This document shows, piece by piece, positions 1-44,334 of a stretch of 44,334 bases of DNA. Positions within the stretch are counted from its first letter, which is position 1. Each line of letters opens with the position of its first letter. Where the stretch lies: contig JACPFR010000006.1 in assembly GCA_016182905.1 (NCBI GenBank), forward strand, positions 1 to 44,334, written 5' to 3'. This DNA is from Elusimicrobiota bacterium. Its GTDB lineage: Bacteria; Elusimicrobiota; Elusimicrobia; UBA1565; UBA9628. The translations under genes and the position numbers were made by a program. The notes below the pieces were generated by a model. That model did no database searches. It was not told the DNA's origin and worked only from the letters and a program-made list of their open reading frames with translations.

Positions 1-1
1 C

Positions 2-3000
2 ACGGGCGTCGTCGCGGGCGGCGGCGGCGGGGCGGGCAACTACGCCGCCGGCGGCAACGGCGGCGCGGCCGGCAGCGCGGGCGGAGGCAGCGGCTCTTGC
101 GAGGGCTGCACGGGCCGCGGGGGCGCGGCCGGCAGCGGCGCCTTTACCGGCGCGGGCGGCGGCGCCTCCACCTTCAAGATGAACAGCGGCGGCTCGGGCG
201 GCGGCGGCGGCGGGCTTTACGGCTCGGCCGCGCTGTCGCAGCTGTTCCTGGGCTCCGGCGGCGGCGGCGGCGGCGCCAGCAACGAGGGTCCCGTAAACGG
301 CGCGGCCGGCGCCTCCGGCGGCGGCATCATCCTGATCCTCTCGTCGAGCGTCGTCAATTCGGGCACGATCGCCGCGAACGGCGGCGCGGCGTCCAACGGC
401 GGGAGCTACAGCAACTCGCCGTACGGCGGAGGCGGCGCGGGCTCCGGCGGCAGCGTCCTCATCCGCGCGCTCTCCTTCAACAACGCCGCGACCGTCACGG
501 CGTCCGGCGGAGGCGCGGGCAGCGCCGGCGCGAAGAGCGGAAGCAACGCCGGCGGCGCGGGCGGCGGCGGCGGCGGCGTGGGGCGCGTGCGCCTTGAGGC
601 CGACGCGCTCGTCGAGGGCACGGTCACTCCCGCCCCCGCGACGGAGGGCGCGCCGTCCGCGGCCGACTCGGATTGGGTGTTCTTCGACAACCCGGCGCCC
701 GCGGACGGCACGACGCTCGCGGCGACTCTTCTGCCCAACTCGGACGTCGCGGGCTCCTATGTCGAGAGCGACCCCACGCCCAGCAACCCGAACCTGATCG
801 CCGACGGCCAGGAGGGAGAGTGGGACTTCGCGCTCGACCCGGAGAACACCGTCTCGGGCCGCTACTACCTGCGCATGGCGCGTACTTCCGGCGCGCCCTT
901 GACGGGCTACGCCAATCTCGCGATCATCGACGCGCGCGTCCCCCCCTCCGCCGTCGACGAGCTGGCCGCGGCCGCGGTGCAGGGCAGTTCGACGACCTTG
1001 CTCCTCTCCTGGCCGGCGCCGGGCGACGACGGCGACACGGGGACGCTCCTCGCCGGCTCGTCCTTCTACATCCAGCACGCGACCTATTCCGCCGTCGCCT
1101 TCTCCACCACGGCGGCGCAAATAAGCCTCTCCACCGCGGGCGTCTTCCCCGGAGCCCTTCAGCAGTACCTGCTCGCCGGGCTGAGCGGCAACACGACGCA
1201 TTACCTGCGCGTCTGGACGGCGGACCCCGCCGGCAACTTCTCGACCTTGTCCAACGGGGCCACGACGGCGACCTTGGCGCCGGCGGTGAGCGCCGCGCGC
1301 GTTCACGCGGTGTTCGTCTCCAGCGTCACGGCGAACTGGGGCCCGCTGCCCGACGCGGCGGTGCAGGGCTCCTCGAACTCGGCTCTGGGCTACGTTCTCG
1401 AGGCCTCCACGGCCGCGGATTTCAGCGGCGTCGTCCGTTCCTCGCAGACTTTCGGCGTGAGCCTCAGCACCTTGAGCGTCCTGAGCCTGCCCGGGGGCGC
1501 GACGTATTATTTCCGGGTCGGTTCGCTCAACCTGGCCTCGGCGGCGCATTACGCGCTCGCGGGCTCCACCTACGTCGCCCCTTACTCCGCGGCGGACGCC
1601 ATCGTCGCCGCCCAGTCCACCGGGACTTGGTACTCCTCGAGCTCGTTCACGTTCTCCTCCAGTTTCGACGGAGCCGCCTACTATCGGGTGCTCTTCGACG
1701 CCAACGCGGGCCACGCCTGGACGGGCAGCGAGGCGCGCTGGGATCCGCCCGGCACCCTCACGGTCCAGGCGGCGACGGAAGGGCAGAACTGGCATCTGCA
1801 CGCTTTGCCCTACGACGCGGGCGGGGTCCCCGGCATCGCCCGCGACATCGGCCCGTTTTGGCGCGATGCAACCCCGCCCGGAGCCTCGCTGTTCCGCTCC
1901 TATAATTCCACCGCCGGCGCGCTCGCGGAGATCCAGCACAACGACCTGAGCTCCGGCGTCACGGTCCAGGTCACGATTTCGGACGTGCTGGCCGGCCTGC
2001 GCGCGTCGCCCGTCTCGCGCGTCGTCGGCTTCGAGGATGGCGTCCTGCCCGCGGGCTGGACGACGGGCGGGGACGCGGCCTGGGCCGTGCAGGGCGACGT
2101 CGTCCACGCCGGGACCTTCGCGGCCCGCTCCGGAGGCATCGCCGCCGACCAGTCCACCTGGCTGGAGGTTCCACTGACGACCTTGGGCGGCGGCGCGACC
2201 TTCTACCGCCGCGTCAGCTCAGAGAACGGCGAGGACGTCCTCGAGTTCATGGTCAACGGAAGCACGCGCGGGAGTTGGAGCGGCGAGTACCTCTGGGGCC
2301 CGTCCGCCTTCATCGTGGCGCCGGGCACCGCGACCTTGCGCTGGCGCTACTCCAAGAACGGCTGGGAGACCTCCGGCGCCGACGCCGCCTGGCTCGACGC
2401 CGTCTCTCTGCCGCCGGTCGTCGCGTTCAGCGCGCGCGTCTCCCGGGACGGGGGTGCGACCTGGTCGGTGGTGCAGACGACGGCCGCGGGCGCGGCCCCC
2501 TACCTGGCGCTCACGGGCGGCGACGCCTCGACGGCGGCGGAGACCTTGAAGATCCTGAACCTGGAGTTGAACCTCTCGACCAACAGCTCGACCTGCGCCG
2601 CGGCGGCGCCCTGCGCGGCGACCAACCAGGTGCTGTTCGTCGCCGAGGACATGGCCGGGAATATCCGCGAGAGCGGCCCTTACGCCGTCATCGTCGCGAC
2701 CACGCCCAGCGCGTGGGACGTCGCCTCCCCTTTCTCCACCGGCGCCTGGTACGCGGGCGTGGGCGTGCCCTTCGAGTCCTCCTTCTCGAGCGCGGCGTAT
2801 TACCGCTACCACTGGGACACCTCCGCCGCCCATGCCTGGACCGGGACGGAGCCGCTCTGGTCGCCGGCGACCGGCACTTTGACGGCGCCCGCGGTGGTGG
2901 ACAGCAAGGACTGGCATCTCCATGTCCTGCCCTACAACGTCGTCGACTCCTCCGGTCCGCCGCGCGTGCTCGGACCTTTCTGGCTCGACGCCGTGGGTCC

Positions 3001-6000
3001 CGCGGGCTCCGGCTTCAGCCACATCAGCTCCACCGGGGGTGTGCTCGGGGAAGCGCAGTTGACGGCTCTGTCCGGCGGGGCCACCGTCTTCCTGACGGCC
3101 GTCTCCGACTCCTTCAGCGGACTTCTCCTGTCCACCTTCGCCGTTCCCGGCGAGGCGGCCGCGGCACCCGGCGGCGCCGGGGCGCTGTACACCAACGACG
3201 GGGGTGCCTCCTGGATCGGCTTCTCCTCGGCCGCGAGCTACGCGGGCGCGGCGTCCGCCTTCCTGTCGCTGGAGGTCTTTCAAGGCCGCCTCTACGCCGG
3301 ACAGGGGACCGCCGCCGGGAACGGCGACGTGTACGCCTGCAGCCCCGCGGCGACGGGCCTGCCCGGCGTCTGCGAGGCGGGCGATTGGGCGCTCAGCGGC
3401 GACAACGCGCACGCCGCGGTGAACTCCTTGGCCGTGTTCCAGGGCCGGCTCTACGCGGGCCTGGGCAACAGCCTCGGGCAGGACGACATCCAGGTCTTCG
3501 ACGGCGCCTCCTGGACGAGCAGCTTCGACAGCAATTTGGGCGCGGGGTACGGCATCGGAGCCATGTCGGCGTACAAAGGGAAGCTGTACGCCGCCCGCAT
3601 CGGCGTCCAAGTCGGGGAAGGCGACGTGCTCGTCTGCGACCCGGCGAAGACCGGCGCGTCCGCCGTCTGCGACCCCGCCGACTGGTCGTTGTCCTACGAC
3701 GGCGGGCGCAACTCCTTCCATTCGCTCGCCGTCTTCAACGGCCTGCTCTACGCCGGACAGGGCAACTTCAGCGACGCAGGCGACGTCTACGTCTGCCGTC
3801 CGCGGACCGTCGGGGACCCGCTCGCCTGCGAGAACGGCGACTGGAGCCTCAGCCGCGACGGCGCGGCCGCCCGCGTGCACGCCCTCGAGGCCTTCGGCGG
3901 ACGCCTTTACGCCGCGATGGGCGCCGCGACGGGCCAAGGCGACATCTACGTCTGCGACCCGGCTTTGACGGGCCAGCCCCACGCCTGCGAGAGCGGGGAC
4001 TGGAGCCTCGACTACGACGGCGCGGCCGCCTCCGTCTCGAGCCTGCGCGCCTACAAGGGCTTCCTCTACGCCGGGCTGGGGAGCGCGGCGGGCAACGGGG
4101 ACATTTTGGTCCGCGCCGGCGGCGCCTGGAAGCCGGTGTTCGACGGCCTCCAGGAGAACATCTACGCTCTCATGCCGTTCTCGGGGGACCTCTACGCGGG
4201 ACAAGGCGACGTCTCTCCCGACGGCGTCGTCCTGCGCCTGGCGCCGCGGGTCTCCTCGATGACGGTCACCGGCGCCGACGGCACGATCGCGGCGCAAAGC
4301 GCCTCGGCGCTCATCGCGACCTTGTCGGGCTCGACCGCCGCGACGGCCTGCGGCGGCGCGTTCCCGTGCTCGGCGCGCAACCAGGTCCTCTTCGGGGTCG
4401 TCGACCTCGCCGGCTCCGTCTCTCATTTCGGACCCTACGCGCTCATCGTCTCCACGACGCCGAGCGCGGGCGAGGTCGTCGGCCCCTCCACGGGGACGTG
4501 GCTGGCGACGAGCACGATGTCATTCGCGAGCCCTTTCGTCTCGGCGGCCTATTACCGCTACGTCTGGGACACCTCGGCCGCGCACACCTGGACTGAGGCC
4601 GAGACGCTCTGGAATCCCTCCGCGGGGATCGCTCTGCAGGCCGCCCCCGCGGGGCAGAACTGGTACTTCCACGTCCTGCCTTACAACCTCGCCGGGAGCT
4701 CGGGGACGCCGCGCGATATGGGACCGTTCTGGTCGGACGGCGCGCCGCCCGTCGCCTCGCAGTTCCGTCTTTACAGTTCCAGCGGCGGGCTCATGGGCGA
4801 GAGCCAGGCCATCGACCTGCTCGCCGGCGCGACCGTGGAGATCCGTCTCCAGGATACCATGAGCGGGCTCCTGCTGAGCACGGGCGCCTTCCCCGGCGGG
4901 CCGCCCGCCTCGGGCGGTCCCGGCGTCGTCTTCTCGACGGACGCCGGTCGCACCTGGAGCGCGCTGGGCGCCCCGGTGCTCTCGTACTCCGACGCCAACA
5001 ACACGTCGCGCCTGGCCGTGTACCGCGACCGCCTGTACGCGGGCATCGGTCAAGGAACGTCCGACGGCGACGTCTACGCCTGCAACCCCGCGGCCACGGG
5101 GAACGCGGCGACCTGCGAGACGGGGGACTGGAGCCTCTCACGCAACACGAGCAACGACGAGGTCGCCTCCTTCGCCGTGTTCAACGACAGGCTCTACGCC
5201 GGCTACGGCAACGACGCGGGCGAGGGCGACGTCGAGGTCTTCGACGGGACGACGTGGAGCGTCTCCTACAACGGCGCGCAGAATTACATGCTGAGCCTGG
5301 CCGAGTTCCGCGGGCGCCTCTACGCGGCCCAGGCCGGCGCGACGGGCGCGGGCGACCTGCTGGTCTGCGCCCCGGCCGCGACCGGCGACGCGTCGACCTG
5401 CGAGGCCGCGGACTGGTCGATCGCGCGCGACGGCACCGGCCCCAACGCCTACGGCTTGACGGTGTTCAACGGCGCGCTCTACGTCCAGATGGACGTAGGC
5501 GCCGGCTTGAAGCTGTTCGCCTGCACGCCCGGCGCGACGGGGGCAGCGGACGTCTGCGACGCGGGCGACTGGACGGACGCCGGTGCGCCGACGCCGAACG
5601 GCGGCGACCACGTCGCCCACGCCGGCCGGCTGTTCCTGGGCGGCAGTACCTGGATCTATGCCTGCGACCCCTCGCTCTCCGGGCGCGCCGAGCTCTGCGA
5701 GAGCGGCGACTGGGTCCAGGAGTACTCCGGCAACAACACGGTCTACTTCGGCCGACTCGGGAGCCAGCTCTACGCCTCGGCCTTGAACACGACCGTCTTG
5801 ACGCGCTCCAGCGCCTCCTGGGTCACGGTCGCCGGGCTGCCCACGTCGCTGCGCTCCCTGAAGTCCTTCAACGGCCGGCTCTACGCGGGCGACGCCGCCG
5901 CCGACGTCTATCTTCTCGCCCCGCTGGTCTCGTCTTCGACCGTCACCGGCGCCGACGGCTCCACCGCTCTGGAGACGCTCTCGGCCGTCCTGCCGACCTT

Positions 6001-9000
6001 GGCCAACTCGACCAACACCGAGACCTGCGGCGGGGGCTATCCCTGCGGCGCCACCAATCAGGTCGCTTTCACGGTCATGGACGCCGCGGGCAACGCGCGC
6101 TGGGCGGGCCCCTACGCCGTCATCGTGGCGACCACGCCCGACGCGGGAGCGGTTTCCGGGCCGTCGACGCGCGCCTGGGTGAGCTACGCCACCTTCACCT
6201 TCGTCTCGACCTTCGCCAACGCGTCCTCCTACCGCCGCGCCTGGACGACCTCCCCCTCGCATTCCTGGACGGAGAGCGAGACCCTGTGGAACGGCGCCGA
6301 CGGCCCCGTGGTCTTCGAGGCGGCCGCGCCGGGAACCCAATACTATCTGCACGTCCTCCCGTACAATATCGCGAACGCCTCCGGGGCGCCGCGCGCGCTC
6401 GGACCGTATCGGCGCGACTCCGTCTCGCCCGCCTTCAGCGCGTACCGCGTCGTGAGCTCCACGGGCGGGCTCATGGGCGAGACCCAACTCGTCGACCTCT
6501 TCGCGGGGGTGACGGTGCAGATCCAAGTGCAGGACCCGCTCAGCGGCCTGCACGTCGCGACGAGCGCCTCGGCGGGCGAGTCTCCGGCGCCGTCCGGCGG
6601 CTTCGGCGTGATCTACTCGACCGACGGGGGCGCGAGCTGGGCCGCCTTCGCCGCGGCGGCGAGCTCCGCGACGCTCAACGACAGCTTCGAGAGCCTGGCC
6701 GTATTCCGCGATCGTCTTTACGCGGGGCAGGGCTACGGCTTCGGCGACGGTGACGTGTACGCCTGCGACCCGGCGTTGAGCGGGTCGCCCACGGACTGCG
6801 AGACGGCGGATTGGACGCTGTCTCGCGATAACGCCAACTACCGGGTGGACGCTCTATTCGTCTTCAACGACCGGCTCTACGCCGGCTACGGCGGCACCGG
6901 CGGCAACGGGGACATTGACGTCTTCGACGGGACGACCTGGTCTCTGAGCCGCGACGGGTCGGCCTACCAGATCGGGGCCCTCGCCGCCTACGGCGGCAGG
7001 CTCTACGCCGGGCAGGGCGACACCTCCGGAAACGGAGACGTGCTCGTCTGCGACCCCGCGCTCACGGGCGCCGCCTCCTCCTGCGAGAGCGGGGACTGGT
7101 CGGTCGCCTACGACAGCTCGGCCTACGCCGCGACGGCGCTCGTCGAGTTCTCCGGCCGCCTCTACGCGGGCTTCGGCTCGGTCTACAGCAACGGCGCGGG
7201 CGACGTCATGGTCTTCGACGGCCGGTCCTGGACCTCCAGCTACGACGGCGCCCTCGACAAGGTCAACGCCTTCGCGGTCTACGGCGGCCGCTTGTACGCG
7301 GCCATGGGCGACGACGCGGGCGAGGGCGACATACTGGTCTGCGACCCCAAGGCCACGGGCCTGCCGGCGGCCTGCGAGCAGGCGGACTGGAGCGTCTCGC
7401 ACGACGGCGCGACGACCAACGTCGAGAGCCTGGGCGTCTTCAACGGCCTGCTCTACGCGGGCGTCGGCGGGTCCTCGGGCCAGGGCGACTTGCTGGTCTT
7501 CGACGGCACCGCCTGGAAGCGGGCCTACGACGGGACGTCGCAGAGCATTCCGGCGCTGGCGGCTTTCTCGGGGCGCCTCTACGCGGGCACGAGCCTGGCC
7601 GGGGCGGCCTCGGTGCAGCGCCTGACGCCCGCCGTCGCCTCGATGACCTACACGGCGGCGCACGGCTCGACGGCCCTGGAGACGCTCTCGGCCGTCATCC
7701 CGGCCTTCGTCGACTCTCAGAACGCGGCGACCTGCGCCGGCGTCGCGCCCTGCGCGGCCACCAACCAGGTCCTGTTCGCGGCGGGCGACCTCGCGGCGAA
7801 CGCGATCTACGGCCCCTACGCGGTGCTCGTCGACACCGCGGTGAGCGCGAACGCGAACGACGTCGTCTCGATACGCTCCACCGGCACCTGGTACGCGACA
7901 AGCTCGTTCACCTTCTCGTCCTCCTTCGCCGGCGCCGGCTACTACCGCTACGTCTTCGACGCGAGCGCCACGCACGCCTTCAACGACGCGGAGCCCGTGT
8001 GGAACTCAGGCATTCTGAGCACCGGCCCCCCCGCCGGCGGCGCGGCCTTCTACCTGCACGTCAAGCCCTTCACGCTCTCGGACACGGCGGGCGCGACCCG
8101 CGACCTGGGCCCTTTCCGCTTCGACCCGAGCACGCCCGTGCTGTCGGGCTTCGCGGCGCTCGACCTCGGGGGCGCGCCGCTGGCGGAAGGCGCGCCGCTG
8201 CGCCTCGCCTCGGGCGTCACCGTCCAGATATCCGTGCAGGATTTCCTCAGCGGCCTGAGCACGCGCCCGAGCCTCGCTTCCGATCGCTTCGAGAGCGGCC
8301 TGCCGGAGCGCTGGATCTCCACCGGCCCGGCGGCGTGGTACGCGACGGCGGACTCGGCCAACAGCGGCGCCTTCAGCCTGCGCGCGGGGACCATCACGCA
8401 CGGCCAGTCGACGGGCGTCGAGCTGGTGCGCCGCGTGCGCGCGGGCTCGCTGACCTTCTTCCGGCGCGTCAGCTCCGAGGCCGACTTCGATTTCCTGCGC
8501 TTTTACATCGACGGCCAGCTCCAGGCCGCGTGGAGCGGCACGGTCGCCTGGGGGCAGGCCTCGATCGACGTGACGGCGGGCACGCATACTTTCCGTTGGA
8601 GCTACGTGAAGGACGGGACGCTCAGTCTTGGCCAGGACAGCGCGTGGATCGACGACGTCGTCTTCCCCGGCTCGGCCTACAGCGTGTCTTACACGACGGA
8701 CGCGGGCGCCAGCTGGCGCGTCGCCGTCGCCACGGTCGCGACGGCGTCCCCCTATGTCGCGCTGACCGGCAACGAGGGCTCGACCGGCCTGGAGACGCTG
8801 ACGGCCTACCGTCTCGACTTCACCCGTTCCACGAGCCCGGCGACCTGCGCCGGCTCTTCCCCCTGCGCCGCGACCAACCAGGTGGTCTTCAGCGCCGCCG
8901 ACCGGGCGGAGAACGACAGCTATGGGCCGTACGCCGTCCTCGTCGACACCGAGGCGTATCCCGGCTGTACCACGACGCGCAACGTCCACAAGACGAACGG

Positions 9001-12000
9001 CCTCTACACCACGATCACTCAGGCTCTCGACTCTCTGCCCTCGTCCTTGACCGGGCATTCCTGCGTGGTCATACGCGACGGGGCGACCTACGCCGAGCAG
9101 GTGACGGTGCAGAACTTCACCAACAACGGCTCGTCGATCACGATCATGGCCGATCCGGCGTCCGGCCTTCGGCCGGTGGTCTCGCCTCCCGCGTCGTCCA
9201 CGGCGGCCTTCCTGATCGCCAACGCCTCGGTCAACGTGACGGGCCTCGACGTCGTCGTCGCGGAGAGCGTCCCTTACGGCATCAGCGCGTCCTCGAGCCA
9301 CGTGACGCTCAGCTCCGTGACCGTCGGCGGGGGCGCGAGCCTCTACGCGGCGGGCGTCAGGATCAGCTCATGGAGCGCCGTGAGCGGCAGCAGCATCGCC
9401 GTGGGAAACGCGCACGGCCTGTGGCTCGACTCGACTGCGCGGAAGACCGAGGTCTCCTTCAGCACGGTCCAGGCGGCGAGCGCGTCCTACTACGCGCTTT
9501 ACGCCAACGGCGCCTCTTCCAACGCGTTCACGTCGGTCACGGCGCGCAACCCGGGCGGAACCGCGGCCGTGTTCGACGCGGGCGCGGCCTACAACACGAT
9601 CAGCTTGAGCACGATGTCGACCGCCTCCGGCGGCTACGCGCTCTTCCTGTCCGGCGCCTCGTCGAACACGATCGCCGGAAGCTATATCGGCAACGCGGCG
9701 GGCTCGGCCGCCGTCCTCGATGCCGGCGCCGTCTTCAACACGATCAGCGCGAGCACGATGGCGAGCAACTCCGGCGCCGCTTACGCTCTCTACCTGAACG
9801 GCGCCTCGTCGAACACGATCACGGGCAGCCTCGCGAGTAATCCAAGCGGCAACGCCGCCGGGCTCGTCTCCGGAGCGAACCGCAACACGGTCGTCCTCAG
9901 CACGATGATCTCCGCGGGCGTCAATCGCGTCGGCCTGCTCATGGACGCGGCGTCCCGCAACACCGTCCTGCAGTCGTACGCTGGCGGCGAGAACGGCGCC
10001 GGCGCCTACATCTCGAACGCCTCGAACTTCAACGCCTTCAGCCAAAGCACCTTCACGAGCGCGGCCGCCGCTTACCGCGGGCTCCTGCTCGACAACGCCG
10101 ATTTCAGCGACATCGCCGGCTGCGTGATCTCGAACGCCGCCGGCGACGCTCTCGAGATCTACGGGATCTACGACACGATCAGCCTCTCGACGATCACGGC
10201 CGGCGGCGTCGGCCTGACGCTGACCGCCGCGTCGACCGTGTCCGTGCACGGCTCCTACATCCAGGGCTCGACGGCCGCCCTGATCTCGGGCTCGACGGGG
10301 ACTATCATCGGCGGCTCCGTCTTCGTCGCGACGAACACGGCCGGCTCCGCCCTGGCGTTGGCGGGCGGCAGCGTCAACCTGACGTTCGCGACCAGCACCT
10401 TGCTCGCCCCCTCCCTGGGCCGCGGGCTGGCGCTCAACGAGGGCAATGTCGGCGTCGTGAGCCTCGGAAGCGTGACCTTCGCGGGCGCGGCGCGCGGCAT
10501 CGAGATATCCACGCAGGGCGCGCTCTTCACGCTCGCGGTCGACTCGGTCACCTTCCGGGGCCTGGCCTCGGGCGCCACCGCCGTCCACTTCCTGGGCGGG
10601 ACCTTCACTTCCACCTTCACGCTCGCCAATTTCGAGGACGCGAGCGTCGGCGCCAACGTGAGCGCCGCGGCCCTGGACCCCGCGTCGCGCATCACGATGA
10701 ACGCCCACTACGGCGCGCGCACGGGTCAGGACTATGAGAACGACCCCAACTCGCTCGTGTACTGGGAGGATTCCTCTTACCCGGGCTGCGTGGTGACCAG
10801 GAACGTGGGCGCGGGGCGGGCGTACGCGACCATCTCGGCGGGCGTGGCGGCCCTGCCGTCGACTTTGACCGGCCACTCGTGCGTGGTCATCCGCGACGGG
10901 GCGACCTACGGCGAGCAGGTGCTGGTGGAAGGCTTCACCATGGGCGGCTCGTCGATCTCGATCTTCACGGACCCGGCCGTGGGCTCGCCGGCGCTGCTGG
11001 ACCCGCCGGCTTCGTCCACGGCGGCGTTCGTCATCAAGAACGCCTCGGTCAACGTGCTGGGCCTCGACATCCGCGTGGACCAGAACATCCCGTATGGCGT
11101 CTTCGCGTCATCTTCCCATGTCCAGCTGTCGAGCGTCTCGGTGAGCACGAGCGGGAGCCTCGGCATCTACGCGGCGGGCGTGCGCATCAGCTCTTGGAGC
11201 GCCGTCCGCTACAGCTCGGTGACCGTGTGGGGCGCGCACGGCATCTGGCTCGACGGCTCCACGATGACCGTCGTGTCCTACAGCAGCGCGCAGGCCAAGA
11301 GCGCGGCGTCCTACGCGCTCCACCTCCTAGGCGCCGAGCACAATACGGTCACGGGCTCCTACGTCCAAAATCTGGCCGGCGACGCCGCCTATCTCTCCGC
11401 CGACTCGGACTACAACGCCGTCATCCAGAGCACCATGGTCTCCAGCGCCGCGCTGTACTACGGACTCCACGTCGTCGCCTCCGACGGCAACACGGTGACG
11501 GGCTCCTACATGAGGAACCTGTCGACGGTGGGCGGCGGCCTCCACCTGGACGCCGGCTCCGACTTCAACGTCATCAGCCAGAGCACCATGGTCGCCGACA
11601 GCCTGAACTTCTCCGCGCTCTTTCTCACCGGCGCCGGCAGCAACACGGTGACGGGCTCCTACATGCAGAACCTGGGGGGCTACAGCGCCAACCTGAGCGG
11701 AGCCGACGGCAACACCATCAGCCTCAGCACCATGGTCTCCAACATCTCGACGCGCTACGCCCTCTATGTCAACGGCTCCGACAGCAACACGGTGGCCGGC
11801 TCCTACATCCAGAATATCGCGGGGACCTCCGCCGTCCTGTTCACCGGGTCCGACTACAACACCCTCAGCCAGAGCACCATGGTCTCCGGCGGCGCGGCCA
11901 CCTACGCTCTCCACCTCAGCGGCGCCGACTGGAACGCGGTCACGGGCTGCTACGCGCAGAACCTGGCCGGTGAAGGCGCCCGCCTGAACCTCGGTTCCGA

Positions 12001-13945
12001 TTTCAACGCCGTCAGCCTGAGCACCATGATCGCCGGCGGCGCGGGCGATGTCGCGCTCGCTATCGTCGCCTCCGTCAGCAACACGGTGACGAGCTCCTAC
12101 ATGCAGAACCTGGCGGGTTACGGCGCCGGCCTCACGACCGGCGCGAACGGCAACGTCATCACCCAGAGCACCATGGTCTCCAACGCCGCCGCCTACGCGT
12201 CGCTCTGGGTCACCGCCTCCGACGGCAACACGGTGACGGGCTCCCGGATGCTGAACCCGGCCGGCTACGGAGCCCGCCTGGACACCGGCGCCGACTACAA
12301 CACCGTCATCCTCAGCACCATGACCTCCGCGTCGGTCACGGCGGGCCGCTACGGCCTCTACGTCGCCGCCTCTTCCTCCAACACCATCCTGGACTCTTAT
12401 GTCGAGGGCTCCACCGCCGCCTTCATATCGGGCTCGACAGGAACCGTGATCGGCGGCTCCGTCTTCATCGCGACGAACACGGCCGGCTCCGCCCTGGCCC
12501 TGGCGGGCGGCAGCGTCAACCTGACGCTCGCGACCAGCGCTTTGACCTCCCCCGCCCTGGGCCGGGGTCTGGCGCTGAACCCGGGTAATGCGGGCGTCGT
12601 GACTTTGGGCAGCGTCACCTTCAGCGGGGCCGCGCGCGGCATAGAAGTATCGACTCAGGGCGCCTTGTTCAGCCTTACAGTCGATTCGGTCACCTTCCGC
12701 GGCCTCTCCTCGGGCGCTACCGCGATCCACTTCCTGGGCGGAACCTTCGTCTCGACGATCACCTTGGCGAACTTCGAGGATGCGACGACCGGCGTCAACG
12801 TGTCGGGTGCGGCGCTGGATCCGGCCTCGCGCGTCACGATGCGCGCCGCCCGCGGCCCGCGCAGGGGGCCGGCCTACGAGAACGATCCCGACTCGCTCGT
12901 GGACTGGCCGGAGCTCCTGCCTCCGAGCAGCCCGGCGATCTTCACCGTGGGGCTGTCGAGCGTCGGCGTGCAGTATGGGCTCGTGAACGCGGACGGCTAC
13001 GTCGTCGAGGCGTCGACGATGGCGGATTTCAGCGGCGTGCTGTACGCCTCGGCGACCTTGTCCCAGGCGGTACGCCTGGCGCCGCAGTCCCTCGACCCCA
13101 ACACGACCTACTTCCTGCGCACGGGCGCCTTGTGGGGCAGCGCTACGGTCTACGCGCAGACCGCGCTGTCGACGGCGACCTTGACCAAGCTCGCGAGCGG
13201 CAGCACGGTCTACCGGATCGACGTGACCAGCATGATCGTCAACTGGCTGCCGCTGGCGCTGGCCCCGCCGGACGCCTCGTCGAATTCCGCCGCCGGCTAC
13301 CGCCTCGAAGTGTCCACACGCCCCGACTTCACCCCTCTCTGGACGTCCTCTCAAACTCCCAATGTCGCCCTCTCCACTTTGACCGTGGACTCCCTGCGCG
13401 GCGAGGTCACCTACTACTACCGCGTGGGCACGATCAACTCGGCCGGCGCGGTCAACTACGCGGCGGCGGGCTCGACGATGGTGCCGCTGGCGCTCGGCGT
13501 GGAGATGTCGACGCGCACGATCACCTTGCCGGGACTTACCCCCATGAACGCGACGATACTGATCACCACTTCGACGGTGCTCACCAACACCGGCAACGTC
13601 AAGGAGACCTACCTCCTCCGGGTGACGACGGTGACGCCGGGCAGCCTCTGGACGGTCGGCTCGACCCCGGGCGTGGACCGCTACGCGCTGTGGAGCCTGA
13701 TCGCCCCGGCCGAGCCCGGGCTCGGCGACTTCGCCGCCGAGGACAGGCTCGCCGACGCCGAGCAGGCCTGCACGGCGGCGGTCTTCGCGCTGGGCGGCGG
13801 GACCTGCGTCACGGTGCCCGTCGGCGGCACGCGCACGCTTTGGCACAAGATCGCGACCCCGTTGGCGACGACCAACGGGGCGGCGCAGGAGATACGCATA
13901 TTCGCACGTGCGGTTCGGGATCCGGACCCCGACCCGAACCCGTAA
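2..13945 (+). CDS. Giant secreted repeat protein (Gly-rich, Fn3-like, beta-propeller, beta-helix), 5' end missing
   Basis: The frame is open from base 2, so the first in-window ATG (179) is internal and the true start lies upstream; at least 4647 residues are encoded. Domains in order, numbered from base 2: a glycine-rich stretch (1-200), Fn3-like segments (about 310-520), then five modules that each start with a TGTW-like segment and end with a Cys-pair segment close to ATNQVLF. Modules 1 and 5 hold a MAM/LamG-like jelly roll (about 675-810 and 2760-2895). Modules 2-4 each hold an Asp-box (D-x-G-x-[ST]-W) and a seven-blade propeller. Two tandem right-handed beta-helix domains, two Fn3-like segments and a C-terminal domain shared with the next gene product follow. 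It is probably an extracellular adhesin or fibre. No LPXTG or gliding-type sorting signal is visible at its end. The function is inferred from architecture only. Confidence 0.9.
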   Translation, partial: TGVVAGGGGGAGNYAAGGNGGAAGSAGGGSGSCEGCTGRGGAAGSGAFTGAGGGASTFKMNSGGSGGGGGGLYGSAALSQLFLGSGGGGGGASNEGPVNGAAGASGGGIILILSSSVVNSGTIAANGGAASNGGSYSNSPYGGGGAGSGGSVLIRALSFNNAATVTASGGGAGSAGAKSGSNAGGAGGGGGGVGRVRLEADALVEGTVTPAPATEGAPSAADSDWVFFDNPAPADGTTLAATLLPNSDVAGSYVESDPTPSNPNLIADGQEGEWDFALDPENTVSGRYYLRMARTSGAPLTGYANLAIIDARVPPSAVDELAAAAVQGSSTTLLLSWPAPGDDGDTGTLLAGSSFYIQHATYSAVAFSTTAAQISLSTAGVFPGALQQYLLAGLSGNTTHYLRVWTADPAGNFSTLSNGATTATLAPAVSAARVHAVFVSSVTANWGPLPDAAVQGSSNSALGYVLEASTAADFSGVVRSSQTFGVSLSTLSVLSLPGGATYYFRVGSLNLASAAHYALAGSTYVAPYSAADAIVAAQSTGTWYSSSSFTFSSSFDGAAYYRVLFDANAGHAWTGSEARWDPPGTLTVQAATEGQNWHLHALPYDAGGVPGIARDIGPFWRDATPPGASLFRSYNSTAGALAEIQHNDLSSGVTVQVTISDVLAGLRASPVSRVVGFEDGVLPAGWTTGGDAAWAVQGDVVHAGTFAARSGGIAADQSTWLEVPLTTLGGGATFYRRVSSENGEDVLEFMVNGSTRGSWSGEYLWGPSAFIVAPGTATLRWRYSKNGWETSGADAAWLDAVSLPPVVAFSARVSRDGGATWSVVQTTAAGAAPYLALTGGDASTAAETLKILNLELNLSTNSSTCAAAAPCAATNQVLFVAEDMAGNIRESGPYAVIVATTPSAWDVASPFSTGAWYAGVGVPFESSFSSAAYYRYHWDTSAAHAWTGTEPLWSPATGTLTAPAVVDSKDWHLHVLPYNVVDSSGPPRVLGPFWLDAVGPAGSGFSHISSTGGVLGEAQLTALSGGATVFLTAVSDSFSGLLLSTFAVPGEAAAAPGGAGALYTNDGGASWIGFSSAASYAGAASAFLSLEVFQGRLYAGQGTAAGNGDVYACSPAATGLPGVCEAGDWALSGDNAHAAVNSLAVFQGRLYAGLGNSLGQDDIQVFDGASWTSSFDSNLGAGYGIGAMSAYKGKLYAARIGVQVGEGDVLVCDPAKTGASAVCDPADWSLSYDGGRNSFHSLAVFNGLLYAGQGNFSDAGDVYVCRPRTVGDPLACENGDWSLSRDGAAARVHALEAFGGRLYAAMGAATGQGDIYVCDPALTGQPHACESGDWSLDYDGAAASVSSLRAYKGFLYAGLGSAAGNGDILVRAGGAWKPVFDGLQENIYALMPFSGDLYAGQGDVSPDGVVLRLAPRVSSMTVTGADGTIAAQSASALIATLSGSTAATACGGAFPCSARNQVLFGVVDLAGSVSHFGPYALIVSTTPSAGEVVGPSTGTWLATSTMSFASPFVSAAYYRYVWDTSAAHTWTEAETLWNPSAGIALQAAPAGQNWYFHVLPYNLAGSSGTPRDMGPFWSDGAPPVASQFRLYSSSGGLMGESQAIDLLAGATVEIRLQDTMSGLLLSTGAFPGGPPASGGPGVVFSTDAGRTWSALGAPVLSYSDANNTSRLAVYRDRLYAGIGQGTSDGDVYACNPAATGNAATCETGDWSLSRNTSNDEVASFAVFNDRLYAGYGNDAGEGDVEVFDGTTWSVSYNGAQNYMLSLAEFRGRLYAAQAGATGAGDLLVCAPAATGDASTCEAADWSIARDGTGPNAYGLTVFNGALYVQMDVGAGLKLFACTPGATGAADVCDAGDWTDAGAPTPNGGDHVAHAGRLFLGGSTWIYACDPSLSGRAELCESGDWVQEYSGNNTVYFGRLGSQLYASALNTTVLTRSSASWVTVAGLPTSLRSLKSFNGRLYAGDAAADVYLLAPLVSSSTVTGADGSTALETLSAVLPTLANSTNTETCGGGYPCGATNQVAFTVMDAAGNARWAGPYAVIVATTPDAGAVSGPSTRAWVSYATFTFVSTFANASSYRRAWTTSPSHSWTESETLWNGADGPVVFEAAAPGTQYYLHVLPYNIANASGAPRALGPYRRDSVSPAFSAYRVVSSTGGLMGETQLVDLFAGVTVQIQVQDPLSGLHVATSASAGESPAPSGGFGVIYSTDGGASWAAFAAAASSATLNDSFESLAVFRDRLYAGQGYGFGDGDVYACDPALSGSPTDCETADWTLSRDNANYRVDALFVFNDRLYAGYGGTGGNGDIDVFDGTTWSLSRDGSAYQIGALAAYGGRLYAGQGDTSGNGDVLVCDPALTGAASSCESGDWSVAYDSSAYAATALVEFSGRLYAGFGSVYSNGAGDVMVFDGRSWTSSYDGALDKVNAFAVYGGRLYAAMGDDAGEGDILVCDPKATGLPAACEQADWSVSHDGATTNVESLGVFNGLLYAGVGGSSGQGDLLVFDGTAWKRAYDGTSQSIPALAAFSGRLYAGTSLAGAASVQRLTPAVASMTYTAAHGSTALETLSAVIPAFVDSQNAATCAGVAPCAATNQVLFAAGDLAANAIYGPYAVLVDTAVSANANDVVSIRSTGTWYATSSFTFSSSFAGAGYYRYVFDASATHAFNDAEPVWNSGILSTGPPAGGAAFYLHVKPFTLSDTAGATRDLGPFRFDPSTPVLSGFAALDLGGAPLAEGAPLRLASGVTVQISVQDFLSGLSTRPSLASDRFESGLPERWISTGPAAWYATADSANSGAFSLRAGTITHGQSTGVELVRRVRAGSLTFFRRVSSEADFDFLRFYIDGQLQAAWSGTVAWGQASIDVTAGTHTFRWSYVKDGTLSLGQDSAWIDDVVFPGSAYSVSYTTDAGASWRVAVATVATASPYVALTGNEGSTGLETLTAYRLDFTRSTSPATCAGSSPCAATNQVVFSAADRAENDSYGPYAVLVDTEAYPGCTTTRNVHKTNGLYTTITQALDSLPSSLTGHSCVVIRDGATYAEQVTVQNFTNNGSSITIMADPASGLRPVVSPPASSTAAFLIANASVNVTGLDVVVAESVPYGISASSSHVTLSSVTVGGGASLYAAGVRISSWSAVSGSSIAVGNAHGLWLDSTARKTEVSFSTVQAASASYYALYANGASSNAFTSVTARNPGGTAAVFDAGAAYNTISLSTMSTASGGYALFLSGASSNTIAGSYIGNAAGSAAVLDAGAVFNTISASTMASNSGAAYALYLNGASSNTITGSLASNPSGNAAGLVSGANRNTVVLSTMISAGVNRVGLLMDAASRNTVLQSYAGGENGAGAYISNASNFNAFSQSTFTSAAAAYRGLLLDNADFSDIAGCVISNAAGDALEIYGIYDTISLSTITAGGVGLTLTAASTVSVHGSYIQGSTAALISGSTGTIIGGSVFVATNTAGSALALAGGSVNLTFATSTLLAPSLGRGLALNEGNVGVVSLGSVTFAGAARGIEISTQGALFTLAVDSVTFRGLASGATAVHFLGGTFTSTFTLANFEDASVGANVSAAALDPASRITMNAHYGARTGQDYENDPNSLVYWEDSSYPGCVVTRNVGAGRAYATISAGVAALPSTLTGHSCVVIRDGATYGEQVLVEGFTMGGSSISIFTDPAVGSPALLDPPASSTAAFVIKNASVNVLGLDIRVDQNIPYGVFASSSHVQLSSVSVSTSGSLGIYAAGVRISSWSAVRYSSVTVWGAHGIWLDGSTMTVVSYSSAQAKSAASYALHLLGAEHNTVTGSYVQNLAGDAAYLSADSDYNAVIQSTMVSSAALYYGLHVVASDGNTVTGSYMRNLSTVGGGLHLDAGSDFNVISQSTMVADSLNFSALFLTGAGSNTVTGSYMQNLGGYSANLSGADGNTISLSTMVSNISTRYALYVNGSDSNTVAGSYIQNIAGTSAVLFTGSDYNTLSQSTMVSGGAATYALHLSGADWNAVTGCYAQNLAGEGARLNLGSDFNAVSLSTMIAGGAGDVALAIVASVSNTVTSSYMQNLAGYGAGLTTGANGNVITQSTMVSNAAAYASLWVTASDGNTVTGSRMLNPAGYGARLDTGADYNTVILSTMTSASVTAGRYGLYVAASSSNTILDSYVEGSTAAFISGSTGTVIGGSVFIATNTAGSALALAGGSVNLTLATSALTSPALGRGLALNPGNAGVVTLGSVTFSGAARGIEVSTQGALFSLTVDSVTFRGLSSGATAIHFLGGTFVSTITLANFEDATTGVNVSGAALDPASRVTMRAARGPRRGPAYENDPDSLVDWPELLPPSSPAIFTVGLSSVGVQYGLVNADGYVVEASTMADFSGVLYASATLSQAVRLAPQSLDPNTTYFLRTGALWGSATVYAQTALSTATLTKLASGSTVYRIDVTSMIVNWLPLALAPPDASSNSAAGYRLEVSTRPDFTPLWTSSQTPNVALSTLTVDSLRGEVTYYYRVGTINSAGAVNYAAAGSTMVPLALGVEMSTRTITLPGLTPMNATILITTSTVLTNTGNVKETYLLRVTTVTPGSLWTVGSTPGVDRYALWSLIAPAEPGLGDFAAEDRLADAEQACTAAVFALGGGTCVTVPVGGTRTLWHKIATPLATTNGAAQEIRIFARAVRDPDPDPNP
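3266..4258 (+). repeat. Propeller 1 of giant protein: seven blade repeats
   Basis: Seven tandem units, each opening with a motif close to SLAVFxGxLYAGxG. Blades alternate between a type with a Cys pair (VCDPxxTGxxxxCExxDW) and a shorter type (VFDGxxW). Seven units match a closed seven-bladed beta-propeller. An Asp-box (NDGGASW) lies just before the array. Confidence 0.75.
5006..5935 (+). repeat. Propeller 2 of giant protein: seven blade repeats
   Basis: Seven units of the same family as the array at 3266-4258. Blades 4-6 are more diverged: the LYAG motif reads LYVQ, LFLG and LYAS. The Asp-box upstream reads TDAGRTW. Confidence 0.7.
6692..7642 (+). repeat. Propeller 3 of giant protein: seven blade repeats
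   Basis: Seven well-conserved units. Cys-pair blades (1, 3, 5) alternate regularly with VFDG-type blades (2, 4, 6), and a short blade closes the array. The Asp-box upstream reads TDGGASW. Confidence 0.75.
8957..10777 (+). repeat. Beta-helix domain, copy 1
   Basis: First of two tandem homologous domains. It opens with YPGC, a conserved segment around SCVVIRDGATY and a PPASSTAAF segment. Repeats of roughly 22-24 residues with an SNTITGS-like turn follow, as in right-handed parallel beta-helices of the NosD/pectate-lyase type. It closes with a segment ending YENDPNSLV. Confidence 0.75.
10778..12920 (+). repeat. Beta-helix domain, copy 2
   Basis: Second copy of the domain at 8957-10777, with the same opening (YPGC, SCVVIRDGATY) and the same close (YENDPDSLV). 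It is longer because it has more rungs, dominated by units like NTVTGSYMQN plus a STMVS segment. Long nucleotide stretches stay close to identical between copies, for example around 10300-10400 and 12450-12550, which suggests recent duplication or gene conversion. Confidence 0.75.
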
Positions 13946-13969
13946 ATCATGACGCACAAGGAGAAGAGA

Positions 13970-14623
13970 ATGAGAACGAAAGGCAGACGGTGGCTGGGAG
14001 CCCTGGCGCTGAGCCTGGGGCTGGCGGGAACGGCGTGGGCTGACGCGAGCGACTCGTTGACGGTGACGATCGTGCCGGGCGCGGCTTACGCGGTGGACAT
14101 CGACACGGCGCTGGTGGTGCTGAACCTGGGTACGGTGAACCTGAGCGGCAGCACCTTCACGGTGAGCCCGGCGACGGTGCAGGTCAACAGCAGCTACGCG
14201 GCGACGGACCTGACCATCGCGGCGTCGGTGCTGTCCGGGGGCTGGACGCTGGACGCGAACACGGCGACGAACGAGAACGACGCGCTCAAGGCGTGGGCGG
14301 TGTTCAGCGATACGAGCGTGACGAACGCGGCGACGCTGGCGGGGCTGTCGGGAGCGTTCACCGGGACGGTGCCGGGCGCGACGGGCAGCGACGTGCTGGG
14401 CACGGCGTCGGCGGGCGTGGGCACCGAGGGCAGCGGCGACGTGCAGTACGTGCTGCTGGCGGCGAACGCGGGCTACAAGACGATGGACGCCCTGCCGACG
14501 TTCACGGTGGACGGGCCGGCCAGCCGGGCGCATCTGTGGCTCAAGTTCACGCTGCCGCCGACCACGACCGACCTCACCGCGAAGCTCGTGCAGATCACGG
14601 TCACGGGAGGAGGGCCGAACTGA
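13970..14623 (+). CDS. Small secreted protein resembling the C-terminal domain of the giant protein
   Basis: I chose the ATG at 13970 over the in-frame ATG at 13949 because AAGGAG (13958-13963) sits six bases before it and the product then begins with a clean signal peptide ending GTAWA. That gives 217 residues. The mature part is Ser/Thr/Ala/Val-rich beta-type sequence without cysteines. Its end (LWLKFTLPPTTT) matches the end of the giant protein (LWHKIATPLATT), and the two align loosely over most of their length. It starts 24 bases after the giant gene stops and overlaps the next start as TGATG. It may be a partner, cap or subunit of the giant protein. I do not recognise a named family. Confidence 0.85.
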   Translation: MRTKGRRWLGALALSLGLAGTAWADASDSLTVTIVPGAAYAVDIDTALVVLNLGTVNLSGSTFTVSPATVQVNSSYAATDLTIAASVLSGGWTLDANTATNENDALKAWAVFSDTSVTNAATLAGLSGAFTGTVPGATGSDVLGTASAGVGTEGSGDVQYVLLAANAGYKTMDALPTFTVDGPASRAHLWLKFTLPPTTTDLTAKLVQITVTGGGPN

Positions 14624-15522
14624 TGAGGCGACTATTGATCGCGGCGCTGCTCGCGGCGCTTCGGCCGCCGGGACCGGCGCAGGCGAAGATCGGCCTGTCG
14701 GCGCGTTTCGGGGACGTCATCCTGGAAAGCGCGCAGCCGGGCAGGACCTACAACCTGCGCGAGGCCGCGCGCGTGCCGTTCGGCGTGGAGAACCGCGGGG
14801 ACGCCCAGACCGAGGTGGTCGTCGAGTTCGAGAAGCCTCTTAAGGCGCGACTAGCCGAAGGCTACGAGCCGATACCGGACCCGTCATGGATGAAGGCCAT
14901 GCCGGACAGGTTGACCTTGGGACCTAAGGCGGTGGGCTTCTTCGACCTGCTCCTGACGATCCCGGACGACCCCGCTCTCACGGGGCGTCATTTCCAGGTC
15001 ACCGTCAAGGCCAAGGGCGGAGGCGGGCTGTTCGGCGTGGCCGTCGAGAACCGCGTGCGGATCTCGATCGGTCCGGGGCCGGAAAGCATCAAGGCGGAGA
15101 AGAAGAAGAAGGCCATGCAGCAGCTGGATTTCGACGTGACGCCCCGGGAGCTGTACCTGACCGGCGTGCCCGTCGGAAAAGCGTGGGACGCGCGCAAGGA
15201 GGCGAAGAAGTCCATCCGCATCGCCAATTACGCGGCGGACGCGTTGAGCCTGCGGCTGGAGGTGGCGGCCTGGGACAGCCGCTTCCAGATGCCGGAGGGG
15301 TATGAGCCCGTTCCGGATGCGTCCTGGATACGCCTGAAGACCGACGTCGTGACCGTGGGGGCTTCGGAGATCGGGCAGGCCTCGGTGATCGTGGCGGTCC
15401 CGGACGAGGAAAAGCACAAAGGCAGGAAGTACGCGGCGATGATCCGGTCGGGGCTGACGAGCGGCTTCTGGCTCGACGCGCCGGTGAAGCTGTTGATCGA
15501 AACGGAGTCCAGTGGACCCTAG
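14623..15522 (+). CDS. Periplasmic or secreted Ig-like protein with an internal duplication
   Basis: The product is 299 residues with a signal peptide (MRRLLIAALLAAL through PAQA). The mature part holds two homologous halves, each with a GYEPxPDxSW motif, followed about 25-30 residues later by a VPD/IPD...GR segment and a long beta-rich tail. A charged linker (AEKKKKAMQQ) joins them. This resembles the Ig-like beta-sandwich repeats found in secreted surface and fibre-accessory proteins. The start ATG overlaps the previous stop (TGATG), and the 3' end overlaps the next gene by 11 bases, so translational coupling is likely. The position between surface-protein genes suggests an accessory or assembly role, which is inference. 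Confidence 0.8.
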   Translation: MRRLLIAALLAALRPPGPAQAKIGLSARFGDVILESAQPGRTYNLREAARVPFGVENRGDAQTEVVVEFEKPLKARLAEGYEPIPDPSWMKAMPDRLTLGPKAVGFFDLLLTIPDDPALTGRHFQVTVKAKGGGGLFGVAVENRVRISIGPGPESIKAEKKKKAMQQLDFDVTPRELYLTGVPVGKAWDARKEAKKSIRIANYAADALSLRLEVAAWDSRFQMPEGYEPVPDASWIRLKTDVVTVGASEIGQASVIVAVPDEEKHKGRKYAAMIRSGLTSGFWLDAPVKLLIETESSGP

Positions 15523-17425
15523 TCTCTTCAGACGGCTGAGGCTGATCGCGGCCCTCCTCGGAGCGGCCGTCGCGGGACCGTGTCTCACGGCCCTGACGGC
15601 GGAGCGCGCCCTGGCCGCCCCGGACTCCCTCGCCGTCAGCATCACTCCGCGCGACATCTGGCCTCCCGCGCCCGTCACCGACCTCGTCGGTCTGCCGGGC
15701 GCGGAAGGGCAGTTGCTGCTGCAGTGGACGGCGCCGGACTCCAACTCGAACGCCCTCGGCGTGCCGTCGCCGGCGGCGGGCTACGCGATCCGCATCGCCA
15801 CCTTCTCGGTGGACGACGTCGGGGGCAGCACGACGGCGTGGTGGGGCGGCGCCATGGACGTTCGCTCCTTGCCCGCGCCGTCGGTCAGCGCGGTCCCCCC
15901 CGCGCCCGGCTCGCCTGGGGCGCAGGACTTCCTGCTCCTGACCCGGCTCGAGCCGGGGGCCACTGTGTACGCTCTGATCACGAGCACGGACTCGGCCGGC
16001 CTGATCTCGGACGCGGACGTCAAGGCCGTGACGCCGGGCGGCCAGGCGTTCGCGCTGATCTACGACGCGGTCCCTCCCGCGCCGTCGGGGCTGGCCGCGG
16101 TTCAGACAGGCGCTTCGACCTTCACGGTCACCTGGAGCTCGGGGACGGCCTACGACCTGGACTACTACCGGATTTCCCTCGATTCGACGGTCCCGCGCGA
16201 CTTCGCCGACGCCTGGTCGAGCACGGCGTCCGCGTCCGCGACGAGCGCGCTCATCGGGGGGCTGCCGTACGGGACCTATGCCCTGCGCATCGGCGCGGTG
16301 GACAAGGGCGCTCCCTCCGGACCGGGACTGCCCCTGGAGAGCCCTCCGTCGGCGAGCGTCACGGCCGACATCATCCCACGCCTGGCGCAGACGCCGTACG
16401 GCATCGACATCAGCTCGTCAGCCGGCAGCGTGACGATCCGTTGGCTGCCCGTCGTGCGCTACGACGACCTGACGGGCTTCGTCGATCCCTCCGCTCCGTC
16501 CATCGGCGAACTGACCTCCTATCGCGTCTACCGCGCGTCGACGATCGTTCTCGGGACCTGGGCCGAGGTCGCCTCGCTCTCGACGGGGACGGCGAGTTGG
16601 ACGGGCCCGGCCGTGGCGACCGCGCCCTACTACACGGTGCGCTCGGAGAGCACCGGTTCCGACCTGTCCCTGTCCGGGCGCTCGCTGATCCGCTCGGCGG
16701 CGACCCTCGAGGGCTTCGTCGTGGCCCCCGACGATCAGAGCTACTTCCGCATCCCCGCCGCGGAGATCGCGCCGTTCGTCGGCTCGGCCGGCGATTCGGC
16801 GAGCGCCTACGCCATCATCGTGTCGAGCCGCCCGCAGGACTTGGGCGGCCGGGTGTACAAGTCCCTCGATTTCAAGGCCTATCGCGGAGGCTTGATCCAC
16901 GACCCCAACTTCAGACTCGACGGCATGGGCACGGTGCGCATGCACTACGAGATCTCCGGCAGCTCGCTTTCCCCCTCCTTTACGGGCGCCGCCGCCGGTC
17001 CCCAGAACGCCAGCGTGTACTGGTGGAACGGGGCGCGCTGGCTGCAGCTGTACGGCAAGGTCGATACGCTCTCCCAGAACGTGTTCCTGGAGACGAAGTA
17101 CTTCGGCCAGTATCAGCTCCGCTCCGTCGAGCGCGTCGCGGGCTTCGCCTTCAACTTGGCGGGCCTCTCCAACCGCTTCGTCACGCCCAACGGCGACGGC
17201 AAGAACGACACGGCCGTCTTCACCTTCGACAACCCCCGCGACGCGAAGGTCACCGGCCGCATCCTCGACCTGCGCGGACGCGTCGTCGTCTCGGAGCTTG
17301 CCCCCGGTCCCGTGCAGAACACCCTGGAATGGAAGCCCGGCGCCGCCCTGCCCGGGGGCATCTACATCTATCAGCTCGAGGGCGAGGGGCAGTCCTTCAC
17401 CGGCACGATCGTCATCCTCAAGTAA
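15512..17425 (+). CDS. Secreted Fn3 protein with gliding/T9SS type-B-like C-terminal domain
   Basis: This 637-residue product starts at GTG 15512 inside the previous gene. An N-terminal signal peptide is followed by several Fn3-like domains (about 45-390), a beta-rich middle segment, and a C-terminal domain from about 550. That domain carries FVTPNGDGKND, then GRILDLRGR, GGIYIYQLEG and a final TGTIVILK. This pattern is that of the gliding-motility-associated (CHU_C) or T9SS type-B sorting domain, which in Bacteroidota directs export through PorV-assisted T9SS. A PorV-like gene lies two genes downstream. No T9SS core genes are in the window, so the secretion route is inferred. Confidence 0.85.
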   Translation: MDPSLFRRLRLIAALLGAAVAGPCLTALTAERALAAPDSLAVSITPRDIWPPAPVTDLVGLPGAEGQLLLQWTAPDSNSNALGVPSPAAGYAIRIATFSVDDVGGSTTAWWGGAMDVRSLPAPSVSAVPPAPGSPGAQDFLLLTRLEPGATVYALITSTDSAGLISDADVKAVTPGGQAFALIYDAVPPAPSGLAAVQTGASTFTVTWSSGTAYDLDYYRISLDSTVPRDFADAWSSTASASATSALIGGLPYGTYALRIGAVDKGAPSGPGLPLESPPSASVTADIIPRLAQTPYGIDISSSAGSVTIRWLPVVRYDDLTGFVDPSAPSIGELTSYRVYRASTIVLGTWAEVASLSTGTASWTGPAVATAPYYTVRSESTGSDLSLSGRSLIRSAATLEGFVVAPDDQSYFRIPAAEIAPFVGSAGDSASAYAIIVSSRPQDLGGRVYKSLDFKAYRGGLIHDPNFRLDGMGTVRMHYEISGSSLSPSFTGAAAGPQNASVYWWNGARWLQLYGKVDTLSQNVFLETKYFGQYQLRSVERVAGFAFNLAGLSNRFVTPNGDGKNDTAVFTFDNPRDAKVTGRILDLRGRVVVSELAPGPVQNTLEWKPGAALPGGIYIYQLEGEGQSFTGTIVILK

Positions 17426-17481
17426 CGGCGCGTTTCCAGGGGATTTCGCAACCCTGTAACATCCTCTTCGCATCTTCCCTA

Positions 17482-17487
17482 TATACT
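17482..17487 (+). promoter_or_regulatory. Candidate -10 element, leaderless start of 17495 gene
   Basis: TATACT ends seven bases before the ATG at 17495, so transcription would begin at or next to the start codon. No good -35 is visible at 16-18 bases. Six other genes show the same -10-to-start spacing. Confidence 0.45.
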
Positions 17488-17494
17488 CCCGGGA

Positions 17495-17836
17495 ATGCTG
17501 CATAAGATCGTCGGATTGGCGCTTTTCCTCGTCAGCGCCGGCGTCGCCTCCCCCATCGCGCCGCAGGGCTTTTCCTTCACGGGCGTCAACCGCTTCGTGA
17601 CGCCCAACGGCGACAATAAGAACGATTTCGCCGTCTTCCAGTACGCCAATCCTCAGGATGCCGCGGGGACCATCCGTATTTATGAACTGCGCGGCCGCCA
17701 GGTGGCCTCCGTCGCCATCGAACCCGGCACGACTTTCGCTTCCTGGGATCCGCGCGGCTACGCGAACGGCGTCTATATCTACGTCATCTCGATCGATCAG
17801 ACCGCCAAATCCGGCGTCCTGGTGGTGGTCCGGTGA
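17495..17836 (+). CDS. Stand-alone gliding/T9SS-like C-terminal domain protein
   Basis: The product is 113 residues: a signal peptide (about 1-18) followed only by a sorting-type domain. It has NRFVTPNGDNKNDF, an RIYELRGRQV strand, YANGVYIYVI and a hydrophobic end. The domain is clearly homologous to the last 90 residues of the protein encoded just upstream (NRFVTPNGDGKND, ILDLRGRVVV, GGIYIYQLEG). A sorting domain without cargo is unusual. It may be a structural subunit, an anchor or a component that engages the export machinery. The gene has its own -10-like element and overlaps the PorV-like gene by four bases (GTGA), so it is probably co-transcribed with it. Confidence 0.85.
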   Translation: MLHKIVGLALFLVSAGVASPIAPQGFSFTGVNRFVTPNGDNKNDFAVFQYANPQDAAGTIRIYELRGRQVASVAIEPGTTFASWDPRGYANGVYIYVISIDQTAKSGVLVVVR

Positions 17837-19872
17837 CTCTCAGGCGAACGCTGGCCGGCGCCCTGCTCGCGTGCATGCTTGCAAGGCCGGCCGGAGCCGC
17901 GTTCGAGGAGACCGGCGCCGGCGCCCGCGCGCCGGGCCTGGGGGACGCTTTCGCTCCGCTGGCCGACGACGCCTACGCGCTCCACTACAATCCCGCGGGC
18001 CTGGCCCAACTCGACCGCAAGCAGTTCTCCGCCGCCTATTCGCGCCTGTACATGGGCCTGAGCGACGGTTCCGAGATCGGCTCCTCTCAGTTCGTGTACG
18101 CCCACCCGCTCTCGCGCGGCAAGAAAAGCCGGACCTTGGCCTTCGGCTTCGACCGTCTCTCGCTGGCCGGCGCCTACTCCGAGCAGGCGCTCACGGCGGC
18201 CTACGGCTTCAAGCCGATCGAGCGCGAATCCGGCTCGCAATTGATGGCGGGTTTCGCGGCCAAGTATCTGACGCGCGCGTTCACCGCGCCTCCCGAGGCA
18301 TCCAATGCGTGCAGCGGCATCAACTGCGGCCAGGGCGCCGACCCCGTGCTCAGCGGCGCGAAGAGCAAGAGCACCATCGACGCCGATCTCGGCTTGCTCT
18401 ACCGCTTCCCGACCCGCTGGCAGGCGGGCCTGGCGGTTCAGCACCTCGCCGCCCCCAACGTGGCGTTCTCGGGCAGCGACAAGCTCGAGCGCGCGATCAA
18501 CCTGGGATTGGCGTATAAATCTTTGTGGTTGAGTCTGATCGGAGAAGTCCGCATGAAGAAGACCGCCTCCGGCTCCAGCGGCCGCGACTATGTCTTCGCC
18601 GCCGAGCGCTATTTCCCGAGTCTCGACTACGGCCAGTTCGGCGTCCGGGGCTCACTCGGCGTGGGCAGCGACGATTGGCGCCAGATGACGATGGGCGTGT
18701 CGTACCGCATCAATAAGATCCAGGCCGACTACGCCTTTCTCCTGCCGATGGGCGCGGTCAAGGCCAATTCCGGCTCCCATCGCGTCGCTCTGACCTTTCA
18801 CTTCGGCGCGCCGACCGGCGATGAGGAGATCAGCCGCGAGCTGCTCGAGCAGGCCAAGCGACTGCGCGAGCACGGTCCCGACTACGGCTACGAGTACAAG
18901 CAGGAGCTCAAGCCTCAGGACTTGAGCGATCCTCGCCTGGCCCTAGTGCGTTCGCTCATCGAACAGCGCAGATATCGCGCGGCGCAGAAGGAGCTCAGCG
19001 ACTTCGCCCTCAAGCAGCCTCTCAGCCCCGCTTTGATCCGGCTGTCGAACCGCCTCGGCCTGGTCGCCTCGTATTACCCGGAACTGCCCGAGCCCGGCGG
19101 CAAGTTCGACACCCACCTGATCGCGGCCCTGCGCGGCGTACTCAACGGCGAGGATCGCGTGGCGATGCTGCACGCATCGTATGCCTTCAGCATGAAGCCG
19201 GAGGACGCTCTCATCGCCCACTACATCGAGGAGATGGAGAAGGCCGTGGGGCTCAAGGCCGATCGTCTGCCGCTCGATCATCCCCGCGGCTTCATCGACG
19301 AGCTGCTTTATCGCGTCGAGTTCGCCCACACTCGCGGCGACCAGGGCCGCGTCGAGGCCCTGCTCAAGGACGTGATCGAGCTTGAGCCGGAATCCGTCAC
19401 GGCGCTCGAGCGCCTGGGCTCGCTGCGCTACATGGCGGGCCGCTATCTCGAAGCCAACCGGATGTGGGAAGCGGCGCTCAAGCTCGAGACCCGGGAGAAG
19501 GAGATCGAGTCCCTGCGGACCTACATGAAGCTGGCCGCCGAGCGCGCCAGCGGCAAGCAGCTGCCCGGCGGCCTGGCGCCGGCCGCGGCCGCGGAGCCCG
19601 AGCCGGCGGCCGCTGAGCCCGCCCCGACGGCGGCGCCCGCGCCCGCCTCCGTGGTCCCGGTCCGGCCGTCGCCGGCCGCTCCCGCCGCGCCGGCGGCGAA
19701 GCGCGCGGACCTGCGCGACGTGCAGGTCCTCTATCAGAAGGGCGTGGAGCACTACGCGCGCGGCGAGTACCTGCAGGCCAGCGCGATGTTCCTGCGCATC
19801 ATCCAGATCGATCCCGAGAACGAGCAGGCGCGCAAGGCGCTCGAGCGCCTCGATCGCCGCAAGCCGCGCTGA
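17833..19872 (+). CDS. PorV/UPF0164-like outer-membrane barrel with TPR extension
   Basis: This 679-residue product has a GTG start and a signal peptide ending ARPAGA. The mature N-terminus (GAGARAPGLGDAFAPLADDA, then NPAGLAQL) is the classic signature of the PorV/PorQ/UPF0164 barrel family. Barrel-type strands run to about 325. TPR-like helices follow (about 340-560), then an Ala/Pro/Glu linker (about 565-620) and a final TPR pair ending DRRKPR. In Bacteroidota PorV shuttles T9SS cargo. Here the nearest candidate cargo is the sorting-domain proteins encoded just upstream. The TPR half is an addition to the usual PorV length and may contact periplasmic partners. The stop overlaps the next start (TGATG). 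Confidence 0.85.
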   Translation: MTLRRTLAGALLACMLARPAGAAFEETGAGARAPGLGDAFAPLADDAYALHYNPAGLAQLDRKQFSAAYSRLYMGLSDGSEIGSSQFVYAHPLSRGKKSRTLAFGFDRLSLAGAYSEQALTAAYGFKPIERESGSQLMAGFAAKYLTRAFTAPPEASNACSGINCGQGADPVLSGAKSKSTIDADLGLLYRFPTRWQAGLAVQHLAAPNVAFSGSDKLERAINLGLAYKSLWLSLIGEVRMKKTASGSSGRDYVFAAERYFPSLDYGQFGVRGSLGVGSDDWRQMTMGVSYRINKIQADYAFLLPMGAVKANSGSHRVALTFHFGAPTGDEEISRELLEQAKRLREHGPDYGYEYKQELKPQDLSDPRLALVRSLIEQRRYRAAQKELSDFALKQPLSPALIRLSNRLGLVASYYPELPEPGGKFDTHLIAALRGVLNGEDRVAMLHASYAFSMKPEDALIAHYIEEMEKAVGLKADRLPLDHPRGFIDELLYRVEFAHTRGDQGRVEALLKDVIELEPESVTALERLGSLRYMAGRYLEANRMWEAALKLETREKEIESLRTYMKLAAERASGKQLPGGLAPAAAAEPEPAAAEPAPTAAPAPASVVPVRPSPAAPAAPAAKRADLRDVQVLYQKGVEHYARGEYLQASAMFLRIIQIDPENEQARKALERLDRRKPR

Positions 19873-21230
19873 TGAGCATACGGTTCAAGCTCGCGTCCGT
19901 CCTGCTGATCGCCATCGCCGTCACGGCGGTGGCGGCCGCCGGAAGCTTCTTCGTGATCGAAGGCGCGCACCTCCGCCGCGGCGAGGAGGAGAAGATACAC
20001 ATACTGACGCAAAGCGTGAGGACGATGGCCGTCGAGTCTCAGCTCGCCAAGGATCCGCTCATGCTGCTCGACTACGTCTCGTTCCTGACCCGGGATCGTC
20101 CGGAGATCCGATCGGCGCGCGTCAACTTCTCCGGGCGCTGGCAGGACGCCGAAGGCGCCAAGTCCGTCGCGGGCGACGATAAGCTGCGCGTCGAGCTCGT
20201 GACGGCGCCGGCGGCGTCGGGTCAGGGCGCCGTCGTGGTCTCCCTCAGCTTCTCGACGAAGGAGCTCGAGCGGAGGATATCCGCGGCGCGAACCAGCCTG
20301 GCTCGAGACCTCGGCGGCGCGGTGCTGATCGTTCTTTTCGCGGGCGTGCTGCTCAGCATCCCGCTCGCCTGGACCTTGACCCGCCGCCTAATCGTCATCG
20401 AGCGCGCCCTCGCCGACGTCGGCGAGGGGCGTCTGAGCCGCCGGATCGCGGACGGAGGCTCCGACGAGGTCGCGCGGCTGGCCAAGGGCGTCAACAGGAT
20501 GACGGTGCGCCTGGGCGAGCTCGAGGACATGAAGCGGACCTTCGTCGCTTCGGTGACCCATGAGCTTCGTTCTCCCCTTTTCTCCATCGACAGCTACGTG
20601 CGCATGCTGCTGGCGGAGGCCAAGAGCCTCACCGCGGAGGAGCGGCGTCAGCTCGAGCGGATCCATCAGAACGCGGCGCGCCTGGCTCATTTCGTCACCA
20701 GTCTGCTGAACACGGCCAAGATCGAGCGCGGCAACATGGATTTCCATCCGCGCCTGTGCGACCTGACGCGTCTCGTCGAGGACGCCGCGCTGTTCCAGCG
20801 CCCCTGGGCCGAGGAAGAGGGCAAGAAGCTCATCCTCGAGCTCGAGCCGGGCCTCCCCTTGCTGCGCGTCGATCCCGATCTGATCACCCAGGCTGTCACG
20901 AATCTCGTGTCGAACGCCGTCAAGTTCACGCCTCGCGGCGGACGCGTGACCGTGGGCCTGATGCGGATCCCGGAGGGAGTCGAATGCTTCGTGGCGGATA
21001 ACGGGGTGGGCATGACTCCCGAGGCGCTCGCGACCCTTTTCAAGCCGTTCACCCGGGCGAAGAACAGCCTGTCCGCGATCGGCACCGGCCTCGGCTTGTC
21101 CATCGTGAAATCGCTCGTGGAGCTCAACGGAGGCGTCGTCGGAGCGGAGTCCGCCCCGGAGCGCGGCAGCCGCTTCTTTTTCAGGCTCCCGCTCGATAAC
21201 AAATCCTTAACCGCGAGGCCGCGCGCATGA
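19872..21230 (+). CDS. Membrane sensor histidine kinase (HAMP-HisKA-HATPase)
   Basis: This is a 452-residue inner-membrane kinase. TM1 is at about 7-30, followed by a short extracytoplasmic sensor region, TM2 at about 147-170 and a HAMP segment to about 220. The H-box SVTHELRSPL places the phospho-acceptor at His230. The ATPase has an N-box (NLVSNAVKFTP), G1 (DNGVGM), an F-box (FKPF) and G2 (GTGLGLSI), so it looks catalytically intact. No response regulator follows it directly. The two receiver proteins on the opposite strand (27857-28715) are the closest candidate partners. It is coupled to the PorV-like gene by TGATG. Confidence 0.92.
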   Translation: MSIRFKLASVLLIAIAVTAVAAAGSFFVIEGAHLRRGEEEKIHILTQSVRTMAVESQLAKDPLMLLDYVSFLTRDRPEIRSARVNFSGRWQDAEGAKSVAGDDKLRVELVTAPAASGQGAVVVSLSFSTKELERRISAARTSLARDLGGAVLIVLFAGVLLSIPLAWTLTRRLIVIERALADVGEGRLSRRIADGGSDEVARLAKGVNRMTVRLGELEDMKRTFVASVTHELRSPLFSIDSYVRMLLAEAKSLTAEERRQLERIHQNAARLAHFVTSLLNTAKIERGNMDFHPRLCDLTRLVEDAALFQRPWAEEEGKKLILELEPGLPLLRVDPDLITQAVTNLVSNAVKFTPRGGRVTVGLMRIPEGVECFVADNGVGMTPEALATLFKPFTRAKNSLSAIGTGLGLSIVKSLVELNGGVVGAESAPERGSRFFFRLPLDNKSLTARPRA

Positions 21231-21232
21231 GT

Positions 21233-21238
21233 TATCCT
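21233..21238 (+). promoter_or_regulatory. Candidate -10 element, leaderless start of FliF-FliG fusion gene
   Basis: TATCCT ends eight bases before the ATG at 21247, in the 16-base gap after the kinase gene. A TATATA also overlaps the gap at 21238-21243. No clear -35 was found. It could allow expression of the motor gene separately from the upstream operon. Confidence 0.4.
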
Positions 21239-21246
21239 ATATAAGC

Positions 21247-22731
21247 ATGCGCGCGCTTGCATTTTTTGCCGTGTCCGCCTTGCTCTGCGTCTCGGTCGAG
21301 GCGGCCGAGACGTCCTCGGACGAGGTCCTCGTTTCCGAGAGGCTCTCGGGCCGCGCCATGGCCGTGCTTGACGGCATTCTCGGTCCCGGCCGCGCGAAGG
21401 TCCTCGTCGAAGTCCGGGGCGAGCGGCTGCAGATCCGCTCCGAGGTCGAGATGTTCACTCCCATCTCCAAGGACGGCTCGGGCGGGGTCAAGGAAGCCCT
21501 GCGCCTGCTCGACCTGCCCGGCTATTACAGGGAGCGCGCCGCGGCCGCCGGGAAGGATCCCGGCGCGGCCCAGCCGATTGCGCCCTTCCAAAAGGACTTC
21601 GAGCACAGCCTGAGGGACGCCGGCTTCGAGATCAAGAAGATCGAGGCCACCGCCGTCCTGGACTCGGCCTTGACGGAGACCGAGGCGCGCGACGCGGCGC
21701 AGATCCTGCCGCAGCTGCTGCGCATCGATGACGCGCGCGGAGACAGGCTGAGCATCGTGCGGGCGCCCATGCGGCCCGCCTGGAAATCCGCTTTCTCCAC
21801 GCCGGGGGACTGGCGAGCGCTCGCCTTCGCGGCGTCCGGCCTGCTCGGCGCGCTGCTCCTCATCCTCATCCTCGCCGCGGCGTTCGTGCGGGGCGCGCGC
21901 GTTTTCGCCAAGGAGCTGACCTCTGGGCGCGGCCGAGCGGAAGCGGAGCCGGGCATGGGTGAACCCCTGCCCGAGCTCATGCCCGGCTCGCCCGCGGGGC
22001 TCATCGAAGCCGGCGCCGGAGGCGGGTTCGCGGCGGCTCCCATGACGGCGCTGGGACGGCGGTTCGACTTTCTGGAGACGGCCGACGCGGCGGACGCGGC
22101 GCGCATACTGGCCGATGAGGCGCCCGCCGATCTCGCTCAGATTTTCGCTTATCTCGCCAAGCTGTCCCCGGAGACGGCCTCGCGGCTGTTCTCGAAGCTG
22201 CCGGCCGGCGTCCAGGCCGAGGCGTCGTCGGCCATTCTGAAGCTGAACGCCGTGGACCCGGACCGATTGTCCGAGATCGAGGACCGGCTGAGGATATCGG
22301 TCGCCAACGGCATTCGCGGTTCTCAGCGCCTCGCGTCGATCTTGAGCCGCTTCCCCGGCGACGAGCGCGCGCAGCTTCTCGAGCGCCTGGCCGACAAGGA
22401 TCGGCCCGGAGTCGAGTCGGTCGAAAGCCTGCTGTTCACGTTCGAGGATTTCGCGGCGCTGTCTCCCACCGACCTGCGGCGCGTCATGGGCGCCGTGCCG
22501 TACGCGTTGTGGGGAACGGCTCTGCGCGGCGCCCCTCAGGGCCTCATCAGCCGCGTCCTGTCGGAGCTCCCGGAGGGGCCTCGCGGCTTGGTCCGCGAGG
22601 AAGCCTCGGTTCCCCAGCCGAAAGACAAGGTCGTGGCCGCCCGCGCAAAGCTGCTCGACATCGTTCTCGACCTGGCCGCCAAAGGGCAGGTCAGGCTCGA
22701 GCAGGGCGCCGGGGCGGAGGATACGCTTTGA
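21247..22731 (+). CDS. FliF C-terminal domain fused to FliG (rotor-like, non-flagellar context)
   Basis: The product is 494 residues. After a signal peptide (1-19), residues about 30-175 match the C-terminal part of FliF: ILGPGRAKVLVEV, then an ALTETEARD segment and DDARGDRLSIVRAP. One TM helix (about 192-215) leads to a linker and a cytoplasmic FliG middle plus C domain (273-494), with LFTFEDFAALSP at about 395 and ALRGA at 425-429. It aligns with FliG to its end. The FliG N-domain, which normally binds FliF, is absent, as expected if the two are covalently joined. FliF ring-building domains 1 and 2 and the first TM are also absent. Torque-helix acidic residues are kept as Glu451/Glu452. No hook, rod, export or flagellin gene is nearby. 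Nearby motA/motB-like genes make a stator-rotor pair likely. Confidence 0.88.
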   Translation: MRALAFFAVSALLCVSVEAAETSSDEVLVSERLSGRAMAVLDGILGPGRAKVLVEVRGERLQIRSEVEMFTPISKDGSGGVKEALRLLDLPGYYRERAAAAGKDPGAAQPIAPFQKDFEHSLRDAGFEIKKIEATAVLDSALTETEARDAAQILPQLLRIDDARGDRLSIVRAPMRPAWKSAFSTPGDWRALAFAASGLLGALLLILILAAAFVRGARVFAKELTSGRGRAEAEPGMGEPLPELMPGSPAGLIEAGAGGGFAAAPMTALGRRFDFLETADAADAARILADEAPADLAQIFAYLAKLSPETASRLFSKLPAGVQAEASSAILKLNAVDPDRLSEIEDRLRISVANGIRGSQRLASILSRFPGDERAQLLERLADKDRPGVESVESLLFTFEDFAALSPTDLRRVMGAVPYALWGTALRGAPQGLISRVLSELPEGPRGLVREEASVPQPKDKVVAARAKLLDIVLDLAAKGQVRLEQGAGAEDTL

Positions 22732-24284
22732 TGCCGCCTCGCCGCGACCCGCTCGTGGAGGCCCGGCGCAGGCTGGATGAGGCGGCCGGCGCGCTCGACG
22801 ACCTGCGCCGCCTCACGGGCGCCGGCGAGGCGCCCGCCGCGCCTCTCGTTCCCGCGTCGGAAGGCGTCAGGCGCGAGGCCTTGGCCTCCGCCCGCGAGGA
22901 TCTGCGCCGCCTGTCGGCGGAGCTGGAGGCCTCTCGCGCGCAGGGCGCCTCGCTGCTCGAGGAGCTCGGGCGGTTGCGCTCGGAGTTGGCCGAGCGGCCG
23001 ACGGCGCGCGACCTCGAGGAGGCCCGCGCCGAGGGCGAAGCGGATTCGGGCCGCCGCGCGGCGGAGCTGGCCCGGCAGGTCGTCGGGCTCAAGGAGCGCG
23101 TGGCGCTATTGAGCGCCGAGCACGTGCGCCTGGAGACCCTGCGGCGCAAGGCCGAGGCCTTCGGGTCGGACGCCGAGGCGTCCCGCCGCTCGATGGAGCA
23201 GGCCTTGAGGCGCGACCTTCTTGCCGCGCACGCGAAGCTCGACCGGGCCGCCGCCGAATCCGGAGTCCGCGACGCGAAGGCCGTCTCCGAGGTCGATGCG
23301 CTGCGTAAACGCCTGGACCAAGCGCTCAGCCGCATCCAGCGCGATGATCTGGAGCGCAGGCAGGCGCTCGAGGCCGTCCCGTCCTTGCGCGCCGATTTGG
23401 ATGCGGCTTCGGCCGTCATCGCTTCGCTGCGCCGGGAACTGTCCGAGCTGCGGGCGACGGCGCTGGGGCGCGAGCGCGCGCTCGAGCTGAACGCTCATGA
23501 GCTGGAGCGGAAGCTTCACGAAGCGCTCTCTCCCTCCCTGCCGCCGGCCGGCATCGAATCGGAGGGCGGCCTCGAAGAGCCTTCCGGCGTCGTATATCCG
23601 GCCATGGAGTTCGCCCTCGAACCGGGCTGGGCGAGACTGCTTCGCCTCGTGAAGCCGCCCCTTCAGGCCGCCTACGGTCACCTGCGCCGTCTTTCGTCCG
23701 GGCCGATGTCGACGGGGCAGCGCGCCCTCCTGCGTCTGACCGGCTCGAGTCTCAGCCAGGCGGCGGATTCCCTGGCGACGATCGAACTGGCGCTTTCCGA
23801 CTCGCCGGCGTCGACCGAAACGGCCCCGATCTCGCCGGTCCTCGATTCGGCTCTAGCGGCCTGGGACGCCGCGTTCCGCGGCCGCGGAATCACTCTGGCG
23901 CGCGAGGGTTCCCGCCAGATGCCCGACTCCCCTCACGACCCGGAGCAGCTGCGCCTGGCTCTGCACCATGTGCTGCGCAACGCGCTCGAGGCGCTTCCTC
24001 GCGGCGCGACGTTGCGCGTCAAGCTGGCCGCGTCCGAGTCCGGGGCGGTACGGCTCGAATTCCGCGACGACGGTCCGGGCTACCCGCTCGCTTGGCTCGA
24101 GCGCAGGTTCGAGCCGTTCGTCTCTCCCCGTCAGGGCCGCGCGGGACTGGGACTGGCGGCGGTGCGTCGCGCGCTGCGCCGCTGGGGCGGCGACGCGGAG
24201 GCGTCGAACGCCGCGAGCGGGCACGGCGCCTGCTTGATCTTGGCCTTCGCGCCCGCGCCGGCGCGCCCCTCAGACAGGCCGTGA
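22731..24284 (+). CDS. Coiled-coil protein with histidine-kinase-type ATPase, phospho-acceptor His missing
   Basis: The start ATG overlaps the stop of the fusion gene (TGATG), giving 517 residues. Residues 1-250 are long, charged, Ala/Leu/Glu/Arg-rich coiled coil with no signal peptide or TM. A HisKA-like helix follows, and the position equivalent to the H-box His (RLVKPPL) is Arg305. His317, twelve residues later, is off the usual position. The C-terminal ATPase keeps an N-box (HHVLRNALEALP), G1 (DDGPGYP) and G2 (GRAGLGLAAV). It is probably cytoplasmic. It could be a pseudokinase scaffold, an allosteric partner of the flanking kinases, or a kinase that phosphorylates another protein. Its place between the rotor-like gene and a kinase points to motor control, which is inference. 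Confidence 0.85.
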   Translation: MPPRRDPLVEARRRLDEAAGALDDLRRLTGAGEAPAAPLVPASEGVRREALASAREDLRRLSAELEASRAQGASLLEELGRLRSELAERPTARDLEEARAEGEADSGRRAAELARQVVGLKERVALLSAEHVRLETLRRKAEAFGSDAEASRRSMEQALRRDLLAAHAKLDRAAAESGVRDAKAVSEVDALRKRLDQALSRIQRDDLERRQALEAVPSLRADLDAASAVIASLRRELSELRATALGRERALELNAHELERKLHEALSPSLPPAGIESEGGLEEPSGVVYPAMEFALEPGWARLLRLVKPPLQAAYGHLRRLSSGPMSTGQRALLRLTGSSLSQAADSLATIELALSDSPASTETAPISPVLDSALAAWDAAFRGRGITLAREGSRQMPDSPHDPEQLRLALHHVLRNALEALPRGATLRVKLAASESGAVRLEFRDDGPGYPLAWLERRFEPFVSPRQGRAGLGLAAVRRALRRWGGDAEASNAASGHGACLILAFAPAPARPSDRP

Positions 24285-26365
24285 AGCTCTTCCCGCGCCT
24301 CTTCCTCATCCTGATGCTCTTCGCGACTTTGCCGCTCGCCGGGCTCGGCGGATGGATGATGTCCGGGCGCAGGGCGGTGCGAGACAACGCCCGCGTCATG
24401 CACGGGCGTCTGGCGGCGCTGACGGGAGAACAGGCGGAGCGCACGCTCGAGCAGCTCAACCGGGCGCTCGGCGTCGTCGAGGAGCTCGACCGTGCTCGCG
24501 GCCTTACGCGGCTCGAAGAGGGCGCCGTGAGGCGCGCCGCGCTCGCGGACTCCTCCATCGCGCTGATGTCGCTCGTCGATGCCGCGGGGCGCGAAGTCGT
24601 GCGCGTGGCGGACCCGGATCTGTTCTCGACCAGCCCCGAGGATCGCTCGGGCGATCCCGCCTTGCGCGAGTCGAAGAAGACGGGCCTGGTGTCGCTGGGC
24701 GCGCCGATCTCCGCCGGCGGCCGGGCCTTCGTTCCCGCCGTCCATCCGCTGGCCGACGGACGCAGCCTGTACCTGATCTATTCGCTGACCGCCCTGGCCA
24801 AGCGCATGCAGCGCATCACCACGAACGCCGGCCGCCTGCTGTTCGTCGACGCCGAGGGCCGCCCGATCCCGGGCGTCGGCGCGCCTCCTCCGGCGGCGGA
24901 TTGGCGCTGGCCCGGCGGGAGCGGGGGTGGGTGGCTCGATGACGTCGCGGGCGACGGCGGCGCATGGGTCGCCGCCGCGGCGCCGGTTCCCGCCTTGGGA
25001 TGGCACGCGGTCAGCCTGCAGCTGCGGCGGGAGGCCTACGCGGAGGAATCCGAGGTCGCGGCGCGAGCGGCGGCCTTCTTCCTCGCGGTGCTCGTGCTGG
25101 TGGCCGCGGGCGCCTACATGCTGAGCAAACGCCTGGTTCGGCCTGTGGAGCTTCTTCTCGCGGCGGCCGAGCGGGTGTCCGCCAATGATTTCTCCCGTCC
25201 CGTCCCCCCCCTCGGCTTGGGCGAGTTCGAGCGTCTTCGCTCGACCTTCAACGCGATGACGGAGAAGGTCAGCCGCTACCAGGGCTTGCAGGTCGAGAAG
25301 CTCCTGGAGGAGAAGGCCAAGATCGACGCTTTGGTCAAGAATATCCCCGATGGCGTCCTCCTGGCGGCCCACGACGGGCAGGTGCTGTACATCAACGCCC
25401 TCGCCGCCAGGATCATGGGCGTCGACGCGACGGGCAAGCTCGAAGTCTCCACGATCGTGGGCAAATCGCCCAAGCTGATGAAGCTGATCGACGCGGCTCG
25501 CGCGGGCAACAAGATGGGCGAGTTCTTCCACGTCGAAATACAGGCGAAGGAGGGCGAGAGGAATCGGTACTATTCCTGCCAGGCTCTGACCGTATCCCGC
25601 GAAAAGGTCCAGATAGGCATCCTCGTGCTCCTGCGCGACGTGACGGTCGAGCATGAGCTGGAGAGCATGAAGGAGGAATTCTTCCATTCCCTCGTGCACG
25701 ACCTGCGGGGGCCGCTCACGGTGATCGACGGCATCGTCACCCTCATGAAGAACCTGCCCAACGGGGGCGAACGCGAGAAGCGCTACGCGGAGTTCGGCGC
25801 GCAGGCCTCGAAGCGGCTGGCCGGCCTGATCACGGACATCCTCGACACCGCCAAGATCGAGTCCGGCACGATGAGGATCAACCTGGCGAAGACGAAGGCG
25901 GAGTCGATCCTCGATGCCGTCCGCAAGCTCTATCAGATCCCCGCCGACGGCAAGAGCATCGTGCTGACGGCCGCGTCCGCGCCGGACGCCGAGCTGACCT
26001 GCGACGCGCCGCTCCTCGAGCGCGTGCTCATGAACCTGGCCGGCAACGCGTTGAAGTTCACCCCGGAAGGCGGGCGCCTCGCGCTCGCGGCCCGCGTGGT
26101 CGGCCCGGACGTCGAATTCTCGGTCCAGGACAGCGGCCCGGGCATCCCCGCCGACAAGCTCGACGCGGTGTTCGAGAAATTCAGCCAGCTCGACCGAGAC
26201 GCGGCTTCCCGCGCCGGTTACGGCCTGGGCCTGGCCATCTGCCGCAAGATCGTGGAGCTGCACGGCGGCCGCATCTGGGTGGAATCGAAGCCCGGCGACG
26301 GAAGCCGCTTCGCGTTCCTCGTGCCGCGCGCCGGCCCGGCGGCCAAGCCCGCCGGTCCGGCCTAG
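24281..26365 (+). CDS. Cache-HAMP-PAS sensor histidine kinase
   Basis: The GTG start at 24281 overlaps the previous stop (GTGA), giving 694 residues. TM1 is at about 4-27, followed by a periplasmic Cache-like sensor of about 230 residues, TM2 at about 262-281 and a HAMP. A PAS domain follows (about 345-455, DALVKNIPDGVLLA). HisKA has SLVHDLRGPL with His473 as acceptor. The ATPase carries NLAGNALKFTP, DSGPGIP, FEKFSQLD and GYGLGLAI. All catalytic boxes are intact. It is the last gene of the + strand operon, and its TAG stop interlocks with the stop of the convergent motB-like gene. It probably signals to the receiver proteins at 27857-28715. Confidence 0.93.
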   Translation: MKLFPRLFLILMLFATLPLAGLGGWMMSGRRAVRDNARVMHGRLAALTGEQAERTLEQLNRALGVVEELDRARGLTRLEEGAVRRAALADSSIALMSLVDAAGREVVRVADPDLFSTSPEDRSGDPALRESKKTGLVSLGAPISAGGRAFVPAVHPLADGRSLYLIYSLTALAKRMQRITTNAGRLLFVDAEGRPIPGVGAPPPAADWRWPGGSGGGWLDDVAGDGGAWVAAAAPVPALGWHAVSLQLRREAYAEESEVAARAAAFFLAVLVLVAAGAYMLSKRLVRPVELLLAAAERVSANDFSRPVPPLGLGEFERLRSTFNAMTEKVSRYQGLQVEKLLEEKAKIDALVKNIPDGVLLAAHDGQVLYINALAARIMGVDATGKLEVSTIVGKSPKLMKLIDAARAGNKMGEFFHVEIQAKEGERNRYYSCQALTVSREKVQIGILVLLRDVTVEHELESMKEEFFHSLVHDLRGPLTVIDGIVTLMKNLPNGGEREKRYAEFGAQASKRLAGLITDILDTAKIESGTMRINLAKTKAESILDAVRKLYQIPADGKSIVLTAASAPDAELTCDAPLLERVLMNLAGNALKFTPEGGRLALAARVVGPDVEFSVQDSGPGIPADKLDAVFEKFSQLDRDAASRAGYGLGLAICRKIVELHGGRIWVESKPGDGSRFAFLVPRAGPAAKPAGPA

Positions 26366-27006
26366 TTCTCGCGGCGGAGGATGTTGATCTCGATGCGGCG
26401 GTTGGCCGTGCGGCCCTCGGGCGTCGCGTTCGTCTCCACGGGACGGAACTCTCCGTAGCCGATCGCCGACAGGCGCTGCTGCGCTATGCCGTTGATCTCG
26501 AGGAAGCGCAGGACGGCGAAGGCACGCGCGGCCGACAGCTCCCAGTTCGTGTCGAACTTCGCGCCCTTGCCGAGGGGACGGTCGTCGGTGTGGCCCTCGA
26601 TCTGGATCGCATTGGGCAGGTCATTGAGGGTCGAGACGATCTCCTGGAGAATCGGCAGGGAATCCTTCTTGAGATAGGCGTCGCCGGAGTCGAAGAGCAC
26701 GGGAGCCATGAAGACGATGCGGATCTTGTTCTCGCCGATTTCCAGACGGGCGATCTTCTGGGTGCCGTAGCGGGTGAACATCTGCTGGATGCTCTGGGCG
26801 TCGTTGGAAAAGCGCTGTTCGGCGGCTTTCACGCTCATCTGGACGCCCACGCTGCGCGTCGCGGTGGCGACGTAGAGCAGCAGGAAGAAGATCATGAGAT
26901 AGCTCATGAGGTCGCCGTAGGTGATGGCCCACAGCGCGCCGCGGTTGAGCTGGTTCTCGAGATCCTCTTCGCGCTCGTCCCAGGAGCCGCCGCTCGGGTG
27001 CCTCAG
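26362..27006 (-). CDS. MotB-like stator protein (plug/TM plus OmpA-like domain), CTG start
   Basis: The 214-residue call starts at CTG 27006. The first in-frame ATG (26907) would cut off the essential MotB segment WAITYGDLMSY, including the proton-channel Asp equivalent to E. coli Asp32. No ATG, GTG or TTG occurs between the CTG and that segment. GGAGG (27014-27018) lies seven bases before the CTG, which overlaps the motA-like stop as CTGA, like the ATGA couplings elsewhere in the window. One TM helix (SYLMIFFLLLYVA) leads to a C-terminal OmpA/MotB peptidoglycan-binding domain (IQIEGHTDDRP, LSAARA, GYGEFRP, NRRIEI). It would anchor the stator to the wall and pair with the MotA-like protein. 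ExbD-type proteins lack this OmpA domain. Confidence 0.88.
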   Translation of the reverse strand: MRHPSGGSWDEREEDLENQLNRGALWAITYGDLMSYLMIFFLLLYVATATRSVGVQMSVKAAEQRFSNDAQSIQQMFTRYGTQKIARLEIGENKIRIVFMAPVLFDSGDAYLKKDSLPILQEIVSTLNDLPNAIQIEGHTDDRPLGKGAKFDTNWELSAARAFAVLRFLEINGIAQQRLSAIGYGEFRPVETNATPEGRTANRRIEINILRREN

Positions 27007-27788
27007 GTCGCCGCCTCCGCGTCCGCCTCCGCGCCGATCTCCAGGTCCTGGTAGGCCGCCAGCCGCAGCTCCACCTGGAAGGTCGGGCGGCTGATCGAGA
27101 TATCGAGGACGCCCTCGACGATCATTTCAAGGATCATCGTCTCGCGCATCGCTTGGGAGCGGATGTGGCCGGCCAGCGGGACGCAGATGAAGTTGGCCAT
27201 GCCGATGCCGATGAACGCCGAGGACAGCGCCAGGGCCATGGCCGGGCCCAGGCGCGTCGGCTCGGACATCGAATTGAGGACCTGCAGCATGCCGACGAGA
27301 GTGCCCAGCAGGCCGAACATCGGAGCGAGAGTCGCCATGGTCCTCAGGACGTTGGCGTCTTCCTGCCGTTGTATGCGCCGGCGCCGGATGGCGATGTCGA
27401 GGATCTCCCGCGAGCCGTTGGTCTCCCCGCAGGCCGCGGCGGTCTCAAGGGCGTACTTGAGGAAGCCGCCCGCGAAGCCTCCACCCTCTCCGCGAAGCGC
27501 GAGGATGCCGCCCTCGGCGCGCGCCCGCCGCGAGAGGCGCGCCAGCTCGGCCGCGGCCTCGGTCGGCGAGGGCAGGCCCCCGGGGAACAGCACCCAGGCG
27601 ACGGCGCGCAGGGCCCCTAGGATCTGCGGGAGAGAAGTATTGATGAGCATCGCCGACGCGAGGCCGCCGAAGACGATGAGCAGGCCGTGCGGATCGTAGA
27701 TGTTCCGGGCGGCGCCGGGGCGCGTGACGATCCATGCCAGCACGCCTGCGGACGAGAGGAGTCCGGTCCAAAGGCTGACGTTCACCAT
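27003..27788 (-). CDS. MotA-like stator protein
   Basis: The product is 261 residues with four TM helices (about 5-22, 33-53, 150-172 and 184-210) and the large cytoplasmic loop between helices 2 and 3 typical of MotA/PomA. DPHGLLIVFGG matches the MotA/PomA second helix. SRRARAEGGILALRGE in the loop resembles the charged FliG-contact region. APMFGLLGTLVG carries the conserved Pro of helix 3, and ANFICVPLAGHI the Pro of helix 4. It forms an ion-driven stator with the MotB-like product, encoded with a four-base overlap. AglR/ExbB-type channels are the main alternative, but the loop and the partner favour MotA. A strong promoter lies immediately upstream. Confidence 0.9.
   Translation of the reverse strand: MVNVSLWTGLLSSAGVLAWIVTRPGAARNIYDPHGLLIVFGGLASAMLINTSLPQILGALRAVAWVLFPGGLPSPTEAAAELARLSRRARAEGGILALRGEGGGFAGGFLKYALETAAACGETNGSREILDIAIRRRRIQRQEDANVLRTMATLAPMFGLLGTLVGMLQVLNSMSEPTRLGPAMALALSSAFIGIGMANFICVPLAGHIRSQAMRETMILEMIVEGVLDISISRPTFQVELRLAAYQDLEIGAEADAEAAT
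27014..27018 (-). promoter_or_regulatory. Ribosome binding site deciding the CTG start of the MotB-like gene
   Basis: On the - strand GGAGG lies inside the end of the motA-like gene, seven bases before CTG 27006. This is ideal Shine-Dalgarno spacing and the main support for the non-canonical start. Confidence 0.6.
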
Positions 27789-27795
27789 AGGCGGT

Positions 27796-27824
27796 AGGAT
27801 AGCGCCTATGCGTTACAAATTCAA
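27796..27824 (-). promoter_or_regulatory. Promoter of the motA/motB-like genes
   Basis: On the - strand TTGAAT (27819-27824), a 17-base spacer and TATCCT (27796-27801) precede the ATG at 27788, with seven bases between the -10 and the start. The 13-base string TTGAATTTGTAAC is repeated exactly in the promoter at 41207-41235. Confidence 0.65.
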
Positions 27825-27856
27825 TATGCGGCCGTTCTTGGTGCGGAGGGCGCCTT

Positions 27857-28273
27857 TCAGGGAGCCGTCCCCGGGGGCAGGGCCTCCGGAGCGGTGATGC
27901 CCGCGAGCTTCCAGACGTATTCTCGCAGCCTGGCCAGGTCGATCGGCTTGGCGATCAGCCCGATGGTCGGATCTCCGGCCGGCAGAAGCTCGCGCGCCTT
28001 TTTGAGGTCCATGCCCGTCATGAAGATGATCGGCACCCGGGGGATCCGCGGATCCTCGCGCAGCATTTTGAGCGTTTTCGTCCCGTCGCCGTAGCCCGGC
28101 ATCTGGATGTCGGAGATGATCAGAAACGGCTTGATGTCGCGCGCCTGGAGGAAGGACTGCAGGGCGTCGGAGGCGGTCGTTATGGTCAGCCCCGGGTGGG
28201 CGAGCGCTCCCTCGAGAATGGCGAGGATCGCCGGGTCGTCATCCACCATCAACAGCCATTTGGTCCTTGGCAT
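27857..28273 (-). CDS. Single-domain response regulator (receiver)
   Basis: The product is 138 residues and consists of a receiver domain only. It has acidic residues in MVDDDP, the phospho-acceptor Asp in IISDIQMPG, a Thr in FMTGMD and the Lys in IAKP. The receiver is complete and should be phosphorylatable. It has no DNA-binding or enzymatic output, as in CheY-type proteins that act by binding a motor or another protein. It follows a second receiver gene with a 40-base gap and precedes the motA-like gene. Control of the neighbouring motor is the natural hypothesis. Confidence 0.92.
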   Translation of the reverse strand: MPRTKWLLMVDDDPAILAILEGALAHPGLTITTASDALQSFLQARDIKPFLIISDIQMPGYGDGTKTLKMLREDPRIPRVPIIFMTGMDLKKARELLPAGDPTIGLIAKPIDLARLREYVWKLAGITAPEALPPGTAP

Positions 28274-28313
28274 CAGTCGAGGTCGATGAGCAGGATCTTC
28301 GCCATGCGCGCGC

Positions 28314-28715
28314 TCAGGCGTCTTCGGCGGGAGCGGCCGGAGGCGCGTCCGACTTGCAGAGCGCGTCGATGCTGCTGCCGAGGTCGGGGAGGTGCGGCGG
28401 CTTCTGCCGGCAGATGAAATTCGTCAGTCCCTGAACCCGGGCCCACTTCTCCTGATGCTCGACCGGCATCCCTGAGCAGATGATCACAGGCTTCGCGTGG
28501 AGGCCGGTCTCACGGAAGTTGCCCATCGCGGCGGGGCCGCCGCCTCCCGGCATGTGCATGTCGATGATCATGAGATCGGGCTTGACGGTATGCAAAAGCG
28601 CTTTCAGATGGGCGGCGTTGTACACGACCGACACTTGATGCCCCCGGTCCTTGAGGAAGTCGCCCACGACCGTGCAGTAGGCTTCGTCATCGTCCGCGAT
28701 GATTATGTTCGCCAT
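28314..28715 (-). CDS. Single-domain response regulator (receiver), first gene of its unit
   Basis: The product is 133 residues and receiver-only: acidic DDDE near the N-terminus, phospho-acceptor Asp in IIDMHMPGG, Ser in ICSGMP and Lys in RQKP, followed by a short Ala/Pro/Asp tail. It lacks an output domain. The MPGG loop is glycine-rich. It is clearly distinct from the receiver at 27857-28273, so two parallel or sequential phosphotransfer steps are possible with the three kinase-like proteins on the other strand. A leaderless-type promoter precedes the start. Confidence 0.92.
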   Translation of the reverse strand: MANIIIADDDEAYCTVVGDFLKDRGHQVSVVYNAAHLKALLHTVKPDLMIIDMHMPGGGGPAAMGNFRETGLHAKPVIICSGMPVEHQEKWARVQGLTNFICRQKPPHLPDLGSSIDALCKSDAPPAAPAEDA

Positions 28716-28721
28716 CGCCGT

Positions 28722-28751
28722 AGTCTAATCTACTCGTCGGCCCGCGCACAA
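28722..28751 (-). promoter_or_regulatory. Promoter of the response-regulator pair
   Basis: On the - strand TTGTGC (28746-28751), an 18-base spacer and TAGACT (28722-28727) lie before ATG 28715, with six bases between the -10 and the start. This again implies a leaderless or nearly leaderless mRNA. Confidence 0.5.
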
Positions 28752-28801
28752 GGGGGAACGCGGCGTGCCCCCGCGCGCGATCATCGGTCTCGGGCGGCCG
28801 A

Positions 28802-30019
28802 CTAATCTTCCCTCGACATCGCGCGAAGGCGCTTGAGGACGCTCTCCCGGTCGCACGGCGATGCCAGGCAGGAGCGCGCGATCTCTCGTGAATCCCCGAG
28901 CGGCGGCAGGAACTCGGCGCGCTGGTAGTCCTTCACGGCCTCGTCGCGGCGTCCGAGGACGTCGAGCGTCATGCCTCGCAGCAGATGGAGCAGCGACCGG
29001 AACGTGCCCGGCTTCTCCTTCGCCGTCGTCTCGATCGCGTGGTCGAGCCAGGCCAAGGTCCGCTCCATCTCCGGCTTGGCGAGGCAGTCGGAGCCGGACA
29101 GGCCGCACGCCAAGGTCAGCCACTTGCGGCGGAAGGCCCTCGGGTCCGCGGCGACGATCGCGTGCAGCTCCCGGCCGACCGCCAGCGAGCCGTCCCAGTC
29201 GCCGAGGCGGTGGCGGACCACCGCCTCGAGGAATATGAAGTAGGGACTGCCGGGAAAGTCCTTGCGCAGGCCCTGGATCAGGGGCAGCGCGCGCGCGTCG
29301 TCGTGCAGGTCGACGAGGTAGATCGAGGTCAGCATCTGCGCCGCCTGGCGCCGCGCGAAGCCGGCCTTGTCCGCCGCGCGCTGGATGCGCTCCAGGCCCC
29401 GCTTCTCGTCGCCGCGCAGGCCGAACAGCGCGCCGAGCTTGGCGATCCCCTGGAGGTGGGCGGCCTGGTAATCGAACACGCCCAGGCCCAGATAAACGTC
29501 CTCGTACTCGTCGTCGAGCTTCACGCACCTCTTGAGGTGCTTCATCGCCTTCTTGCCGTCGAAGTAGGCGTCGAGCCACTTCCCTTTCATGAGGTTCCAC
29601 TGGCCGCGCACGCCGAGCGTCATGCCGGAGACGTAATAGCCGTCCAGCCGCGTCTGCTTGTCCTTGGACTTGATGTAGTCCTCGGCCTTGCGCACGCCGG
29701 CCTCGATGTCCTGCTCGAAGAGGCCCTGCAAAGTCGGCGTATCCTTGAACAGCCCGTACTCCTGGGAGGCCTGCCACCAGATGGCGCCGGCCTCGAACAG
29801 GTAGCCGAAGGGGTTGTCCGGCTCGAGCTCGATGAGCTTGCGCGAGGCGCGGCGGGCCTCGGCGTAGTCGAGGCTGTACAGCGCGGTCAGGCCCGCGTCG
29901 AGCTGGGCCGTCGCCGCCGGCGACGTCCGCGCCCCCCCCGCCCGCGCGGGTTGAACGGAGAGGATGAACCACAAAGACACGAAGGCACAAAGAACGAACG
30001 GCTTTAGAGTCGACGGCAT
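28802..30019 (-). CDS. Secreted TPR-type protein with repeat-derived signal peptide
   Basis: I chose the ATG at 30019 (405 residues) because the product then opens with a signal peptide, MPSTLKPFVLCAFVSLWFI ending PARAG. The longer in-frame version from 30121 would add an NHKDTKTRR segment that is simply the translated other arm of an inverted repeat. The mature protein is helical with TPR-like units, for example a pair around LEPDNPFGYLFEAG, and includes a conserved DYQAAHLQGIAKLGALFGL stretch. It is probably periplasmic. The gene is last in the long - strand transcript, 91 bases after the other TPR gene, and the repeat arm lies in that gap. The specific function is unknown. Confidence 0.8.
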   Translation of the reverse strand: MPSTLKPFVLCAFVSLWFILSVQPARAGGARTSPAATAQLDAGLTALYSLDYAEARRASRKLIELEPDNPFGYLFEAGAIWWQASQEYGLFKDTPTLQGLFEQDIEAGVRKAEDYIKSKDKQTRLDGYYVSGMTLGVRGQWNLMKGKWLDAYFDGKKAMKHLKRCVKLDDEYEDVYLGLGVFDYQAAHLQGIAKLGALFGLRGDEKRGLERIQRAADKAGFARRQAAQMLTSIYLVDLHDDARALPLIQGLRKDFPGSPYFIFLEAVVRHRLGDWDGSLAVGRELHAIVAADPRAFRRKWLTLACGLSGSDCLAKPEMERTLAWLDHAIETTAKEKPGTFRSLLHLLRGMTLDVLGRRDEAVKDYQRAEFLPPLGDSREIARSCLASPCDRESVLKRLRAMSRED

Positions 30020-30083
30020 ACGGCCATGGCCGGCGACTTCTCTATCCGTTGCCGTTCTTCGTGTCTTCGTGTCTTTGTGGTTC
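29966..30083 (-). repeat. Long inverted repeat (MITE/REP-like) overlapping a signal-peptide region
   Basis: Arms at 29966-29996 and 30053-30083 match at 29 of 31 bases as inverted copies, with a 56-base loop. The arm core reads ACCACAAAGACACGAAG on the + strand at the left. Its AT content contrasts with the GC-rich surroundings. Similar ACAAAGACACGAAG-type repeats are familiar as dispersed elements in many environmental genomes (from memory, not searched). The left arm codes for FVLCAFVSLWF of the 28802-30019 product, and the loop carries that gene's start codon. Confidence 0.85.
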
Positions 30084-30110
30084 GATCCGTCGTCGTTCCA
30101 GTTCCCCATC

Positions 30111-31100
30111 TCAGTTCGCATAGATCCGCTCGCCGGCGTCGCCCTTGGGGTTCTTTTTGCGCGGGGCCTTCTTCGCCTTGGGCTTGGGCGCGGATCTCGG
30201 CTCGGGCTTCTCCAGCGCGGCGGCGCGCGCGCAGGCCGGGCGAAGGCCGAGGTCGCAGGCCGTGCGGTGATCGGCGAGGGCCGGGTCCTTGGCCTTGAGC
30301 GCCTCGTTGGCGAGGCCGCGGCGGAAATAGGCGTCGGCGAGCGTCAGCCGCGCGGCGTTCACGCCGCGCGGGACCGCGCCCGCCCGGCGGCGGTCGTCGA
30401 GGGCGCGCTCGAGGTCGGGGATCGCCCGGGTCAGGTCGCGGTGCGCGTTCTCCCAGTCTCCGAGCGCGGAGTAGGCGCGCGAGCGCCAGGTCAGGATCTC
30501 GGCCCGGCGCTTCTGCGGACGCTCGGCGGCGGCGGACAGGGCGGCGAGCGCCTCCCGATGCCGCCGCGCCGACAGGAACGCGCGTCCGTCGCCGAGGCTC
30601 GGCCGCGGGTCCTCGGAGCCGAGGAACCGCGCGGCCTTCGCGAAGGCCGCGCGGGCCTCGCGGTCCGACTTCGGCGGGCCCGAGACGAGGCGGGCCTCGC
30701 CGAGCGCCAGCCAGCCGTCGGGGTCGTCGTGCCGCGTCGAGAGGAACTCGAGGGCGTCGCGCTCGGCCTCGACGCCGCGCCCGAGGGCCGCGCGCGCGCG
30801 GGAGCGCATCAGGATCGCGCGCTCGTTGCGGGGGTCGAGCTCGAGGGCCTTCGTGAGGTCCTCCTCGGCCGCGGCGTCGTCGAACAGCGCGGCCTCCCCC
30901 TCCGCGCGCGCGAAGTGGGCGTGGGCCAGGAGCGGGCGCCCGTCCTCCGGCAGCCAGGCGCGCAGGGCGCGCGTCGCGTACTCCACCCGTTCCGGGTCCG
31001 ACGCGCTGCGCGCCTCGGCCTTGCGCAGCTGCTCGACGAAAGGCGACAGCGCGCTTACGGGCGCGGCGAGCAGGACGCCGAGGACGGCCGCTCCGATCAT
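30111..31100 (-). CDS. Secreted TPR protein
   Basis: The product is 329 residues. The ATG overlaps the LOG-family gene's stop (ATGA). A signal peptide (MIGAAVLGVLLAAPVSA) is followed by several TPR-like helix pairs, clearest around LTKALELDPRNERAILMRS and LTWRSRAYSALGDWENAHRD. A basic Lys/Pro-rich tail (PKPKAKKAPRKK) ends the protein. It is probably a periplasmic scaffold. It shares the operon with the TatT-type TPR lipoprotein but has no lipobox. No enzymatic motif was seen, and the partner is unknown. Confidence 0.85.
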   Translation of the reverse strand: MIGAAVLGVLLAAPVSALSPFVEQLRKAEARSASDPERVEYATRALRAWLPEDGRPLLAHAHFARAEGEAALFDDAAAEEDLTKALELDPRNERAILMRSRARAALGRGVEAERDALEFLSTRHDDPDGWLALGEARLVSGPPKSDREARAAFAKAARFLGSEDPRPSLGDGRAFLSARRHREALAALSAAAERPQKRRAEILTWRSRAYSALGDWENAHRDLTRAIPDLERALDDRRRAGAVPRGVNAARLTLADAYFRRGLANEALKAKDPALADHRTACDLGLRPACARAAALEKPEPRSAPKPKAKKAPRKKNPKGDAGERIYAN

Positions 31101-31984
31101 GAGGCAGCGAGCGTCTCCTTGTGGGACTTCCAGAACTTGCGGATGTGGTCCCAGCCTTCCTCGGCCGTGTCCACCATCTTGAAGAGCTTGTTGTCCGCCC
31201 AGTTCGTCATGCCCTGCTCGGCGAGGTAGTCGAAGTCCACGAGCCGCTTCCAGAAGGTCTTGCCGACGAGGACGATCGGCAGGGCGCGCTTCTTTCCCGT
31301 CTGCACGAGGGTCAGCGTCTCGAAGAGCTCGTCGAGCGTGCCGAAGCCTCCCGGGAACGCGACCAGCGCCTTGGCGCGCATCAGGAAGTGCATCTTGCGC
31401 AGCGAGAAGTAGTGGAACTGGAAGCACAGCTCCGGCGTGATGTAGGGGTTCGGGTCCTGCTCGTGAGGCAGGGTGATGTTCAGGCCGATGGATTTCGCGC
31501 CGCACTCCCACGCGCCGCGGTTGGCGGCCTCCATGATGCCGGGGCCTCCCCCGGTCACGATCACGTGCTCGAGGTCCTGCCCCGTCTGCTGGGCCTTGGA
31601 GAGCAGGGCCGAGAAGCGCCGGGCCTCCTCGTACCAGTGGGACAGCTCGACCTTCTTCTCCGCGAGGACGACGAGCCGCTTGAGCTCGACGTCGCGGGGG
31701 CGCTCGGAGAGGTTCTCCTGCGCGACGTTCAGCTCGCGGCGGGCCTCCTCTCCGGACAGGATGCGGGCGGAGCCGAACACGACGATGGTCGAGCGGATCT
31801 TGTGCTCGCGCAGGATCAGCTCGGGCTTGAGCAGCTCGAGCTGGAGGCGGACGGCGCGGAGGTCCTTGCGGCCCATGAAGTCCATGTCGGCGTACGCCTT
31901 GAGGTAGGCGTGCGACTCGCGGATCTTCTTGAGCAGGGCGATCCTTTGTTCGGGGAGCAGCTCTCGTGTCGGTTTAGGGTTCAT
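31097..31984 (-). CDS. LOG-family (TIGR00730-type) nucleotide nucleosidase
   Basis: The start ATG overlaps the DctM stop (ATGA), giving 295 residues. Rossmann-type signatures are complete: VTGGGPGIMEAANRGA at about residue 142 and PGGFGTLDELFE (PGGxGTxxE) at about 211. This defines the LOG/YgdH/PpnN family, whose members cleave the glycosidic bond of nucleoside 5'-monophosphates and were formerly annotated as lysine decarboxylases. The N-terminal 90 residues are a charged helical extension longer than in the short LOG proteins, nearer to the long forms. It is cytoplasmic. Its place in a transporter operon may reflect nucleotide salvage, but that is speculation. Confidence 0.9.
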   Translation of the reverse strand: MNPKPTRELLPEQRIALLKKIRESHAYLKAYADMDFMGRKDLRAVRLQLELLKPELILREHKIRSTIVVFGSARILSGEEARRELNVAQENLSERPRDVELKRLVVLAEKKVELSHWYEEARRFSALLSKAQQTGQDLEHVIVTGGGPGIMEAANRGAWECGAKSIGLNITLPHEQDPNPYITPELCFQFHYFSLRKMHFLMRAKALVAFPGGFGTLDELFETLTLVQTGKKRALPIVLVGKTFWKRLVDFDYLAEQGMTNWADNKLFKMVDTAEEGWDHIRKFWKSHKETLAAS

Positions 31985-33252
31985 TGGAGTTTGAGAAGGC
32001 GGGGCAGCCACAGGCTCAGGGCCGGCCAATAGGTGACGACCATCAGGGCCCCGACAAGCAGGATCCAGAAGGGAAGGACGGCGCGGTACAGCGCCGGGAG
32101 CGGGCGATCGAAGCGGCGCGACGACAGGAAGAGGTTCAGGCCGAGCGGCGGCGTCATGTAGCCGATCTCGAGGTTGAGGAGGAAGAGCGCGCCGAGGTGC
32201 ACGGGATCGATGCCGTACTGCGTCGCGACGGGGGCGATGATCGGCACGACGATGACGATGGCCGAGAAGATCTCCACCATGTTCACGATGAGCAGGAAGA
32301 CGTTGAGCAGAGCGAGGAAGCCCCACGGGCTCTTCACGTGCTCGTGCAGGAACGCGAAGATTCGCCCCGGGATGTCCGCGTCGATCATGTAGCTCGTCAG
32401 GCCCAGCGCGCAGCCGAGGACGATCAGGATCGCGCCGACGAGGATCATGCTCTCGCGGGCGATCCCCGGGAGCTTCCGCCACGGCACGTCCTTGTAGATC
32501 AGGACCTCGGCGATCATCACGTAGAAGGCCATGACCGCGGCGGCCTCGGACGCGGTGAAGAATCCGCCGTAGATGCCGCCGATCACGATGAGCGGAAGCG
32601 GTATTTCCCAGGCGGCGGCGTGCGCCGCCTCGCGCAGCGCCCGCCAGGAGAACGGGATGGGCTTGACGTTCTCCCGCTTCGCCACGACGAAGGCGTAGAG
32701 CGACAGCGCCGCGAGCAGCAGGAGCCCCGGGACCGCGGCCGCGGCGAACAGCTTGTCGATCGAGATCTTGCCGACGAGGGCGTAGAGGATGATCGGCAGG
32801 CTCGGCGGGAACATGAGGCCGAGGCTCCCCGTCGTCGTGATCAGGCCCAGCGAGAAGCTCTCGGGGTAGCCCTGCCGGCGCAGCAGCGGGAAGATGAGGC
32901 CGCCGAGGGCGATGATCGTCACCCCCGAGGCTCCGGTGAACGCGGTGAACAGCGCGCAGGCGCACAGCCCGGCGACCGCGACGCCGCCGGGCAGCCAGCC
33001 GAACATCGACTCGGCCAGCGCCACGAGGCGCTGCGGCGCCTTGGACTCGGCGAGCAGGTAGCCCGCGAAGGTGAACAGCGGCACGGCGATCAAGGACGGC
33101 AGCGAGGCCAGGCGCGAGAGCTCGATGATGACCGCCGACGACTGGATCCCGGCGCCGTCGAACAGCCACAGCGCCAGCGCGCCCATCAGCGCGAACACGG
33201 GGACGCCGGCCAGCGCGAGGGCGGCGAAGCCGGCCAGCGCGAGCGCCGTCAT
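31981..33252 (-). CDS. TRAP transporter large permease (DctM family)
   Basis: The ATG at 33252 overlaps the small-permease stop (ATGA), giving 423 residues, the normal size for DctM. There are about a dozen hydrophobic segments. Family motifs include ALFTAFTGASGVTIIALGG in the first half, GLMFPPSLPIILYALV, and EIGYMTPPLGLNLF near the end. It would drive ion-coupled uptake of a substrate handed over by the binding protein at 33721-34728. The substrate cannot be told from sequence. It belongs to a TPAT-type TRAP system because a TatT-like lipoprotein gene is in the same operon. Confidence 0.95.
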   Translation of the reverse strand: MTALALAGFAALALAGVPVFALMGALALWLFDGAGIQSSAVIIELSRLASLPSLIAVPLFTFAGYLLAESKAPQRLVALAESMFGWLPGGVAVAGLCACALFTAFTGASGVTIIALGGLIFPLLRRQGYPESFSLGLITTTGSLGLMFPPSLPIILYALVGKISIDKLFAAAAVPGLLLLAALSLYAFVVAKRENVKPIPFSWRALREAAHAAAWEIPLPLIVIGGIYGGFFTASEAAAVMAFYVMIAEVLIYKDVPWRKLPGIARESMILVGAILIVLGCALGLTSYMIDADIPGRIFAFLHEHVKSPWGFLALLNVFLLIVNMVEIFSAIVIVVPIIAPVATQYGIDPVHLGALFLLNLEIGYMTPPLGLNLFLSSRRFDRPLPALYRAVLPFWILLVGALMVVTYWPALSLWLPRLLKLQ

Positions 33253-33746
33253 TTCCCGGCCGCCTCGGCGGCGGCGTCGGCGCTCTTGAACAGTATGTGG
33301 ATCAGCACCAGCGCGAAGCCCGCGGGGATGCCCGCCGCCGCGACCCAGGACTGGACCGCCAGCCCGCCGACGTTCAGGAGCTCGGAGGGGTTGGCCCGGT
33401 CGTCGATGAAATAGGTCCACGAGGCCCGGAGCAGGAGCGCGGTGATCGCCGCGCCCGCGAGGTTCGCCGTCAGGCGCAGCCAGGGCCTCCAGCTCTCCGG
33501 CGCGCCGACGTGCGCGGCCTCCCAGGCGAAGTGCTTCTCGGAGGCGGCGGCGAGCGCGGCGCCGAGGAAGCCCGTCCAGAGGACCAGATGCTTGAGGACC
33601 GTCTCCCCCCACAATAGGCCGAGGCCGAAATGGCGCAGGACCACCTGGGCGAAGGCGAGCGTCACCATGACCGCGAGGAGCGCCACTAATACGGCGCCCT
33701 CCACGGCGACGAGACTCGCCTCAGCTTTTCTTAGCTGATCGCGCAC
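33249..33746 (-). CDS. TRAP transporter small permease (DctQ family)
   Basis: The product is 165 residues with four hydrophobic segments. LAFAQVVLRHFG in the first helix and WGETVLKHLVLWTGFLGAALAA are typical of DctQ. The start is GTG 33746, inside the end of the binding-protein gene (26-base overlap). It yields MRDQLRKAEASLVAVEG before the first helix, the usual DctQ layout. It forms the membrane complex with the large permease. In many systems the two are fused; here they are separate with a four-base overlap. Confidence 0.9.
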   Translation of the reverse strand: MRDQLRKAEASLVAVEGAVLVALLAVMVTLAFAQVVLRHFGLGLLWGETVLKHLVLWTGFLGAALAAASEKHFAWEAAHVGAPESWRPWLRLTANLAGAAITALLLRASWTYFIDDRANPSELLNVGGLAVQSWVAAAGIPAGFALVLIHILFKSADAAAEAAGK

Positions 33747-34728
33747 GGAGGGCGGCGAGCTCCTTCTCGAACTTCCCGAGCAGCTCGGCGGAGAACAGCT
33801 TCCCGGCGAGCTCCCTGCGCGCGGCCGCGCCCAGCTCCTCGTACCGGCGGCGCGTCGCGGGGCCGGGGTCCGGGGCGAGGTCGAGGCCCTGCTTCTTCAG
33901 CGCCTCGAGGGCCTTGTCGTTCTCGGCGTTGGTGAGGTCGTTGAGACGCTTGAGGTGCTTGGCCGACAGGTCGGACAGAGTCTTCTTCTGGTCGGCGGGC
34001 AGCGCGTCGTAGAACCTCTTGGAGACGAGCACCGCGCCCGTGGACTCCGCGATCGGCACCGGGTAGATGTGCTTGACCTTCGAGTGCCACTGCAGCGCGA
34101 CGACGCCCAGCGGCGGGCCGTACACGCCGTTGATCATGCCGGTCTGCAGGGACTGCATGACGTCCACGATGGACAGCGGCACCGGGTTGACCCCGAGGGC
34201 CTTGTAGGCCGCCTGCGCGATGGGGTCGCCCTCCCAGACCCACATCTTCTCCTTCTTCATGTCGTCGGGCGAGCCGATCGGGTTCTTGGTGAACACGAAC
34301 ACCGAGCCGAGGTCGGTCCAGCCGAGCAGGACGAAGCCCCCCTTCTCGACGGCGGCGTTGAGCTCCTTGGCGTGCTTCGCGCGCACCGCCTCGAGCTCGG
34401 AGCGGGAGCGGAACAGCCACGGGGCGTCGAGCAGCCGCGTCTCGGGGGCGATGTCGCCCAGGCCCACGCCGGTGAAGCCCGCGGCGTGCAGCTGCCCGAT
34501 GCGGATCTTCTTGACCACGTCCTTCTCGTCTCCGGAGACGCCGCCGGCGTAGAACTTGAACTTGAGCTTGCCCGCGGTCTCCTTCTCGAGGTCCTTCGAC
34601 AGCTCGGTCAGCACCTTCATCCAGGTGGAGCCGTCCGGGGCGAGCGTCGCGAACTTGATCACCGTGGTCTGCGCCGCCGCGGGCGCCGCCAAGATGAAAG
34701 TCAGAGCCAGGGATCTAAAAGAAATCAT
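33721..34728 (-). CDS. TRAP transporter substrate-binding protein (DctP family)
   Basis: The product is 335 residues with a cleavable signal peptide (about 1-19, ending APAAAQ). The mature start TVIKFATLAPDGSTWMK is characteristic of DctP proteins. Later segments include GGVSGDEKDVVKKIRIGQ, APWLFRS and MQSLQTGMINGVYGPP. The Arg that contacts carboxylate substrates in DctP sits in the central beta-strand region of the family. Here the local sequence is MKKEKMWVWEGDP, where the usual basic residue is not obvious, so the ligand may not be a simple carboxylate. The start lies 14 bases inside the TatT-like gene. Confidence 0.93.
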   Translation of the reverse strand: MISFRSLALTFILAAPAAAQTTVIKFATLAPDGSTWMKVLTELSKDLEKETAGKLKFKFYAGGVSGDEKDVVKKIRIGQLHAAGFTGVGLGDIAPETRLLDAPWLFRSRSELEAVRAKHAKELNAAVEKGGFVLLGWTDLGSVFVFTKNPIGSPDDMKKEKMWVWEGDPIAQAAYKALGVNPVPLSIVDVMQSLQTGMINGVYGPPLGVVALQWHSKVKHIYPVPIAESTGAVLVSKRFYDALPADQKKTLSDLSAKHLKRLNDLTNAENDKALEALKKQGLDLAPDPGPATRRRYEELGAAARRELAGKLFSAELLGKFEKELAALRARSAKKS

Positions 34729-35578
34729 CGATCTTCTCCATGAGCTGAGCGGCCTTCTTCTTCGCGGCCTCGTCCGTGAGGCGAGCGTCGGGCAGCACGC
34801 CCGCGGGAGACTCGAGGACCTTCGCGAGGAGCTGCTTGAACAGCTCCCGGTCCTGCGTCGCCACCGCGTACCAGCGCGCGTTGAGGACGTGCGTCATCAG
34901 GTAGTTCCCGCGCGTGATCTTGTGCGCCCACTCGAAATGGGTCCTGGCCTTGGCCGTGTCGCCGCCGAGCATCGGCGGCCGCGAGGCGTAATAGACGCCG
35001 AAGAACAGGTCGGCCCCGCCGAAATGGAAGGCCGGATCGAGCTCGTAGACGCGCTTCATCAGCAAGGTGACCTTGGGCAGGTCGGCGAGGGCGGCGGAGT
35101 CGTCCTTGGAGAGGTTGACGAACCCCCCCCAGCCGAAGCCGGCCCAGAACAGGTCGGGCACGTCCTCCTTCTTCGCCCACTTCAGCGCCTTCTCGAGGTC
35201 CTCGATGCTCTTGTCCTTCAGGCCCCGGAAGACCGCCTTCTGCCCGAGCGCGGCCAGCGCGTGGTCGCGCGCGCGCAGGTACAGCCCCTTCGCGCGCTCC
35301 GGCTCGGCGTCCTCGACGAACAGGAAGGCGTAGCCGCCGAAGCCCTCGGCGACGAGGCGGCGCAGGGTGACGTTGCCGGGGTCGGAGACGAGCATCGCCT
35401 CGATCAGCTTGAGCTGGGAGGCGACGGCGTCGCGGCCCAGCTGGTAATCGGGCTCCTCCAGGGCGGCCTTGCGCCCTCGCTCGAGCATGGAGGCGGTCGT
35501 GCGCACGGCGTACCGGTCGATGGAGCCGCAGGCCGTGGAGGCGAGGCAGGCGGCCGCGAGGAGCAGCTTATTCCTCAT
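34715..35578 (-). CDS. TatT-like TPR lipoprotein of a TPAT (TRAP with TPR) system
   Basis: This 287-residue lipoprotein precursor has Cys17 as the likely lipidated residue (LASTAC). The mature part is helical and TPR-like, with conserved LRRLVAEGFGGYAFLFVED, WAGFGWGGFVNLS, FHFGGADLFFGVYYASRP and a Leu/Met-rich end. This matches the TatT family, whose trimer in Treponema pallidum binds the TRAP substrate protein. Synteny with DctP, DctQ and DctM genes directly downstream confirms the role. A weak TACGAT (35589-35594) lies ten bases upstream, and a 40-base gap separates it from the Omp85 gene, so it may also be read from the metF promoter. Confidence 0.9.
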   Translation of the reverse strand: MRNKLLLAAACLASTACGSIDRYAVRTTASMLERGRKAALEEPDYQLGRDAVASQLKLIEAMLVSDPGNVTLRRLVAEGFGGYAFLFVEDAEPERAKGLYLRARDHALAALGQKAVFRGLKDKSIEDLEKALKWAKKEDVPDLFWAGFGWGGFVNLSKDDSAALADLPKVTLLMKRVYELDPAFHFGGADLFFGVYYASRPPMLGGDTAKARTHFEWAHKITRGNYLMTHVLNARWYAVATQDRELFKQLLAKVLESPAGVLPDARLTDEAAKKKAAQLMEKIDDFF

Positions 35579-35618
35579 ATGGGGGGCTATCGTAGCAAAA
35601 TCGGGCGGACGGGAGAGG

Positions 35619-37298
35619 TCAGTTGAGGCGCGAGGGAGGGCTGGGCTCGACGCCGCGGGCGGCGCTGTTGAACAGGTTGAAGGCCTGGCCGCCCTTGATC
35701 GAGATGACCCAGCGGGAGCCGCCGCCGGGGCCGCGGTTGAGCGCGTAGGCGACGTCGACGCGGCCCACGCCGCCGCTGCGCGAGCGCGTCGAGGCCGCGC
35801 GCAGGCCCATGCCGATGTCGGACTTGATGTTCCGCAGCGTGAGGTCGTCGCCCTCGCGGCCGACGACGCCGCTGTCCACGAAGACGGCCGCGCCCAGGCG
35901 CACGAGATGGAAGAACTCGCCGGGGAAGAAGAAGCGGTCCTCGAAGTTCACGAGCACGGCCTGGCCGCCGACGAAGCTGTTGTTCTTGTAGCCGCGCAGG
36001 CCCGTGCTGCCGCCGAGCGCGATCGCGTTGTCCCGGTCGAGGTACTTCCCGAAGGCGCCCTCGAGATGCCCGACCAAGGTGTGGTCCCCGCGCCAGTTCG
36101 TCTTCCAGAAGAAGTTGAGGTCCGCGTTCGCCAGAGAGTTCTCCCAGCGCCCGGCAACGGTCCGCCCGGTCAGGGCCACCCGTCCGATCGCGAAGCGGCC
36201 GGGGGCGAAGCTCACGCCCTGCTGGTTCGAGGCGCTGAAGATGACGCGGTCGCGGTCGGAGCCCGTCTTGGCCGACATCCAGCCGGCGCGGGCGGAGAGC
36301 TCGTTGCCGAGGTTGAAGTCCTCGACGCGCTCCATCCGGTCGATGTAGTTCTCCTTGATGTAGTCGGGCTGGACCCACGAGTAGCCGATCGTCGGGCCCG
36401 ACAGCTCCCGGTTGTCGGGCAAAGTGCCGGGGACGGTCCCCGGCGCGGCGCCGCTCATGCTCTCGTACTGCGCCCGGTCGCTGTACCAGCCGCCCTCGAC
36501 GCGCTGGACGAAGATCTTGTCCGCCTCGAGCCTCCGGCCGAGAGAGCCCTCGACGACGCGGCGGCGCACGCGGAACTCGGTGTACTCCTCCGCGTCCCGG
36601 TAGACGGATCTCTCCGACACCGAGCGCTGCCAGGAGACCGCCGAGGCGCGCGGCGAGTCGAGCGAGTAGAAGGGGCTCGTCAGCGACGCGATGCCGGCGT
36701 CGCCCGCGGTGCCGCGGGAGTACCCGGCGTTCAGCGCCAGGCGCGTGCCCATGAAGCGCGGGTCGCCGTAGCTGTAGGAGCTCGTGGTCTTTCTGCCGGT
36801 GCGCCCGTAGTCGAAGGCGAGGCTCTTGCCGTAGCCGAGGATGTTGCCTTCCTCGAGGCCGACGCCGAAGAAGCTCTCCCCGCCCTCCGTGCCCGCCGCG
36901 AAGCGCGGGTTCGTGGTCCAGCTGTCCTGGCTGCGCACGACCGCGTCGACCTCCCCGCCGGGCCGCTTGACCGGGATGATGTCCACGCGGCGGAAGGACC
37001 CGTTCGCGCGCAGGTTGCGTTCGGACTGGATGACCAGCAGCGGGTCCCAGACCTCGCCGGGCGCGAACAGGAGCTCGCGCCGGATGACGGACTCTCGCGT
37101 CGGGTAGTGGATCTTGTTGGCGAGGCGGAACGGCCACCAGTCCTCGCCGGGGACCGTCGGATCGAACACGTTGACGCGCTCGATCCGGATCTCGGCGATG
37201 TTCGCCCCGGGGGCCTCGGACGGGTACCCCGGGGATTCGTGGGCGGCGGCGGGAAGGGCGAGCAGGACCGCGGCCGCAGTGAGGCCGGCGGCCCTCAT
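35619..37298 (-). CDS. Omp85-superfamily outer-membrane protein (POTRA plus barrel)
   Basis: The product is 559 residues with a signal peptide (MRAAGLTAAAVLLALPAAA). A single POTRA-like domain (about 45-125, ESVIRRELLFAPGEVWD and RNLRANGSFRRVDI) is followed by a barrel. The barrel has the loop-6 signature LRGY at about 434-437 in ALGGSTGLRGYKNNSF, then FEDRFFF and a C-terminal aromatic-rich strand region. BamA has five POTRA domains and about 800 residues, so this is a short Omp85 relative of unknown cargo. The start overlaps the metF stop (ATGA). It could supply the outer-membrane step for the TPAT substrate, which is inference. Confidence 0.88.
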   Translation of the reverse strand: MRAAGLTAAAVLLALPAAAHESPGYPSEAPGANIAEIRIERVNVFDPTVPGEDWWPFRLANKIHYPTRESVIRRELLFAPGEVWDPLLVIQSERNLRANGSFRRVDIIPVKRPGGEVDAVVRSQDSWTTNPRFAAGTEGGESFFGVGLEEGNILGYGKSLAFDYGRTGRKTTSSYSYGDPRFMGTRLALNAGYSRGTAGDAGIASLTSPFYSLDSPRASAVSWQRSVSERSVYRDAEEYTEFRVRRRVVEGSLGRRLEADKIFVQRVEGGWYSDRAQYESMSGAAPGTVPGTLPDNRELSGPTIGYSWVQPDYIKENYIDRMERVEDFNLGNELSARAGWMSAKTGSDRDRVIFSASNQQGVSFAPGRFAIGRVALTGRTVAGRWENSLANADLNFFWKTNWRGDHTLVGHLEGAFGKYLDRDNAIALGGSTGLRGYKNNSFVGGQAVLVNFEDRFFFPGEFFHLVRLGAAVFVDSGVVGREGDDLTLRNIKSDIGMGLRAASTRSRSGGVGRVDVAYALNRGPGGGSRWVISIKGGQAFNLFNSAARGVEPSPPSRLN

Positions 37299-38164
37299 CG
37301 GCGCCGGAGACGCCCCAGGATCTCGGAGGTCGAGTGCGAGCGGTTCAGGGTGTAGAAATGGATCCCGGGCGCGCCTCGGTCGAGCAGCTCGCGGCACTGC
37401 CGGGCGCCCCACTCGACGCCCTCGCGGAGGACGGCCTCGGCGTCGCCTTGGACCTTGGCCATGCGCTCCTCGAGCTCGTGGGGGATCTTGGCGCCGCACA
37501 TCGACTGGAACCGCTTGAGCTGGGCGTACGCGGTGACGGGCATGATGCCCGGCACGATCGGCGCGGTCACCCCGGCCGCGCGCGCGCGCGCGACGAACGC
37601 GAAGTAGTCCTTGTTGTCGAAGAAGAGCTGGGTCAGCGCCCAGTCCGCGCCCTCGCCGCATTTCCGCGCGAAGCGGGCGAGGTCGTCCTCGGGCGACTTC
37701 GCCTCCGGGTGGGTCTCGGGGTAGCCGGCGACGGCCATCTTGAAGCCCCCCCGCTTCTTGACGAAGGCGACGAGGTCGGAGGCGTAGCCGAAGTCCCGCT
37801 CTCCGGGCGGCGCCACGGGCTGGTCCTTCGGCGCGTCCCCGCGGAGCGCGACGAGGTGGCGGATGCCGAGGACCTCCAGGCGGGCGAGCACGGCGGTGAT
37901 CTCGTCGCGCGTGTGCGCGATGCAGGTCAGGTGGCAGACCGTCGTGAGGCCCGTCTCGTTCTGGATGCGGCCCGCGGCCTCGACGGTGCGGCCCCGTCCG
38001 GAGCCGCCCGCGCCGTAGGTCAGGGAGACGTAGTCCGGATCGAGGCCCTTGAGCTCCTTGACGTCCGCGATGAACTTGTCGAGGTCCTCCGGCGCCTTGG
38101 GCAGGAAGAATTCGAACGAGAAGAGCGGGCGCCCTTTGCCGAACAGCTCGGAGATGTCGTGCAC
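37295..38164 (-). CDS. metF: Methylenetetrahydrofolate reductase
   Basis: The product is 289 residues with a GTG start at 38164, matching the usual bacterial MetF length and N-terminus. It reduces 5,10-methylene-THF to 5-methyl-THF for methionine synthesis, using FAD. Visible features are FSFEFFLPK, with the catalytic Glu, SLTYGAGGSG, HLTCIAHTRDE, ALRGDAPKD, with the flavin-contact Asp, and LTQLFFDNKDYF. It is cytoplasmic. The C-terminal HSTSEILGRL is normal for the family. It heads the long - strand gene run, and TAATAT lies seven bases before the start. Its link to the transport genes downstream is unclear. Confidence 0.95.
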   Translation of the reverse strand: MHDISELFGKGRPLFSFEFFLPKAPEDLDKFIADVKELKGLDPDYVSLTYGAGGSGRGRTVEAAGRIQNETGLTTVCHLTCIAHTRDEITAVLARLEVLGIRHLVALRGDAPKDQPVAPPGERDFGYASDLVAFVKKRGGFKMAVAGYPETHPEAKSPEDDLARFARKCGEGADWALTQLFFDNKDYFAFVARARAAGVTAPIVPGIMPVTAYAQLKRFQSMCGAKIPHELEERMAKVQGDAEAVLREGVEWGARQCRELLDRGAPGIHFYTLNRSHSTSEILGRLRRR

Positions 38165-38171
38165 TCCGCTG

Positions 38172-38177
38172 ATATTA
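38172..38177 (-). promoter_or_regulatory. Candidate -10 element, leaderless start of metF
   Basis: TAATAT on the - strand ends seven bases before GTG 38164. No -35 is visible at normal spacing: the nearest TTGTCA (38205-38210) is 27 bases away. Confidence 0.4.
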
Positions 38178-38274
38178 CCAAATGTCGGCGGCGCGTCGCT
38201 TTTATGACAAGTCCATGTAGGCCGCTTGGCGGTCCCGCCGAACGAGAACGCCCCGGGCCCGGATCCGAATCCCG

Positions 38275-41202
38275 CTAAGACGACTTTCCTTTGGCCGATC
38301 GGGATTCGGATTCCTCGATCAGCCGCTTGTACTCGTCGATGACGGTGGGGTCGGTGTTGACCATGCTCGCGGTCTTGAAGTCGCCCGCGGCGTTGCCGAA
38401 CTTCTGGGAGGCGGTCCACACCGAGGCGCGGTTGCGGTAGAAGCGGTCGATCAGGGAGTTCGCGGCGATCGCGCGCGAGAAGGCCTCGAGCGCCTCGTCC
38501 TGGCGCTTCAGCGCGAAGTAGCCGAGGCCGAGGCCGTTGAGGGCGTTCGGGTCGAGCGGGTCGTTCTTCACCGCCAGCGAGTAGTTCTCGAGGGCCTTCG
38601 GGTAATCCTTGAGGAAGTAGTGGACGTTGCCGGCGCGCAGGTAGGCCTCGGCGTTTTTTGGGTCGACTTGCAAAGCTTTTCCTAATTCGCCGAGGGCGGC
38701 CCGGTAGTTGCGGCGCATCGTCAGCACGATCGCCAGCTTCACGCGCGCGCCCGCGTCGTTGGGCTCGAGCTCGAGCGCCCGGATCAGGTCCTGCTGGGCG
38801 GCCTCGAGGGCGTCCTGCGCGGTCAGCGCGACGCCGCGGCCCACGTAGGCGTCGGCGATCGAGCCGTCGATCTCCATCGCCTTCGTGTACTCGAGCACGG
38901 CCTTGTCGAACTGCTCGGAGTTGTGGAGCGAGTCGGCGCGCAGGATGAACACGTACGGGTCGCCGAGGTCCTTGATCATCTGGGCGTCGAGGTCGACGAT
39001 CGCGGAGAGGAAGTCGTCCCCCTCGGGATGGCCGGCGGAGAAGCCGATGTGGGGGCTGCGGACGTAGGCGTCCATGCCGACGGCCTGGAGATACGCGCGG
39101 TGCGCCTCCTTGTACTGGCGCGCGGCGGCGTGGGAGATGGACTTCGCGATCAGGCCCTCGGCGCGGCGCGTGCCGAGCGCCCAGGCGGTGTCGATGTCCT
39201 CGATCGCGCGGGGGTACTGCTTCAGCGCGAACTTCGCGAGCGCGCGCTGCAGATAGGCGGGGCCGTGCTGACTGTCGATCTCGATGGCGCGCTCGCAGTA
39301 CTTCAGCGCCTCGCGCGGGTCCTTCGCGAGGCGGCGCGCCTGGCAGAGGTGGGTCCAGGTGTCCTTCGAGCGAGGCTCGAGCTCGAGTGCCTTCTTGAAA
39401 TCGGCCGTCGCCGCCTTCAGCTGGTTCAGAGAGGCGTAGGCGAGCCCCCGGTGCTGGTAGGCGCCCGCGAGCTTGTTGTCGAGCTGCAGCGCCTGGCTGA
39501 GGTCGCGCACGGCCTGCTCGTAGTCCCGCTGGCGCAGGCGGATGTGGCCGAGGGTGTCGTAGATCGAGGCGTTGCGCGGGTCCTTCTCGAGGGCGGCCTC
39601 GATGTCGCGCATGGCGGCGGAATGGTCGCCGATCTGGAACTCGGCGTCGGCGCGGCGCTCGAGGACGCGCGCGGCGGGTCCCTTCAGCGCGAGGGCGGTG
39701 TTGAAGGAGTCGATCGCCTTCAGGTACAGGCGGTTGCGCAGGCGCAGGGAGCCGAGGTTGTAATGGTAGCCGGGCTCGCGCGGCTTGAGCGCGACGGCTT
39801 TCATCACGTCCTGCAGCGCCTTCTCCGGCTCCTTGAGGGCGTTGGCGTACAGCGCGCCGCGCCCGTTGTAGGCCTCGGCGTGCTTCCCGTCGGCGCTGAT
39901 CGCCTTCGTGAAGTCCTCGAGGGCCAGCGACGGCTTGTCGACGCGGGCGTAGAAGCTCGCTCGCGCGACCAGGATCTCGGGGTCGACGGGGTCCAGCCGC
40001 ACGGCGCGGGTGAGGTCCTGCAGCGCGTGGGCGTCCTGGCCCATGCGGGCGAGCAGCCCTCCGCGCGCGGCGATCACCTGCGCGTTCTCCGGCTCGAGCT
40101 TGACGGCCGCGTCGAGGTCGGCGAGCGCCTTCTTGAGGTCCTTGTCGGCCTCGAAGACGCGCGCGCGGCGGCTCAGCGCCGGGACGCCGGACCCGAGGTC
40201 GTAGGCGCGCCCGTAGGAGGCGACGGCGTCCTTCCAGAGCTGCAGCGACTGGTAGCGGTCGCCGATCGCGACCGCGGCCTCGGGCGTGAGCTTCGCCGAG
40301 GTCATCGCGTTGCGGTAGTCCGAGAGCGCCTGCTCGCGTCTCCCGCCGCGCCAATGCAGCTCGCCCCGGTTGAAGTAGGGCGCGTAATCCTGCGCGTCGG
40401 CGCGGACGGCCTCCTCGAAATCCTTCAGCGCGCCGGCCTCGTCGCCCTTGCGCAGCTTCAGCGCGGCCCGGCCGAGGTACGCGTACGAGTACTCCGGATC
40501 GATCGAGATCGCACGGTCGTAGGCCTTCGCCGCGCGCTTGAGGTCGCCCTGCCGCGCCATCGCCGAGCCGACGAGCGCGAACGCCATCGTGAAATTCTTG
40601 TTGGAGCGCAGCGCCGCGGTCAGCTCCGCCACCGCCTTCGCGTCGTCGCCCTTGTCGTAGTAGGTGCGTCCCCGGGAGAACAGCCACAGCGCCGTCTTGG
40701 GCTCGAGCTTGAGGGCGTCGTTCAGGTCGGCCAGGCACTTGGCCCAGTCCCCCTTCTCTCGCCACACCCGGGAGCGGGCGTACAGCGCCTTCGGCGTCTT
40801 CTGGTCGGCCTTCAGCGCGGCGTTGAAGCTCTCCAGCGCCTTGTCGACGCGGCCGAGGAGCAACTGCGCCCCGCCCTGCGCGACGAGCTCGTCGACCGCC
40901 AGCGAGCCGGTGCCGACGCCGAGGAGCTCGAGCGCCTTCGCCGCGTCCGCCTTCTGCCGGGTCAGGTCGCCGGCCGCGTGCCACAGGCGCGCGCGCAGCT
41001 CGTAGGCGTCGCCGTTGCGCGCGTCGGCCAGCAGCGCCTCGTTGACGGAGCGCATCGCGTCCTTGAAGTCGCCGCGGCGGTACAGCGCGTCGCCCTCGAT
41101 CAGAAGACGGCGGGCCGCGCCTTTATCGGCCGCCAGCAGGGGCGGAGCCAAAAAGACGAGGGCCGCGAGGGTCGTCGCGAGCGATCGTGAGGGCATCAAC
41201 AT
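38275..41202 (-). CDS. Large secreted TPR-repeat protein
   Basis: The product is up to 975 residues. A second ATG at 41196 gives 973 and keeps the same signal peptide (PSRSLATTLAALVFLAPPLLA). Nearly the whole mature chain is tandem TPRs of 34 residues, with typical pieces such as ALKLEPKTALWLFSRGRTYY and AIEIDSQHGPAYLQRA. One non-TPR insert, around VRSPHIGFSAGHPEGDD (about 715), interrupts the array. The protein should form a long superhelical periplasmic or surface scaffold. Its promoter carries the same 13-base -35 region as the motA-like gene, a possible link to the motor locus. The binding partner is unknown. Confidence 0.9.
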   Translation of the reverse strand: MLMPSRSLATTLAALVFLAPPLLAADKGAARRLLIEGDALYRRGDFKDAMRSVNEALLADARNGDAYELRARLWHAAGDLTRQKADAAKALELLGVGTGSLAVDELVAQGGAQLLLGRVDKALESFNAALKADQKTPKALYARSRVWREKGDWAKCLADLNDALKLEPKTALWLFSRGRTYYDKGDDAKAVAELTAALRSNKNFTMAFALVGSAMARQGDLKRAAKAYDRAISIDPEYSYAYLGRAALKLRKGDEAGALKDFEEAVRADAQDYAPYFNRGELHWRGGRREQALSDYRNAMTSAKLTPEAAVAIGDRYQSLQLWKDAVASYGRAYDLGSGVPALSRRARVFEADKDLKKALADLDAAVKLEPENAQVIAARGGLLARMGQDAHALQDLTRAVRLDPVDPEILVARASFYARVDKPSLALEDFTKAISADGKHAEAYNGRGALYANALKEPEKALQDVMKAVALKPREPGYHYNLGSLRLRNRLYLKAIDSFNTALALKGPAARVLERRADAEFQIGDHSAAMRDIEAALEKDPRNASIYDTLGHIRLRQRDYEQAVRDLSQALQLDNKLAGAYQHRGLAYASLNQLKAATADFKKALELEPRSKDTWTHLCQARRLAKDPREALKYCERAIEIDSQHGPAYLQRALAKFALKQYPRAIEDIDTAWALGTRRAEGLIAKSISHAAARQYKEAHRAYLQAVGMDAYVRSPHIGFSAGHPEGDDFLSAIVDLDAQMIKDLGDPYVFILRADSLHNSEQFDKAVLEYTKAMEIDGSIADAYVGRGVALTAQDALEAAQQDLIRALELEPNDAGARVKLAIVLTMRRNYRAALGELGKALQVDPKNAEAYLRAGNVHYFLKDYPKALENYSLAVKNDPLDPNALNGLGLGYFALKRQDEALEAFSRAIAANSLIDRFYRNRASVWTASQKFGNAAGDFKTASMVNTDPTVIDEYKRLIEESESRSAKGKSS

Positions 41203-41206
41203 GAGG

Positions 41207-41235
41207 AGAGTACCGGGAACGTGTTACAAATTCAA
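41207..41235 (-). promoter_or_regulatory. Promoter of the large TPR gene
   Basis: On the - strand TTGAAT (41230-41235), a 17-base spacer and TACTCT (41207-41212) precede ATG 41202 by four bases, or the ATG at 41196 by ten. The string TTGAATTTGTAAC is identical to that in the motA-like promoter. Confidence 0.6.
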
Positions 41236-41250
41236 GGCTAAATGCGCCTT

Positions 41251-42258
41251 CTAAAGGTAGTAGTCGCGGATCCAGCGGTGCTTGGCGATCGCGGCCAGCT
41301 CGGCCGCGTCGAAGTAGTTGCCGTCGCAGGCGCGGGCGTTGAAGGTGACGTGGGAGACGCGGCGCATGCCCGGGATCACGGTCGTGACCGAGTCGAAGCT
41401 CAGGCAGTACTTGAGCGCGGCCGCCGCGAGCGTCTCCGCCTTGGGGCCTATGACGACGCGCGCGAGCTGGTCGGCGCGGCGGCAGGTCTCCGCCAGGCGC
41501 TCCCCGCCGAAATAATGCGAGCGGAAGTCCTCGGGCGCGAAGCGGGTCTCCGGCGTCAGCATCCCGGTCAGGCTGCCCTCGTCGAACGGGCAGCGCACGA
41601 TCACGCCGACGCCCTTTTCCCGGCACAAGGGAAGGAGCTTGTCGGCCGCGCGCTGGTCGAACATGTTGAAGAGGACCTGCACGACGCCGACGAGGCCGGT
41701 CGAGACGAGCTCGATCGCGGACTCGGGGTCGTCGTTGTTGATCGAGACGCCCCAGTTGCGGACCTTCCCCTCGGCCTTGAGCTTCGCCATCTCCGCGGCG
41801 AGTGCCGGCCACATCGGGTCCTTCAGCCAGGAGTCGTGCCAGACGTGGAACTGGTAGAGGTCGACGCCGTCCGTGCCGAGGTTGCGCAGGGACCTCTCGA
41901 CGCTGAGGCGCACCCAGTCCGGCGGGAACACGAGCGCCAGCCGGGAGCGGGGATGGCCGGGCCACTCCATGTTCTTCGGCGGCACCTTGGTGGAGACGAC
42001 GGCGCGGCGGCCCGCTTCCTTGAAGAGGCGCGCGATGAGCCGCTCGGAGTGCCCGTGCCCGTAGGCGTAGGCCGTGTCGAAGTAGTTGATGCCCGAGTCG
42101 AGGGCGGCGTGCAGGGCGGCCATGGACTCATGGTCGTCCGTCGGGCCCCACATGGACTTGCCGATGCCCCAGCCCCCGAAGCCGATCTCGGAGATCGACA
42201 GCCCGGTCTTGCCCAGCGGCCGGTGCGGCAGCTTCAGCGACGCCTCGCTCGCCTTCAT
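41251..42258 (-). CDS. Aldo/keto reductase family oxidoreductase
   Basis: The product is 335 residues, a TIM-barrel NADPH-dependent reductase. The catalytic tetrad is visible: Asp and Tyr in FDTAYAYGHG, Lys in VVSTKVPP and His in LYQFHVWHD. GWGIGKSMWG is an unusual stretch near the N-terminus. The NADP-binding end is diverged but present (VTTVIPGMRRVSHV). It is cytoplasmic. The substrate cannot be predicted; it is closer to the broad AKR/YghZ-type group than to classical AKR1. A terminator separates it from the clpS unit upstream, and it has its own -10-like element. Confidence 0.92.
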   Translation of the reverse strand: MKASEASLKLPHRPLGKTGLSISEIGFGGWGIGKSMWGPTDDHESMAALHAALDSGINYFDTAYAYGHGHSERLIARLFKEAGRRAVVSTKVPPKNMEWPGHPRSRLALVFPPDWVRLSVERSLRNLGTDGVDLYQFHVWHDSWLKDPMWPALAAEMAKLKAEGKVRNWGVSINNDDPESAIELVSTGLVGVVQVLFNMFDQRAADKLLPLCREKGVGVIVRCPFDEGSLTGMLTPETRFAPEDFRSHYFGGERLAETCRRADQLARVVIGPKAETLAAAALKYCLSFDSVTTVIPGMRRVSHVTFNARACDGNYFDAAELAAIAKHRWIRDYYL

Positions 42259-42265
42259 TCCCGAT

Positions 42266-42271
42266 AATCTA
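42266..42271 (-). promoter_or_regulatory. Candidate -10 element, leaderless start of aldo/keto reductase
   Basis: TAGATT on the - strand ends seven bases before ATG 42258. The spacer region overlaps the terminator of the upstream unit, and no clear -35 is present. Confidence 0.4.
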
Positions 42272-42273
42272 GC

Positions 42274-42292
42274 AAAAAAGGGGTCGGACCCC
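42274..42292 (-). terminator. Rho-independent terminator after clpS
   Basis: On the - strand GGGGT-CCG-ACCCC forms a five-base-pair stem with a three-base loop, directly followed by six T. It lies 11 bases past the clpS stop. It is the only convincing intrinsic terminator I see in the window. Confidence 0.75.
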
Positions 42293-42303
42293 GCGTCGTC
42301 GCG

Positions 42304-42600
42304 TTATTGGGAGAGCTTGACCTGGAGGCCGATGGAGGCGATGACGTCGGCGACGGCCTCGCAGCGTTCGAGGGCGCCCTGATAGACGACGGCGGAGCCT
42401 TTCGAGTGCACCTCCCAGGAGAAGGCGCGGGCCTGGGAGAGGGAGCAGCGCACGGCTTTGAGGAGGATCCCCTCCACCTGGTCGAACGTGTGGCAGTCGC
42501 AGTTGAAGAGGACGACGTTCCAGCCGTGATCGCGCTCGGCGTCGGCGGGGTCCTCGACCTTCCGGACCTGCGCGGAGCCTTTCCGCGTCGCGACGGGCAT
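42304..42600 (-). CDS. clpS: ATP-dependent Clp protease adaptor ClpS
   Basis: The product is 98 residues. The core WNVVLFNCDCHTFDQV and the later WEVHSKG segment define ClpS, which delivers N-degron substrates to ClpAP or ClpCP. The usual NDD motif reads N-C-D here: the first Asp, which in E. coli ClpS (Asp35) binds the substrate alpha-amino group, is Cys. The His of the VH motif (His66 equivalent) is kept. The N-terminal 25 residues are a short flexible extension. It is cytoplasmic. The gene starts two bases after the O-methyltransferase stop codon, so the two are co-transcribed. No clpA or clpC is in the window. Confidence 0.9.
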   Translation of the reverse strand: MPVATRKGSAQVRKVEDPADAERDHGWNVVLFNCDCHTFDQVEGILLKAVRCSLSQARAFSWEVHSKGSAVVYQGALERCEAVADVIASIGLQVKLSQ

Positions 42601-42602
42601 GC

Positions 42603-43286
42603 TCAGCGCCGGACGGCGACGGCCATGCCCTCGCCGGTGGGGATCATCGCGCAGGACGCGAACAAGGCCTCGTCCGCCAGCATCGATAACGCGGCGCGCA
42701 TCGGCGCGACCTTCGGCTTGTCCTCGTGGTCCGCCGCGAGGTCGTCGCGGTGGAGGTTCCCGAACAGGTAGGCGTTGTCGCAGATCACGAAGCCGCCGGA
42801 GCGGACGTTTTTCGCGGCCCAGCGCGCGTAGTCGCCGTAGCCGGTCTTGTCCGCGTCGATGAACACGAGGTCGAAAGGGCCGTGCTTCTCGAGCGTCGGG
42901 AGCACGGTCATGCCCGGGCCAGTGTGGACGGTCACCTTCGCCGTCAGGCCCGCGAGCGCGACGTTCTCCTTCGCGACCTTCGCGTGCTTGGGCTCGTACT
43001 CGATCGTGTGGAGCATCCCGCCTTGCGGCAGGGCGTCGGCCATCCAGCACGCCGAGTAGCCGGCGAGCGTCCCGACCTCGACGATCTTCCTCGCGCCGCA
43101 GGCGGAGACGAGGAAATGGAGCAGGCGGCCCTCGTCGGGTCCGACGCTGATCGCGGGCAGGCCTTTCGCCTCGGTCGTCTCCCGGATCTCGCGCAGCGCG
43201 GCGCGCTCCCGGGACATCGTGCGCGTCACGAAGTCGAGCAGGGGCTTGGTGCGGTAGCCGGATTCCGTCGTGCCTTGATGGGCCAT
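42603..43286 (-). CDS. SAM-dependent O-methyltransferase (family 3, CCoAMT-like)
   Basis: The product is 227 residues from ATG 43286, the start that follows the upstream stop by two bases. ATG 43304 and GTG 43319 are in-frame alternatives that would overlap the upstream gene. Motif I is VEVGTLAGYSACWMADALP. The metal-site Asp pair appears as FIDADKTGY and a later VICDNAYLFG, as in cation-dependent O-methyltransferases. It would methylate a catechol-type hydroxyl using S-adenosylmethionine, but the substrate is unknown. It is cytoplasmic and forms a three-gene unit with the small upstream gene and clpS. Confidence 0.92.
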   Translation of the reverse strand: MAHQGTTESGYRTKPLLDFVTRTMSRERAALREIRETTEAKGLPAISVGPDEGRLLHFLVSACGARKIVEVGTLAGYSACWMADALPQGGMLHTIEYEPKHAKVAKENVALAGLTAKVTVHTGPGMTVLPTLEKHGPFDLVFIDADKTGYGDYARWAAKNVRSGGFVICDNAYLFGNLHRDDLAADHEDKPKVAPMRAALSMLADEALFASCAMIPTGEGMAVAVRR

Positions 43287-43288
43287 GG

Positions 43289-43624
43289 TCAGAGCCTCAG
43301 CCATTGCAGTATCTTCCACTTCTCGATCGCCTCGACCTCGTCGCCGTCGCGGCGCAGGCGGAAGCGGCGGCGCAGCGCGCGCGCGTCGCGGCGCAGCGCG
43401 GTGCGTTCCGGCGCGAGGAGCCCGACGCGCTCCTGCTTGGAGAGATAATCCGCGAACGCCAGGGCGTCGGCGACGACGGCGGCCGGCCCGCGCGGGCGGC
43501 AGCGCTGGGCGTGGGCGAGGAAGAGCGTCCGGTAGCGCGTCCCGAGCAGACGCACGGTCTGCGGCAGGTAGCGCGCCGTTTTCCAGAGGCGCTCGACCGG
43601 ATCGGCGGTGGACGGGGTTTCCAT
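43289..43624 (-). CDS. Small basic protein of unknown function
   Basis: The product is 111 residues from ATG 43624; an in-frame upstream start at 43684 would cross the promoter. It is Arg/Ala/Leu-rich and predicted mostly helical: a central FLAHAQRCRPRGPAAVVADA segment, then a run of Arg-rich helix (LRRDARALRRRFRLRR) and a WKILQWLRL end. There is no signal peptide or TM. I do not recognise the family. It is the first gene of the unit with the O-methyltransferase and clpS, and the promoter fits a leaderless start. Confidence 0.7.
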   Translation of the reverse strand: METPSTADPVERLWKTARYLPQTVRLLGTRYRTLFLAHAQRCRPRGPAAVVADALAFADYLSKQERVGLLAPERTALRRDARALRRRFRLRRDGDEVEAIEKWKILQWLRL

Positions 43625-43631
43625 CGGGCCG

Positions 43632-43660
43632 AGTTTAGCATTATTATGAGCCGGACTTAA
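43632..43660 (-). promoter_or_regulatory. Promoter of small basic protein / O-methyltransferase / clpS unit
   Basis: On the - strand TTAAGT (43655-43660), a 17-base spacer and TAAACT (43632-43637) precede ATG 43624 with seven bases between. This predicts a leaderless mRNA. Confidence 0.55.
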
Positions 43661-43848
43661 ACCGGAACGCCGTCGTAGGCCCAACGGTCCGCGACGGGCT
43701 GAGCCCTGCTCCGGCGGGCCGTTTTGAGACGTACGCGGGGCGCGTGTGAATAGGTGGATAAGTTCGGGGATATTAACACATCCGACACATGGTGCCAGGC
43801 TTTAAAGATTAATCTGCCGACGGTGAGCGAGGACTTAACATCAGGCAC

Positions 43849-43878
43849 TTGACGGGGCCGAACGGCCCATGCTAGTAT
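43849..43878 (+). promoter_or_regulatory. Strong promoter for the secreted protein at the window end
   Basis: TTGACG (43849-43854), an 18-base spacer and TAGTAT (43873-43878). It predicts a start near 43885 and a leader of about 46 bases. An alternative, weaker pair (TTGTGG at 43893 and TACGCT at 43917) would give a leaderless start. Confidence 0.6.
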
Positions 43879-43885
43879 AGGCCCC

Positions 43886-43930
43886 AGGCTCCTTGTGGAT
43901 ATAGGTCTTTGGAGCCTACGCTTAGGTCCA
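43886..43930 (+). promoter_or_regulatory. 5' leader with two mutually exclusive hairpins
   Basis: AGGCTCC (43886-43892) can pair with GGAGCCT (43911-43917). The same GGAGCCT region is also part of a second hairpin, 43910-43918 with 43923-43930: TGGA/TCCA plus CCTA/TAGG, bulged G at 43914, loop CGCT. The second hairpin ends directly at the ATG. No Shine-Dalgarno is visible. Confidence 0.45.
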
Positions 43931-44334
43931 ATGGGATACCCCTCTCGCCGAGAATCCCGTCCCGGGACGACGCGCCGGCTCACGGCGTGCGCCCTCTCCT
44001 TGGCGCTCGCATTCCAAGGGGCCTCCCCCGCCCTCGCCGCCGTCGCTCCGAGGATCCGGGCCGTTTCCGCCGCGCTTCCCTCCCCCCTTCCGCCCGCCGA
44101 GGCCCTGCGCGACGCCGTGACCGCCTCGGGTTGGGCGCCCGCGCCGGCGCTCCTCGCGGTCGTGCCCGTCGCGACGCCCCGCCTCGTCGTCCCGGCCGGC
44201 CCGCAGGCCGCCTTCGACGCCCTGGCCGCGCTCCTCCGGGGCGAGCCCGACGCGGACGCGCTGCGCGCGGCGGTCTCGGCCGCGGCGGACGCGGCTCCCG
44301 CGGCCGGCCGCGCGGCGGCGCGGGACTGGGCGGC
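43931..44334 (+). CDS. Ala/Pro-rich secreted protein, 3' end missing
   Basis: The ATG at 43931 opens a frame that runs without a stop to the window end (134 full codons). The product begins MGYPSRRESRPGTTRRLTAC, and a hydrophobic core and PALAA cleavage region follow, which together make a long signal peptide. The mature start is Ala/Pro/Val/Arg-rich, with AEALRDAVTASG and ALRAAVSAAADAAPAAGRAA segments and no recognisable domain so far. It has a strong promoter and a structured leader, so it may be well expressed and regulated. The family cannot be named from this part. Confidence 0.75.
   Translation, partial: MGYPSRRESRPGTTRRLTACALSLALAFQGASPALAAVAPRIRAVSAALPSPLPPAEALRDAVTASGWAPAPALLAVVPVATPRLVVPAGPQAAFDALAALLRGEPDADALRAAVSAAADAAPAAGRAAARDWA

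Follow-up and report, generated by a model that had tools for sequence, protein, structure and literature searches.

The stretch of DNA that was analysed (44,334 nt, hereafter the window) is contig C6 of the 3.98 Mb genome of an Elusimicrobiota bacterium (G000). On its minus strand, a gene for a TPR protein is followed by a second TPR ORF, the 5' end of which contains a palindrome that was the top-scoring inverted repeat within the 2.5 kb searched. An earlier note on this DNA had described a 31-base inverted repeat with a 56-base loop at this 5' end, and the repeat search returned the same structure (arms of 31 nt, 94% complementary, at 29966-29996 and 30053-30083, spacing 56 nt). As RNA, the palindrome gave a computed fold of -89.8 kcal/mol (z = -10.5). 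An Rfam search of the window matched no family. The features of the locus are as follows:

28802..30121, minus strand: TPR protein ORF, 439 aa, in-frame fusion to the element
29932..29939, plus strand: C8 run (G8 on the coding strand), directly past the predicted cleavage site
29951..30112, no strand assigned: approximate extent of the palindromic insertion, derived by alignment to the orthologues in G003 and G016
29966..29996, minus strand: arm encoding FVLCAFVSLWF, the hydrophobic core of the TPR signal peptide
29997..30052, minus strand: loop; an ATG at 30020-30018 lies in frame (MPSTLKPFVLC...)
30053..30083, minus strand: second arm, encoding the basic, hydrophilic NHKDTKTRR
30113..30121, minus strand: ancestral start ATGCGAACT, kept, overlapping the stop of the upstream gene as in the orthologues
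30111..31097, minus strand: upstream TPR gene, the stop of which overlaps the TPR start; the order is kept in relatives

The neighbouring genes (24092-28715 and 33249-34728: PAS/HAMP histidine kinase, OmpA-family and MotA/ExbB proteins, two receiver-like ORFs and DctP/DctQ TRAP genes) have no bearing on the element.

The TPR gene was compared with its orthologues in seven relatives of the same genus. Gene order and the overlap of the start codon with the upstream stop (TATGCGAACTAG in G003) are conserved in these relatives, and the palindrome was absent from all seven orthologues examined. The earlier note would have been contradicted by orthologues that share the signal peptide but not the repeat. 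The comparison gave the opposite: theirs is a different, ordinary signal peptide, and the repeat is missing (MRTSLLALLLALAPVSAHA/GGAKTS in G003 and MRTSLLALLIALAPVSVYA/GGARTS in G016, the slash marking the predicted cleavage site here and below). Homology to G003 and G016 breaks off past ATGCGAACT (30121-30113) and restarts at CCC[AG]CGCGGGCGG, so that the window is ancestral through ATGCGAACT, continues with the element, and is ancestral again from CCCGCGCGGGCGG onwards; approximately 40 nt of native signal-peptide codons are missing. Judged from these alignments, the element was inserted with displacement of the native h-region and is fused in frame to the TPR gene; replacement of the original N-terminus had been raised as a possibility in the earlier note.

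The arm at 29966-29996 is read in frame as FVLCAFVSLWF, as had been noted, and the hydrophobic core in the window (PFVLCAFVSLWF) is thus encoded by the element; its best 11 residues have a mean Kyte-Doolittle value of 2.6 (vs. 2.8 in the native orthologue). The fused N-terminus (FVLCAFVSLWFILSVQPARA/GG) has a basic n-region, a hydrophobic core and A at positions -3 and -1, and, on composition only, satisfies the criteria for a Sec signal peptide with a hydrophobicity near native. Its function as a signal peptide is inferred solely from hydrophobicity and the AxA site, without export data. The assignment of the start codon to the loop held in part: the in-frame ATG is present there, but the gene has also kept its ancestral ATG at 30121, which lies before the palindrome in the coding direction and in the same frame. 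The loop ATG can therefore count only as a candidate start, and the choice between the two can only be inferred.

One alternative is that the element is present but the fusion constitutes a dead N-terminus, export having been lost or the gene being in decay. The lack of export data, the unusually long n-region (approximately 40 residues) that would result from use of the ancestral ATG, and the G8 homopolymer in the junction are compatible with this. It was nevertheless judged improbable in view of the maintained frame, the presence of both hydrophobic core and AxA site, and the dN/dS of the TPR body (0.18 vs. G003), which is like that between intact orthologues and would place the body under purifying selection; moreover, four other genes described below are alike, two of them common to different species. 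The G-run on the coding strand is G8 in the window and G4 in G003, and from the reading frame it would contribute to holding element and TPR body together in one frame. A change from G4 to G8 as a restoration of the frame was considered and not adopted: the arithmetic fits, yet G009 likewise carries G8 at this position, so the change may be ordinary slippage. Separately, the homopolymer at 29932-29939 is a possible site of slippage or phase variation, or else an artefact of assembly, in which case the fusion would be out of frame.

That the repeat is dispersed, as the earlier note had suspected, was borne out by a search of the genome, which gave 74 strand-specific matches in approximately 35-40 places. 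About 35 dispersed palindromes are present in G000, each 100-160 bp long, without an ORF of their own and with inverted termini, and they satisfy the criterion for MITEs (short, no ORF, dispersed, inverted termini). Most of the other copies are intergenic, gene calls being approximate (ORFs plus codon-position GC). The 30 copies compared have the common build AACGGATGAA-CCACNAAG-ACACNAAG-NCACNAAG-AACGG... loop ...CCGTT-CTTNGTG...GTGG-TTCATCCGTT. Covariation of the arms was observed, the most variable position being matched in 17 of the 30 copies (8.2 expected, P = 0.0015), and in an orthologous copy (L061) both arms are altered in concert (CACCAAG/CTTGGTG in G000 vs. CACAGAG/CTCTGTG in G009). 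A chance hairpin, that is, native signal-peptide codons that are palindromic by accident, has nothing beyond the hydrophobic composition in its favour and is refuted by the copies elsewhere together with the clean orthologues; it was given practically no credence. Nothing matching the element was found in the plasmid collection.

Three individual sites were recorded in addition. A palindrome lies between apparent rpsG and fusA genes in G000 (L058:1020-1134), the site being empty in G003 and G016. In G009 (L349 near 830, contig C326), a lone arm-like stretch encodes the hydrophobic segment RLPFALCAFVSLWFFPRLF within an apparent polytopic membrane protein and may be a remnant or a convergence. 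In G001 (L080:1480-1650), the only CAC palindrome of the genome is nested within another palindromic repeat (TAGCAGGCTGCTGAAAAA...TTTTTCAGCAGCCTGCTA).

Three further palindromes of G000 (L007, L060 and L054) form the N-termini of exported-type proteins, the orthologues of which have native N-termini. For the long TPR protein at L007, RAILASALLLVCAAPAFA/EKTEPG in G003 corresponds to SVLCVFVSLWFILAVAVLPSSVRA/EKTEPG in G000. At L060, MRPGLASVLALLLAAPASA/GVKAGG in G003 corresponds to SSCLCAFVVLSFPSPASA/GVKAGG in G000, the cleavage region being retained and the N-terminus being element-coded in both G000 and G009. The L054 lipoprotein reads MRRALAVAVAAGLLGA/CSFGRL in G003 and WCLGVFVVIPFVSG/CSFGRL in G000, again with retention of the cleavage region (lipobox VSG/C). 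In a fifth gene, a lone arm forms the signal-peptide core (MKSTRLFVSLCLCGSF..PARA/IELSLEE) both in G000 (L065) and in its sister species G003 (L078), where it was the sole three-unit arm found by pattern search. In G006, the L007 orthologue likewise owes its core to a lone arm without a partner. The generalisation that every lone arm is a domesticated signal peptide was rejected: it is true of L078 and L065 and not of the single arms of G007, G332, G335, G337 and G001. Element-coded signal regions thus seem, from these comparisons, to be present in at least four G000 genes besides the TPR gene of the window. Domestication of the repeat as an export signal, which the earlier note had proposed, is supported by the dispersal and by the orthologue comparison, export itself remaining an inference; the recurrence in other genes, the frame-independent code and the gene-bearing element type described in the following go beyond that first reading.

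The arms consist of 8-nt units in tandem, and such a unit gives one identical octapeptide in whichever of the three frames it is read. Read from one strand, the unit CACAAAGA gives HKDTKTQR, with a mean hydropathy of -3.0; the opposite strand gives LCVFVSLC (+2.9), a hydrophobicity that just 0.3% of tandem octamers reach without a stop codon. Because the palindrome is built of such units, it yields a basic-then-hydrophobic N-terminus in either orientation and in any frame: the basic arm leads, the hydrophobic arm trails, and the cleavage region adjoins the retained gene. It is proposed that the fusion was able to persist since the insertion brought a ready-made signal peptide. With basic and hydrophobic arms thus opposed, insertion into a signal peptide would often be tolerable and insertion into a gene body would not, so that the bias to signal peptides is, by inference, explicable by selection on survivors without any need for targeting. 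The code also accounts for the recurrent HKDTKTQR and LCVFVSL stretches that end predicted proteins of these genomes.

A gene of the GxxExxY family (PF13366/TIGR04256, PD-(D/E)XK) is exactly bracketed by arms of this type in G013, G015 and G000; the window itself contains no GxxExxY gene. The G013 protein scores above the curated cut-offs of the family (142.4 bits vs. a cut-off of 35 in NCBIfam; 140.1 vs. 22 in Pfam). The catalytic residues E37, D77, E87 and K89 (E, D, E-x-K) are invariant in 41 sequences. The structure of the protein (133 aa) was predicted with a pLDDT of 94.7, and comparison of this model with known structures gave Z values of 9.1 for SSO0001 (Cas4), 7.4 for BglII and 6.5 for Hjc, from which a Cas4/restriction-like PD-(D/E)XK fold is predicted; compared with the Cas4, lambda-exonuclease and Hjc nucleases, the predicted fold is alike, but the protein has only 133 aa. 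PADLOC and PDB sequence searches with GxxExxY gave no match, and a literature search for GxxExxY, PF13366 and TIGR04256 gave passing mentions only, with no published activity and no paper on this class of element.

The association of gene and arms was examined at two scales. In a survey of 341 genomes of the phylum, the GxxExxY gene was present in four of the five genomes with at least seven arms and in 24 of the 336 others (Fisher p = 1.7e-4); G009, which is 70% complete, has 15 arms and no GxxExxY match. Across many phyla, the flanks of 67 GxxExxY loci had a median inverted-repeat score of 43, as opposed to 19 for 169 control ORFs taken from the same loci (p = 3e-25), and scores above 40.9 were reached by 38/67 and 2/169, respectively. 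The arms are tandem 8-10-nt units that are specific to each lineage (CACNAAGA, CGCNAAGG, CACAACGNN, CACAGATT). Six GxxExxY-bearing Brevundimonas genomes contain 6-15 dispersed cognate arms each (zero with the reversed-pattern control), and most of the dispersed palindromes of G013 share a 24-nt arm with the GxxExxY element of that genome. Long direct repeats (local scores 226-526) border the GxxExxY genes at L192, L196 and L209, instead of or besides inverted ones.

The origin of short copies from the gene-bearing form is visible in one related genome, G167. One palindrome (125 bp) joins the first approximately 39 nt of the GxxExxY ORF to its last approximately 28 nt plus stop, and another (97 bp) retains the last approximately 36 nt; because ORF ends are retained, these palindromes are internal-deletion derivatives of the GxxExxY element. 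The dispersed copies of G000 have the arms and short inner motifs in common with the gene-bearing elements, a clean derivation by deletion not being visible, and the same kind of internal deletion is only inferred for the palindrome of the window. The GxxExxY gene of G000 (L073:1501-1845, contig C10) has a short deletion and a frameshift near its 3' end; since the invariant N-F near the C-terminus is lost, this copy is probably dead, its derivatives persisting.

Three sites in G000 were informative about movement: L056 (empty in G009), L062 (empty in G003 and G016) and the site in the window. The target was replaced over approximately 10, 24 and 40 nt, respectively, without target duplication, and no fixed-offset direct repeat was found across the 30 G000 copies in which it was sought. 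Replacement without duplication fits break repair after nuclease cutting better than DDE transposition. The latter would apply if the element were a MITE moved in trans by a DDE transposase, with GxxExxY as cargo or bystander in the palindrome. In G167, the TIR GTAACTACTCAG is common to the GxxExxY elements (two arm types), the short palindromes derived from them and a 113-bp MITE unrelated to these, mostly with 8-bp target duplications (L327:902-1376, L341:1310-1851, L325, L344, L330 and L332), so movement in that genome was probably the work of a DDE transposase; the octamer elements there are perhaps nested in a DDE-type MITE, perhaps after insertion into its middle. The G001 palindrome, too, is enclosed by another inverted-repeat pair. 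Apart from the findings in G000, however, the link between GxxExxY and octamers crosses phyla with differing outer flanks, and this explanation was kept as a possible one that is not preferred.

Movement by a RAYT (Y1) transposase, as for an ordinary REP/BIME palindrome, was also considered, REPs being 20-40 nt long and found around a RAYT. Such systems resemble the G000 element in their dispersed palindromes and proposed dedicated enzyme; the copies here are dispersed and intergenic as well, and Y1_Tnp genes occur in 30 of 38 relatives. The Y1 transposase does not, however, track palindromes of the G000 type: the palindrome-rich G013 and G015 gave no Y1_Tnp match, the Y1-rich G011 (8), G003 (6) and G007 (5) have 0-1 arms, and the arms here are tandem octamers around GxxExxY genes. 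This origin was regarded as very unlikely.

The feature in the TPR gene is therefore most probably a MITE-like, non-autonomous copy of a GxxExxY element that, by inference, now serves as the signal peptide of the TPR protein. In the gene-bearing form, arms of tandem 8-nt units (NCACNAAG) would enclose the gene for a GxxExxY nuclease of the PD-(D/E)XK type, and insertion of a copy into the region encoding the signal peptide of an exported TPR protein would have cost the approximately 40 nt noted above; any role of GxxExxY in moving the element is inferred.

Palindromes that supply parts of signal peptides are already known: enterobacterial RU-1/RU-2 (ERIC, YPAL) MITEs are fused to genes, for example YPO1552 of Y. 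pestis, related proteins elsewhere carrying unrelated signal sequences (Delihas 2007, PMC2759123, PMC2229807). The G000 element differs from these in sequence and taxon, in that the replaced native signal peptide is visible in orthologues up to 92% identical, and in the five genes affected, the frame-independent 8-nt unit and the gene-bearing relative (GxxExxY). Rickettsia palindromic elements are dispersed palindromes with in-frame insertions in protein genes (as cited in PMC2229807); they are known within gene bodies, whereas the coding insertions found in G000 are at signal peptides. Intervening sequences of 23S rRNA have one small S23p/IVP ORF (PF05635) between inverted repeats and have been proposed to be selfish or mobile (PMC4990558). 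The PF05635 protein is a four-helix bundle, unlike GxxExxY, and the arm units (AGTGTAGAG-like) differ too. In the PF05635 loci of the phylum (L211-L240), the gene likewise tends to be enclosed by inverted arms of short tandem units (AGTGTAGAG, GTAAGCGA), 11 of 30 being above the control level. Within the scope of the searches, the states before and after insertion seen in sister species, the recurrence in five genes, the persistent lone arms, the octamer explanation and the GxxExxY link appear to be new.

A wider proposal is offered only tentatively and must be considered doubtful at present: GxxExxY nucleases might drive an undescribed class of selfish palindromes that spans phyla and inserts without target duplication, the centre of a cleaved palindrome or cruciform being replaced, with arms that act as portable signal peptides. 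The findings in G000 provide a concrete, repeated route by which mobile DNA can rewrite protein N-termini, with the states before and after visible in sister species, and the genes of the widespread, uncharacterised GxxExxY nuclease family are likely to belong to a selfish inverted-repeat element. If the wider proposal is true, the octamer arms would work independently of frame and orientation, those retained within genes would mainly be the ones that act as export signals, and they would outlast the dead element there.
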